A stretch of 40,905 bases of DNA from Deltaproteobacteria bacterium (lineage in GTDB: Bacteria; JAEEML01), in NCBI GenBank assembly GCA_016283195.1, contig JAEEML010000040.1, forward strand, positions 1-40,905. Reading direction: 5' to 3'. Positions 1-40,905 of the stretch are shown here, one piece after another. The notes below the pieces were generated by a model. That model saw only the letters and a list, made by a program, of their open reading frames with translations. It searched no databases and was not told the origin of the DNA. Numbering within the stretch: the first letter of the stretch is position 1; the number at the start of each line of letters is the position of its first letter. The translations under genes were made by a program, and so were the position numbers.

Positions 1-1675
1 CCTGATCCACATCGAGCGCAATTATGCTGGGCGGGGCCAGCTTTTCCTCTATTTGGCTATAAATAATAAGCGCCAAAAGTAGGCTAAAAGCGCCGGCAAA
101 AAGCCACTTATTGGCTCTATTGGCTCTTAGGTGTAGCCCCAAAATGGCCGAGAGATAATAGAGAATAGCGCCTAAAAAAGTAAAATGCGGGTTAGGTAGT
201 GGCGGCAAATTAAGGCTATTTATAAATATGGCAATTTGGTCAATAATATAAGCAAGATACCCAGAGATGAGCGCTGCCATATCGGCAGCCCACGGCCAAA
301 ACGGGCTGATAAAGGCGCCCACTGAACCTGTGGCTACCAGTAGAGCTGCCGGCGGGATGGTAACAAGGCTACTAAAGAGGCCGGCCCAGGAGCTTAGGCC
401 AAAAAAGTAATTGCTTAAGGGCATGGTAGCCAGAGTTGCCACGATAGAGACACAAAATAGCCCCCAAAAATAGCGAAATATTGGCCAAAAGCGCCCCTTT
501 TTGAGCGGGCACCAGCTTAAAAAGGGGCGAGCCAAAATGAGCCCACCGGCGGCGGCGAAAGAGAGCAAAAAGCCGGGGCTAAAGAGCGCCACCGGCTCAT
601 AGAGCAAAATAATGAGAGCGGCTGTGGCCAGGTTATTGAGGGCGGCCGAGGAGCGCCCAAGAGCTAGGCCAGAAAAGACCAGGCCGGCCATGATGCCGGC
701 GCGTACTGTGGACCAGGAGGCGCCGGTAAAGAGCACATAAAAGACTAAAAAGAGCAGCACGCCTATAGCCGCCGCCTTTTGCGCCGGTAAGCCGCGCGGC
801 AAGCGCCAAAGCGAGAAGAGCATTTTAAAAAGAAAATAAATAAGCCCCAAAGTAAAGCCCACATGGAGGCCGGAAACAGCCAAAAGATGGGAAGTTCCGG
901 CCTGGGCATGGCGCGCACCGATAGCGCTGTCACGCTCGTCTTTTAGCCCTAAAATCATGGCTTTACTTATAATGGCGCTGGCTTTATCCGGCGCCATAGC
1001 GCTTAAGCGGGCACCGTAATTATGGCGAAAGTTTTCCAGTTTTTGGCGCAACCTAGCCATAAATGAGCTTTTACTATCTAGCGGCGCGGCCGTTATAGCG
1101 CGCAAAGAATAATGAATGCCCTCCATCTTTTCCGCCCGGGAAAAATCATGTTGCCCAAAATTGCGGCTTTGGTGAATTTCCCTTAAAGTGCCCCAAAGTG
1201 TTACCCGGCTATTACTTAGCCAAGTGCCGGGCGGCAAAGAGAGGCGCACTTTAAAAGGCTCTGGTTTGAGTTTCATATTTTTGAGGCAGAGTGAATCGGA
1301 AACTGTGGCTGTAGTTTGGTAATAAATCTCACCAGTTAAGCTTATGTGCTTTTGCGGCACTTCGTTGATGGTAATAAGCCACTCTACCGGCTTTTCCCGG
1401 CACTCCCTGGGCAGAGTGATTTGGGTTTCTGCTTTTTGGCGCAAAAGCTTGCCGCCAAGCAGCCCGAGCGCCCCAAAAGAAAGAGCAACAGTCAGCGGCA
1501 ACAAAATGGCTATCTTGTTATTTTTAGGCCACTTTTCATGGGCTAACGAGGTGGCGGCCAGGGCCAGTAAAGGCGGAATAAGAAGCCAATAGAGCGGTAT
1601 AGTAAACTCCGCAAGAGAAGCCAGATAAAGACTAAAAGCGAGGGCCAGAGCCGGTATTAAAAAAGGACAAGGCAT
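1..1675 (-). CDS. comEC: ComEC/Rec2 family DNA internalization channel (3' end cut by the window)
   Basis: Inner-membrane channel that passes single-stranded DNA into the cytoplasm during natural transformation. The reading frame runs from an ATG at 1675 (weak AAAGG upstream) leftward off the window, giving about 558 residues. An N-terminal hydrophobic stretch is followed by a soluble DUF4131/OB-like part with Cys residues, then the hallmark ComEC motif HLLAVSGLHVG (plus-strand about 870-905), and then many hydrophobic segments of the Competence domain. The visible end reads ALDVDQG, which matches the start of the C-terminal metallo-beta-lactamase-like domain (usually LDVGQGD); most of that domain lies outside the window. 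No other competence gene is adjacent. Family assignment is firm; activity cannot be judged from a partial gene. Confidence 0.93.
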   Translation of the reverse strand, partial: MPCPFLIPALALAFSLYLASLAEFTIPLYWLLIPPLLALAATSLAHEKWPKNNKIAILLPLTVALSFGALGLLGGKLLRQKAETQITLPRECREKPVEWLITINEVPQKHISLTGEIYYQTTATVSDSLCLKNMKLKPEPFKVRLSLPPGTWLSNSRVTLWGTLREIHQSRNFGQHDFSRAEKMEGIHYSLRAITAAPLDSKSSFMARLRQKLENFRHNYGARLSAMAPDKASAIISKAMILGLKDERDSAIGARHAQAGTSHLLAVSGLHVGFTLGLIYFLFKMLFSLWRLPRGLPAQKAAAIGVLLFLVFYVLFTGASWSTVRAGIMAGLVFSGLALGRSSAALNNLATAALIILLYEPVALFSPGFLLSFAAAGGLILARPFLSWCPLKKGRFWPIFRYFWGLFCVSIVATLATMPLSNYFFGLSSWAGLFSSLVTIPPAALLVATGSVGAFISPFWPWAADMAALISGYLAYIIDQIAIFINSLNLPPLPNPHFTFLGAILYYLSAILGLHLRANRANKWLFAGAFSLLLALIIYSQIEEKLAPPSIIALDVDQ

Positions 1676-1876
1676 GAGGGCCTTTTAGCCTGTAATAACT
1701 CCGGCTGTCAAGGTGGAAAGAAGATGTGGACTGTTTTTAGTCTGCTATAGTTTACTGACAAAAATGTCGCATTTTAGCTGCACGCCGGCTGGCGTAAATA
1801 GCGAATCATAGCTGGATAGAAAATATAACAGCTTAATATTATTGCTAAAATTGAATAGGAATTTACCTCGGCGCTG

Positions 1877-1894
1877 TTTGGCACAGTTTTTGCA
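1877..1894 (+). promoter_or_regulatory. Candidate sigma-54 (-24/-12) promoter
   Basis: The sequence TTGGCACAGTTTTTGCA has the invariant GG (1880-1881), a 10-base spacer and GC (1892-1893). It matches the sigma-54 consensus TGGCACG-N4-TTGCW at almost every position. Transcription would start near 1905, about 78 bases before the start codon of the small membrane peptide at 1983. No enhancer-binding site was identified. Confidence 0.65.
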
Positions 1895-1982
1895 ATAGTT
1901 ATATTTGTTGCCGGCTGCTGGTAGGCTTTTGGCAATTTGGCCGATAAATTGATATAAGGCTTTTTTAAGCAAGGTGAAGACG

Positions 1983-2117
1983 ATGTTAGCAAAATTTTTT
2001 AAAGGATTAATACCGCTAAAAGTATTAATTATGTGTGGAGTTGCAATTTTAGTGTTTGCCTGGCTGGCCCTAAAAATTCCGCAATCGGCTTTGCGTGTTT
2101 TTAAGGTTTTACAGTAA
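1983..2117 (+). CDS. Small single-pass membrane peptide, 44 aa
   Basis: A 44-codon frame (begins MLAKFFKGLIP, ends FKVLQ) preceded by an AAGGTGAAG ribosome-binding site 4-6 bases before the ATG. It has a basic N-terminus, one hydrophobic helix (about residues 13-30, VLIMCGVAILVFAWLAL) and a short amphipathic basic tail. It lies alone between comEC and a FISUMP lipoprotein gene, downstream of a strong sigma-54 promoter match. I do not recognise the family. Size, one TM helix and stress-type promoter would suit a membrane-stress peptide or a hydrophobic type I toxin, but that is inference. Coding status rests on the RBS, the TM pattern and the promoter only. Confidence 0.5.
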   Translation: MLAKFFKGLIPLKVLIMCGVAILVFAWLALKIPQSALRVFKVLQ

Positions 2118-2392
2118 TTAGCGAAAATTATTGCATTTCCAAATCTCGATTTTTCTTAACTGCGCTACCCGTTTTTGTTCGCTACTATTTCGTGATTTTA
2201 TTCTGTTTGTGGGGAAACCTCCGCTACTTCCGAAGCTCTTTTTTAGGCGGGAAGGAAAACCTCACTTGTTGCGTTTGCGCTGATTTGCCGGCATTCCGCG
2301 CTCCGGGCTCTGTAGCTAAATTATCATACGTTTTAAATGGTTCTTCCCATCCATTCGTAAAAATGGAGAGAGGGGCTAGGGGTGAGGGCGCC
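2118..2392. other. Gene-free stretch with a half-palindromic CT-rich intergenic motif
   Basis: No convincing gene. Positions 2365-2388 read on the minus strand as CCCTCACCCCTAGCCCCTCTCC. This resembles the 'CCCTCACCC..CCCTCTCC' core of short intergenic palindromic repeats common in many proteobacterial genomes; the family resemblance is from memory. It begins five bases after the FISUMP stop codon at 2393. A CTAGGG/CCCTAG inverted pair (about 2376-2395) overlaps it. A possible 83-aa frame at 2192-2443 looks non-coding. Confidence 0.35.
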
Positions 2393-3328
2393 CTAGTCCT
2401 TAATGCAGCGGACAGAAATAGAGTAATTATCAGCAGCGTTTGAGTTTACTATGACTGTTTCGTTGGAATCGCCCTCTAATTGTAGTTCTATTCCATAGGT
2501 ATGAACCTCGGTACCGTCGTTTCCTCCTTCTGTTGCGGTTCCATGGAAGAAGGCCTCATAACCAACTGGTATATAGACGTCTTCATCACGCTCTGTAAAA
2601 TAATAACCAGCAGGCAGGGCAGAAAAATTAAACGCATCAGTTCCTGCATTGTTGGAGTTTTCCCAGAGAACACTTTTAGCAATAAGAGCCAGGAAGGCGT
2701 TGTCCGCTTGGCTTTCAACATATGATACCAGGTTGCTAAAATCTACTTCTGTCGGCAAGTGCCAACCAGTAGGACACACTTTTAAGGCATCTTCCCAGGT
2801 GTAGAGGCAGCCAAACTGTTCTACAAAATTGGCAACGCCACCTTCTTCGGGGTCGGTATTAGCTGTGCAAGTGACTTGGCTGCCGTCTGTTGCTTGGTCG
2901 GTAGCCATATTTTCGGCCATCCAGACTTGGTTGTCGATTTTGGTTACTTTATAAAGCCTGCCTTTGCTATCTGCCATGCTATCACAGTTTTTCCCGGCAT
3001 AGCCGGCCTCGCATGAAGAGCACTCGCCATTGCCATCTTTGCCATCTTTGCAGGTGCCGTTTTGGCAGGTGCAAGGTTTACACTCTGCGCCAAATTGGCC
3101 AGCTTTGCAGGTTTTCTGATTCTCATCGCTTGCAGCATCACTCTGGCCGTCACTATCGCTACTCGCGTCTTTGTCTTTGTCCTTGTCCTCGCCTTTTGGG
3201 CTATCACTCGGCTTTTGCTGCTCATTACCTGGTGTAGCCGGTTTTTCTTCTTCATGGTTACCGCAGCCGATAGCCAAAAAGAGGGCCAGCCCGGCAAAAA
3301 GAAGGATGTTTTTACATTTTTTCATCAT
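2393..3328 (-). CDS. FISUMP-domain lipoprotein with EGF-like Cys-rich linker
   Basis: Predicted secreted lipoprotein of 311 aa (310 if the second Met is used; AAGGAG lies 4 or 7 bases upstream). The signal peptide MMKKCKNILLFAGLALFLAIGC ends in a lipobox (AIGC). Next come a Pro/Asp/Lys/Ser-rich low-complexity linker (about 25-75, including QSDAASDE) and an EGF/laminin-like Cys module (about 74-118, CxxGxFGxxC...CxCQNGxC...CSSCxxGYxGxxC). The C-terminal half is a FISUMP domain (Fibrobacter succinogenes major paralogous domain): VWMAENM, CLYTWEDALKVCPTGWHLP, ALPAGYY and terminal VRCIKD. It is one of four FISUMP genes here and is divergent from the next one. Molecular function of FISUMP is unknown; surface exposure is inferred. 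Confidence 0.85.
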   Translation of the reverse strand: MMKKCKNILLFAGLALFLAIGCGNHEEEKPATPGNEQQKPSDSPKGEDKDKDKDASSDSDGQSDAASDENQKTCKAGQFGAECKPCTCQNGTCKDGKDGNGECSSCEAGYAGKNCDSMADSKGRLYKVTKIDNQVWMAENMATDQATDGSQVTCTANTDPEEGGVANFVEQFGCLYTWEDALKVCPTGWHLPTEVDFSNLVSYVESQADNAFLALIAKSVLWENSNNAGTDAFNFSALPAGYYFTERDEDVYIPVGYEAFFHGTATEGGNDGTEVHTYGIELQLEGDSNETVIVNSNAADNYSISVRCIKD

Positions 3329-3734
3329 ATTTCTCCTTGGCGCAAAAGCGCATAACGCACCGCTATTGGTGCAAAATTATTAAAGAAATTATAAATTGTG
3401 GATTGAGGAAAAATTAAATATGTGTTAAGATTAAATAAAGCGACTGAACTGAACTGAACTGAACTGAACTGAACTGAACATGATGTACATACCCTTAAAA
3501 GCCCGTAAAAGCTAGGGGAGTAAGTAGCACAAGCTGGGAGAACTTAGCAAGGGGGAAAAGCGGCGGAGCGGACAAGTAAAATTTATCATCGTGTTTTTGC
3601 GGGCAAAATCTAAAAAGCCTGGGAAAGCGGATTGCCTAAAAGTTAAGACCTCTGCTAAAGTGCTGCCGCGTTGGCCTTAGATATACCATGACGGCTAAGG
3701 TAGCGCGTAAGACACTTTAAAGAAAGGCTAACGT
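3329..3734. other. Divergent intergenic region between two FISUMP genes
   Basis: Holds the promoters of both flanking lipoprotein genes. On the minus strand a TATAAT element (about 3389-3394) lies upstream of the left gene, with no clear -35 box. The centre carries a pentanucleotide tandem repeat (3443-3477). No open frame with a credible start is visible. A weak GG-N10-GC match at 3622-3635 was not accepted as a sigma-54 promoter. Confidence 0.5.
3443..3477. repeat. Pentanucleotide tandem repeat (ACTGA)7
   Basis: Seven perfect ACTGA units plus a partial eighth (AC), in the intergenic region between divergent FISUMP lipoprotein genes. A change in copy number would shift promoter or operator spacing by half a helical turn, so it is a candidate contingency locus. 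Confidence 0.95.
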
Positions 3735-4391
3735 ATGAAAAAAGCTTTAATATTTATGGGGATTATGGCACTCCTTGCCAGCGGTTGCGGTAATGCGGAT
3801 TGCGAAACGGCCGACGGCACCCTGGGTACAGTTAAAATCGGCGATTATGAGTACAAAACCACCGTTATAAACTGCCAGACCATGATGGCCGAGAATATGC
3901 GCTCGTCGGCAGCCGACACGACAAACGGCATTTACGCCCCCGGCGGCCGAGAAGAAAATGTGGCCACCTATGGGCATCTTTATACCTGGGAGGCCGCTCT
4001 TAAAGTTTGCCCCAACGGCTGGCATTTGCCGTCTAAAAAGGAATTTAGCCAACTACTGCGTTATGTCAAACGCAACGCCAAGACGGAGAATGTTTGGCAA
4101 GCTTTGGTAGCCAAAGAAACTACCTGGACCAATATTTCCAATCAAGGAACCGATGAATTTGCTTTTGCTGCTCTGCCGGCGGGCTACTACGACGCGAGTC
4201 TGGCGGGTAATTACGGCGGCTTCGGCAGCGGCGCTTATTTTTGGGCGGCTACTGAGGAAGACAGTGAATTTGCCTATAGATTATCGCTTTACAGCATGGT
4301 CAATGATATGTCGTACTATGGTGTCCACGATGTAGATAGCGACGACAAAACTTTTGGCCAGTCGGTTCGTTGCTTTAAAGATGAAGAGTGA
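3735..4391 (+). CDS. FISUMP-domain lipoprotein
   Basis: 218-aa lipoprotein: signal MKKALIFMGIMALLASGC with lipobox ASGC, a short linker with one extra Cys pair, and then directly a FISUMP domain. Domain signatures are MMAENM, HLYTWEAALKVCPNGWHLPS, ALPAGYY, FWAATEE and the terminal VRCFKDEE. Unlike its divergent neighbour it lacks the Cys-rich EGF-like module and the Asp/Ser-rich linker. The start is supported by GAAAGG seven bases upstream of ATG. It is followed by degenerate 20-bp repeats rather than a clear terminator. Likely cell-surface; biochemical role unknown. Confidence 0.85.
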   Translation: MKKALIFMGIMALLASGCGNADCETADGTLGTVKIGDYEYKTTVINCQTMMAENMRSSAADTTNGIYAPGGREENVATYGHLYTWEAALKVCPNGWHLPSKKEFSQLLRYVKRNAKTENVWQALVAKETTWTNISNQGTDEFAFAALPAGYYDASLAGNYGGFGSGAYFWAATEEDSEFAYRLSLYSMVNDMSYYGVHDVDSDDKTFGQSVRCFKDEE

Positions 4392-4430
4392 TATGAACTG
4401 TACCCCATTTAGCAGACTGTCCAAGCTGTT

Positions 4431-4520
4431 CCAGACTGTGTCACCTGACACACTGTTGACACACTTTTGATATACCTGACACATTTTTGACACACCTGAC
4501 ACACTTTTGATACACTGTCC
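4431..4520. repeat. Degenerate ~20-bp tandem repeats
   Basis: About four imperfect copies of a 20-base unit resembling ACACTTTTGATACACCTGAC, with ACACTGTTGAC and ACATTTTTGACACACCTGAC variants, immediately downstream of a FISUMP gene. Each copy contains a TGACAC or TGATAC core. They could act as a binding array or be decaying repeats; there is no coding potential. Confidence 0.75.
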
Positions 4521-4581
4521 CAAAACAGCACAAAGCAGAAAAAAACTCTATAATTACGCGCTCTTGCCTGAGATTGCAATT

Positions 4582-4597
4582 TTGGCATGGAATTTGC
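4582..4597 (+). promoter_or_regulatory. Candidate sigma-54 (-24/-12) promoter
   Basis: TTGGCATGGAATTTGCC carries GG (4584-4585), exactly ten bases, then GC (4596-4597). It differs from the TGGCACG-N4-TTGC consensus mainly by C to T in the -24 box. The expected start near 4609 gives a ~35-base leader before the Rpn-family gene at 4644. Confidence 0.55.
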
Positions 4598-4643
4598 CTA
4601 AAAAAACGCAACACCAGCTAAATGGTGAGAAAAGGAGCAACTT

Positions 4644-5714
4644 ATGCGCATTCGAGTCACTAATGATGTCATCTTTCGGGCCCTCTTTGGCAATCCGGCC
4701 CACAAAGAGGTGCTTCTCGCCTTAATCAATGCCGTTCTTGGCGATAGCGGGTCAGAACTCATAAGGAGTATTGAGATTGTCTCGCCTTATAACCTCCCGG
4801 AAGTCTATAAGGCCAAGGAGAGCATTTGCGATATTAAAGCCATAAGCGAAAGCGGAAAGATTATCGACATTGAAATGCAGATGCTAAGAAAAGCCGATTA
4901 CATCGACCGCTCCATTTATTACTGCGCCCATAATTTAAGCTCCCAGCTTGAAAGAGGTAAATCTTACGGCGAACTGCACCAGGTAATCTGCATCAGCATT
5001 CTGGACTTTGAACTCTTTCCGGACGATGAAGAGCCCCATCATACCGCTCAGATGGTTGACCGCATAACCGGGAAGCCGCTAAGTGAAAAGATGGCTATTC
5101 ACTTTCTGGAGCTCCAAAAAGCGGAAAAATATGCTAATATTACAGCCGAACTTGCCGCTTGGGTGCGTTTTTTTGCCCACGCGCACGAGGAGAATTACAT
5201 GGAAAGCGCGGTTTCGGCCATCGGTGAGGCCCATAGCTTTTACCTGGAATTACTGAATAACACCAAGCTGGTAGGAGTGGCTGCCGACCGTGAACGGGCT
5301 TATCGTGACTGGATATCGCTGATTAAGAATAAAGAAAAGGATGATAAGAGAATTGCCGAAGCCAAGGAAAAGATAGCCGAAGACGAGAAAAAGATAGCTG
5401 AAGCCGAGAAAAAGATAGCCGAAGACGAGAAAAAGATAGCTGAAGCCGAGAAAGAGATAGCTGAAGGTAAGAAAGAGATAGCTGAAGGTAAGAAAGAGAT
5501 AGCTGAAGGTAAGAAAGAGATAGACTTAGTGCGAATTCAGCTTGAGCAAGAGCAAGCTGAGTTGCAAATACAAAGACAAACTATTGAAGAACAAGCAAGA
5601 CAAGAAAAAGCACTGGAAGCAGCTAAAAAGATGCTGGCTCTAAACATGGAGACTGCCACCATCTCCGCTGTAACTGGCCTTTCTGTAAGCGATATTGACG
5701 CTCTAAAGTGCTAA
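4644..5714 (+). CDS. Rpn family recombination-promoting nuclease (PD-(D/E)XK nuclease family transposase) with coiled-coil tail
   Basis: 356 aa. The N-terminal part (about 1-230) is typical of the PDDEXK_2/Rpn group: MRIRVTNDVIFRALFGN opening, then the catalytic strand pair CDIKA (D63) and IDIEMQM (E77, Q79), an E-x-Q variant of the nuclease core. These enzymes cleave DNA and stimulate RecA-independent recombination; they are labelled transposases, but no terminal inverted repeats are visible here. Residues 235-297 form nine near-identical heptads (KKIAEDE, KEIAEGK) predicted as a long charged coiled coil, encoded by 21-bp DNA repeats. A conserved-looking ~45-residue C-terminus follows. RBS AGGAG lies seven bases upstream. 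A sigma-54 promoter match precedes it. Confidence 0.85.
   Translation: MRIRVTNDVIFRALFGNPAHKEVLLALINAVLGDSGSELIRSIEIVSPYNLPEVYKAKESICDIKAISESGKIIDIEMQMLRKADYIDRSIYYCAHNLSSQLERGKSYGELHQVICISILDFELFPDDEEPHHTAQMVDRITGKPLSEKMAIHFLELQKAEKYANITAELAAWVRFFAHAHEENYMESAVSAIGEAHSFYLELLNNTKLVGVAADRERAYRDWISLIKNKEKDDKRIAEAKEKIAEDEKKIAEAEKKIAEDEKKIAEAEKEIAEGKKEIAEGKKEIAEGKKEIDLVRIQLEQEQAELQIQRQTIEEQARQEKALEAAKKMLALNMETATISAVTGLSVSDIDALKC
5346..5534 (+). repeat. In-frame 21-bp repeats encoding heptads
   Basis: Nine consecutive 21-bp units inside the Rpn-family gene. Units 2-5 alternate KIAEDEK and KIAEAEK; units 6-8 are nearly identical copies of KEIAEGK. High DNA identity between adjacent units suggests recent expansion by slippage or unequal recombination, changing coiled-coil length without a frameshift. 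Confidence 0.9.
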
Positions 5715-5798
5715 AAAGCTATTTGCGCTTAAAAGACCGCCGAGTGCCGGGGTAGTAGCAATCTCATCCACCATGGTTATTCCTCAGGCAAAGAACAG

Positions 5799-6704
5799 CT
5801 AGCCCTTAACCGCCCCGGCGGTGAGGCCGGAAACGAGATTTCTTTGCAAAGCAAAGAAGAGAGCCATAACGGGAATGGAGACGATGAGGGCGCCGGCGGC
5901 AAAGTGGCCCCAATCGACAGAATATTCGCCGATGAATTGCTGCAGCATCACTGGCAAGGTGTAAGAAGTTTCGTTGCTCATAAAGGTAGCGGCCAAAATA
6001 AATTCATTCCAGCCGGTCATAAAAGAGAAGAGGAAGGTGACGGCCAGAGCCGGCTTGCAAAGGGGCATGACAATTTGCCAAAAGACCCGAAAATGGCTGG
6101 CTCCGTCGATAATGGCCGCCTCTTCCAGCTCTTTGGGAATGGTATCGAAATAGCCCTTTAAATTCCACACACAGAAGGGAATGGAAGTAGTGGAATATAC
6201 AAGAATAAGTCCCAGCATTTGGTCCAGAAGACCCAATTTTTCAATAATGATATAAAGAGGGATCATCATCATGGTGCCGGGGAACATCTGGGTGACCAAA
6301 AAGGCCATGAGCCCGGCTCTTTGCCCGGGGAATTTAAAGCGGCTAAAGGCATAAGCGGCGGTGCAAGCCAAAAGAATACCCATGAGGGCGGTGGCAATGG
6401 AGACCACCAGGCTGTTAAAGAGCTGGCGGCCAAAGAGCCAAACCTCTTTATCTTCGGTGATTTTTGTCTCTTCGCCTTTATCGTTGGTAATGACCTTTTC
6501 CACCTTGATATTTTTGCTGCTGGTGAGCACCTCTTTAAAATTTTTGAGCGAAAACTCGGTGGGGAAGGGATTTACCGAGAGGTTAAAATTATTGCTGGTA
6601 CCCAGGGCAATTTGCACCACTTTTAACACCGGGAAGATGGTGATAAAGGTAAAGCAAATCAGGAAGATGTGCACAAAGATGAATTTAACTTTTTGCTTAT
6701 TCAT
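5799..6704 (-). CDS. malG: Maltose-type sugar ABC transporter permease (MalG-like)
   Basis: 301-aa inner-membrane permease of a CUT1-type sugar importer. One TM segment near the N-terminus (about 9-32) is followed by a periplasmic loop of ~55 residues rich in Lys/Glu, then five more TM segments. The EAA loop that docks the ATPase is present at about residue 194 (EEAAIIDGASHFRVFWQIVMP), and the C-terminus VKG is typical of MalG. It starts 3 bases after the stop of the MalE-MalF fusion, so both are in one operon. No MalK-type ATPase is encoded in the window; it must be shared or lie elsewhere. Confidence 0.92.
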   Translation of the reverse strand: MNKQKVKFIFVHIFLICFTFITIFPVLKVVQIALGTSNNFNLSVNPFPTEFSLKNFKEVLTSSKNIKVEKVITNDKGEETKITEDKEVWLFGRQLFNSLVVSIATALMGILLACTAAYAFSRFKFPGQRAGLMAFLVTQMFPGTMMMIPLYIIIEKLGLLDQMLGLILVYSTTSIPFCVWNLKGYFDTIPKELEEAAIIDGASHFRVFWQIVMPLCKPALAVTFLFSFMTGWNEFILAATFMSNETSYTLPVMLQQFIGEYSVDWGHFAAGALIVSIPVMALFFALQRNLVSGLTAGAVKG

Positions 6705-6707
6705 GGC

Positions 6708-8966
6708 TTATCTCCCCGACCCTTCCGTGCCTTTGGTCACCCGGTTGGTAACTTGTGAATATAAGAACAAAATAAAGAAGATGATGATGGAATAGGCGGC
6801 GGCGTAACCGTAGCGGTTGCCGCGCTCGAAGGCCCAGCGGTAGGCCTCGGAAATGAGGATATCGGTGGCTCCGCCCGGCGCGCCCTTGGAGACCAAATAG
6901 ATGACGTTGAACTGATTAAAGGTCCAAACGGTGCTCAAAATGATGGAGGGGAAGAGAGCCGGCTTTAAAAGCGGCAGAGTAATATGGCGGAATTGTTGCC
7001 ATTTACTGGCGCCGTCCACCTTGGCCGCTTCGTAAAGGTCTGAAGGGATAGATTGCAAAGCGCCCAGAGAGACCACCATCATAAAGGGGAAGCCCAGCCA
7101 GCAGTTGGTGGCCAGGTTGGTGAGAAAAGCGGTGCCGGTATTGGCCCACCAGTCGATATTCAGGCCAAAGATGTGGTTGATGACGCCGTAGCGCTGGTCA
7201 AACATACCGCGCCAGATGATGGCGGTGATGTAGCTGGGGACAGCCCAAGGAATGATGAGCAGCACGCGGTAGATACCTTTAAATTTAAGCAGCGGCTCCT
7301 TCAAAATGAGGGCGAGAGCGAGGCCTACAGCCACGGTAATCACCAGGTTGGAGACGGTCCAGGCGATGGTGATTAAGAGTTTATAATAAAAGTTGTAATT
7401 ATCGGGGAAGGGATATTCGCCGGAAAAGAGAATATCAATAAAGTTTTTAATGCCTATGTAGTAGTAATCATTTTGGAAATAGCGGAAAAAGGCTAAAGAG
7501 ATGGCATAGACAAAGGGAATAAAGACCACCAGCCCCATGGAGATGACTGTTGGCGCTATGTAGCCGTAAGCAAAGATATTTTCCCTAATATCTTTGAAGA
7601 ATTTTTTGGTTTTTTCTTTCCTGACAATGGCATAGGCGATGAGGGCGATTAAAAGGAGGCCAAACAGTATGGCGATATGGCAGATAAAGGTGCCGATGCC
7701 GTTATCGCCTTTATCTTTGAGCGCCTGGCCCTCATCCTGGGCGATGATGTAATGTTCCACGGTGCGCTGGCATTTATTGAGCGCTGCTTCCGGAGTGCTT
7801 TTGTCGTTAATCACCTCAGCGAGAGCCAGGTCATAAGGGGCCCAAATAAGCCCCATAATGGGGATATTGGGCATGGGTACGGCATTTTCCATCTGGTGCA
7901 TAAAGGTGCTGACAATTTGGTCGTTTTTTACTTCCGGGCGCTCGTAAATGGCTTTATTAGCTACAGTTTGGTGGCCCTTTTCCTGGCGAATCTGGGCGGC
8001 CCAGTCGCTGGTTAAGGCGTTCATAACTTTGACGGCGGCCAGCGGTTTTTGCGTGGTTTTGGAGAGCAAAAAGGCCTCAGCGCCTAAGAGGGGCTGGGCT
8101 CTTTTGCCGCTCTCGCTGATAACCGGTAAGAGGGCCAGGCCGTAATCGACATTTTTATTAATTTCTGACAAAAACCAGGGGCCGGAGATGACCATGGCCG
8201 CCTTGCCTTCATTAAAAAGCGAAGTGATTTGGTAACCTTGGATGCCCTTGGGCACCACCGGATCGGCCGGATCGATGAGCGTTTTCATAAAGCGCAGGGC
8301 CTCGGCGTGGGCTTTGGTATTTAAAACGGCCTTATGGCCCTCAAAAAACTCCCCGCCAAAGCCGAAAATCCAGGGGGCGTGGGAATAGAACTTGCCCACT
8401 TCATAAACCAGGCCAAAGCGGTTTTCTGCGTTTTTAGTAAATTTTTTGGCCAAAGTAATCATCTCGGCCGAAGTTTCCGGCGGATTATCAATGAGCTTTT
8501 TGTTATAAAAGAGAGCCAGACTCTTAAAGGTGGTGGGGAGGCCGTAAAGCTCATTTTCAAAAGTTAAAGCTTCCATGGTTTTAGGGAAGAAGCGGCTATC
8601 CAGATCGGTTACGCCGTCCAGCTGTTTTAAATAAGAATCAATGGGCTGAATGCGCTTATTCACTGCCCAATCGCCCACGCGGTCGTGGGCAAAGATAAAA
8701 ATATCCGGCCCGGTGCCGTGGGGAATAGCCGAATCGAGCTTGCTGGCAAAAGCTTCATTGGGAATGGAGAGCACTTCCACGGCTATCTCTTTTTGGCTCT
8801 TATTATAGGCTTCGACCGTGGCTTCAAGTGCCGCTTTTTCAGCATCGCGGTATGAATGCCAAAGCCTGATAATTACTTGGGAATTTTGTGATTCATCGGC
8901 CTGAGCCGAGGGCCAGGCAAAGAGCGTAACGAGCAGAGCCACAGCGAATCTTAAGAAGCGCGTCAT
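6708..8966 (-). CDS. MalE-MalF fusion: sugar-binding protein joined to ABC permease
   Basis: 752 aa from the ATG at 8966, chosen because it follows GGGAGA and begins a clean signal peptide (MTRFLRFAVALLVTLFAWPSAQA); a 33-residue longer frame runs through the promoter and is unlikely. Residues about 25-405 are an extracellular solute-binding protein (family 1, MalE-like: IIRLWHSYRDAEK, GPDIFIFAHDRVGDWA, AAMVISGPWFLSEI). A TM helix (about 420-440) links it to a MalF-type permease with an EAA loop at about 646 (EAAKVDGASKWQQFRHITLP). The binding domain is thus tethered to the channel. It forms an operon with malG. The promoter carries two LacI-type boxes. Confidence 0.9.
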   Translation of the reverse strand: MTRFLRFAVALLVTLFAWPSAQADESQNSQVIIRLWHSYRDAEKAALEATVEAYNKSQKEIAVEVLSIPNEAFASKLDSAIPHGTGPDIFIFAHDRVGDWAVNKRIQPIDSYLKQLDGVTDLDSRFFPKTMEALTFENELYGLPTTFKSLALFYNKKLIDNPPETSAEMITLAKKFTKNAENRFGLVYEVGKFYSHAPWIFGFGGEFFEGHKAVLNTKAHAEALRFMKTLIDPADPVVPKGIQGYQITSLFNEGKAAMVISGPWFLSEINKNVDYGLALLPVISESGKRAQPLLGAEAFLLSKTTQKPLAAVKVMNALTSDWAAQIRQEKGHQTVANKAIYERPEVKNDQIVSTFMHQMENAVPMPNIPIMGLIWAPYDLALAEVINDKSTPEAALNKCQRTVEHYIIAQDEGQALKDKGDNGIGTFICHIAILFGLLLIALIAYAIVRKEKTKKFFKDIRENIFAYGYIAPTVISMGLVVFIPFVYAISLAFFRYFQNDYYYIGIKNFIDILFSGEYPFPDNYNFYYKLLITIAWTVSNLVITVAVGLALALILKEPLLKFKGIYRVLLIIPWAVPSYITAIIWRGMFDQRYGVINHIFGLNIDWWANTGTAFLTNLATNCWLGFPFMMVVSLGALQSIPSDLYEAAKVDGASKWQQFRHITLPLLKPALFPSIILSTVWTFNQFNVIYLVSKGAPGGATDILISEAYRWAFERGNRYGYAAAYSIIIFFILFLYSQVTNRVTKGTEGSGR

Positions 8967-8998
8967 AACAGAATCTCCCGCAGATAGGCACCAAAGCC

Positions 8999-9044
8999 GC
9001 CTAAGCGTTATAGCCCGCCGGAGTCGTAACTGCAAGCGCTTAGA
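8999..9044 (-). promoter_or_regulatory. Promoter of the malEF-malG operon overlapped by two LacI-family operator boxes
   Basis: Minus-strand -35 TTGCAG (9030-9035) and -10 TATAAC (9007-9012) are separated by exactly 17 bases, with a start near 9000, 34 bases upstream of the ATG. Box 1, TGCAAGCGCTTAGA (9031-9044), matches the LacI/CcpA-type consensus TGWAARCGYTWNCA at 12 of 14 positions and covers the -35. Box 2, core TAAGCGTTA (9002-9010), covers the -10. Their CG centres are 31 bp apart, three helical turns. Confidence 0.7.
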
Positions 9045-9113
9045 TGGGGAAATTGTGGCCACCACGTTAATTTTGGGCGGCTTTAGGCGGCTAGGACATT
9101 GAGGGTAAAGGTG

Positions 9114-10868
9114 TTATTTACCTTGCCTCGCGGCAAAGGCTTCTTCTTTATTATAAGTGAGGCCATAGCCGATTTTAAAATGGCCGGGGATGGAAACAGG
9201 CAATTTGCCGCTGGGTTTTGAGAGCCCCAGCACCGTTTCGGCGGCGGCGCGCTGGGCCTCTTCGCGGCTGCTATAGCTCAAAATATAGGCACTCACTTTG
9301 GAAGTGCGGCTAAAGAGATAAGGCGAGCCCATGTTTACCACAATAAACTTTTTATCAGGCAGGCGGCTCATCACCTGGGTGAGCAGATTAAGCTGATGGT
9401 TATTGATAATGGCAAAAATAATAACCTTGGCCTTATTGCCCTGAGCAACAAGACGTTCTAAATAACCTTTATTTTTCCCTCTGTTACCAATTAATGGTAT
9501 GGCCATGGTGGCCAGATTGCCCTTTTCGCTCATGGTATTTAAAAAAGTGCCGTTTGGTGCCACCACCAGAGTGCGCGGAGCAGCGCTATTTGGGGCTAGC
9601 GGCAGAATATTATGCTGATTTTTTAGCATGGTGATGGATTTATAAGCTATTTCCTGGGCCATTTGGCGATGCAGAGAATTTTCGGCTAAATGTTTATCCA
9701 CCTCAATGAGAGGTAGCGGCGTTTCATCCATAATACCGCGCTTTATTTTGAGGCGTAAAATACGCCGCACCGATTCTTCCAAGCGGGCCATAGTGATGGT
9801 GCCGTTTTCTACGGCCTCTTTGAGTGCGTTAAAAACTTCCACTTTGTTTTCCGGGTACCAGAGGATCATGGCCATATCACCGCCGGCTAAAATGGTTTGC
9901 ACTGCCGCCTGGCCGCAGCCATAGGAATTTAAAATGCCCTGCATTTCCAGGCCGTCGCTGATGATAACGCCGTCAAAACCCAGCTCTTCGCGTAGTATTT
10001 GGGTGAGTATTTTATGCGAGAGGGTGGAGGGGAGAGTTGGATCACCGGTTACCTCCGGCACAGCAATATGGGCGGTGACAATGGCATCGAGCCCAGCTTC
10101 AATAGCTGCTTTAAAGGGCACCAGCTCCACTTGATTGAGCCGCGTTTTGTCGGCCCTTATCACCGGCATATTTTGGTGCGAATCTTCGTTGGTATCGCCG
10201 TGGCCGGGAAAGTGCTTGGCCACGGATATAAGGCCGGTTTCCTGTTGGCCGCGCACAAACCAAGTGCCAAATTCGGCCACTTTTTGCGGATCTTCGCCAA
10301 AGCTTCTGGTGCCGATAACCGGGTTTAAATAATTGGAATTTACATCGAGCACTGGCGCTAAATTCATATTAAAACCAATGGTTTTTAAATCAATCCCCTG
10401 AGCCAGACCGGCCATATAAGCCATTGTCGGCGAAGTGGTGGCTCCAAGAGCCATATTGCTGGGCACTACCATGACATGGTCGGTTATGCGGGCCACATTG
10501 CCACCTTCTTGATCGAGAGACATAAAAAGCGGGATATTGCCCTGATTGGCTTTATTTATGGCTCTGATAAAGGCTGCCGCCTGGTGAGCCGATTCAATAT
10601 TGCGCGAAAAGAGGGCAACAGCGCCGGGCTTTTTGCTGTGCAGAATTTCTTCAATATGTGGCGCCATCTCCTTGCCGCCAAAGCTCACCATAAGCAGCTG
10701 GCCGATTTTGGCCTCCAGATCCATGGTGGCGATAATTTTATCTATGCGCGCCTCTATGGCTGGATCGTAGCCGGCGGTCGGAGCGGCTTTAGCGGCCGTA
10801 AAGTGGCCTAAAAACAACACAGCGGCGATTGAAAAATAAAGGTGATTTAAAAAAGCCCAATATTTCAT
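9114..10868 (-). CDS. Glycoside hydrolase family 3, beta-N-acetylhexosaminidase (NagZ type, with C-terminal domain)
   Basis: 584 aa with a Sec signal (about 1-28, ending AKA). It is predicted to cleave beta-1,4-linked N-acetylglucosamine from peptidoglycan fragments in the periplasm or at the surface. GH3 TIM-barrel motifs are clear: FMSLDQEGGNVARI, KHFPGHGDTNEDSHQNMP (the His/Asp general acid-base dyad specific to NagZ-like enzymes) and DGVIISDGLEM (nucleophile Asp). Residues about 410-575 form the GH3 C-terminal alpha/beta sandwich, as in the long NagZ proteins of Bacillus rather than the ~340-aa cytoplasmic enterobacterial form. It overlaps the upstream M23 peptidase gene by 4 bases (ATGA), implying translational coupling and a joint role in wall turnover. 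Confidence 0.88.
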   Translation of the reverse strand: MKYWAFLNHLYFSIAAVLFLGHFTAAKAAPTAGYDPAIEARIDKIIATMDLEAKIGQLLMVSFGGKEMAPHIEEILHSKKPGAVALFSRNIESAHQAAAFIRAINKANQGNIPLFMSLDQEGGNVARITDHVMVVPSNMALGATTSPTMAYMAGLAQGIDLKTIGFNMNLAPVLDVNSNYLNPVIGTRSFGEDPQKVAEFGTWFVRGQQETGLISVAKHFPGHGDTNEDSHQNMPVIRADKTRLNQVELVPFKAAIEAGLDAIVTAHIAVPEVTGDPTLPSTLSHKILTQILREELGFDGVIISDGLEMQGILNSYGCGQAAVQTILAGGDMAMILWYPENKVEVFNALKEAVENGTITMARLEESVRRILRLKIKRGIMDETPLPLIEVDKHLAENSLHRQMAQEIAYKSITMLKNQHNILPLAPNSAAPRTLVVAPNGTFLNTMSEKGNLATMAIPLIGNRGKNKGYLERLVAQGNKAKVIIFAIINNHQLNLLTQVMSRLPDKKFIVVNMGSPYLFSRTSKVSAYILSYSSREEAQRAAAETVLGLSKPSGKLPVSIPGHFKIGYGLTYNKEEAFAARQGK

Positions 10869-12439
10869 GGTTCAAACTCAGCTACTAGGGTTGATAATTC
10901 GGCAGTTTTTTTGGCCGGAGCACTACTCATTAAAAGCGGCTGATATTTGCGAATAACTTCATCGAAAGCCGCTTTTTCGGCAGAGCTTAAAGCTGCTCCG
11001 CGCGGAAATTTTTCAGTGGCCGGGTTAATATATTTACCGCCTTTTTTGAGGCCGTAATGGAGGTGCGGGCCGGTGGAAAGGCCGGTATTGCCAGTACGCC
11101 CGATTACCTGCTTTTGGCTGACCCTATCGCCCACCCGCACGTTGAAGGCCGAAAGGTGGGCATAAAGAGCTTCATAGCCGTTGGGATAGCGCACTTTGAT
11201 ATACTTGCCGGCTCCGTTATCCTGAGCCACTTTGGTAACTGTGCCGTCGGCAACCGAGAGCACCGGAGTGCCGATGGGCACGCCATAATCAATGCCGTTG
11301 TGCTTTCTGGTGTAGCCCAAAAGCGGGTGGCGGCGATTGCCGAAATTGCTGGTCACGCGGGCAAATTTAAGTGGTGTACGCAAAAAGGCTTTGCGCACTG
11401 ATTGACCTTTTTCATCATAATAGGCATCCACATTGGGGTCTTTGCGATAAGCCTGGTGATAGCCCACAGCCCCATTATAGGCGGCAGCTAAAATTTTTGT
11501 GCTGCCGGGGACGGGCTGACCGTCAACAATTTCCCGCTCTAAAACCATGGCAAATTGGTCACCCACCCGCACTTCGCGGAAGAAATCTATTTCCCAGGAA
11601 AAAATATCGGCGAAAATAGTAGCCAGCCCCGAGGCTTCACCGGCATCGGCAATAGCTTGATAAAGCGAGCTCACCACTGTGCCATGAACGGTTTTTTGCA
11701 TTTTTGTGCTGCTAATTTGCACTTTATGGGCCTGCCACTGGCCGCTGGCCCCGTCGCGCTCCAGTTGATAGCGATCTTTTATGCCGCGCAAAAGCTCAAT
11801 GTGGGTAATCGGCTCGCTTTTTATGGCCATGAGGCGGTCTTCCGGGCGCAAAAAGCGCAAATCAAGAATAGGCGAAATGGCTTTTATGGCCGCGCTCACT
11901 TCGCCGGGCGTAAGTCCTAAATTAGCCAGTGCTTTAGCCATAGTGCCGCCGCGGCCGATGCTGATATTCACGGTTTCGAGCGGCATGGCAGTTGTTAATT
12001 CTCCTTCGGCGCTATCCGGAGCGGCGGTGTCAATAGCTGCCAGAGAGAGGTCGGCTATCGGTAAGTCGCTGTCAGAGAGAGCGGCTTTCTTTTCCTGCTC
12101 GGCTTTTATGGCCTCTTTTTTATCATTTTCAGCCTGCTTTCGCTTTAATTCTTCCTCGGCTTTAGCGGCCAGATAATCTTTAATATCGGCGCTTCTGGGG
12201 TAAATAACTGTGGGATCCGGCGATTTACGCAACGGCAGATCATTATTGCTGGTGCGCAAATTCTGAAAAGTATCCAAAGGAGATTCTTCGGTAGTAAAAA
12301 CAGCCAGATTAAAAACCAATAAAACCAGAATAATAATTGGCCAGTCGTATTTTTTTAAAAACTTTAAGATGGCCTCCCGGTTTAATTCTTTTGGCAATTT
12401 CATTTTAAATTTATTAAAATTTACCCCTCGCGTTGCCAT
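10865..12439 (-). CDS. M23/LytM-family cell-wall endopeptidase with membrane anchor
   Basis: 524 aa. A basic N-terminus precedes one TM helix (about 33-49, WPIIILVLLVFNLAVF). Then comes a charged Ala/Lys/Glu region, probably a coiled-coil spacer (about 85-125), and a Csd3/OapA-like domain (GRGGTMAKALANLGLTPGEV). The C-terminal LytM domain (about 365-485) has the zinc motifs HNGIDYG and HLHYG, plus YAHL. It is a predicted D,D-endopeptidase acting on peptidoglycan cross-links. The ATG is preceded by GGAGG at five bases. The stop overlaps the hexosaminidase start. A TTGACA promoter and a short 5' hairpin (12453-12468) lie upstream. Confidence 0.9.
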   Translation of the reverse strand: MATRGVNFNKFKMKLPKELNREAILKFLKKYDWPIIILVLLVFNLAVFTTEESPLDTFQNLRTSNNDLPLRKSPDPTVIYPRSADIKDYLAAKAEEELKRKQAENDKKEAIKAEQEKKAALSDSDLPIADLSLAAIDTAAPDSAEGELTTAMPLETVNISIGRGGTMAKALANLGLTPGEVSAAIKAISPILDLRFLRPEDRLMAIKSEPITHIELLRGIKDRYQLERDGASGQWQAHKVQISSTKMQKTVHGTVVSSLYQAIADAGEASGLATIFADIFSWEIDFFREVRVGDQFAMVLEREIVDGQPVPGSTKILAAAYNGAVGYHQAYRKDPNVDAYYDEKGQSVRKAFLRTPLKFARVTSNFGNRRHPLLGYTRKHNGIDYGVPIGTPVLSVADGTVTKVAQDNGAGKYIKVRYPNGYEALYAHLSAFNVRVGDRVSQKQVIGRTGNTGLSTGPHLHYGLKKGGKYINPATEKFPRGAALSSAEKAAFDEVIRKYQPLLMSSAPAKKTAELSTLVAEFEP

Positions 12440-12472
12440 TGTTCCCTCCTGCCACTGTCAGGTGGCGAGAGC

Positions 12473-12501
12473 AAGCTAACAGAGGAGCTATTATGTGTCA
12501 A
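12473..12501 (-). promoter_or_regulatory. Sigma-70-type promoter of the M23-hexosaminidase operon
   Basis: Perfect -35 TTGACA (12496-12501), 17-base spacer, weaker -10 TAGCTT (12473-12478). The leader contains a small GCCAC/GTGGC hairpin just before the ribosome-binding site. Confidence 0.5.
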
Positions 12502-12543
12502 AAAAAGAGACAAATAAAAATATAATAACTGTTTGAATTATAA

Positions 12544-12580
12544 TAAAAAAGCCGCTGTCCAAGATGATTTGGACAGCGGC
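12544..12580 (-). terminator. Intrinsic terminator of the rpsF-rpsR-rplI operon
   Basis: A perfect 10-bp stem GCCGCTGTCC/GGACAGCGGC (12551-12560 with 12571-12580) and a 10-base loop, followed on the minus strand by TTTTTT. It lies 27 bases after the rplI stop codon. Confidence 0.92.
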
Positions 12581-12606
12581 TTTAAAAAATTTAAGTAGGC
12601 TTTGCT

Positions 12607-13050
12607 TTATTCAGCTACAACCGTGAGTTTCACTTCGGCTGCCACATCGGCATCGAGCTTAACCGGAATTTTGTATTCACCGAGGCTCTTAATAGGCTCG
12701 GCAATAGTGATTTTTTTGCGATCGATTTGGATACCTTCGGCCGCGAGAGCGCGTTCCACATCCATAGCAGTGACGGAACCGAAGAGTTTATCCTGCTCAC
12801 CGACTTTAGCGGCGATAGAGAGATTTAAGGCGCCTATACGCTTGGCTACATCCTCGGCAGCGGCTTTCAATTTGGCCTTTTTGTGCTCGATGATGCGCTG
12901 CTCATGTTGCATTTGGCGCACTTTGCTGGGTTCAGCTTTAATGGCTTTGCCCTGGGGGAGCAAAAAGTTACGGGCATAACCGGGTTTAACATTAACCAAA
13001 TCACCCATGCTGCCCAGTTTTTGCACATCTTCTTTTAGAATTACCTGCAT
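12607..13050 (-). CDS. rplI: 50S ribosomal protein bL9
   Basis: 147 aa, the usual bL9 length. The N-terminal rRNA-binding domain (MQVILKEDVQKLGSMGDLVNVKPGYARNFLLP pattern), the long connecting helix (about 40-75) and a C-terminal domain (GSVTAMDVERAL) are all intact. Binds 23S rRNA domain V and protrudes from the L1 side of the ribosome. Last gene of the rpsF-rpsR-rplI operon, with AAGGAG upstream and a strong terminator downstream. Confidence 0.98.
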   Translation of the reverse strand: MQVILKEDVQKLGSMGDLVNVKPGYARNFLLPQGKAIKAEPSKVRQMQHEQRIIEHKKAKLKAAAEDVAKRIGALNLSIAAKVGEQDKLFGSVTAMDVERALAAEGIQIDRKKITIAEPIKSLGEYKIPVKLDADVAAEVKLTVVAE

Positions 13051-13076
13051 TGTTTTACTCCTTTATCCCAGCTGGC

Positions 13077-13340
13077 TCAGGCTTGGCTGGCAGTGAAGGG
13101 CAGCAAAGCAAGTAAACGGGCACGCTTTACGGCCAGAGTGAGTTCACGTTGATGTTTGGCGCAGTTGCCGGAAATACGGCGAGGAATAATTTTACCGCGC
13201 TCGGTAACAAAATATTTTAAAGAACCAGGATCTTTGTAATCCAGTACTTCTTCTTTGTTGGTGCAAAAACGGCAAACTTTACGACGTTTGAAACCACGTT
13301 TTCTCAGTAAACGGGCAGTGGACATATCTTGTTGAGCCAT
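13077..13340 (-). CDS. rpsR: 30S ribosomal protein bS18
   Basis: 87 aa. It contains the conserved bS18 core ([32 protein letters not shown]) and a Cys-containing N-terminal part (CRFCTNK), making it a candidate zinc-binding 'C+' form. It heterodimerises with bS6 on the 30S platform. RBS AGGAGG. It directly follows rpsF with 21 bases between them; the ssb gene often found between rpsF and rpsR is absent. Confidence 0.97.
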
Positions 13341-13361
13341 AATCTATAACCTCCTGAAATC

Positions 13362-13832
13362 TTACTCTTTGTCGCTGCTATCGCTGTCATCGTCATCACC
13401 GAAGCCGTCTTCGTCTTCGTTTTGACTTTGATCGCGCTCATCATCGGTATCGAGATCATTAGACTCTTCGTTTTCATCGACCTCGGCTTCATATTGCGGA
13501 CGCACGAACTCTTTGACATCGCACTCATCGGGGTTGACTTTTTCAGCCAGTTGCACGGTGAGGTAACGCATAACATTGTCAGAGATGCGCAGGTTGCGCT
13601 CCAGTTCTTTTACAGTGGGGCCTTCACCAAGATAAACAATGTGGAAATAAATACCGCGGCTCTGTTTATCAATCTCATAAGCCAGGCGTTTTTTGCCCCA
13701 GTGATTGATCTCCAGAAGTTTTCCCCCATTGCCATTAACGGTTTCTTTTAGACGTTCTACAACTGCATCGAGCACTTGGGGGGCCAGGTCGGGACGCAAA
13801 ATCATAGTTGTCTCATACTCACGTAGAAACAT
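13362..13832 (-). CDS. rpsF: 30S ribosomal protein bS6 with long acidic tail
   Basis: 156 aa against about 95-135 usual. Residues 1-95 are a standard bS6 fold (YETTMILRPDL, GKKRLAYEI, YFHIVYLGEGPTVKELERNLRISDNVMRYLTV). From about residue 110 to the end the protein is almost entirely Asp/Glu/Ser/Asn (ends DDDDSDSSDKE), reminiscent of the poly-Glu tail that RimK adds in E. coli but genetically encoded and much longer. First gene of the operon. RBS AAGGAG lies seven bases upstream and is potentially sequestered by a leader structure. Confidence 0.96.
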   Translation of the reverse strand: MFLREYETTMILRPDLAPQVLDAVVERLKETVNGNGGKLLEINHWGKKRLAYEIDKQSRGIYFHIVYLGEGPTVKELERNLRISDNVMRYLTVQLAEKVNPDECDVKEFVRPQYEAEVDENEESNDLDTDDERDQSQNEDEDGFGDDDDSDSSDKE

Positions 13833-13838
13833 TTACTA

Positions 13839-13905
13839 GCTCCTTTCGGCTAATAAAGCCCTGATTCATTCAGAGCAAGGAGTTGTTCCGCCACCATTAG
13901 CGGAA
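13839..13905 (-). promoter_or_regulatory. Structured rpsF leader: candidate S6:S18 autoregulatory element with SD sequestration
   Basis: Reading the minus strand: hairpin 1 is TTCCGC/GCGGAA (13886-13905) with loop TAATGGTG. Then CTCCTT (13877-13882) is exactly complementary to the Shine-Dalgarno AAGGAG (13840-13845) and encloses hairpin 2, GCTCTGA/TCAGGGC (13858-13876). The S6:S18 complex is known to bind a leader motif in rpsF mRNAs of many bacteria. Pairing is by eye; family membership is inferred. Confidence 0.5.
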
Positions 13906-13915
13906 AACGTGGGGC

Positions 13916-13944
13916 CTTATAGCGAAAATCGCGGCAAAAGTCAA
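13916..13944 (-). promoter_or_regulatory. Sigma-70 promoter of rpsF operon
   Basis: Minus strand -35 TTGACT (13939-13944), 17-base spacer, -10 TATAAG (13916-13921). This places the start roughly 75 bases upstream of the rpsF ATG, leaving room for the structured leader. Confidence 0.8.
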
Positions 13945-14034
13945 GCGCTAAAGGATAATTTGTGGTAACCAATTAATTTTTGTGCTCTGCTATCTATTAG
14001 CTTTTCCCATTTATATTATTGCCATTCGCCAACG

Positions 14035-14277
14035 ATGTGCTGTGCGGATAAAAACTATAGGCGTTTCGGGCTAAAAAGCCTTGTTATTCTCCTCATCTTC
14101 TTTTTAGTAGAGGTTTCGAACTTTTCCGTCTATGACCTTGGGAGCTATACGTTTTGGCGCCGTTCCATCATCTGGCCGCTTTTGGGGCTTTATCTGCCGG
14201 TGCTGCTCATCGATTTAATTATGTTGCTCATGGATAAAAAGCGCGCCGAAAAATTGCGCGGCCATTTGGCACCGTAA
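14035..14277 (+). CDS. Small membrane protein of unknown function, 80 aa
   Basis: Two predicted TM helices (about 16-33, SLVILLIFFLVEVSNFSV, and about 48-68, LLGLYLPVLLIDLIMLLM) joined by a short loop with aromatic residues, and a basic tail (DKKRAEKLRGH). No recognised domain. It lies between the rpsF promoter (divergent) and ppiD; its start codon has no strong ribosome-binding site, so a later start is possible. Codon use (GCC, CTG, TTG) resembles the neighbours, which supports coding. Confidence 0.55.
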   Translation: MCCADKNYRRFGLKSLVILLIFFLVEVSNFSVYDLGSYTFWRRSIIWPLLGLYLPVLLIDLIMLLMDKKRAEKLRGHLAP

Positions 14278-14327
14278 TGGCCGCGGATTACTTGGCTCTT
14301 ATTTCGCAACTTTTCCCATTTTCCCTA

Positions 14328-14356
14328 TTGCACCTTTGGCCCCTCCGTGATTATAT
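14328..14356 (+). promoter_or_regulatory. Candidate sigma-70 promoter of ppiD
   Basis: TTGCAC (14328-14333), 17-base spacer, TTATAT (14351-14356), 46 bases before the ppiD ATG. A weaker GG-N10-GC sigma-54-like match (about 14264-14280) overlaps the preceding stop codon and was not accepted. Confidence 0.45.
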
Positions 14357-14402
14357 GGCCCCGTTTTATCGGGCGCTAAAGTAGCGCGGAATAGAGGTCC
14401 TT

Positions 14403-15959
14403 ATGCTGGAATCAATGCGTCAACACTCACAATCGTTCATTATTTACTTGCTTTTCGGCATCTTAATTGTGGTCTTTACCATCAATTTCGGCCCCGGTAG
14501 CCGTGGTTGTCAGGGCGGTATGCCGGAGGTGGCTTCCGTCAACGGCGAGCCTATTGCCGAACGCGACTTTATGCGTGTTTATAGCAGATATTATCAGTAT
14601 TTATCATCTGTTTATCCTGGCTTTAGCTCCGAGCAGGCCAAGAAGATGAATCTGCGCCAAAGTGTTTTGGACGACATGATAAACAAAGTGCTTTTGGCTC
14701 AGGAAGCACAAAAGCGCGGCCTCGTAGTTACCGACGACGAACTGCGCTATGCCATCATTAACGATCCGCAATTCCAAAACGAAGGCAAGTTTGACAAAGA
14801 GGCTTATGAAAATTATGTCACCCGCTACAACGGTGTTTCCATTCATCGCTTTGAAGCGGAAAAACGGCGCGATATTTTAGCCGAAAAAATGGAAGCTCTC
14901 TTTAGTGATTCCATCACTGTTTCCGAGCAGGAGCTGGTTAATCAATACAAAATGCAAAAAGAGCGCTTAAGAGCTAAATATGTCTCCTTTAAAGCATCTG
15001 ATTATATTGCCGGTATAGTTATTGACGATGCGGCAGCCGAAAAACAGCTCGCCGATGATCTTGAAGCCGTTAAAGCTTATCATGCCAAAGAGATTTATCG
15101 CTATCGTGGCCGGCGCCGGGTGAGTATTAGCCGTATTTTAATCCCCCTCGCCGATGATGCCGATGCCGCTTCCGAAGAGGCCGCTACCGCTCTTACCAAA
15201 GAAGTGCGGGCGAAACTCGCCGCCGGTGGTGATTTTGCCGCTCTGGCCAAAGAGTACAGCAAAGGCGCTGAAGCTGCCAAAGGCGGCGCTATGGGCTTTT
15301 TGGAAGAAGATGTGGCCAATTTCCCCTTCCTGCGCGCTGTGGCCGGGAAAGGCGTAGGCGACATCGTGCCGCAGGATGTGGTGACCAAGGAAGGTTTAAA
15401 TATTGTTAAAGTGGATGAGCTTGATATTCCAAAAGCCAAAGAATTCGACGAGATTAAGATCGATGTGGCCAAAGATATGCTGAAAGAGCAAAAAGCCAAA
15501 GATATGGCCAAAGGGGCAGCTGCCGCTTGGATTGCCAAAGCGAGTGCCGAGGGCGCTAACTTGAGCGATATCACTGCCGTGAGCGAGGCTGATGCTAGTA
15601 GCGATCATCCTTACTTGCATGAAGGTGAATGGATTACCAAAGAAGCCAAAGCTATTCCCGGTGTCGGTATTAACGAAGATCTTAAGCGTGATCTCTTTGC
15701 TGCCAAAGATATTAACAAAGTGCTTCCCACTCCCTATGCCGCCGGCAACAACTTTGTGGCTGTTATCGTGGCCGAGCATGAAGCGGCCGATATGGGTGAT
15801 TTTGAAGAAAATCGTGAACTTATTAAGAGCTCTTTGAGAGAGGCCAAGCGCCGCCAGGTTTACCAGAGCTGGCTCAAAGAAATTCGCGATAATGCCCGCA
15901 TTTCCATCAAAGACAAACTCTCCGGCGCCGGTGAAGAGCTGGGCGCTTCCAATTATTAA
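14403..15959 (+). CDS. ppiD: PpiD/SurA-type periplasmic peptidyl-prolyl isomerase chaperone
   Basis: 518 aa, anchored by one N-terminal TM helix (about 12-28, FIIYLLFGILIVVFTINFG) with the bulk in the periplasm. The SurA_N-type chaperone domain (about 40-200: VASVNGEPIAERDFMRVYSRY, DDMINKVLLAQEAQKRGLVV) surrounds a single parvulin domain (about 235-345: RVSISRILIPL, DFAALAKEYSKG, KGGAMGFLEE). A second substrate-binding-like segment makes up the C-terminus. It assists folding of proteins leaving the Sec translocon. GAGG precedes the ATG. Glycosyltransferase and pyrG genes follow closely on the same strand. Confidence 0.9.
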   Translation: MLESMRQHSQSFIIYLLFGILIVVFTINFGPGSRGCQGGMPEVASVNGEPIAERDFMRVYSRYYQYLSSVYPGFSSEQAKKMNLRQSVLDDMINKVLLAQEAQKRGLVVTDDELRYAIINDPQFQNEGKFDKEAYENYVTRYNGVSIHRFEAEKRRDILAEKMEALFSDSITVSEQELVNQYKMQKERLRAKYVSFKASDYIAGIVIDDAAAEKQLADDLEAVKAYHAKEIYRYRGRRRVSISRILIPLADDADAASEEAATALTKEVRAKLAAGGDFAALAKEYSKGAEAAKGGAMGFLEEDVANFPFLRAVAGKGVGDIVPQDVVTKEGLNIVKVDELDIPKAKEFDEIKIDVAKDMLKEQKAKDMAKGAAAAWIAKASAEGANLSDITAVSEADASSDHPYLHEGEWITKEAKAIPGVGINEDLKRDLFAAKDINKVLPTPYAAGNNFVAVIVAEHEAADMGDFEENRELIKSSLREAKRRQVYQSWLKEIRDNARISIKDKLSGAGEELGASNY

Positions 15960-15970
15960 TCTTTAAGTTC

Positions 15971-18434
<2,464 letters not shown>

Positions 18435-18920
18435 TTAAGGCATAAAGCGCACAGCCGCTCCGGCCAGAGCGCAGATAATAAGCGCCAGCCCCTCACCGAT
18501 AAAAAAGCCTTTTAGATGAAACAAATAGTTATGGTATTCTTTAACCATATCTTCAGTGCCTTTAAAAACAAAATACGGATCGTGGCAAAACCAAATAATA
18601 TCAAGAACAAGCAGATCAAACAGATTGACGATGGTAAAGAGGCAAAAACCGTGGATAAAAGCTATTAAAAAAGTTTCGCAGCCGTTTATATAACGCAAAA
18701 TCAGGCTTAATATGATGACAAACATAATAGAAGCCCCGATTTTGGCGGCCACCTTATTTTTCTGGGTGGGGATTTCAGCTTTATACTCCGGCAGCGTTTT
18801 TACTCTTTCCTGAATTTTGGGTGGGTAATTAAAGAGGGTTTTGATGGGCTTTCTGGACATAATATAAACCATGAGCCCGAATATCAGGCAGAGAACAGTG
18901 CCTTCGATAGCTATAATCAT
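18435..18920 (-). CDS. Conserved-looking integral membrane protein, unknown function
   Basis: 161 aa with about four hydrophobic helices (2-20, 62-80, 84-108, 140-157). A cytoplasmic-looking segment near the N-terminus (SRKPIKTLFNYPPKIQERVKTLPEYKAEIPTQKNKV) and a polar segment IIWFCHDPYFVFKGTEDMVKEYHNYLFH are distinctive and likely conserved. I cannot name the family with confidence. AAGGAA lies six bases before the ATG; the gene follows the LPP20-domain lipoprotein by 41 bases on the same strand, suggesting one transcript. It ends exactly against the pyrG stop codon. Confidence 0.75.
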   Translation of the reverse strand: MIIAIEGTVLCLIFGLMVYIMSRKPIKTLFNYPPKIQERVKTLPEYKAEIPTQKNKVAAKIGASIMFVIILSLILRYINGCETFLIAFIHGFCLFTIVNLFDLLVLDIIWFCHDPYFVFKGTEDMVKEYHNYLFHLKGFFIGEGLALIICALAGAAVRFMP

Positions 18921-18961
18921 GTTAGTTCCTTAGGTGGGTTTAGTATGGGTCCAAAGCGCCT

Positions 18962-20686
18962 TTAGTTGGAAAGGTATTCATCGAGCTTGGCGGCAACTTT
19001 TTTGGCGAGATCGGCAGAAATTTTGCGTACTACTTTGCGTTTGGCTTCTTCTGGACTGGCCATGCCTTGCTTATTGCTGGCATCCATGGAAATAATGATT
19101 TTTTCGCTTTCGGTATCCATTATTTCGCCTTTTACCACGCCGCGGAACATATAATAAGCGCCGTTGGGGCCGCCCATGCCGGCATCTTCCAGGCGCAGGG
19201 AGACTTTAAAGATGGCGTCGATAGTGTTTTCGCTCTCTTCGCTGGCCACCTGGAAGAGCTTGCTGTTGAGTCCTTGCAACAGGGCATTGCGGATATCATC
19301 GGCAGCTTCGGCCGGGCCATCAACTTCGAGAGCAATGCTGAAGTGTTCAAGGGCCTCTAAAAGAGCGAGCTCAATATCGGAGTAGCTAATTTCCGGAGCT
19401 ATGCCCAGGCCATCGGGGTCAATAACGCGGAGGTCGCTGTTTTTCAGGGAGCGCTCGCGCAGAATACTTAAAACATTAGCCAGTTTTTTGAGCTTTTGGA
19501 AACGGGTGCCTTTACCTGCTTGCTCGAGAGCTTTATCGGCTTTGTCATCGAGATCTTCGATTTCGCTGCGCAGATTCTTGGCGGCGCTTTCGCGGTGAAT
19601 ACAGGCCAGAGCATAAATTTGGCCGTCTTTGTCTTCAAAAATTTCTTTAATTTCCACGCCGGAGAGGCTCTTTTCCGTCTCGGCGCGCACCATCTCTTCC
19701 ACTTCCTGGGCTTCGGTTATTTCGCCGTTTTTCAGGCGCTCGGATTTACCTTTTAATTTATAACCGGTGCGCGAGAGAGAAGATTGATAAGAATTTATAA
19801 CGCCGTTTATTTTTACGCTAAAAATACTGGCAATGGCGTTTTTGGCACTGTTTTCGCTGGCTTTACGCGCTCTGCCGATGCCGACGCCGCAAAGGTAAGC
19901 ATTTTCGGGATAATCGGCGGAAGGGCCATCCACCCAGTCCGGGCGGGCAGTGCGTTTAACGACTTTATCTTCTTTGGCTTCTTTTTTAGGCTCTTCTTGC
20001 TTGGGAGCGGCTGCCTGGGCCGGCGCCGGAGTGAGCGGCTCGCTACTGCGCGGCGGAACCTGCTTGGCTGCCGGCGGCTTTAACATTTTAGCCAAATCGT
20101 CAAATACTTTGTCGCCGTTTTCCACGATAAAAGCTTTGATGGTGCCCTCCTTAATGAGAGCAGCGATTTTTTCCATCTCATCCATATCCACCATGGCGAG
20201 AGCATAAAGAGTGCCGTCGCTGTCTAAAAAGCGATCGACAATTTGCGAAGCCTGGATATTCATGGCATTAGCCGCCACCATCACCGACTCGGCCACCTGT
20301 TCCTCGGAGGTGACGCCGCCGGCAGTATTGCTGGCCATGTAACTCTTGGTAATTCCGGCTACAAAAGTATTAAATACTTTGGAGAGATTGTTGCGGGCGG
20401 AAGCATCGGCAGTGGTGCGCAAAAGCGAGGGATTTTTGATGCCTGAGGCACTGCCTACGCCCCAGATCACCCGGCCGCGCTCAGCATTAAAAGCGCCGGA
20501 ACCTTTGATGACCCACTCAGGGAGGTTGCTGTTATTCTTTTTGGCAGAAGAGTTGTTTTGCGCTCCGCTTTGGGCCGCCTGAGCGGAGTTACCGGCTGGA
20601 GCGGCTTTGGGCTTACTGCCGCCGCAAGCGCCGGCCGGCAGCAGAGATAGAAGAGCTAGGGCTATTCCAATTTTTTTCATTTGCAT
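18962..20686 (-). CDS. LPP20-family outer-membrane lipoprotein with two LPP20-like repeats
   Basis: 574 aa (572 if the second Met, MKKIG, is used). Signal MQMKKIGIALALLSLLPAGAC ends in lipobox AGAC. Two LPP20-like modules are visible: about 57-190 (PEWVIKGSGAF, WGVGSASGIKNPSLLRTTADASARNNLSKVF) and about 245-370 (PDWVDGPSADYPENAYLCGVGIGRA, AKNAIASIFSVKI). Each contains the ageing WxxGxG...A.A...L/I pattern of the family. A Pro/Ala/Glu/Lys linker separates them. The C-terminal ~170 residues look like a further FlgO/LPP20-type periplasmic domain. A TATAAT box lies at 20731-20736 on the minus strand. Role: cell-envelope structural lipoprotein, inferred. Confidence 0.8.
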   Translation of the reverse strand: MQMKKIGIALALLSLLPAGACGGSKPKAAPAGNSAQAAQSGAQNNSSAKKNNSNLPEWVIKGSGAFNAERGRVIWGVGSASGIKNPSLLRTTADASARNNLSKVFNTFVAGITKSYMASNTAGGVTSEEQVAESVMVAANAMNIQASQIVDRFLDSDGTLYALAMVDMDEMEKIAALIKEGTIKAFIVENGDKVFDDLAKMLKPPAAKQVPPRSSEPLTPAPAQAAAPKQEEPKKEAKEDKVVKRTARPDWVDGPSADYPENAYLCGVGIGRARKASENSAKNAIASIFSVKINGVINSYQSSLSRTGYKLKGKSERLKNGEITEAQEVEEMVRAETEKSLSGVEIKEIFEDKDGQIYALACIHRESAAKNLRSEIEDLDDKADKALEQAGKGTRFQKLKKLANVLSILRERSLKNSDLRVIDPDGLGIAPEISYSDIELALLEALEHFSIALEVDGPAEAADDIRNALLQGLNSKLFQVASEESENTIDAIFKVSLRLEDAGMGGPNGAYYMFRGVVKGEIMDTESEKIIISMDASNKQGMASPEEAKRKVVRKISADLAKKVAAKLDEYLSN

Positions 20687-20882
20687 GGCAATCCTCTAAG
20701 GTACTTGGTTTTAAACGTACCCGATAATACATTATATAAAAGGCATTTTGGCACTTTATGGCAAGCATTATTATGAATTGTGGCATTTTCACTGGCTATT
20801 CTTCCCCAAAAGAGCTCTGGCTAATGTTTTGTAACTGCGCTAGACTACTCTCTGGCAATGGTGCCGACAAATGGAGGAATTT

Positions 20883-22199
20883 ATGAGTGCTATTAACACT
20901 GTCATCATGGGAGCAGCCGGCCGGGATTTTCACAACTTTAATATGTGTTACCGGGACGACAAAGAGACCAATGTAGTGGCTTTTACGGCCAACCAGATTC
21001 CCAAAATTGCCGGCCGGCGCTATCCGGCAGAGCTCGCTGGCCCGCTCTACCCGCAGGGAATACCCATTCTTCCTGAAGCCGATCTGGAGAAGATTATTAA
21101 AGAAAATAATGTTACCCGCGTAGTGTTTGCCTATAGCGATGTACGCCATGAATATGTGATGCACCAGGCTTCGCGGGCCGCTGCTTTGGGGGCCGATTTT
21201 GTCCTCTTGGGCCCGGGCCGCACTATGCTTAAAAGTAAAAAGCCGGTTATTGCTGTTGGCGCTATCAGAACTGGCTGCGGCAAGAGCCAAACTTCCCGCA
21301 AAATCACAGAAATTTTGAGCAAAATGGGCAAAAAAGTTGGCGTTATGCGTCACCCCATGCCCTATGGCGACCTGGCTAAGCAGGCCGTGCAGCGCTTTGC
21401 CACTTTGGAAGACCTCAAAATCCACGACTGCACCATCGAAGAGATGGAAGAATACGAGCCCTATGTGGCAAACGGTTTTGTTATTTTTGCCGGTGTCGAT
21501 TACGGCGCTATTTTAAAAAAAGCCGAAGAAGAATCAGATATTATCCTTTGGGACGGCGGCAATAACGACACCGCTTTTGTAAAGCCGGATCTTGAAATTG
21601 TAGTTCTTGACCCCCATCGCGTGGGCCATGAGATGCTCTATCACCCCGGCGAAACCAACCTGCGCCGGGCGCAGTATGCCATTATTAATAAAGCCGATTC
21701 GGCAACTCCCGAAAATATCGCCGCACTCCAAAAAACGGTGGCTGAAGTCAACCCGACCTGTAAGGTGATTGTGGCCGATTCGGTGCTAAAAGTTGCCGAT
21801 GAAGCGGCGATTAAAGGCAAAAAGGTGCTGGTGGTGGAAGATGGCCCCACGCTCACTCACGGCGAGATGCCCTTTGGTGCCGGCGTGGTGGCGGCGAGGC
21901 GTTTTGGCGCGGCCGAAATTGTGGACCCGCGCCCCTATGCCGTAGGTTCTTTAAAAGAGGTTTTAAATCGCTTTAAACATCTGGGGAATCTTTTGCCGGC
22001 TATGGGCTATTACCCCGAGCAGCTGAAAGATTTGGAAGATTCGGTAAATAACACCCCCTGCGATGCGGTGATTATCGGCACTCCTATTGACCTCTCGCGC
22101 ATTATTAATATCAAAAAGCCGGCAGTGCGCATTGGCTACGATCTGGCCGAACGCGGCGAACTCAATCTGGAAAAAATTCTTGCCGCTTTTGTGAAATAA
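20883..22199 (+). CDS. Cyclic 2,3-diphosphoglycerate synthetase-like P-loop protein
   Basis: 438 aa from the ATG at 20883, picked because GGAGG lies five bases upstream; a Met four codons earlier overlaps that RBS. N-terminal Rossmann-like part IMGAAGRDFHNFN, then an HxxxM/Walker-type P-loop AIRTGCGKSQTSRK (about 128), and DxxxWDGGNND and INKADSA nucleotide-binding motifs. Sequence pattern and length match the cyclic 2,3-diphosphoglycerate synthetase group first described from thermophilic methanogens, with many bacterial members whose true reaction is uncertain. It stands alone between the LPP20 promoter and a FISUMP gene. Confidence 0.85.
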   Translation: MSAINTVIMGAAGRDFHNFNMCYRDDKETNVVAFTANQIPKIAGRRYPAELAGPLYPQGIPILPEADLEKIIKENNVTRVVFAYSDVRHEYVMHQASRAAALGADFVLLGPGRTMLKSKKPVIAVGAIRTGCGKSQTSRKITEILSKMGKKVGVMRHPMPYGDLAKQAVQRFATLEDLKIHDCTIEEMEEYEPYVANGFVIFAGVDYGAILKKAEEESDIILWDGGNNDTAFVKPDLEIVVLDPHRVGHEMLYHPGETNLRRAQYAIINKADSATPENIAALQKTVAEVNPTCKVIVADSVLKVADEAAIKGKKVLVVEDGPTLTHGEMPFGAGVVAARRFGAAEIVDPRPYAVGSLKEVLNRFKHLGNLLPAMGYYPEQLKDLEDSVNNTPCDAVIIGTPIDLSRIINIKKPAVRIGYDLAERGELNLEKILAAFVK

Positions 22200-22267
22200 C
22201 TGATAAACTCATGAGCCTCTTGGCTACTAAAAGCCATAATAATCTTAGCTGAACAAAAGGAGAAACG

Positions 22268-23035
22268 ATGCATAAGTTAATCAAGGGAGCAGTGATTTCA
22301 TTATTTACTCTTGGTTTGGCTGTGGCCTCTTGTCATAACGAAGAGCCTAAGCAGGAAGAGTCGCCGAAAAACAATAGCGCTGCTAACAAAAGCGACGACA
22401 AGGGTGCTAGTACCAATAAAGACGGCAGTAGCGATGCTGCCAGCGATGCTAATAACGGTGCCGATGCCATAAGTGATGATAACGGTAAGCAGAATGTTTC
22501 CGGCACTATGACCGATGCGGCCGGTAATAGCTATAAAACAGTGGTGATAAATGGGCTTACCTGGATGGCCGAAAATATAAAATACGAAGATGAAAGCGCC
22601 GGTATTACCTGTGACTGGAGTGGGTATAATTACCATGAAGACGCTGATTTTAAAGAAGAATACGGCTGCTATTACAAGCTGGAATCGGCCAAGAAAGTTT
22701 GCCCGACAGGTTGGCATTTGCCAACTGAAGCCGAGTTTCAAAATCTTTTGAGTAAAGCTGATGCCTATGATCTGATGGCTAAAAAACCTGCCTGGAGCAA
22801 AAGCAGTCAAGATGGCCGTGATACTTACGGCTTTGCCGCGCTTCCTGCCGGCAGCGGGCGCTGCCAAGTCGGCGAGTGTGCGCTTTTTTGGAGCTCTTCG
22901 GAAGATAGCGGTGATCAAGTTTATTTACGGATAAGAGCCACCGCATATGCAGATGATGACATTATAACCGAAATAGTGGCTGCTCTTGATGTTGATTTGG
23001 CTACTTATATGTCAGTGCGCTGTATAAAGGATTAG
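22268..23035 (+). CDS. FISUMP-domain lipoprotein with Asp/Asn/Ser linker
   Basis: 255 aa. Signal MHKLIKGAVISLFTLGLAVASC with lipobox VASC, followed by a long Asn/Ser/Asp/Lys linker (about 25-80) containing SSDAASDANNGADAISDDN, then a FISUMP domain (TWMAENI, CYYKLESAKKVCPTGWHLPTEAEF, ALPAGSG, FWSSSEDSGD, terminal VRCIKD). AAAGGAGAA precedes the ATG. No EGF-like module. The linker motif SDAASD recurs in the FISUMP gene at 2393-3328 and, as SDAVSD, in the lipoprotein at 38995. A weak AAGG/CCTT hairpin plus T-run (23024-23048) may terminate it. Confidence 0.85.
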   Translation: MHKLIKGAVISLFTLGLAVASCHNEEPKQEESPKNNSAANKSDDKGASTNKDGSSDAASDANNGADAISDDNGKQNVSGTMTDAAGNSYKTVVINGLTWMAENIKYEDESAGITCDWSGYNYHEDADFKEEYGCYYKLESAKKVCPTGWHLPTEAEFQNLLSKADAYDLMAKKPAWSKSSQDGRDTYGFAALPAGSGRCQVGECALFWSSSEDSGDQVYLRIRATAYADDDIITEIVAALDVDLATYMSVRCIKD

Positions 23036-23167
23036 CCTTAGTTTTTTTTATTGCCAGGCTCCTCGCGAAAATGATCAGCATTCCAGGCCTTATACCGAGG
23101 GCAGGGAAAAGCGCCGTTCCCCCGTTAAAAGGATTTCAAAAAACTTTTCACCAAAAGAAAAAACTTC

Positions 23168-23196
23168 TTGCCATTTAAAAACTAAAGGACTATAGA
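23168..23196 (+). promoter_or_regulatory. Sigma-70 promoter of tRNA-Pro
   Basis: TTGCCA (23168-23173), 17-base spacer, TATAGA (23191-23196); the start falls about six bases upstream of the mature tRNA 5' end. Confidence 0.8.
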
Positions 23197-23208
23197 GTGC
23201 CTTCGTGG

Positions 23209-23286
23209 CGGGGCGTAGCGCAGCCTGGCTAGCGCACTTGACTGGGGGTCAAGGGGCCGCTGGTTCAAATCCAGTCGCCCCGACCA
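23209..23286 (+). tRNA. tRNA-Pro (anticodon GGG), CCA encoded
   Basis: Acceptor arm CGGGGCG (23209-23215) pairs with CGCCCCG (23276-23282), followed by discriminator A and an encoded CCA. Anticodon stem CTTGA/TCAAG encloses loop CTGGGGG, giving anticodon GGG. The T arm contains GGTTCAAATCC. Confidence 0.97.
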
Positions 23287-23299
23287 TATTTCTTCTATT

Positions 23300-23328
23300 A
23301 AAGCAGCTTAGAGCTGCTTTTTTTTTTT
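23300..23328 (+). terminator. Intrinsic terminator of tRNA-Pro
   Basis: AAGCAGCT/AGCTGCTT stem with a TAG loop, followed by about ten T residues, 14 bases after the tRNA. Confidence 0.92.
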
Positions 23329-23354
23329 GCCCAAATTTGGGCCGGATTTTTTAT

Positions 23355-24098
23355 ATGCATATACTTCTTGCCAATGATGACGGTATCCACGCAGCGGGGC
23401 TCAAAATTCTGGCCGCTACTTTGCGCCAAAAACAGCGGGTGACTATTTGCGCACCGGAATTTGAGAGCTCTGGCATTGCTCATGCTCTAAGCTTGCACCG
23501 GCCGCTTTTGCTCAAAAAGTGGGGCGAGGGCGATTATAGCGTCGATGGCACGCCCACCGATGCCGTTTTTACCGCTTTTAACCACCTATTAAAGGACGAC
23601 CTCCCCGATTTGGTTATTTCCGGCATCAATCCCGGCCCCAATTTGGGCCATGATGTCACCTATTCCGGCACAGTGGGGGCCGCGCTCGAGGGCTCATTTT
23701 TCGGCAAACCGGCTATAGCTGTCTCTTTGGGAGCGCCCGCCCAAAAAGCGGATGATTTTGCCGCCGCTGCCGCCGCGCTCGCCGCTTTTATCGAGCTTAT
23801 CCCTTGGGAAAAAGCGGGCAATATTTTGCTCAATATGAATATTCCCCTCGGGGTAAAAGCGCCGTATCGGTTTAAAGCGGCTACATTAGAGCGCGGCCGC
23901 ATGCAGACATCCATTGTGCCAACTATAGACCCGCGCGGCAAAGAGCGCCTCTGGATTGGCGGCGTGCCCAATGATTTACCGAGCTCTCCGGGGAGCGATA
24001 GGGACATTCTAAACAGCGGCTCTATCGCTGTTACCGCTCTCTCTTTAATGGCTGAAGACGGGGCAGGGCAAAAAGAACTCACCGCCTGGCTGGGCTAG
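23355..24098 (+). CDS. surE: 5'/3'-nucleotidase SurE
   Basis: 247 aa, typical for SurE, a metal-dependent nucleoside monophosphate phosphatase of stationary-phase survival. The start at 23355 gives MHILLANDDGIHAAGL with the metal-binding Asp pair; a 50-residue upstream extension would run through the tRNA and is not real. Other conserved parts are FESSGIAHALSLHRPL (catalytic Ser), DGTPTDAV and SGINPGPNLGHDVTYSGTVGAA (metal-binding Asn). No obvious Shine-Dalgarno and only ~27 bases between the preceding terminator and the ATG, so transcription may depend on read-through or a very short leader. Confidence 0.96.
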   Translation: MHILLANDDGIHAAGLKILAATLRQKQRVTICAPEFESSGIAHALSLHRPLLLKKWGEGDYSVDGTPTDAVFTAFNHLLKDDLPDLVISGINPGPNLGHDVTYSGTVGAALEGSFFGKPAIAVSLGAPAQKADDFAAAAAALAAFIELIPWEKAGNILLNMNIPLGVKAPYRFKAATLERGRMQTSIVPTIDPRGKERLWIGGVPNDLPSSPGSDRDILNSGSIAVTALSLMAEDGAGQKELTAWLG

Positions 24099-24142
24099 CG
24101 CTCAGTTTAAAATACTTGCACCCTTTCCCTATTGCGAATTTT

Positions 24143-24162
24143 GGTGGCAAGCCACCTTTTTT
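24143..24162 (+). terminator. Intrinsic terminator of surE
   Basis: GGTGG/CCACC stem with CAAG loop followed by TTTTTT, 45 bases after the surE stop codon. Confidence 0.75.
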
Positions 24163-24240
24163 CGCAGTAAAGATAAACTACCTGGCGCTTATTAGCAAGA
24201 AACGGAGCGGCTATTTTAACAAATAGAGCGGGAAACTTGG

Positions 24241-24866
24241 CTAGTCCTTAACGCGGCGCACAGAGAAAGCGCTACTATCATTGCTGACATAGTTCACGAG
24301 CGCAATATCATTGCCTAAGGATAGGTAGTAGGCGTTGTTGCTATTGTCCTCCGTAGCCGACCAGAAGAAGGCGTTAATACCCCAAAAGTGATAACTGCCA
24401 TAGTTGTAGACACCGGCTGGCAAAGCGCCCAAGGCGGTACTGTTGGTAACCTGAGCTTGGTATTTATTTTTCCACACCGGATTTTTAGCTGCTAAAGCTA
24501 AAAAAGCCGGATTGGGCAGTGACTTATTTTCATTACTGCCAGCAGCACTTAAAAGACTTTGAAAATCGACCTTTTGCGGTAAATGCCAACCTTTGGGGCA
24601 TACCTTCATAGCATCTTCCCAAATATAGAGGCAGCCGTATTTTTTTACAAAATCAGGATCTTCTTTTGTATTGGCATAGCAGCTTAAAGAGCTGCCGTCA
24701 TTACCGACGCTAGCCGCCATATTTTCGGCCATCCAGGTTGAACCGCCTATAGTTACCGCCTTAAAATCGGGAATAACCTTGGCTTCACCCTCTTTCCCGG
24801 TTGGCTTATTACAGGCGGCACAGGCCAAAATTGTTAAAATAAAAGAAATTTTTAAAGTCTCTCCAT
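24241..24866 (-). pseudogene. FISUMP-domain lipoprotein with frameshifted start (phase-off or decaying)
   Basis: The FISUMP body is intact from about 24828 to the stop: TWMAENM, CLYIWEDAMKVCPKGWHLP, ALPAGVYNY, FWSATED, ending VRRVKD, where the paralogs have VRC. The only well-placed start, ATG at 24864-24866 with AGGAG seven bases upstream, reads ATG GAG AGA CTT TAA and stops. In the body's frame the same DNA reads ETLKISFILTILAC, a perfect lipoprotein signal lacking its Met. Removing one GA dinucleotide from the GAGAGA tract joins ATG to this frame (METLKISFILTILAC). Alternatives are initiation at ATT or at TTG 24828, both lacking a basic N-region. The reading-frame analysis is direct; phase variation is inference. 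Confidence 0.75.
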
Positions 24867-24968
24867 TATTTTGCTCCTATGGGTAAAATTCCATGTTAGG
24901 CGCTTTGGGGCAACTAACGGCGGAATATTAAGGTAACTAAAGTAGTAATTCAAGAAGTACACTGGCGC

Positions 24969-25013
24969 AAAAAAAGATAACCAACCGGCAGGTCGCATCT
25001 ATTCCTGCCGGTT
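24969..25013 (-). terminator. Terminator at left island boundary
   Basis: A 10-bp perfect stem AACCGGCAGG/CCTGCCGGTT (24983-24992 with 25004-25013), followed on the minus strand by GGTTATC and seven T residues. It ends the minus-strand island operon and overlaps the left 17-bp direct repeat. It is probably the original atpZ terminator. Confidence 0.85.
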
Positions 25014-25016
25014 ATA
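25000..25016. repeat. Left direct repeat of the island (attL-like)
   Basis: TATTCCTGCCGGTTATA, identical to 29169-29185. Weaker similarity (CCAACC..AGGT) extends a further ~20 bases upstream in both copies. Confidence 0.85.
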
Positions 25017-25035
25017 GTCACTGATGTTTGGTTAA

Positions 25036-25494
25036 CTACTTTTTAATTGATTTCCATGCTTCTATCGCCTTGATTATTTGTGGATCTTTTTCTGGAACAT
25101 AGCTGGGATTCTTCTCCAAATTTATTTCCCCGATATTTGATAGGAGAGGTATTGCAATACTGTCAAAAATATCGCTAGCTGTCCCACCATATTTTTGCGT
25201 GTCAACGCGATAATATAAATACGAGATAAAGGGATAAGGATCACGAAGCGGTTGTTCTGTGCCTCCATAGTAAAAAAATAAATTGGCAAAATTGAGAACG
25301 TCGTTTTCGGTTAAACAGCATTGTTGCAAATAATCGAACCAATAGGGAAAGATAGTATTCCAGCCATAATCCCTGATCAACTTCTGTGCCTTGTCACTGT
25401 GCTCGTAGCTGTTATCTGCATCAAAAGTTGGATCATCAAATTTACAATTGAAAAGGTAGCTTGTTGTTTTTATAATTTCTTCTGTATCGTTCAT
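25036..25494 (-). CDS. Small acidic protein, possible immunity protein
   Basis: 152 aa from Met 25494 (MNDTEEII), preferred because GGAG sits eight bases upstream; an ATG at 25509 would add five residues and overlap the upstream gene by 13 bases. Strongly acidic N-terminal half, aromatic-rich (YGWNTIFPYWFDYLQQ, FFYYGG), no signal or TM helix. I do not recognise a family. Position as last gene directly behind a toxin-like gene, small size and acidity are what immunity proteins of polymorphic toxin systems look like; this is inference only. A strong terminator follows. Confidence 0.6.
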   Translation of the reverse strand: MNDTEEIIKTTSYLFNCKFDDPTFDADNSYEHSDKAQKLIRDYGWNTIFPYWFDYLQQCCLTENDVLNFANLFFYYGGTEQPLRDPYPFISYLYYRVDTQKYGGTASDIFDSIAIPLLSNIGEINLEKNPSYVPEKDPQIIKAIEAWKSIKK

Positions 25495-25496
25495 AT

Positions 25497-26003
25497 CTAT
25501 TGTCTCCATTTTGAGTCCTTATGGAACAGTTTAGGATTGCGATTACACATTTCCTCTAATATTTTATCCGTTTTTTCCATCGACTTTATATCTGGCCGGT
25601 AATGACCACTATTATTGTCGACAGAATAAATTTTTCCGTTTCTGAAGGTTATCATTCCGGCATTTTGTACTTCAGGATCTTTACCACCGATTAGTGTCGG
25701 ATGAGGTGATCTTTTCAAAGGATTAATTGGATTACTTCGCTTGCCAAAGATAATATCTCCGCTTTGAGACATCACGTAGGCATATTGACCGTTTGCCTTG
25801 CTGCCTTCAATGTAAAATGAATCATGTTGCACGGCATTTTCCAGCATTGTGGCTGTAGGATTTTGGAAATAGCCGGTAGTTGGATTGTAAATATCAGGGT
25901 CTTTTTTGTCATTATTCAACTCCGCATCAACAACGTGATAAGTATCGGCATAAGGTTGAGAACCTCCTGCACCGGAGTATGAGCTGGTACTTTTAGTGCC
26001 CAT
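25497..26003 (-). CDS. Toxin-like protein with SGHYRP motif
   Basis: 168 aa. The N-terminal third is Ser/Gly/Asp/Asn-rich (GTKSTSSYSGAGG). The C-terminal half reads HPTLIGGKDPEVQNAGMITF, followed by NGKIYSVDNNSGHYRPDI. The combination 'H..L.gG..v..AG.i....G.i..i.n.SGHY.P' recalls C-terminal domains of bacterial polymorphic toxins and effectors as I remember them; I have not verified this. No secretion signal, and too short to be a full polymorphic toxin, so it could be an orphan cassette or a phage-type protein. It starts one base after the DUF4417 stop codon and is followed by the acidic gene. Confidence 0.6.
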   Translation of the reverse strand: MGTKSTSSYSGAGGSQPYADTYHVVDAELNNDKKDPDIYNPTTGYFQNPTATMLENAVQHDSFYIEGSKANGQYAYVMSQSGDIIFGKRSNPINPLKRSPHPTLIGGKDPEVQNAGMITFRNGKIYSVDNNSGHYRPDIKSMEKTDKILEEMCNRNPKLFHKDSKWRQ

Positions 26004-26004
26004 A

Positions 26005-26682
26005 TCAGATCACCCCTCCATGCATTCGCTTTGTCCAGTTTGGGTAGTTAATAAATTTGGCATAATCTAAATATTGGCCAAAAACCTTGTCAGGCATTGC
26101 TCCATAGACAAGAACAACAAGCGGTTCAAGAGTGTCCATCATGGCTTCAAGCCCAGCTTCAAAATAATATTTGTCTTCTCTGCTGGAAATACAACCGTAG
26201 GTTCCAATAGCCAGAATACTGTGTTTTTCAGCTCCGAGAAAGGCTACCTTTTGTGGAAAGTATTTTGTTGTATATGTGTACTCGTTGCCCCACCTAATTT
26301 GTGGTATCACATACTGACCTCGACGCTGATAGTATCCACCAATAGCTCTGTTGCGATAAATATTGGTTAATTGCACACTTAGTGGAGCATCCCTGTACAA
26401 TGAGCAATCAGGACTGATCATAGCTGCAAATCGCCCGAAATCATCAATATATGCCTCAGGTGTTCTTAGTACTTCACTAAAATTTACATCCATTTCGCAG
26501 AAGCCAATAGCTTCATTGGTGCTCGGAGCTCTATTGCGCATAGAAAATGGAGTAATTCCTGGCGGAATAGTAATTCTAGCTGGTGCTTTTATGATCGGAA
26601 TTCCCAAGGGAAGATCAAATTTTGCTCCAGCAACCAATTTAGGATTGCATCCATCATCAATTATTGCTTTATTTTTGCTCAT
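26005..26682 (-). CDS. DUF4417 family protein
   Basis: 225 aa from Met 26682, chosen because GGAGGG lies eight bases upstream; an upstream in-frame Met (26727) has no RBS. The core matches my memory of DUF4417: FGRFAAMISPDCSLYRDAPLSVQLTNIYRNRAIGGYYQ, then VIPQIRWG, ILAIGTYGCISSRED and VVLVYGAMPDKVFGQY near the end. The family is common on phages, plasmids and islands of Firmicutes and other bacteria, with no known activity. First gene of a three-gene unit with tight spacing (1 base, then 2 bases). Its upstream region carries a palindromic operator shared with the xre gene. Confidence 0.8.
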   Translation of the reverse strand: MSKNKAIIDDGCNPKLVAGAKFDLPLGIPIIKAPARITIPPGITPFSMRNRAPSTNEAIGFCEMDVNFSEVLRTPEAYIDDFGRFAAMISPDCSLYRDAPLSVQLTNIYRNRAIGGYYQRRGQYVIPQIRWGNEYTYTTKYFPQKVAFLGAEKHSILAIGTYGCISSREDKYYFEAGLEAMMDTLEPLVVLVYGAMPDKVFGQYLDYAKFINYPNWTKRMHGGVI

Positions 26683-26846
26683 ATTATACGCCCTCCTATA
26701 AGCGCAGTTTTTAAAAGGCAAAAGCATTTGTAGTTGTCCTTTGTCTTAGGATATACTTGCATTGTTAGAAATTTGCATATTTCTAACGCCTCAATTACAC
26801 GTCGTTGCCAAAATGAGTCTTCAATCATTGTTTGCTCTTCTAACCC
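26683..26846 (-). promoter_or_regulatory. Intergenic regulatory region between immA and the DUF4417 gene
   Basis: Contains a perfect 9-bp inverted repeat GTTAGAAAT/ATTTCTAAC (26764-26772 and 26779-26787) around TTGCAT. The half GCAT(A/C)TTTCTAAC recurs in the xre promoter region at 27975-27987. It most likely binds the XRE repressor and controls the downstream DUF4417-toxin-immunity genes. No strong -35/-10 pair was picked out. Confidence 0.6.
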
Positions 26847-27548
26847 TTATTTAGAAGGATCAAATTCTTTTTCCAAAATGTTCAGCTCCCTTAATCGATA
26901 GAGCATTGGGCTATAGTTTACTCCGAACAGATATCCGAGTCCTTTGATGTCGTCTGCCATCCTTTGCTCAAATGGAATCGGGTAGCCACTATAATACAGA
27001 AGATTTCGCGCTCCATATTCAACAGCTTCTCGTGGCATGAGAAAAGCTGCTGCCGCATAATTAGCCTGGTGTTCGAGCCAATAAAGAGCATTATTCTTGT
27101 TGGTTTGCTCCCTGTTGTAATCTGTAAAAGATCGTGACATATGCCCGTCGCATTCGAAAGCAGACTTGTGTTTGGCAAAATGAAAGCACTCATGCATTAC
27201 CGTAAAGTTTTCAATAAAATGGTCGCGTTTTTTAGAACTTTCGCTTAAGCTCTGGTCTATTATTATCGTGCCCCCGTAGAATAACTTAAGTTTTGGCATC
27301 ATATCAATAGTCCAAGACCGATTGGCGATTTCAGGCCAGACGTAGAACGGTCCTGTATTGAAAATCGTTGCTCCAAGAAATGAGCGGGTTGGTGATAGAA
27401 ATTCAAAAGCTATTCTGGCACCAAGTAGATCAACTATGTCATACACATCGACCCTTGATGGCTTTTTTAACCTGCCAGCATCGTAACGTTGATTTAGCTT
27501 ATTAGCTAATTCCTCAAGCTGTGCATGTGAATACGGGTAGTAAATCAA
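26847..27548 (-). CDS. ImmA/IrrE family metallo-endopeptidase
   Basis: 233 aa. Zinc-protease signature MHECFHFAKH (HExxH, about residue 119) with the downstream third-ligand helix EHQANYAAAAFLMP (Glu, about 160). ImmA-type proteases cleave a partner XRE repressor (as ImmR in ICEBs1, or DdrO by IrrE) in response to DNA damage or signalling, releasing mobile-element or stress genes. It lies 11 bases before the end of the xre gene in the same direction, the usual arrangement. Its C-terminal ~60 residues (MADDIKGLGYLFGVNYSPMLYRLREL) are typical of the family. Confidence 0.9.
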   Translation of the reverse strand: MIYYPYSHAQLEELANKLNQRYDAGRLKKPSRVDVYDIVDLLGARIAFEFLSPTRSFLGATIFNTGPFYVWPEIANRSWTIDMMPKLKLFYGGTIIIDQSLSESSKKRDHFIENFTVMHECFHFAKHKSAFECDGHMSRSFTDYNREQTNKNNALYWLEHQANYAAAAFLMPREAVEYGARNLLYYSGYPIPFEQRMADDIKGLGYLFGVNYSPMLYRLRELNILEKEFDPSK

Positions 27549-27559
27549 ATACGTTCTCC

Positions 27560-27937
27560 TTAGCTTTTCTTACTTTCTTCCAACATTCTTATGATTCTTT
27601 CCCATTCTTTTTCACCCGCACCGGAATCTCGTGCAATACGAAGTGCAACGCGAGATTTATTCTGAGCCATAATGTAATCGGCAATATCTGGTGAAACGGA
27701 ATTTTTTTTATTCCCTGCTGCCAGGTCAAAAAGGTAATCAGTTTCTTCCCGACTAAGGTTTAAGGCTGTGGCTATCAAATATATCTTTTCCTTTTCCGGC
27801 GGGTAGCGATGATTATTTTCTATATCGCTCATATACGCTGGTGCTATGCCAAGTATTTCGGCAAGCTTACGCAGGTTAATCTTGGCAGCCAATCGTTTTT
27901 CCCTGACATAGTTGCCAAATGTTTTCTCTTCTTCCAT
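27560..27937 (-). CDS. XRE-family transcriptional repressor
   Basis: 125 aa from Met 27937 (MEEEKTFG), preceded by GGGGAG at six bases; a further-upstream Met lies inside the operator. The helix-turn-helix occupies about 7-65 (FGNYVREKRLAAKINLRKLAEILGIAPAYMSDIENNHRYPP). The C-terminal helical part (IADYIMAQNKSRVALRIARDSG) is of the kind cleaved by ImmA proteases. It is paired with immA and likely autoregulated through the operator at 27956-27987, just downstream of its own -10. Confidence 0.9.
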   Translation of the reverse strand: MEEEKTFGNYVREKRLAAKINLRKLAEILGIAPAYMSDIENNHRYPPEKEKIYLIATALNLSREETDYLFDLAAGNKKNSVSPDIADYIMAQNKSRVALRIARDSGAGEKEWERIIRMLEESKKS

Positions 27938-27955
27938 GTTGCTCTCCCCTTTAAA

Positions 27956-27987
27956 GTTAGTTGTATGCACATTCGCATCTTTCTAAC
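27956..27987. promoter_or_regulatory. Operator of the xre-immA promoter
   Basis: GTTAG (27956-27960) and CTAAC (27983-27987) flank ATGC/GCAT half-sites. The 13-mer GCATCTTTCTAAC (27975-27987) differs at one base from the operator half at 26775-26787. It lies 8 bases downstream of the xre -10 box, well placed for repression. Confidence 0.55.
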
Positions 27988-27994
27988 AAGGACA

Positions 27995-28022
27995 ATGATA
28001 GCTCCCTTTTAGAATTTGTCAA
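27995..28022 (-). promoter_or_regulatory. Promoter of xre-immA
   Basis: Minus strand TTGACA (28017-28022), 16-base spacer, TATCAT (27995-28000). Confidence 0.8.
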
Positions 28023-28072
28023 TAACCAGTTCGCGAAAATCTAACACTTTTTATTTTTACTTGCTTGTGCAA

Positions 28073-28097
28073 TAAAAAAAAGGCTGATTCTGCCTTT
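28073..28097 (-). terminator. Isolated minus-strand terminator-like hairpin
   Basis: AAAGGC/GCCTTT stem (28079-28084 with 28092-28097) and seven-base loop, followed on the minus strand by eight or more T residues. It lies upstream of the xre promoter and 5' of the divergent Tpt1 gene, with no known minus-strand gene feeding it. Confidence 0.5.
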
Positions 28098-28194
28098 GAA
28101 TCGCATATTCGTTTTGCAAGTGGTTGCTAGACATGGTCTTTGTTACGATTTAACTATATCATCAGCATCTTTTATGCGAAAGGATAGTAATGAT

Positions 28195-29139
28195 ATGGTA
28201 GCTAAGGAGATTAGCCAGTATATCTCACTGATTCTGCGTCATAAACCGGAAATAATAGGCATTACTCTTGATGAACACGGCTGGGCTAATGTAACAGAGC
28301 TGATTGGCGGAGTAAATAAGACATATCCGCTTAATATGGAGGCTCTGGAAGAGATTGTTAGCACTGATGAAAAAAAGCGTTACTCCTTTAATGATGACAA
28401 AACGCTTATTCGGGCTAATCAGGGGCACTCTATCCAGGTTGATGTAGAACTTCAAGAAGTAGTACCGCCTAAATATCTGTATCACGGAACTGGGAAAAAA
28501 TACGTAAATTCCATTGATAAACATGGACTTTTACCGAAGTCTAGGCTATATGTACATCTTTGCGAAGACATAGATACAGCTATTAAAGTTGGTTCCCGTC
28601 ATGGTCAGCCAATAGTATACCGGGTTTTAGCTGGGCTGATGTTTAATGCTGGTATGAGTTTTTATAAATCTGCCAATGGTGTTTGGTTAGCCAAAAGAGT
28701 TCCGACAGAGTATTTTAGAAAGGAAGAATGTATGTCAACCGGAACCGCTGAGATTGTACGAGAATTAAAAACTGCCTTTAAGTCTGGTTTAGATGCTGAA
28801 GAAGTAGCAGCAACAGTTTTATCCCGCTACTCATGGAATGAGTTACAGCCGGCTCTTATAGCCATATTGCTGGATGATTCTCTCCCAAGGAATTATTATG
28901 AAATGACAGCCGGGATATTCTGGGAAGCAGTTCTTGATGGCCAGCAAATACAAAAAGAAATAGTGGTGGGCTTATTGTATTACCGCCTGGGCGACAAAAA
29001 AGCGCCATATGATAATAACCTTATTTGGAGCATTGCGACAGAATTGTATAGCCTTGATTATGCCGATTCGGAGTTTAATCCGTTTTACGATGCCGGGATT
29101 TTAAAAGTGCTTGGTGACTACGGAATAACTTTTTCGTGA
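28195..29139 (+). CDS. Tpt1/KptA RNA 2'-phosphotransferase fused to an unrecognised C-terminal domain
   Basis: 314 aa from Met 28195 (MVAKEISQYISLILRHKPE; AAAGGA ten bases upstream; Met at 28177 is an alternative). Residues 1-178 are KptA: LRHKPE, IRANQGHS (about 72-79), YHGTGKKY (about 96) and KSRLYVHL (about 116-122; usually R-x-H-V-H-L, so one His is Tyr). KptA removes a 2'-phosphate from RNA using NAD and can ADP-ribosylate RNA ends. Bacterial members are usually ~180 aa. Here ~135 extra residues follow, acidic and Trp/Tyr-containing, with no domain I recognise. An ATG at 28732 preceded by AAGGAAGA could also start this C-terminal part separately. Accessory location in the island, divergent from xre. 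Confidence 0.85.
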   Translation: MVAKEISQYISLILRHKPEIIGITLDEHGWANVTELIGGVNKTYPLNMEALEEIVSTDEKKRYSFNDDKTLIRANQGHSIQVDVELQEVVPPKYLYHGTGKKYVNSIDKHGLLPKSRLYVHLCEDIDTAIKVGSRHGQPIVYRVLAGLMFNAGMSFYKSANGVWLAKRVPTEYFRKEECMSTGTAEIVRELKTAFKSGLDAEEVAATVLSRYSWNELQPALIAILLDDSLPRNYYEMTAGIFWEAVLDGQQIQKEIVVGLLYYRLGDKKAPYDNNLIWSIATELYSLDYADSEFNPFYDAGILKVLGDYGITFS

Positions 29140-29167
29140 TAGTTTTCCAAAGCGGCCAACCAGGTAG

Positions 29168-29392
29168 TTATTCCTGCCGGTTATAATCTCTCACAATGCC
29201 GATAATAATGAGTGCCGCGCAAATAGTGGCAAAGATAAAAGCTCCCACCTGGCACCAGGGCGCCAGGCCGTAATGGCTATCGAGACGCCCGCCCAGATAG
29301 ACAAAAAGGCCGTAAATAAGCCCCAGTTCCAGGCCGATGGAGCTGTAGCGTAGAGCCAGATTCCACATCTTTTTGTCATCTTTATCAGTCAT
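29168..29392 (-). CDS. atpZ: AtpZ/AtpI-like F0F1-ATPase assembly protein
   Basis: 74 aa with two TM helices (about 14-33 SSIGLELGLIYGLFVYLGG and 45-66) and the charged loop DSHYGLAPWCQVG typical of the small ATP-synthase accessory family. Its last codons (Y-N-R-Q-E-stop) lie inside the 17-bp direct repeat that bounds the island to its left, so the gene end appears to be a reconstituted attachment site. It follows the lamin-tail lipoprotein gene by 27 bases on the same strand. No atp structural genes are in the window. Confidence 0.85.
   Translation of the reverse strand: MTDKDDKKMWNLALRYSSIGLELGLIYGLFVYLGGRLDSHYGLAPWCQVGAFIFATICAALIIIGIVRDYNRQE
29169..29185. repeat. Right direct repeat of the island (attR-like), within atpZ
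   Basis: TATTCCTGCCGGTTATA, identical to 25000-25016. Flanking island bases CCAACCAGGTAG can pair partly with it (AACC..AGG/CCT..GGTT), giving atpZ a substitute but degenerate terminator stem without a T-run. Confidence 0.85.
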
Positions 29393-29419
29393 AGCAAGCT
29401 CGCCAGATTTCCGCTTTCT

Positions 29420-31414
29420 TTATGGCGTGTGTTTTCCCAGGCCGGCTGCGGCGGCACTTACACAGCCAAGCGGTTTTTTCTGCCACTCGCTGGCAAAGTT
29501 TTCTTTGCTGCTGAAAGTGGGAGAAGCCCCAAAACCTTTAGCCCGCTCTACCGAAGCTTCGCGGTAATTCCAATAAAAATCGCTGGAGCCGTCAGTGGGC
29601 GGAGCGCCGTAAATATCGAGTAAAAGATCATTTTGGTCAAAAAGGCCGATTATGTCGTCGCCGTTTATATAAAAATTTTTAAGAGGTAAATCCGGCGTAT
29701 ATTTTTGGCCGCTCTCATCAATATAAGGTAAGCCGATAACCATGGCGCTTTTGGGGGCTAAAGAGCTGCCGTCGGCCAGGGCAATTTCGCTGCTCCAGGA
29801 AAGGCCGCTCTCTTTGTCCGGATTCATAACGGCTCTTATTTTAAAGCCGCCAAGCATGATTGTCACCGGGCAATTATTGTAAATCTCTATTGCCTTGGGT
29901 GTCTTTTGGCGGCAGGAACCGGAAGTAACCTGGCTGATGAATAAATCACCGGCAGCGCAGGGATCCTTGGCTTTTGGGGTGAACCAGTCGCTTATTATCT
30001 CGCGATCCCGGCACTCTTTGGCATGGGCTCTTACTTTAAAGCGGTATTTTTCCGGAGCGGCTTTTTGGCTCTGCCAAAAGGTGGTATTAGAGGGCAAAGC
30101 GGCTGCATATTCCAGCGAGGAACCATCGGCCGCTATCAAGGCAAGGTCATAAGAATCGGCCAGTGGAATTGGCTCTACTTTGACGCTTACTGCCCGCCCC
30201 GCGGAGCTCCCCAGGTGCGTGAGGGAAAAAGCGGCTTTTGCAAAAATGGCACAGCGTTCCTCGGCGGTAATGCGCCCGCTGACACTAAAATCGGAGCTAC
30301 TAAGATAAATAAGCGGCAGATCTTTTTCTAAGGCGAGCGGCAGAGGGGCGCTCTCAAAAATCATCCCGGCCTCGGGCAGTGTTTTTAGATACTGTTTTTC
30401 CGGCAGGCTGACTATTAGATCATGATTATCTCCGTAGCTAGCCAGCCAGCGGCGCCCACCGGTGATGAGCGGGCGGATAAATACGGCTTTAAAGCTAAAT
30501 AATTTGCCAAAATCATCAGCGGTGAATGTTCTGGCACTATCGGCGGTTATTTTTTGGATAAAAGGGGCAAGATCATGGTGGAGTGAGTCATTTGCTGCCA
30601 GCCTGGCTTTGGCGCTGCTGATGTAATTTATGCCCTCATGAGTGTACATTTTATTAAATTGTAGGGAGATAATATTGCCCGGGGCAACATTGTTAAACTC
30701 GCGGTTATGTTTTAAATCGACAGCAATGGCCGGCCCTTCCGGCGAATGTTGCAAATAGAGCATATTCATCCGCTTGTCCAAATGGGTAACCAGCACGCGA
30801 TCGAGAAAGCCTTTATACCCGCCGCTTGGGCGCTTTTTTAAGAGGTCGATGGTGTCGCTGCATTTGTCGGTTAAGCAGATGCGCTCAGTATCGGCGCAGT
30901 TTATTGCCTCTGCTGCCTCTTCCGGAAAGAGGCAAACCGGGCGGTGATCCTGCACTTGGCAGCGGCCGGTGGTTTTTTTTAAAGTCAGGCGGTCGGCCAG
31001 GCATTGGCTTATTGTATCGCAGGGATTGGGTGTGCAGGGGTCGTATTTTGGTGTGCAGCCCTGTCTGGCGGCGCAATCGGGGTCAAAACAATCGATTTTG
31101 CCGTCAAGGTCATTATCTATGCCGTCAAAGCAGTGTATTTCGCGGCCGCGCTCTTTGGTGCAGGCGTCATTTAAATAGCAATCCTCATCCTCACAATCTG
31201 TTCGGCCGTCGCGGTCGTTATCTTTTTTATCGCGGCAATCGGCTTCATAATTCAGTGTGGGCATGGCTTTATCAATAAGAGTGGCCATTTTTTGTTGTGA
31301 GGGCGTGAGTTCCGGCGCAGCCGATTTTTGCCGACAAGCCGGGGCGCCCAAGATAAGAGCCTGAGCAAGAGCTATAGCTAAGGCAGCTTTAAGCAGTTTT
31401 TTTGTAAATATCAT
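29420..31414 (-). CDS. Large lipoprotein with Cys/Asp-rich repeats and C-terminal lamin-tail domain
   Basis: 664 aa from Met 31414 (MIFTKKLLKAALAIALAQALILGAPAC), chosen for AAGGAG seven bases upstream; lipobox APAC. Residues about 60-130 carry D-x-D-x-D-G calcium-type repeats with Cys pairs (DKKDNDRDGRTDCEDEDC, DGIDNDLDGKIDCFDPDC), like MopE-type modules of Deltaproteobacteria. A region with many Cys follows, then a mid-section of beta-rich sequence. The end (about 495-640: PKAIEIYNNCPVTIMLGGFKI) is a lamin-tail domain found in surface-attached proteins. Likely outer-membrane or surface; function unknown. Same strand and close to atpZ. Confidence 0.8.
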   Translation of the reverse strand: MIFTKKLLKAALAIALAQALILGAPACRQKSAAPELTPSQQKMATLIDKAMPTLNYEADCRDKKDNDRDGRTDCEDEDCYLNDACTKERGREIHCFDGIDNDLDGKIDCFDPDCAARQGCTPKYDPCTPNPCDTISQCLADRLTLKKTTGRCQVQDHRPVCLFPEEAAEAINCADTERICLTDKCSDTIDLLKKRPSGGYKGFLDRVLVTHLDKRMNMLYLQHSPEGPAIAVDLKHNREFNNVAPGNIISLQFNKMYTHEGINYISSAKARLAANDSLHHDLAPFIQKITADSARTFTADDFGKLFSFKAVFIRPLITGGRRWLASYGDNHDLIVSLPEKQYLKTLPEAGMIFESAPLPLALEKDLPLIYLSSSDFSVSGRITAEERCAIFAKAAFSLTHLGSSAGRAVSVKVEPIPLADSYDLALIAADGSSLEYAAALPSNTTFWQSQKAAPEKYRFKVRAHAKECRDREIISDWFTPKAKDPCAAGDLFISQVTSGSCRQKTPKAIEIYNNCPVTIMLGGFKIRAVMNPDKESGLSWSSEIALADGSSLAPKSAMVIGLPYIDESGQKYTPDLPLKNFYINGDDIIGLFDQNDLLLDIYGAPPTDGSSDFYWNYREASVERAKGFGASPTFSSKENFASEWQKKPLGCVSAAAAGLGKHTP

Positions 31415-31501
31415 GGCGCTTCTCCTTTGGCGCAAGATTGCCGGGAAGTACTATATTCCCACTTTTTTTAGCAATAAAGGAAAAATTATTAAAGAGAACT
31501 C

Positions 31502-31530
31502 TGGACAACGATATGAAGTTGTGCTATAGA
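31502..31530 (+). promoter_or_regulatory. Sigma-70 promoter of the 38-aa basic protein gene
   Basis: TGGACA (31502-31507), 17-base spacer, TATAGA (31525-31530); a CCGCC/GGCGG hairpin (about 31549-31563) lies in the short leader. Confidence 0.7.
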
Positions 31531-31573
31531 GCCTGCGCCCGCCATGAAGGCGGTTTGTTATGAGGTGAAGAAA

Positions 31574-31690
31574 ATGGCTGTTTCCAAAAGTAAACAAAAA
31601 CGGATGCGTATGGTTCGCAAACAAAAAGCTAAAGCTCTGGACAAAAGGCACAAAGAGGCCGTAAAAGCCCTGAAAGCGGCTAAAGCATAA
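31574..31690 (+). CDS. Very basic 38-aa protein, possible ribosome-associated protein
   Basis: Encodes MAVSKSKQKRMRMVRKQKA, continuing to a C-terminus KALKAAKA: about 16 Lys/Arg in 38 residues, probably one helix. GAGGTGAAG precedes the ATG, a good promoter lies upstream, and the rplU-rpmA-obgE cluster follows 140 bases later. It recalls the basic N-termini of small ribosomal proteins such as bS20, but I cannot assign a family. Codon choice (AAA, GCT, CTG) matches neighbouring ribosomal genes. The promoter, RBS and composition make it a credible gene despite its length. Confidence 0.7.
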   Translation: MAVSKSKQKRMRMVRKQKAKALDKRHKEAVKALKAAKA

Positions 31691-31751
31691 ATAAAAATTA
31701 TAAAGCGGCGCCCGGTAGCAGAAAATAGAAGGGTGAGTGTGGCTTACCCTC

Positions 31752-31780
31752 TTGACAAGGCGCTGATTTTAGTCTAAAAT
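31752..31780 (+). promoter_or_regulatory. Strong sigma-70 promoter of rplU-rpmA-obgE
   Basis: TTGACA (31752-31757), 17-base spacer, TAAAAT (31775-31780). An AGGGTGAG/CTTACCCT hairpin (31730-31750) sits directly before the -35. Confidence 0.9.
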
Positions 31781-31828
31781 TTCGGCGCTTCATTCGGCAT
31801 GAAGAGCTGATGAGCAATGGAGGATAGT

Positions 31829-32143
31829 ATGTACGCAGTGATCGATACAGGTAGCCACCAACATGTGGTAAAACCGGGTGACCGTATTGTCTTAAATCGC
31901 CATGAGGGCGAGGTTGGCAAAACCGTTACTTTTGACAAAATTCTCATGGTTGCCAAAGACGATGGCAAATATTCCATCGGTACTCCCAAAGTGGAAGGCG
32001 CCACTGTTACCGCCAAAGTGCTCTCTCAGGGCAAAGGCGACAAAGTGCTGGCTTATAAATATCGCCGGCGCAAAAATTATCACCGTCTGGTCGGTCACAG
32101 ACAACCTGTTACCGAGCTGGAAATCACCACTATCAACGCTTAA
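31829..32143 (+). CDS. rplU: 50S ribosomal protein bL21
   Basis: 104 aa. The start MYAVIDTGSHQHVVKPGDRI at 31829 has GGAGG five bases upstream; a four-codon longer frame overlaps that RBS. Conserved bL21 features are the AVI..GG.Q.kV-like opening, YKYRRRKNYHRLVGHRQP and a C-terminal L.I..I. Binds 23S rRNA. Classic rplU-rpmA-obgE order follows with short spacers. Confidence 0.97.
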   Translation: MYAVIDTGSHQHVVKPGDRIVLNRHEGEVGKTVTFDKILMVAKDDGKYSIGTPKVEGATVTAKVLSQGKGDKVLAYKYRRRKNYHRLVGHRQPVTELEITTINA

Positions 32144-32165
32144 TTAGTGCTATCGGAGGCTTAAA

Positions 32166-32420
32166 ATGGCTCATAAGAAAGGTCAGGGTTCCTCAAGGAA
32201 CGGTCGTGACAGTAAACCAAAATATCTCGGCGTGAAGCGCGCCGATGGTCAACACATTAATGCCGGCAGCATCATTTTGCGTCAACGGGGCACCAGAATT
32301 CACCCCGGACACAATGTGGGCTTAGGCCGTGATCACACCCTCTATGCCAAAGTTGAAGGCACTGTGAAATTTACCGTCAACAAATTTGGCAAAAAAGAGG
32401 CCATTGTTGTTGTGGCCTGA
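32166..32420 (+). CDS. rpmA: 50S ribosomal protein bL27
   Basis: 84 aa, standard. Begins [16 protein letters not shown] with no N-terminal propeptide, contains [25 protein letters not shown], and ends in the usual beta-rich tail. The N-terminus reaches the peptidyl-transferase centre. GGAGG upstream; 22 bases after rplU. Confidence 0.98.
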
Positions 32421-32489
32421 TAGGCCATTTGCTTTGGCAACTTTGGTTGCCTAGGCTCTTTCCCTCCTCTCTCTATTGCGGATAATATC

Positions 32490-33497
32490 GTGAAATTCAT
32501 TGATGAAGCAGAGATCTATGTCAAAGCCGGCGACGGCGGACGCGGTTGTGTCAGTTTTGAGCGCGAACGTTTTCGCCCCAACGGTGGCCCTAATGGCGGC
32601 GATGGTGGCAACGGCGGCAGTGTAATTATAAAAGCCGATGGTCGTCTCCATTCGCTGCTCGATTTTAAATATGCCCCGCGCCATTTGGCCAAAAACGGCG
32701 AACACGGCATGGGCGGGCAGTGTAATGGGCGTAAAGGCGAGAGCCTTTTATTGAAAGTGCCGGTGGGCACCGTTATTTACGATGCCGATAGCGGCCAGGA
32801 ACTCGCCGATCTCAAAGAAGATGGCGCTGAGATGGTGGCCGCCCAGGGGGGGCGCGGGGGCCTGGGCAATATGAATTTTGCTTCTGCCACCAATCAGGCG
32901 CCGCGCTATGCTCAGCCCGGCACCCCCGGCGAAGAGCGCAATTTGCGCCTCTCTTTGAAATTACTTGCCGATGTGGGGCTAATAGGCCTCCCTAATGTGG
33001 GTAAATCAACGCTCATCTCCTGTATTAGCGCGGCACGGCCCAAAATTGCCGATTATCCTTTTACTACGCTTATTCCCAATCTTGGCGTAGTAAAAATCGA
33101 CGATGAAGCGAGCTTTGTCGTGGCCGATATTCCCGGCCTGGTGCCCGGAGCGCACGCCGGCAAGGGGCTGGGCGACCGCTTTTTAAAGCATGTGGAGCGC
33201 GTGCGCCTCTTGGTGCATTTGGTGACCGTGAGCGAGGATGAGTCGGCCGACCCGCGGAAAGATTTTCGTACTATCAATAAAGAGCTGGCCCTCTTTAGCC
33301 CGCAGCTAGCCGCCCGCCCGCAGCTTTTGGTGCTCTCTAAGACCGATTTGCCCTGGGCCAAAGAGTGGGAAAAGAAGCTTTCTACCTATGCCAAAAGGCA
33401 AAAAATCCCCTTTATGGCCATCAGCGCCCCCACCGGTGCGGGGCTTGATGAGCTCAAAAAGCGCATCTTTAAATTGCTCCAAGAGGCGGCTGACTAA
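32490..33497 (+). CDS. obgE: GTPase Obg (CgtA)
   Basis: 335 aa from a GTG start (KFIDEAEIYVKAGDGGRG). The Gly-rich Obg fold (about 1-157: RPNGGPNGGDGGNGG) is followed by the G domain: P-loop GLPNVGKST, switch region FTTLIPNLGVV, G3 DIPGL and G4 SKTDL in place of NKxD. No C-terminal OCT domain, as in most Gram-negative Obg. Ribosome-assembly and stress GTPase. Third gene of the rplU operon. A permease gene starts 8 bases later. Confidence 0.97.
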   Translation: MKFIDEAEIYVKAGDGGRGCVSFERERFRPNGGPNGGDGGNGGSVIIKADGRLHSLLDFKYAPRHLAKNGEHGMGGQCNGRKGESLLLKVPVGTVIYDADSGQELADLKEDGAEMVAAQGGRGGLGNMNFASATNQAPRYAQPGTPGEERNLRLSLKLLADVGLIGLPNVGKSTLISCISAARPKIADYPFTTLIPNLGVVKIDDEASFVVADIPGLVPGAHAGKGLGDRFLKHVERVRLLVHLVTVSEDESADPRKDFRTINKELALFSPQLAARPQLLVLSKTDLPWAKEWEKKLSTYAKRQKIPFMAISAPTGAGLDELKKRIFKLLQEAAD

Positions 33498-33505
33498 TAT
33501 TACCC

Positions 33506-34699
33506 ATGAGCGCATTTTCGCGGAATATTTGGGCCTTTGTGCGCCGTGAAGCTGTTTTTAGCATATCTTTGCTCTTAGCCGCTATAAGCGCCTTTATTGT
33601 GCCGCCAAGTAAGGCCTACCTAGCCTATTTTGATGTTGATACTCTTTTAATTCTCTTTGCCCTGATGGCGGTTATCGCCGCCTTGCGCTCCTGCGACCTT
33701 TTTGAGCAGCTGGGCCTTATTCTCTGCCAAAAATTCGATAACTTGCGTGCTCTCTCTATCGCGCTGATTTTTATGGTCTTTTTTAGCAGTATGCTCATCA
33801 CCAACGATGTGGCCCTCATTACCTTTGTGCCTTTTACCCTGGCCATTTTGGGCGGCCATATTTCCGGGCGCCTATTGATGCTCTTGGTTATTTTGGAAAC
33901 CATTGCCGCCAACACCGGCAGCATGCTCACGCCGCTGGGAAATCCGCAAAATCTTTATCTTTATGAGCAAATGGGCCTTGGACTTTTGCCCTTTGTGACC
34001 ATTATTTTGCCTTATACGCTTTTAAGCGGCCTTTTGCTATTTATAAGTGCGCTTTTTATCCCTAAACACTCTTTGGCCACCTCTTGGGCTCTAGCTTTGG
34101 AGAAGGCTGTAGCGCCGCAGGTGCGCTCCTTACACCTTGGCCGCTTTTCCGTTAATCTGGGCAAAAAAGAGCTGATAGTTATTTATTCTTTGCTTTTTCT
34201 TTTGGCTATACTGGCCGTTTTGCGCCTTGTGCCAAAAATTGTGGCTGCCGCCGTTACTTTGGCGGTATTACTTATATTTGATAAAAAAGTATTAAAAACA
34301 GTGGATTACTTTTTGCTTTTAACTTTTGTCTTCTTCTTTATCTTTACCGGGAACTTGGCCGCTCTTAATGAGGTGCACCGGTTCTTTGCAGAAATAATAG
34401 GCGGCCATGAGTTTTTAACGGCGCTTTTAACCAGTCAGGTGATAAGTAATGTGCCGGCTACCTTGCTCCTCTATCCTTTTGCTGCCGATAAAGAGGCTCT
34501 GCTTTTGGGCGTTGATGTTGGCGGGCTCGGCACTTTGGTGGCTTCTTTAGCCAGCCTTATTTCTTACAAATATTATGCGGCGGCAGCCAAAAAAATGGCT
34601 GCCCCTTCGGGCCTCCAATATCTAGCCTATTTTACGCTGGCTAATTTGCTGGCCCTTGGCCTGCTCATGAACCTTTATTATTTCTTTGCTACTGGCTGA
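33506..34699 (+). CDS. ArsB/NhaD (ion-transporter superfamily) membrane permease
   Basis: 397 aa, about ten to eleven TM segments. Family signatures occur twice in pseudo-symmetry: SSMLITNDVALITFVPF (about 95-110) and TGSMLTPLGNPQNLYLY (about 136-152). Members move anions such as arsenite, citrate or Na+/H+; the substrate is not predictable here, and the closest pattern is the YbiR-like SLC13/ArsB group. It follows obgE closely, probably co-transcribed, with no functional link apparent. Confidence 0.85.
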   Translation: MSAFSRNIWAFVRREAVFSISLLLAAISAFIVPPSKAYLAYFDVDTLLILFALMAVIAALRSCDLFEQLGLILCQKFDNLRALSIALIFMVFFSSMLITNDVALITFVPFTLAILGGHISGRLLMLLVILETIAANTGSMLTPLGNPQNLYLYEQMGLGLLPFVTIILPYTLLSGLLLFISALFIPKHSLATSWALALEKAVAPQVRSLHLGRFSVNLGKKELIVIYSLLFLLAILAVLRLVPKIVAAAVTLAVLLIFDKKVLKTVDYFLLLTFVFFFIFTGNLAALNEVHRFFAEIIGGHEFLTALLTSQVISNVPATLLLYPFAADKEALLLGVDVGGLGTLVASLASLISYKYYAAAAKKMAAPSGLQYLAYFTLANLLALGLLMNLYYFFATG

Positions 34700-34774
34700 C
34701 ACATTTGGTCTTTATTATTGTTTATAATATGTGCTATAAGGCGTTTCGTTATGCCGTTGTGAGCGGAGTTAGGC

Positions 34775-35200
34775 ATGAGTATTAATAGAAATAGCGTAGA
34801 TTATGACAATATTTCCGAATCAACCCGGATGGTATCTCTTTCCAGTATTGGCCCGGATTTGGCAGAGAGCGCGCCGCAGAGTTTTAAAATTGACCCATTG
34901 CCACCTAATTACAAACCCAGTTTGGAGATTATTGAAGGGCCGCATGCCGGCCAAATATTCAAAATCGAAAAGCCGATGGTTATTTTGGGGCGGGTTTCCG
35001 ATGTAGCTGATATCGTGATTCCCTGCGCCTCGGCTTCGCGTTCGCACGCTTCGATAACTTTTAGAAAAGGGCAGTTTTATATTTCGGACCTTGGCTCTAC
35101 CAACGGCACTCAGGTAGATGGCAAAATGGTTAGCGAAGCCCCGCTCTCCTTAGGCTCACGCATTACCATAGGCGACAATGTCTTTATTTTTACATATTAA
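34775..35200 (+). CDS. FHA-domain protein
   Basis: 141 aa. An N-terminal ~45 residues rich in Ser/Thr (possible phosphorylation region) precede a single FHA domain (about 47-141) with the phosphothreonine-binding residues: LGR, SRSHASI and STNG. FHA proteins bind phospho-Thr partners of Ser/Thr kinases. No kinase is in the window. Its last 23 bases overlap the start of the following lipoprotein gene in another frame, so translation is probably coupled. A possible promoter (TATAAG about 34735) lies upstream. Confidence 0.88.
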   Translation: MSINRNSVDYDNISESTRMVSLSSIGPDLAESAPQSFKIDPLPPNYKPSLEIIEGPHAGQIFKIEKPMVILGRVSDVADIVIPCASASRSHASITFRKGQFYISDLGSTNGTQVDGKMVSEAPLSLGSRITIGDNVFIFTY

Positions 35201-36095
35201 AATAATCATTTTTTTTCTTAGCTTTTTAGCTTTTTCCGCCTGCCAAACGAGTGATGTGGCGCCGCAGCAAAATATTAAGCAGCCGGAAGCTAGGCGCTCC
35301 GGGCGAGTGCAGCTTTTGCCGCCGGTCAAAAATATAAAAACCTTGCAAATCAGTGTTGACGGTTCTTCCTGGGCAACAGTTAAGAGGGTAGGTAAACACT
35401 TTGTTGCGCCGGATGGCCATTATTATAATTTTCTTTTTGAGCCGCTTATAAGCGATACTCTGGATCTCAATATCGAGCTGGGCCAAAAAATGCCCACCGG
35501 GGCAGTGCCGGGCCGCAAACTCTCGATAAAGGCGCAGGTAAAAGACGGTTCTACTTTAGAATATCAATTTCAGGAGACAGAAAGCGGCCTTTACGGCGGA
35601 AGTGCTTATGAAAAAGGGCTTTTGCACTGGCCGCCATCTTTTTGGGACGATTGGCGGGAAGTAGCGAAAAAAGATAATAAATATATTGATTACCGCTTTT
35701 TTCATTTTGATATTTCTCAGGCTGTGGCTCTTAGTATAACCAGCGAGACCATGAAATATACTTGGGATTTAAAGGCCCTTAATAAAACGACTCCCAATTC
35801 CAATGCCCTTCTTTATCAAATAAACGCTCTGGCCCCAGAGGTGCCGTGGCAAACCAGGGAAAATTGCCCATCTTCCAAAAAGCAACTGCGCACGGTTATG
35901 ATTAAGGGCGCCGGCGGAGTTACACTGGCTAAATTGGAATTATGCATAGATAATGGCCGCCTTTGGGGTAAAGCCGGGGAGGGTGACTTTTACCTTTTGC
36001 CAAACCAGAGCTCAAGGCTGGTGGGACTGATTATAGTTTTAGTGCGGGAGGGTGGCGAAACGGCCGCTCTTATGGAGCAAATAAGTGAAAATTGA
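35178..36095 (+). CDS. Lipoprotein, DUF4340-like
   Basis: 305 aa. Signal MSLFLHIKIIIFFLSFLAFSAC with lipobox FSAC. After it comes a beta-rich region containing VKNIKTLQISVDGSSWATVKRVG, FHFDISQAVALSITSE and a Trp-rich segment LLHWPPSFWDDWREV. The pattern of alternating 'i..i.i.....w.l.r' strands resembles DUF4340 proteins found with gliding or ABC-2 modules, but the match is weak. It overlaps the FHA gene by 23 bases and rnc by 11 bases, so it is tightly embedded in this operon. Confidence 0.65.
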   Translation: MSLFLHIKIIIFFLSFLAFSACQTSDVAPQQNIKQPEARRSGRVQLLPPVKNIKTLQISVDGSSWATVKRVGKHFVAPDGHYYNFLFEPLISDTLDLNIELGQKMPTGAVPGRKLSIKAQVKDGSTLEYQFQETESGLYGGSAYEKGLLHWPPSFWDDWREVAKKDNKYIDYRFFHFDISQAVALSITSETMKYTWDLKALNKTTPNSNALLYQINALAPEVPWQTRENCPSSKKQLRTVMIKGAGGVTLAKLELCIDNGRLWGKAGEGDFYLLPNQSSRLVGLIIVLVREGGETAALMEQISEN

Positions 36096-36882
36096 CCGCA
36101 AATTGCACCGCGAAAGTCATTATGAGGACAAAATCCGGCCGCTGAAAGAGGAAGACCCGCTGAAAAGAGCCCGCCGCCTTGTGGAAAATACCATCGGTAC
36201 CTGGCCGGAAGAGATATTGGGCTACAAATTTAAAGATAATACGCTCTTACTTTCGGCTCTTACCCACACCTCGTTTTATAACGAATCACACCCGCCGTGG
36301 ATTCACTATCAGCGCCTGGAATTTTTGGGCGATGCCGTACTGGAATATATTTCCAGCGAATATTTATATAATAAATACCCTGATATACCTGAAGGTGTGC
36401 TCACTAAAAAACGGGTAGCTATGGTGCGCGAAGAGGCCTTTGCCGGCCTCGCCCAAAAGTGGAATCTTTCGGCCTATATTTTGGTGGGGCGCGGCGATAT
36501 TGCTTTAAAGCAGGCGCGTCTGCCCTCTATTATGGCCGATGTGGTGGAGGCCATTTGCGCCGCTATTTACCTCGATGGCGGCCTTGATGAACTTAAAAGT
36601 CGCATATTGCCCTGGCTTAAAGAGCTTGATGTGGAAGCGAGCGCCGCCATTACCGATTATAAAACTATTTTGCAAGAAAAAATTCAGCCTTTGGGGCTTG
36701 GTACCCCCACTTATCATATAGCCAGCCAAAGCGGCCCGGCTCATAATCCCACTTTTACTGTGGAAGTTACGGCCGGTGAGCACTGGCGGGCCAGCGGCAC
36801 CGGACATTCGGTAAAAGCGGCCGGCCATGAAGCAGCCAAAGCCCTGCTCAGAATTTTGGAAAAAGAAGAAAGTGAGAAATAA
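36085..36882 (+). CDS. rnc: Ribonuclease III
   Basis: 265 aa from a GTG start inside the end of the preceding gene; a ~35-residue charged N-terminal extension precedes the RNase III domain. Signature RLEFLGDAVLEYISS and the second acidic site DVVEAICAAIYLDGG are intact. The C-terminal dsRNA-binding domain ends GTGHSVKAAGHEAAKALL. Cuts double-stranded RNA, including rRNA precursors. One base separates its stop codon from the era ATG, the classic rnc-era pair. Confidence 0.96.
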   Translation: MKIDRKLHRESHYEDKIRPLKEEDPLKRARRLVENTIGTWPEEILGYKFKDNTLLLSALTHTSFYNESHPPWIHYQRLEFLGDAVLEYISSEYLYNKYPDIPEGVLTKKRVAMVREEAFAGLAQKWNLSAYILVGRGDIALKQARLPSIMADVVEAICAAIYLDGGLDELKSRILPWLKELDVEASAAITDYKTILQEKIQPLGLGTPTYHIASQSGPAHNPTFTVEVTAGEHWRASGTGHSVKAAGHEAAKALLRILEKEESEK

Positions 36883-36883
36883 G

Positions 36884-37867
36884 ATGGCCGATTTAGAGCA
36901 AGAAAACGAAAACGCTGAAAGTACAGCTTTAAAACAGCTAAAACATGTGGGCACGGTGGCTATCATCGGTGTACCTAATGTGGGCAAATCAACACTGCTC
37001 AATAATATTATGGGCATGAAGCTCTCCATTACTTGTAAAAAGCCGCAGACCACGAGAAACCAAGTGCGCGGTATTTTGGAGCGCCCCGGCGCCCAAGTGG
37101 TATTTATTGATACTCCCGGTATTCACGCTTCCGATAAAAAGCTCAACCGCTATATGGTGCAAAATGCCGTTATGGCTATGGAAGAGGCTGATTTGGTGTT
37201 GGTGCTTAGTGATTTCTTGCCGAAAAGTGCCGAGCTGCCGCCGGATTGCGATTTAGGTATTAAGCCGCTTTTAAGCCACCTGGCAAAGCTTTCCTCGCCG
37301 GTTATTCTGGCTCTCAATAAGGTGGACAGGCTGGAAGATAAAAGGCTCCTTTTGCCGGTGATGAATGCTCTCGCAAAGCGCTTTAATTTTAAAGATATTT
37401 ATCCCATAAGCGCTCTTAAAAGCGATGGCGTTGAAGCGCTTCTTGAGGGCATTATTGCCAATTTGCCGGCCGGTTATCCGCTCTTTGCCGCCGGTACTTA
37501 TACCGATATTACCGAGCGCTTTTTAGCTGCGGAAATTATCCGCGAAAAGCTGATGAGCCACACCCAGCAGGAAGTGCCTTATTCCAGCGCGGTAACCATC
37601 GACTCTTTTGAAGATAAACGCGAGCAGGAAAAACCTTTGGTGCACATTGCGGCCTCCATTATAGTGGAGCGCGATTCGCAAAAGGCTATAGTTATCGGCA
37701 AGGGCGGCAGTATGATTCGTGCCATTGGCACAGCAGCTCGCCGCGAGCTGGAAGAGATGCTGGAGAGCCGCGTTTATCTCGATCTCATGGTGAAAGTGGC
37801 CGAGAAGTGGACACAGGATAGCTCCATGCTGGCCCGGCTTGGTTATTTTTCGCCTGAGGTACCGTAA
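36884..37867 (+). CDS. era: GTPase Era
   Basis: 327 aa from ATG 36884 (MADLEQENEN), one base after rnc; a 19-codon longer frame inside rnc is unlikely. The N-terminus is extended by ~20 acidic residues. G domain: P-loop GVPNVGKST, switch/G2 KKPQTTRNQVRG, G3 DTPGI, G4 NKVD. The C-terminal KH domain has IVIGKGGSMIRAIG. Binds 16S rRNA near its 3' end during 30S maturation. A response-regulator gene starts 11 bases later. Confidence 0.97.
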   Translation: MADLEQENENAESTALKQLKHVGTVAIIGVPNVGKSTLLNNIMGMKLSITCKKPQTTRNQVRGILERPGAQVVFIDTPGIHASDKKLNRYMVQNAVMAMEEADLVLVLSDFLPKSAELPPDCDLGIKPLLSHLAKLSSPVILALNKVDRLEDKRLLLPVMNALAKRFNFKDIYPISALKSDGVEALLEGIIANLPAGYPLFAAGTYTDITERFLAAEIIREKLMSHTQQEVPYSSAVTIDSFEDKREQEKPLVHIAASIIVERDSQKAIVIGKGGSMIRAIGTAARRELEEMLESRVYLDLMVKVAEKWTQDSSMLARLGYFSPEVP

Positions 37868-37878
37868 AAGAGGGCATA

Positions 37879-38571
37879 ATGGCTAAAATACTTCTGGTGG
37901 AAGATGAACTTTCCATCGCTCGCGGGCTCATTTTCAATCTTGAGGCCGAGGATTATGCGGTAAAACATGTCACTATGGCCGAAGAAGCCCTTTTAATCTA
38001 TGAAAAATATGATCTTATTATTCTTGATTTGATGTTGCCTGGCATGAGTGGCTATGAGTTTTTGCGTGAAGTGCGCAGCCATGATTTTCGCCTGCCGGTG
38101 CTGATTCTTTCGGCTATGTCCGGTGACGAAGCCGTAGTTAAGGGGCTGGAGCTTGGAGCCGATGATTATGTGATAAAGCCCTTTTCGCTGGCCCAGCTCT
38201 TGCTCCGCATTAAGCGCCTAATTTTGCGCAGCCAGTGGGCGCCGAGAGAAATAGAGAGCCTTAAATATTATAATGTAAACGGCTATCATGTTGATTTTGA
38301 TAACTTTTTAGCCATAAAAGAAGAGAGCGGCGAAAAGGTGGTATTAACCCAGTTTGAAGCTGGGCTTCTGCGCTATCTTATTGCTCACAAAAACCAGGTT
38401 GTTACGCGTGAAGAGCTTTTAAGTGAGGTATGGGGCTATGAAAACCCCCCTTCGGAGACGCGCACAGTGGATATTTTTATGGGCCGATTGCGCAAAATTT
38501 TTGAAGAAAATGCCCGCGCGCCGCGTCACTTTTTGAGCATCCGTGGTGCCGGTTATAAGTTTGAAGAATAA
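37879..38571 (+). CDS. OmpR/PhoB-family response regulator
   Basis: 230 aa. The receiver domain (1-115) has the acidic pair at ED (about 8-9), phospho-acceptor Asp in LIILDLMLPGMSG (about 52) and the Lys of VIKPFSL (about 102). The C-terminal winged-helix domain ends RTVDIFMGRLRKIFEE..ISIRGAGYKF-type. GAGGG precedes the ATG and the gene trails era by 11 bases, so it is probably co-expressed with the rnc-era genes. No histidine kinase is adjacent: the gene is followed by a tRNA on the other strand. Confidence 0.93.
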   Translation: MAKILLVEDELSIARGLIFNLEAEDYAVKHVTMAEEALLIYEKYDLIILDLMLPGMSGYEFLREVRSHDFRLPVLILSAMSGDEAVVKGLELGADDYVIKPFSLAQLLLRIKRLILRSQWAPREIESLKYYNVNGYHVDFDNFLAIKEESGEKVVLTQFEAGLLRYLIAHKNQVVTREELLSEVWGYENPPSETRTVDIFMGRLRKIFEENARAPRHFLSIRGAGYKFEE

Positions 38572-38595
38572 AAAAAAGCCCTCTTCCGAGGGCTT
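38570..38595 (-). terminator. Terminator of tRNA-fMet (hairpin shared with the response regulator end)
   Basis: Eight-bp stem AAGCCCTC/GAGGGCTT (38576-38583 with 38588-38595). On the minus strand it is followed by eight T residues, serving the tRNA; on the plus strand it lies 4 bases after the response-regulator stop codon without a T-run. Confidence 0.88.
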
Positions 38596-38606
38596 AAATT
38601 TAAATT

Positions 38607-38683
<77 letters not shown>

Positions 38684-38694
38684 GCTCTGGCAGC

Positions 38695-38723
38695 CCTATA
38701 AATCTAGTTAGCTAAAAAGTCAA
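38695..38723 (-). promoter_or_regulatory. Sigma-70 promoter of tRNA-fMet
   Basis: Minus strand TTGACT (38718-38723), 17-base spacer, TATAGG (38695-38700), about 11 bases before the tRNA 5' end. Confidence 0.88.
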
Positions 38724-38820
38724 GCCCTTTTTTGTCTTAAAAATGTATTGCAAATGCTTCCGCACATTGTTACCATTCCCTTTGCCCTCTTTTATGGGGC
38801 AGCATATAGGGGCGTATATG

Positions 38821-38837
38821 TTGGCACATAAATTGCA
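38821..38837 (+). promoter_or_regulatory. Sigma-54 (-24/-12) promoter
   Basis: TTGGCACATAAATTGCA: GG at 38823-38824, ten bases, GC at 38835-38836, near-perfect match to TGGCACG-N4-TTGCW. The expected transcription start (about 38848) falls inside the adjacent (AG)13 tract. The downstream genes are the lipoprotein at 38995 and two secreted proteins. Confidence 0.7.
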
Positions 38838-38868
<31 letters not shown>

Positions 38869-38994
38869 TATGCGTTAACAGCCTTTTCTTGGCTGCCCGT
38901 TTCCTTTTTCTTCAAAAAAATACCCATAAAATCAATCAATTTCCGTTTTGGCAATCAAGCGGTGCAGTTGCCGCTTTGTTAAAGGAGAAATAGT

Positions 38995-39540
38995 ATGAAA
39001 GCGAAAATTTATGCCTTAGTGCTGCTTTTGCCGCTTTTGGCTCTTGTACCCGGCTGTTCCAAGCCGGTGGCCGGCAATACATCTTCGCAGCAACTAGGCG
39101 AAAAGTGTTCCCCGCCGGAGACCGACTGTATGGAAGGGCTCTACTGCGAAGACGGTACCTGCCGTGCTGTTTGTCAAAACGATGATGACTGCGGCTGGCC
39201 GGATAGCCAAATGAAATGCAAAGCGCAGCGCTGTGTGAAAACAATCGAGCCGACAAATAATAATAACAATAATAACCAGGATGCCGAGAGCGATAATCAT
39301 AATAACAACCACGACAGCCAAAGTGATGCTGTAAGTGATAATCCCGGCCCCGGCCCGAATATTCCGACTGAGCGGGCCAAAGCTGTTCCGCCTGCCGGTT
39401 ACGGCCTCGCGCCGGTGGCGGGAAAAACCAGCGGCGAGCGCTTTAAAATTCGTGTAGTTGGCGGCTCGCTCACCGGCGCGGCTCAGAATGAAGTTGGCCA
39501 GCAGGTTATTGTGAGCGATGGCGCTTGGAATAATAAATGA
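38995..39540 (+). CDS. Cys-rich lipoprotein with Asn/Asp-rich linker
   Basis: 181 aa. Signal MKAKIYALVLLLPLLALVPGC, lipobox VPGC. Residues about 35-85 form a Cys-rich module (GEKCSPPETDCMEGLYCEDGTCRAVC, then DDDCG and CKAQRC) of the kind seen in myxobacterial-type surface proteins. A low-complexity linker follows (about 88-125, polyAsn run and QSDAVSDNPGPGP), with the SDAxSD motif shared with two FISUMP lipoproteins. The C-terminus (about 130-181) has no known domain. AAAGGAG precedes the ATG. Predicted sigma-54 control; first gene of a run with the two secreted paralogs. Confidence 0.8.
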   Translation: MKAKIYALVLLLPLLALVPGCSKPVAGNTSSQQLGEKCSPPETDCMEGLYCEDGTCRAVCQNDDDCGWPDSQMKCKAQRCVKTIEPTNNNNNNNQDAESDNHNNNHDSQSDAVSDNPGPGPNIPTERAKAVPPAGYGLAPVAGKTSGERFKIRVVGGSLTGAAQNEVGQQVIVSDGAWNNK

Positions 39541-39571
39541 AGTGTTAAACAACTAACATAAGGAGAATATT

Positions 39572-40486
39572 ATGAAAATGTCAAAATGTAGTGCTCTTTT
39601 TGCCGCTCTTTCTTTACTAGCTACCGGCCCGGTATTGGCCGCTGATACGCCGCCAGCCAGCGTGCCGCTCTCGTTTTCGCACCACGGTATTTTGTGGGAC
39701 GGCGATGAATTGGCCAACGGCGAATTTCGCATTAAAGCCACTCTTTATGATGGCGCCGGCGTGGCTATAGCGGCTAGCGATAATACGAGCGCTGTTAATG
39801 TGGAAGACGGTTTTTACAGCGTGACCATTGCTGATATTGATAGCGCAAAACTGGCCGCTGCCGCCGGTAATGTCACTCTGGGCCTGCAAGTGGAAAATGA
39901 TCCTGAGCTTACGCCGCGTATCAAAGTCAATGCGGTGCCTTTTGCCATTTTGGCAGCCAAAGCGGAGAGCGCAGCAAAAGCGGATAAGGCAACAAATGCC
40001 GAGAGCGCTGATTTTGCCACATCAGCCTCCAAAGCGAGCCAGCTTAATTGTACAGGCTGCGTTGGCCAGCAACATATTGATCCCACTCTTTTAACATCTA
40101 TGGGTGGTAGTGGTTATGGCCCTGCTGCTTATGGGCAATTTTATTTTTCAACATCTCCTGGAAGTGGTACTGTAGCAGCTGGTATTAAAGGCAAAGGCTT
40201 AACTGATATAACTTGGAATAACACTGATCAACTAGTTACGGTAAAATTTGATTCCAACCATATTATGCCTACAGCTGATTATATGTTGGTGATCAACTTG
40301 CCAAATAATTATACCGGCTATCATTGTGTGCCCCAAATTATTGAGCAGGAAAAATCATATTTCACCTTTAAAATAAGAGAATACCAGCCTGATTCCACTT
40401 CTGGCTATAATTATGGCTTATGTGGGACAGGTAATATGGGTTACGGCTCTTCAACATACTTTAATATATTTGTATATGCCGAATAA
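39572..40486 (+). CDS. Secreted modular protein with Ala-rich stalk and CTGC motif
   Basis: 304 aa. Signal peptide MKMSKCSALFAALSLLATGPVLA cleaved at ALA-AD. The N-terminal domain (about 30-130: SFSHHGILWDGDELANGEFRIKATLYD, VEDGFYSVTIADID, GLQVENDPELTPR, AVPFAILAAKAESA) is shared with the next gene. An Ala/Ser/Lys stalk of A-x-x-A repeats (about 130-150) leads to SQLNCTGCVGQQHID. The last ~140 residues differ in composition (Gly/Ser/Tyr/Asn-rich, AT-richer DNA from about 40100) and look like an exchangeable tip domain. The organisation resembles fibre or adhesin proteins; function not established. AAGGAG upstream, 31 bases after the lipoprotein gene. Confidence 0.8.
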   Translation: MKMSKCSALFAALSLLATGPVLAADTPPASVPLSFSHHGILWDGDELANGEFRIKATLYDGAGVAIAASDNTSAVNVEDGFYSVTIADIDSAKLAAAAGNVTLGLQVENDPELTPRIKVNAVPFAILAAKAESAAKADKATNAESADFATSASKASQLNCTGCVGQQHIDPTLLTSMGGSGYGPAAYGQFYFSTSPGSGTVAAGIKGKGLTDITWNNTDQLVTVKFDSNHIMPTADYMLVINLPNNYTGYHCVPQIIEQEKSYFTFKIREYQPDSTSGYNYGLCGTGNMGYGSSTYFNIFVYAE

Positions 40487-40497
40487 AGGAGCCTTCT

Positions 40498-40905
40498 ATG
40501 TCTCTCTTTCGCCCTCTGCTGACCGCTTTTTTAGCTACCGTTTTAGCTCTCTCCAGTGCCGCTGCGCAGAGTGCTGTGCCCATGAATTTTACCCATCACG
40601 GCATTTTGTGGGACAACGGCCGGCCGGCTAACGGCAGCTATAAAATCACCGCTACCGTCTATGGCAAAGATAACAAAATGGTGGGTAAAGTCTCACGCAC
40701 TTTAAGTGTGGAAGACGGCTATTATACGCTCACTCTTTATAACCTGGCTATGGCCGACATAATAGAAGCTGGCGGCAAGCTCACTTTAGGCTTACAAGTA
40801 GATGATGACCCTGAGCTTACGCCGCGCCTCACTTTGTCGGCTGTGCCTTATGCCATCCTAGCCGCCAAAGCCGAAAGCGCTGAAGATTTGCAATGTGAAG
40901 GCTGC
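40498..40905 (+). CDS. Paralog of the preceding secreted protein (3' end cut by window)
   Basis: 136 residues visible. Signal MSLFRPLLTAFLATVLALSSAAAQS, then the same N-terminal domain as its neighbour: NFTHHGILWDNGRPANGSYKITATVY, VEDGYYTLTLY, GLQVDDDPELTPRL, AVPYAILAAKAESAE. The window ends at LQCEGC, which corresponds to LNCTGC in the neighbour, so only the shared N-terminal domain is seen; the tip domain is outside. AAAGGAG precedes the ATG, 11 bases after the upstream stop codon. A tandem duplication with divergence is clear. Confidence 0.85.
   Translation, partial: MSLFRPLLTAFLATVLALSSAAAQSAVPMNFTHHGILWDNGRPANGSYKITATVYGKDNKMVGKVSRTLSVEDGYYTLTLYNLAMADIIEAGGKLTLGLQVDDDPELTPRLTLSAVPYAILAAKAESAEDLQCEGC

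What the first reader, a model, noticed from the sequence alone, without database searches (positions are those of the whole stretch)
25000..29185. A 4.2-kb island without integrase, inserted at the 3' end of atpZ
Identical 17-bp direct repeats bound an AT-richer gene block. The right repeat is the coding end of atpZ. Joining the repeats restores atpZ with TAG and a perfect hairpin-T-run terminator, which is now stranded 4.2 kb away at 24969-25013. The island brings its own partial stem (CCAACCAGGT) next to atpZ. This is the logic of site-specific integration into a gene end, but using a protein gene plus terminator rather than a tRNA, and with no recombinase inside. It may be a small mobilisable cargo element.
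Basis: partly seen in the sequence, partly recalled or inferred. Interest (0 to 1): 0.85.

Follow-up and report, generated by a model that had tools for sequence, protein, structure and literature searches.

The report
Integrase-less toxin island after atpZ
A 4.2-kb block of acquired genes (a toxin-immunity operon with its own switch) sits exactly at the end of a housekeeping gene, flanked by a 17-base copy of that gene's end, and most likely is a decayed mobile element that kept its two attachment scars but has lost, or never carried, the enzyme that inserted it.

Summary
TATTCCTGCCGGTTATA occurs exactly twice in the whole genome, at 25000-25016 and 29169-29185. The right copy is the last codons of atpZ. 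The left copy is one arm of a 10-bp perfect terminator stem, and joining the copies gives atpZ-TAG with its terminator. No recombinase lies inside.

3' ends of protein genes are standard integrase targets, and elements that keep attL/attR without an integrase are known as CIMEs.

The cargo is kptA, facing HTH-ImmA/IrrE-DUF4417-toxin-immunity. A gut phage/IME scaffold carries the HTH-ImmA-DUF4417 core in the same order, and a viral contig carries all five genes beside a large serine integrase.

The same genome holds a second DUF4417/toxin island (contig C126), after clpB. An 84%-identical, mostly synonymously diverged 153-nt copy of the clpB end lies at its far side. This is close to e14 in icd.

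No relative of this phylum is available, so the empty site was not seen. One-sided homologous recombination remains a real rival. The genome has only XerC, XerD and one small serine resolvase, so autonomous mobility now is unlikely.

The parts
25000..25016 (.). left 17-bp repeat (putative attL core); displaced copy of the atpZ coding end
   Evidence: exact match to 29169-29185, only two exact copies in the genome
29169..29185 (.). right 17-bp repeat (putative attR core); present coding end of atpZ
24969..25013 (-). perfect 10-bp terminator stem (24983-24992 / 25004-25013), 11-nt loop, T run; reads as terminator of atpZ when the repeats are joined, and now lies behind the immunity-like gene
   Evidence: joined sequence -28.4 kcal/mol, z -5.6
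25036..25509 (-). immunity-like protein, 157 aa
   Evidence: position after the toxin gene; tblastn homologue (38%) in human-gut scaffold MT837245.1
25497..26003 (-). putative toxin, 168 aa, Gly-rich N-terminus MGTKSTSSYSGAGG; no family match
   Evidence: same slot after DUF4417 as toxin-like genes in L108, L113, L101 and Gordonia phage gp2; AlphaFold without alignment failed
26005..26682 (-). DUF4417 protein (ORF opens at 26727; homologues suggest start at 26682)
   Evidence: Pfam PF14386 E 5e-41; 65% to MT835627.1, 74-75% to C126 copy
26764..26787 (.). palindrome GTTAGAAATTTGCATATTTCTAAC, candidate repressor operator upstream of DUF4417
26847..27548 (-). ImmA/IrrE (M78) metallopeptidase, HECFH motif
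   Evidence: Pfam PF06114 E 1e-4, just above cut-off; capP E 2e-7; 34% to MT835627.1
27560..27937 (-). HTH (XRE) repressor (likely ATG start at 27937)
   Evidence: Pfam HTH_3 5e-9; capH 5e-9; 54% to MT835627.1
27956..27987 (.). second operator-like site GTTAG..CTAAC at the HTH promoter (TTGACA/TATCAT 28022-27995)
28195..29139 (+). kptA/Tpt1 RNA 2'-phosphotransferase with an extra ~130-aa C-terminal part of no known family
   Evidence: Pfam PF01885 3e-41, phrog_5470 2e-74; 67% to Lachnospira eligens KptA over the N-terminal half
29168..29392 (-). atpZ, target gene, intact with TAA stop
   Evidence: Pfam PF09527 4.6e-6; best match in 41 genomes is itself

Best explanation
The block 25017-29185 is an integrated element that entered at the 3' end of atpZ by recombination across a short shared core. 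The 17-bp repeats are its attL/attR. The element supplied the last codons and stop of today's atpZ, and pushed the original end, with its terminator, 4.2 kb away. The recombinase was lost or acted in trans, so the block is now a CIME-like remnant. Its cargo is a self-regulated operon: the HTH repressor binds two operators (own promoter, DUF4417 promoter), the ImmA/IrrE protease cleaves the repressor on a stress signal, and DUF4417, toxin and immunity are then expressed; kptA is an accessory gene on the other strand. Shown: repeats, frame, terminator, gene content, absence of recombinase, a second such island at clpB. Inferred: site-specific mechanism, loss of integrase, and the regulatory scheme (from the CapH/CapP and ImmR/ImmA families).
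For: Exact repeats unique in the genome, with frame and terminator restored on joining. AT-rich block whose right edge matches the repeat. MT835627.1 carries HTH-ImmA-DUF4417 in the same order on a scaffold with a large serine integrase. Viral contig L113 has HTH-ImmA-DUF4417-toxin-immunity directly beside a 573-aa serine integrase, so this operon travels in integrase-bearing elements. The second DUF4417 island in this genome (C126) abuts the clpB 3' end, with a 153-nt displaced clpB fragment at the far side (84% identity; 15 of 20 changed codons synonymous), i.e. a gene end of different origin, as in e14/icd (163 bp). Repeat length and target type fit the tyrosine-integrase norm of 8-60 bp at housekeeping-gene 3' ends.
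Against: No empty site, excision product or cognate integrase was seen; the genome's only tyrosine recombinases are XerC and XerD. The integrase-bearing relatives use serine integrases, which usually target sites inside genes. The left compositional edge overshoots the repeat. In the clpB island the displaced fragment lacks the last ~10 codons, so its scar is not clean.
Confidence: 0.6

Rival explanations
1. Homology-facilitated illegitimate recombination: donor DNA carrying the toxin operon next to a homologous gene end paired with the host's atpZ (or clpB) end, and the other end joined by microhomology, leaving the old gene end displaced. No recombinase is ever needed.
For: Explains the lack of an integrase in both islands and the diverged clpB end with a ragged displaced fragment. 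Proposed for effector-immunity modules with displaced remnants (PMC5361080).
Against: Experimentally rare. Does not predict an exact 17-bp repeat ending at the stop codon. The related operons sit on integrase-bearing elements.
Confidence: 0.22
2. A small unit that is still mobilised in trans by recombinases of visiting elements.
For: Perfect repeats and intact open reading frames; three DUF4417/toxin modules in one genome at different genes.
Against: No second copy of the 17-mer or of the reconstructed attP in the genome, no candidate recombinase; the clpB island uses another core.
Confidence: 0.1
3. Chance: the immunity gene's own terminator happens to match the atpZ end.
For: 17-bp repeats occur by chance in about a quarter of simulated windows.
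Against: The match lies in frame at the gene end and at the island edge; only two copies in 3.2 Mb.
Confidence: 0.04
4. Xer-dependent element (IMEX) using host XerC/XerD.
For: XerC and XerD are the only tyrosine recombinases present.
Against: The genome's probable dif (GATTTTACATAAGTTACATTATGTAAACT, C18) bears no likeness to the repeat or its flanks.
Confidence: 0.03

Closest known systems
CIME (cis-mobilizable element): decayed ICE/IME with attL and attR but no integration or transfer genes
   Same: flanking short repeats at a gene 3' end, no integrase or transfer genes
   Different: cognate integrase and parent element unknown; very small; cargo is a DUF4417-toxin-immunity operon plus kptA
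IMEs and prophages in 3' ends of protein genes (SGI1/trmE, IMEs in guaA/rpsI/yicC, e14/icd)
   Same: target type, restoration of the gene, displaced end at the far side
   Different: those encode a tyrosine integrase; atpZ and clpB were not among the target genes in the part of the review table read here
ImmR-ImmA / CapH-CapP regulatory pairs
   Same: HTH repressor followed by M78 metallopeptidase, operator-like sites at two promoters
   Different: controls a DUF4417-toxin operon, not ICE transfer or CBASS genes
Gut phage/IME scaffold MT835627.1 and viral contig L113
   Same: same order HTH-ImmA-DUF4417, then (L113) toxin and immunity
   Different: both carry serine integrases; toxins differ

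Membership tests
CIME / decayed integrative element | attL and attR direct repeats at both ends | tested here: met
   17-bp exact repeats, two copies in the genome
CIME / decayed integrative element | no integrase and no transfer genes inside | tested here: met
CIME / decayed integrative element | descent from an ICE/IME with the same att core | tested here: inconclusive
   related operons on integrase-bearing scaffolds but no shared core found
CIME / decayed integrative element | excision/mobilisation by a related element | not testable with these tools
   no reads or cultures
IME / autonomous integrative element | encodes its own integrase | tested here: not met
   PF00589 and PF00239 have no match on this contig
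IMEX (Xer-exploiting) | att resembles the host dif | tested here: not met
Genomic island (empty-site criterion) | uninterrupted site in a relative | not testable with these tools
   genome is alone in its phylum in the held set; best Obg relative 59-61%
ImmR-ImmA / CapH-CapP type switch | XRE repressor adjacent to M78 peptidase with HExxH | tested here: met
   HECFH in 26847-27548
ImmR-ImmA / CapH-CapP type switch | peptidase cleaves the repressor on DNA damage | not testable with these tools
   needs biochemistry
Polymorphic toxin-immunity module | toxin-like ORF followed by immunity-like ORF, toxins interchangeable beside a constant partner | tested here: met
   DUF4417 followed by different toxin/immunity-like pairs in the window, L108, L101 and L113, and preceded by one in L107
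Polymorphic toxin-immunity module | toxicity and specific neutralisation | not testable with these tools
   no assay

The most novel reading that the evidence does not exclude
DUF4417-toxin-immunity operons form a class of small integrase-less cassettes that enter 3' ends of protein-coding genes repeatedly and in a gene-restoring way, moved in trans or by homology at the gene end, with gene-end fragments carried as their targeting sequence.
Probability: 0.12. Interest if true: 0.6.

Novelty: new member of a known kind. Interest (0 to 1): 0.34.

Why it matters
It gives a clean example, from a phylum with one held genome, of toxin-immunity cargo parked at a housekeeping-gene end with no recombinase of its own. 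Together with the clpB case it poses a testable question: are such cassettes integrase-orphaned remnants, or are they inserted through gene-end homology? The recurring DUF4417-toxin-immunity grouping across phages and islands, of which I found no description in the papers held, may matter more than the insertion itself.

Tried and rejected
Empty site in relatives: none available. Same 17-mer in viral contigs: two hits in unrelated sequence without an island context. Other copies of the reconstructed attP in the genome: none. The 2-mismatch genomic matches lie in unrelated sequence. Xer/dif origin rejected. DUF4417 as the missing recombinase: the AlphaFold model (pLDDT 79.6) has no significant PDB match; the weak best ones are TIM-barrel-like (UVDE; a queuine tRNA-ribosyltransferase of a phage at E 8e-3 in the viral library), with no recombinase fold. 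Sequence hits of the DUF4417 profile to the designed Pizza proteins look like composition artefacts. The toxin could not be modelled from one sequence. Third DUF4417 module (C90) has its left flank cut by the contig end and shows no repeat.

Full report
Observation. The repeat TATTCCTGCCGGTTATA is exact at 25000-25016 and 29169-29185 and occurs nowhere else exactly in the 3.22-Mb assembly. The right copy is the reverse complement of the atpZ end (TAT AAC CGG CAG GAA TAA). The left copy is the outer arm of a perfect 10-bp stem followed by a T run on the atpZ strand. Joining the two gives atpZ with a TAG stop inside the terminator loop and a very stable hairpin (z -5.6), whereas the present atpZ end folds no better than shuffles. 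By length alone a 17-bp repeat is not significant in 41 kb: 14 of 60 simulated windows have one. Position, frame and uniqueness carry the case. The AT-rich segment fits as 24461-29240, so the left compositional edge is fuzzy.

Contents. On the minus strand: HTH repressor, ImmA/IrrE peptidase, DUF4417, a 168-aa Gly-rich putative toxin and an immunity-like protein. On the plus strand: a KptA/Tpt1 RNA 2'-phosphotransferase with an unassigned C-terminal part. A palindrome upstream of DUF4417 and a related site at the HTH promoter look like operators of one repressor; the related scaffold MT835627.1 also repeats a motif (AGCGAACACGCT) at its two corresponding places. By analogy with ImmR/ImmA and CapH/CapP (PMC10233336) the peptidase would cleave the repressor on DNA damage and release the toxin operon. 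This is inference.

Origin of the cargo. MT835627.1, a human-gut scaffold, has HTH (54%), ImmA (34%) and DUF4417 (65%) in the same order, with phage-type genes and a 579-aa serine integrase. Viral contig L113 has the complete five-gene order followed at once by a 573-aa serine integrase. In Gordonia phage Rosalind DUF4417 precedes an annotated ADP-ribosyltransferase toxin. The operon is therefore a mobile-element passenger, and its relatives travel with integrases. The window island has none.

A second island in the same genome. Contig C126 holds DUF4417 at 75% identity, preceded by a toxin-like gene (36% to the L113 toxin) and an immunity-like gene, in an AT-rich island that abuts the clpB stop codon. 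At its far side lies a 153-nt copy of the clpB end (E 1e-45, 84%; 20 of 51 codons differ, 15 synonymously). The two clpB ends therefore most likely diverged under selection in different lineages before meeting here, as in e14, whose insertion displaces 163 bp of icd (PMC6379469). A third DUF4417-toxin-immunity module (C90) cannot be judged because the contig ends beside it. Among 386 sampled genomes only this one has clear DUF4417 matches, three of them; that sample is broad and need not include the Clostridia in which such phages are common.

Mechanism. Tyrosine-integrase elements characteristically use 8-60-bp cores and 3' ends of tRNA or housekeeping genes, restoring the gene (PMC5704250). 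Elements that keep both att sites but have lost integration and transfer genes are called CIMEs (same source). That is the best account, at about 60%. The genome's tyrosine recombinases are XerD and XerC only, plus one small serine resolvase, and the probable dif site is unlike the repeat, so the acting enzyme is gone or came from outside. The main rival is homology-facilitated illegitimate recombination, which leaves displaced gene ends without any recombinase and has been proposed for effector-immunity modules (PMC5361080). The ragged clpB fragment suits it; the clean 17-bp repeat at atpZ suits site-specific recombination. DUF4417 itself shows no recombinase-like fold.

Limits. The genome is the only one of its phylum in the held set, and Obg finds nothing closer than about 60%, so no empty site could be examined. 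No reads were available for excision.

Noticed in passing
window 25497-26682; L107 8106-9704; L108 604-2159; L113 5938-7489; L115 5926-7670; L118 5923-7088; L123 577-2428: In most fetched loci (phages, prophages, islands) DUF4417 is followed by a gene whose product starts with a Gly-rich MG(G)xG-type N-terminus and carries a toxin-like C-terminal part, often then an immunity-like ORF; in L107 and L117 that gene precedes DUF4417. A general role for DUF4417 with such toxins seems likely and I found no description of it.
   Followed up: partly
L107 (C126) 6448-9893: Second DUF4417 island at the clpB 3' end with a 153-nt, 84%-identical displaced clpB fragment and a degenerate IS4-like transposase remnant around 6838-7140 (read by eye from the sequence).
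   Followed up: yes
L107 7748-7971 and L101 about 9925-10090: Small homologous ORF (YRC..SCPIGK.CFI.KT..) upstream of the toxin/DUF4417 genes in both elements, absent from the window island.
   Followed up: no
window 28195-29139: KptA/Tpt1 fused to a ~130-aa C-terminal part without family match; the listed phage and plasmid homologues cover only the KptA half.
   Followed up: partly
G000 C18:47218-47241: Probable chromosomal dif site GATTTTACATAAGTTACATTATGTAAACT.
   Followed up: partly
window 5368-5523 and 3443-3480: Tandem repeats: 21-bp units around 5368-5523 and an ACTGA repeat of about seven copies at 3443.
   Followed up: no
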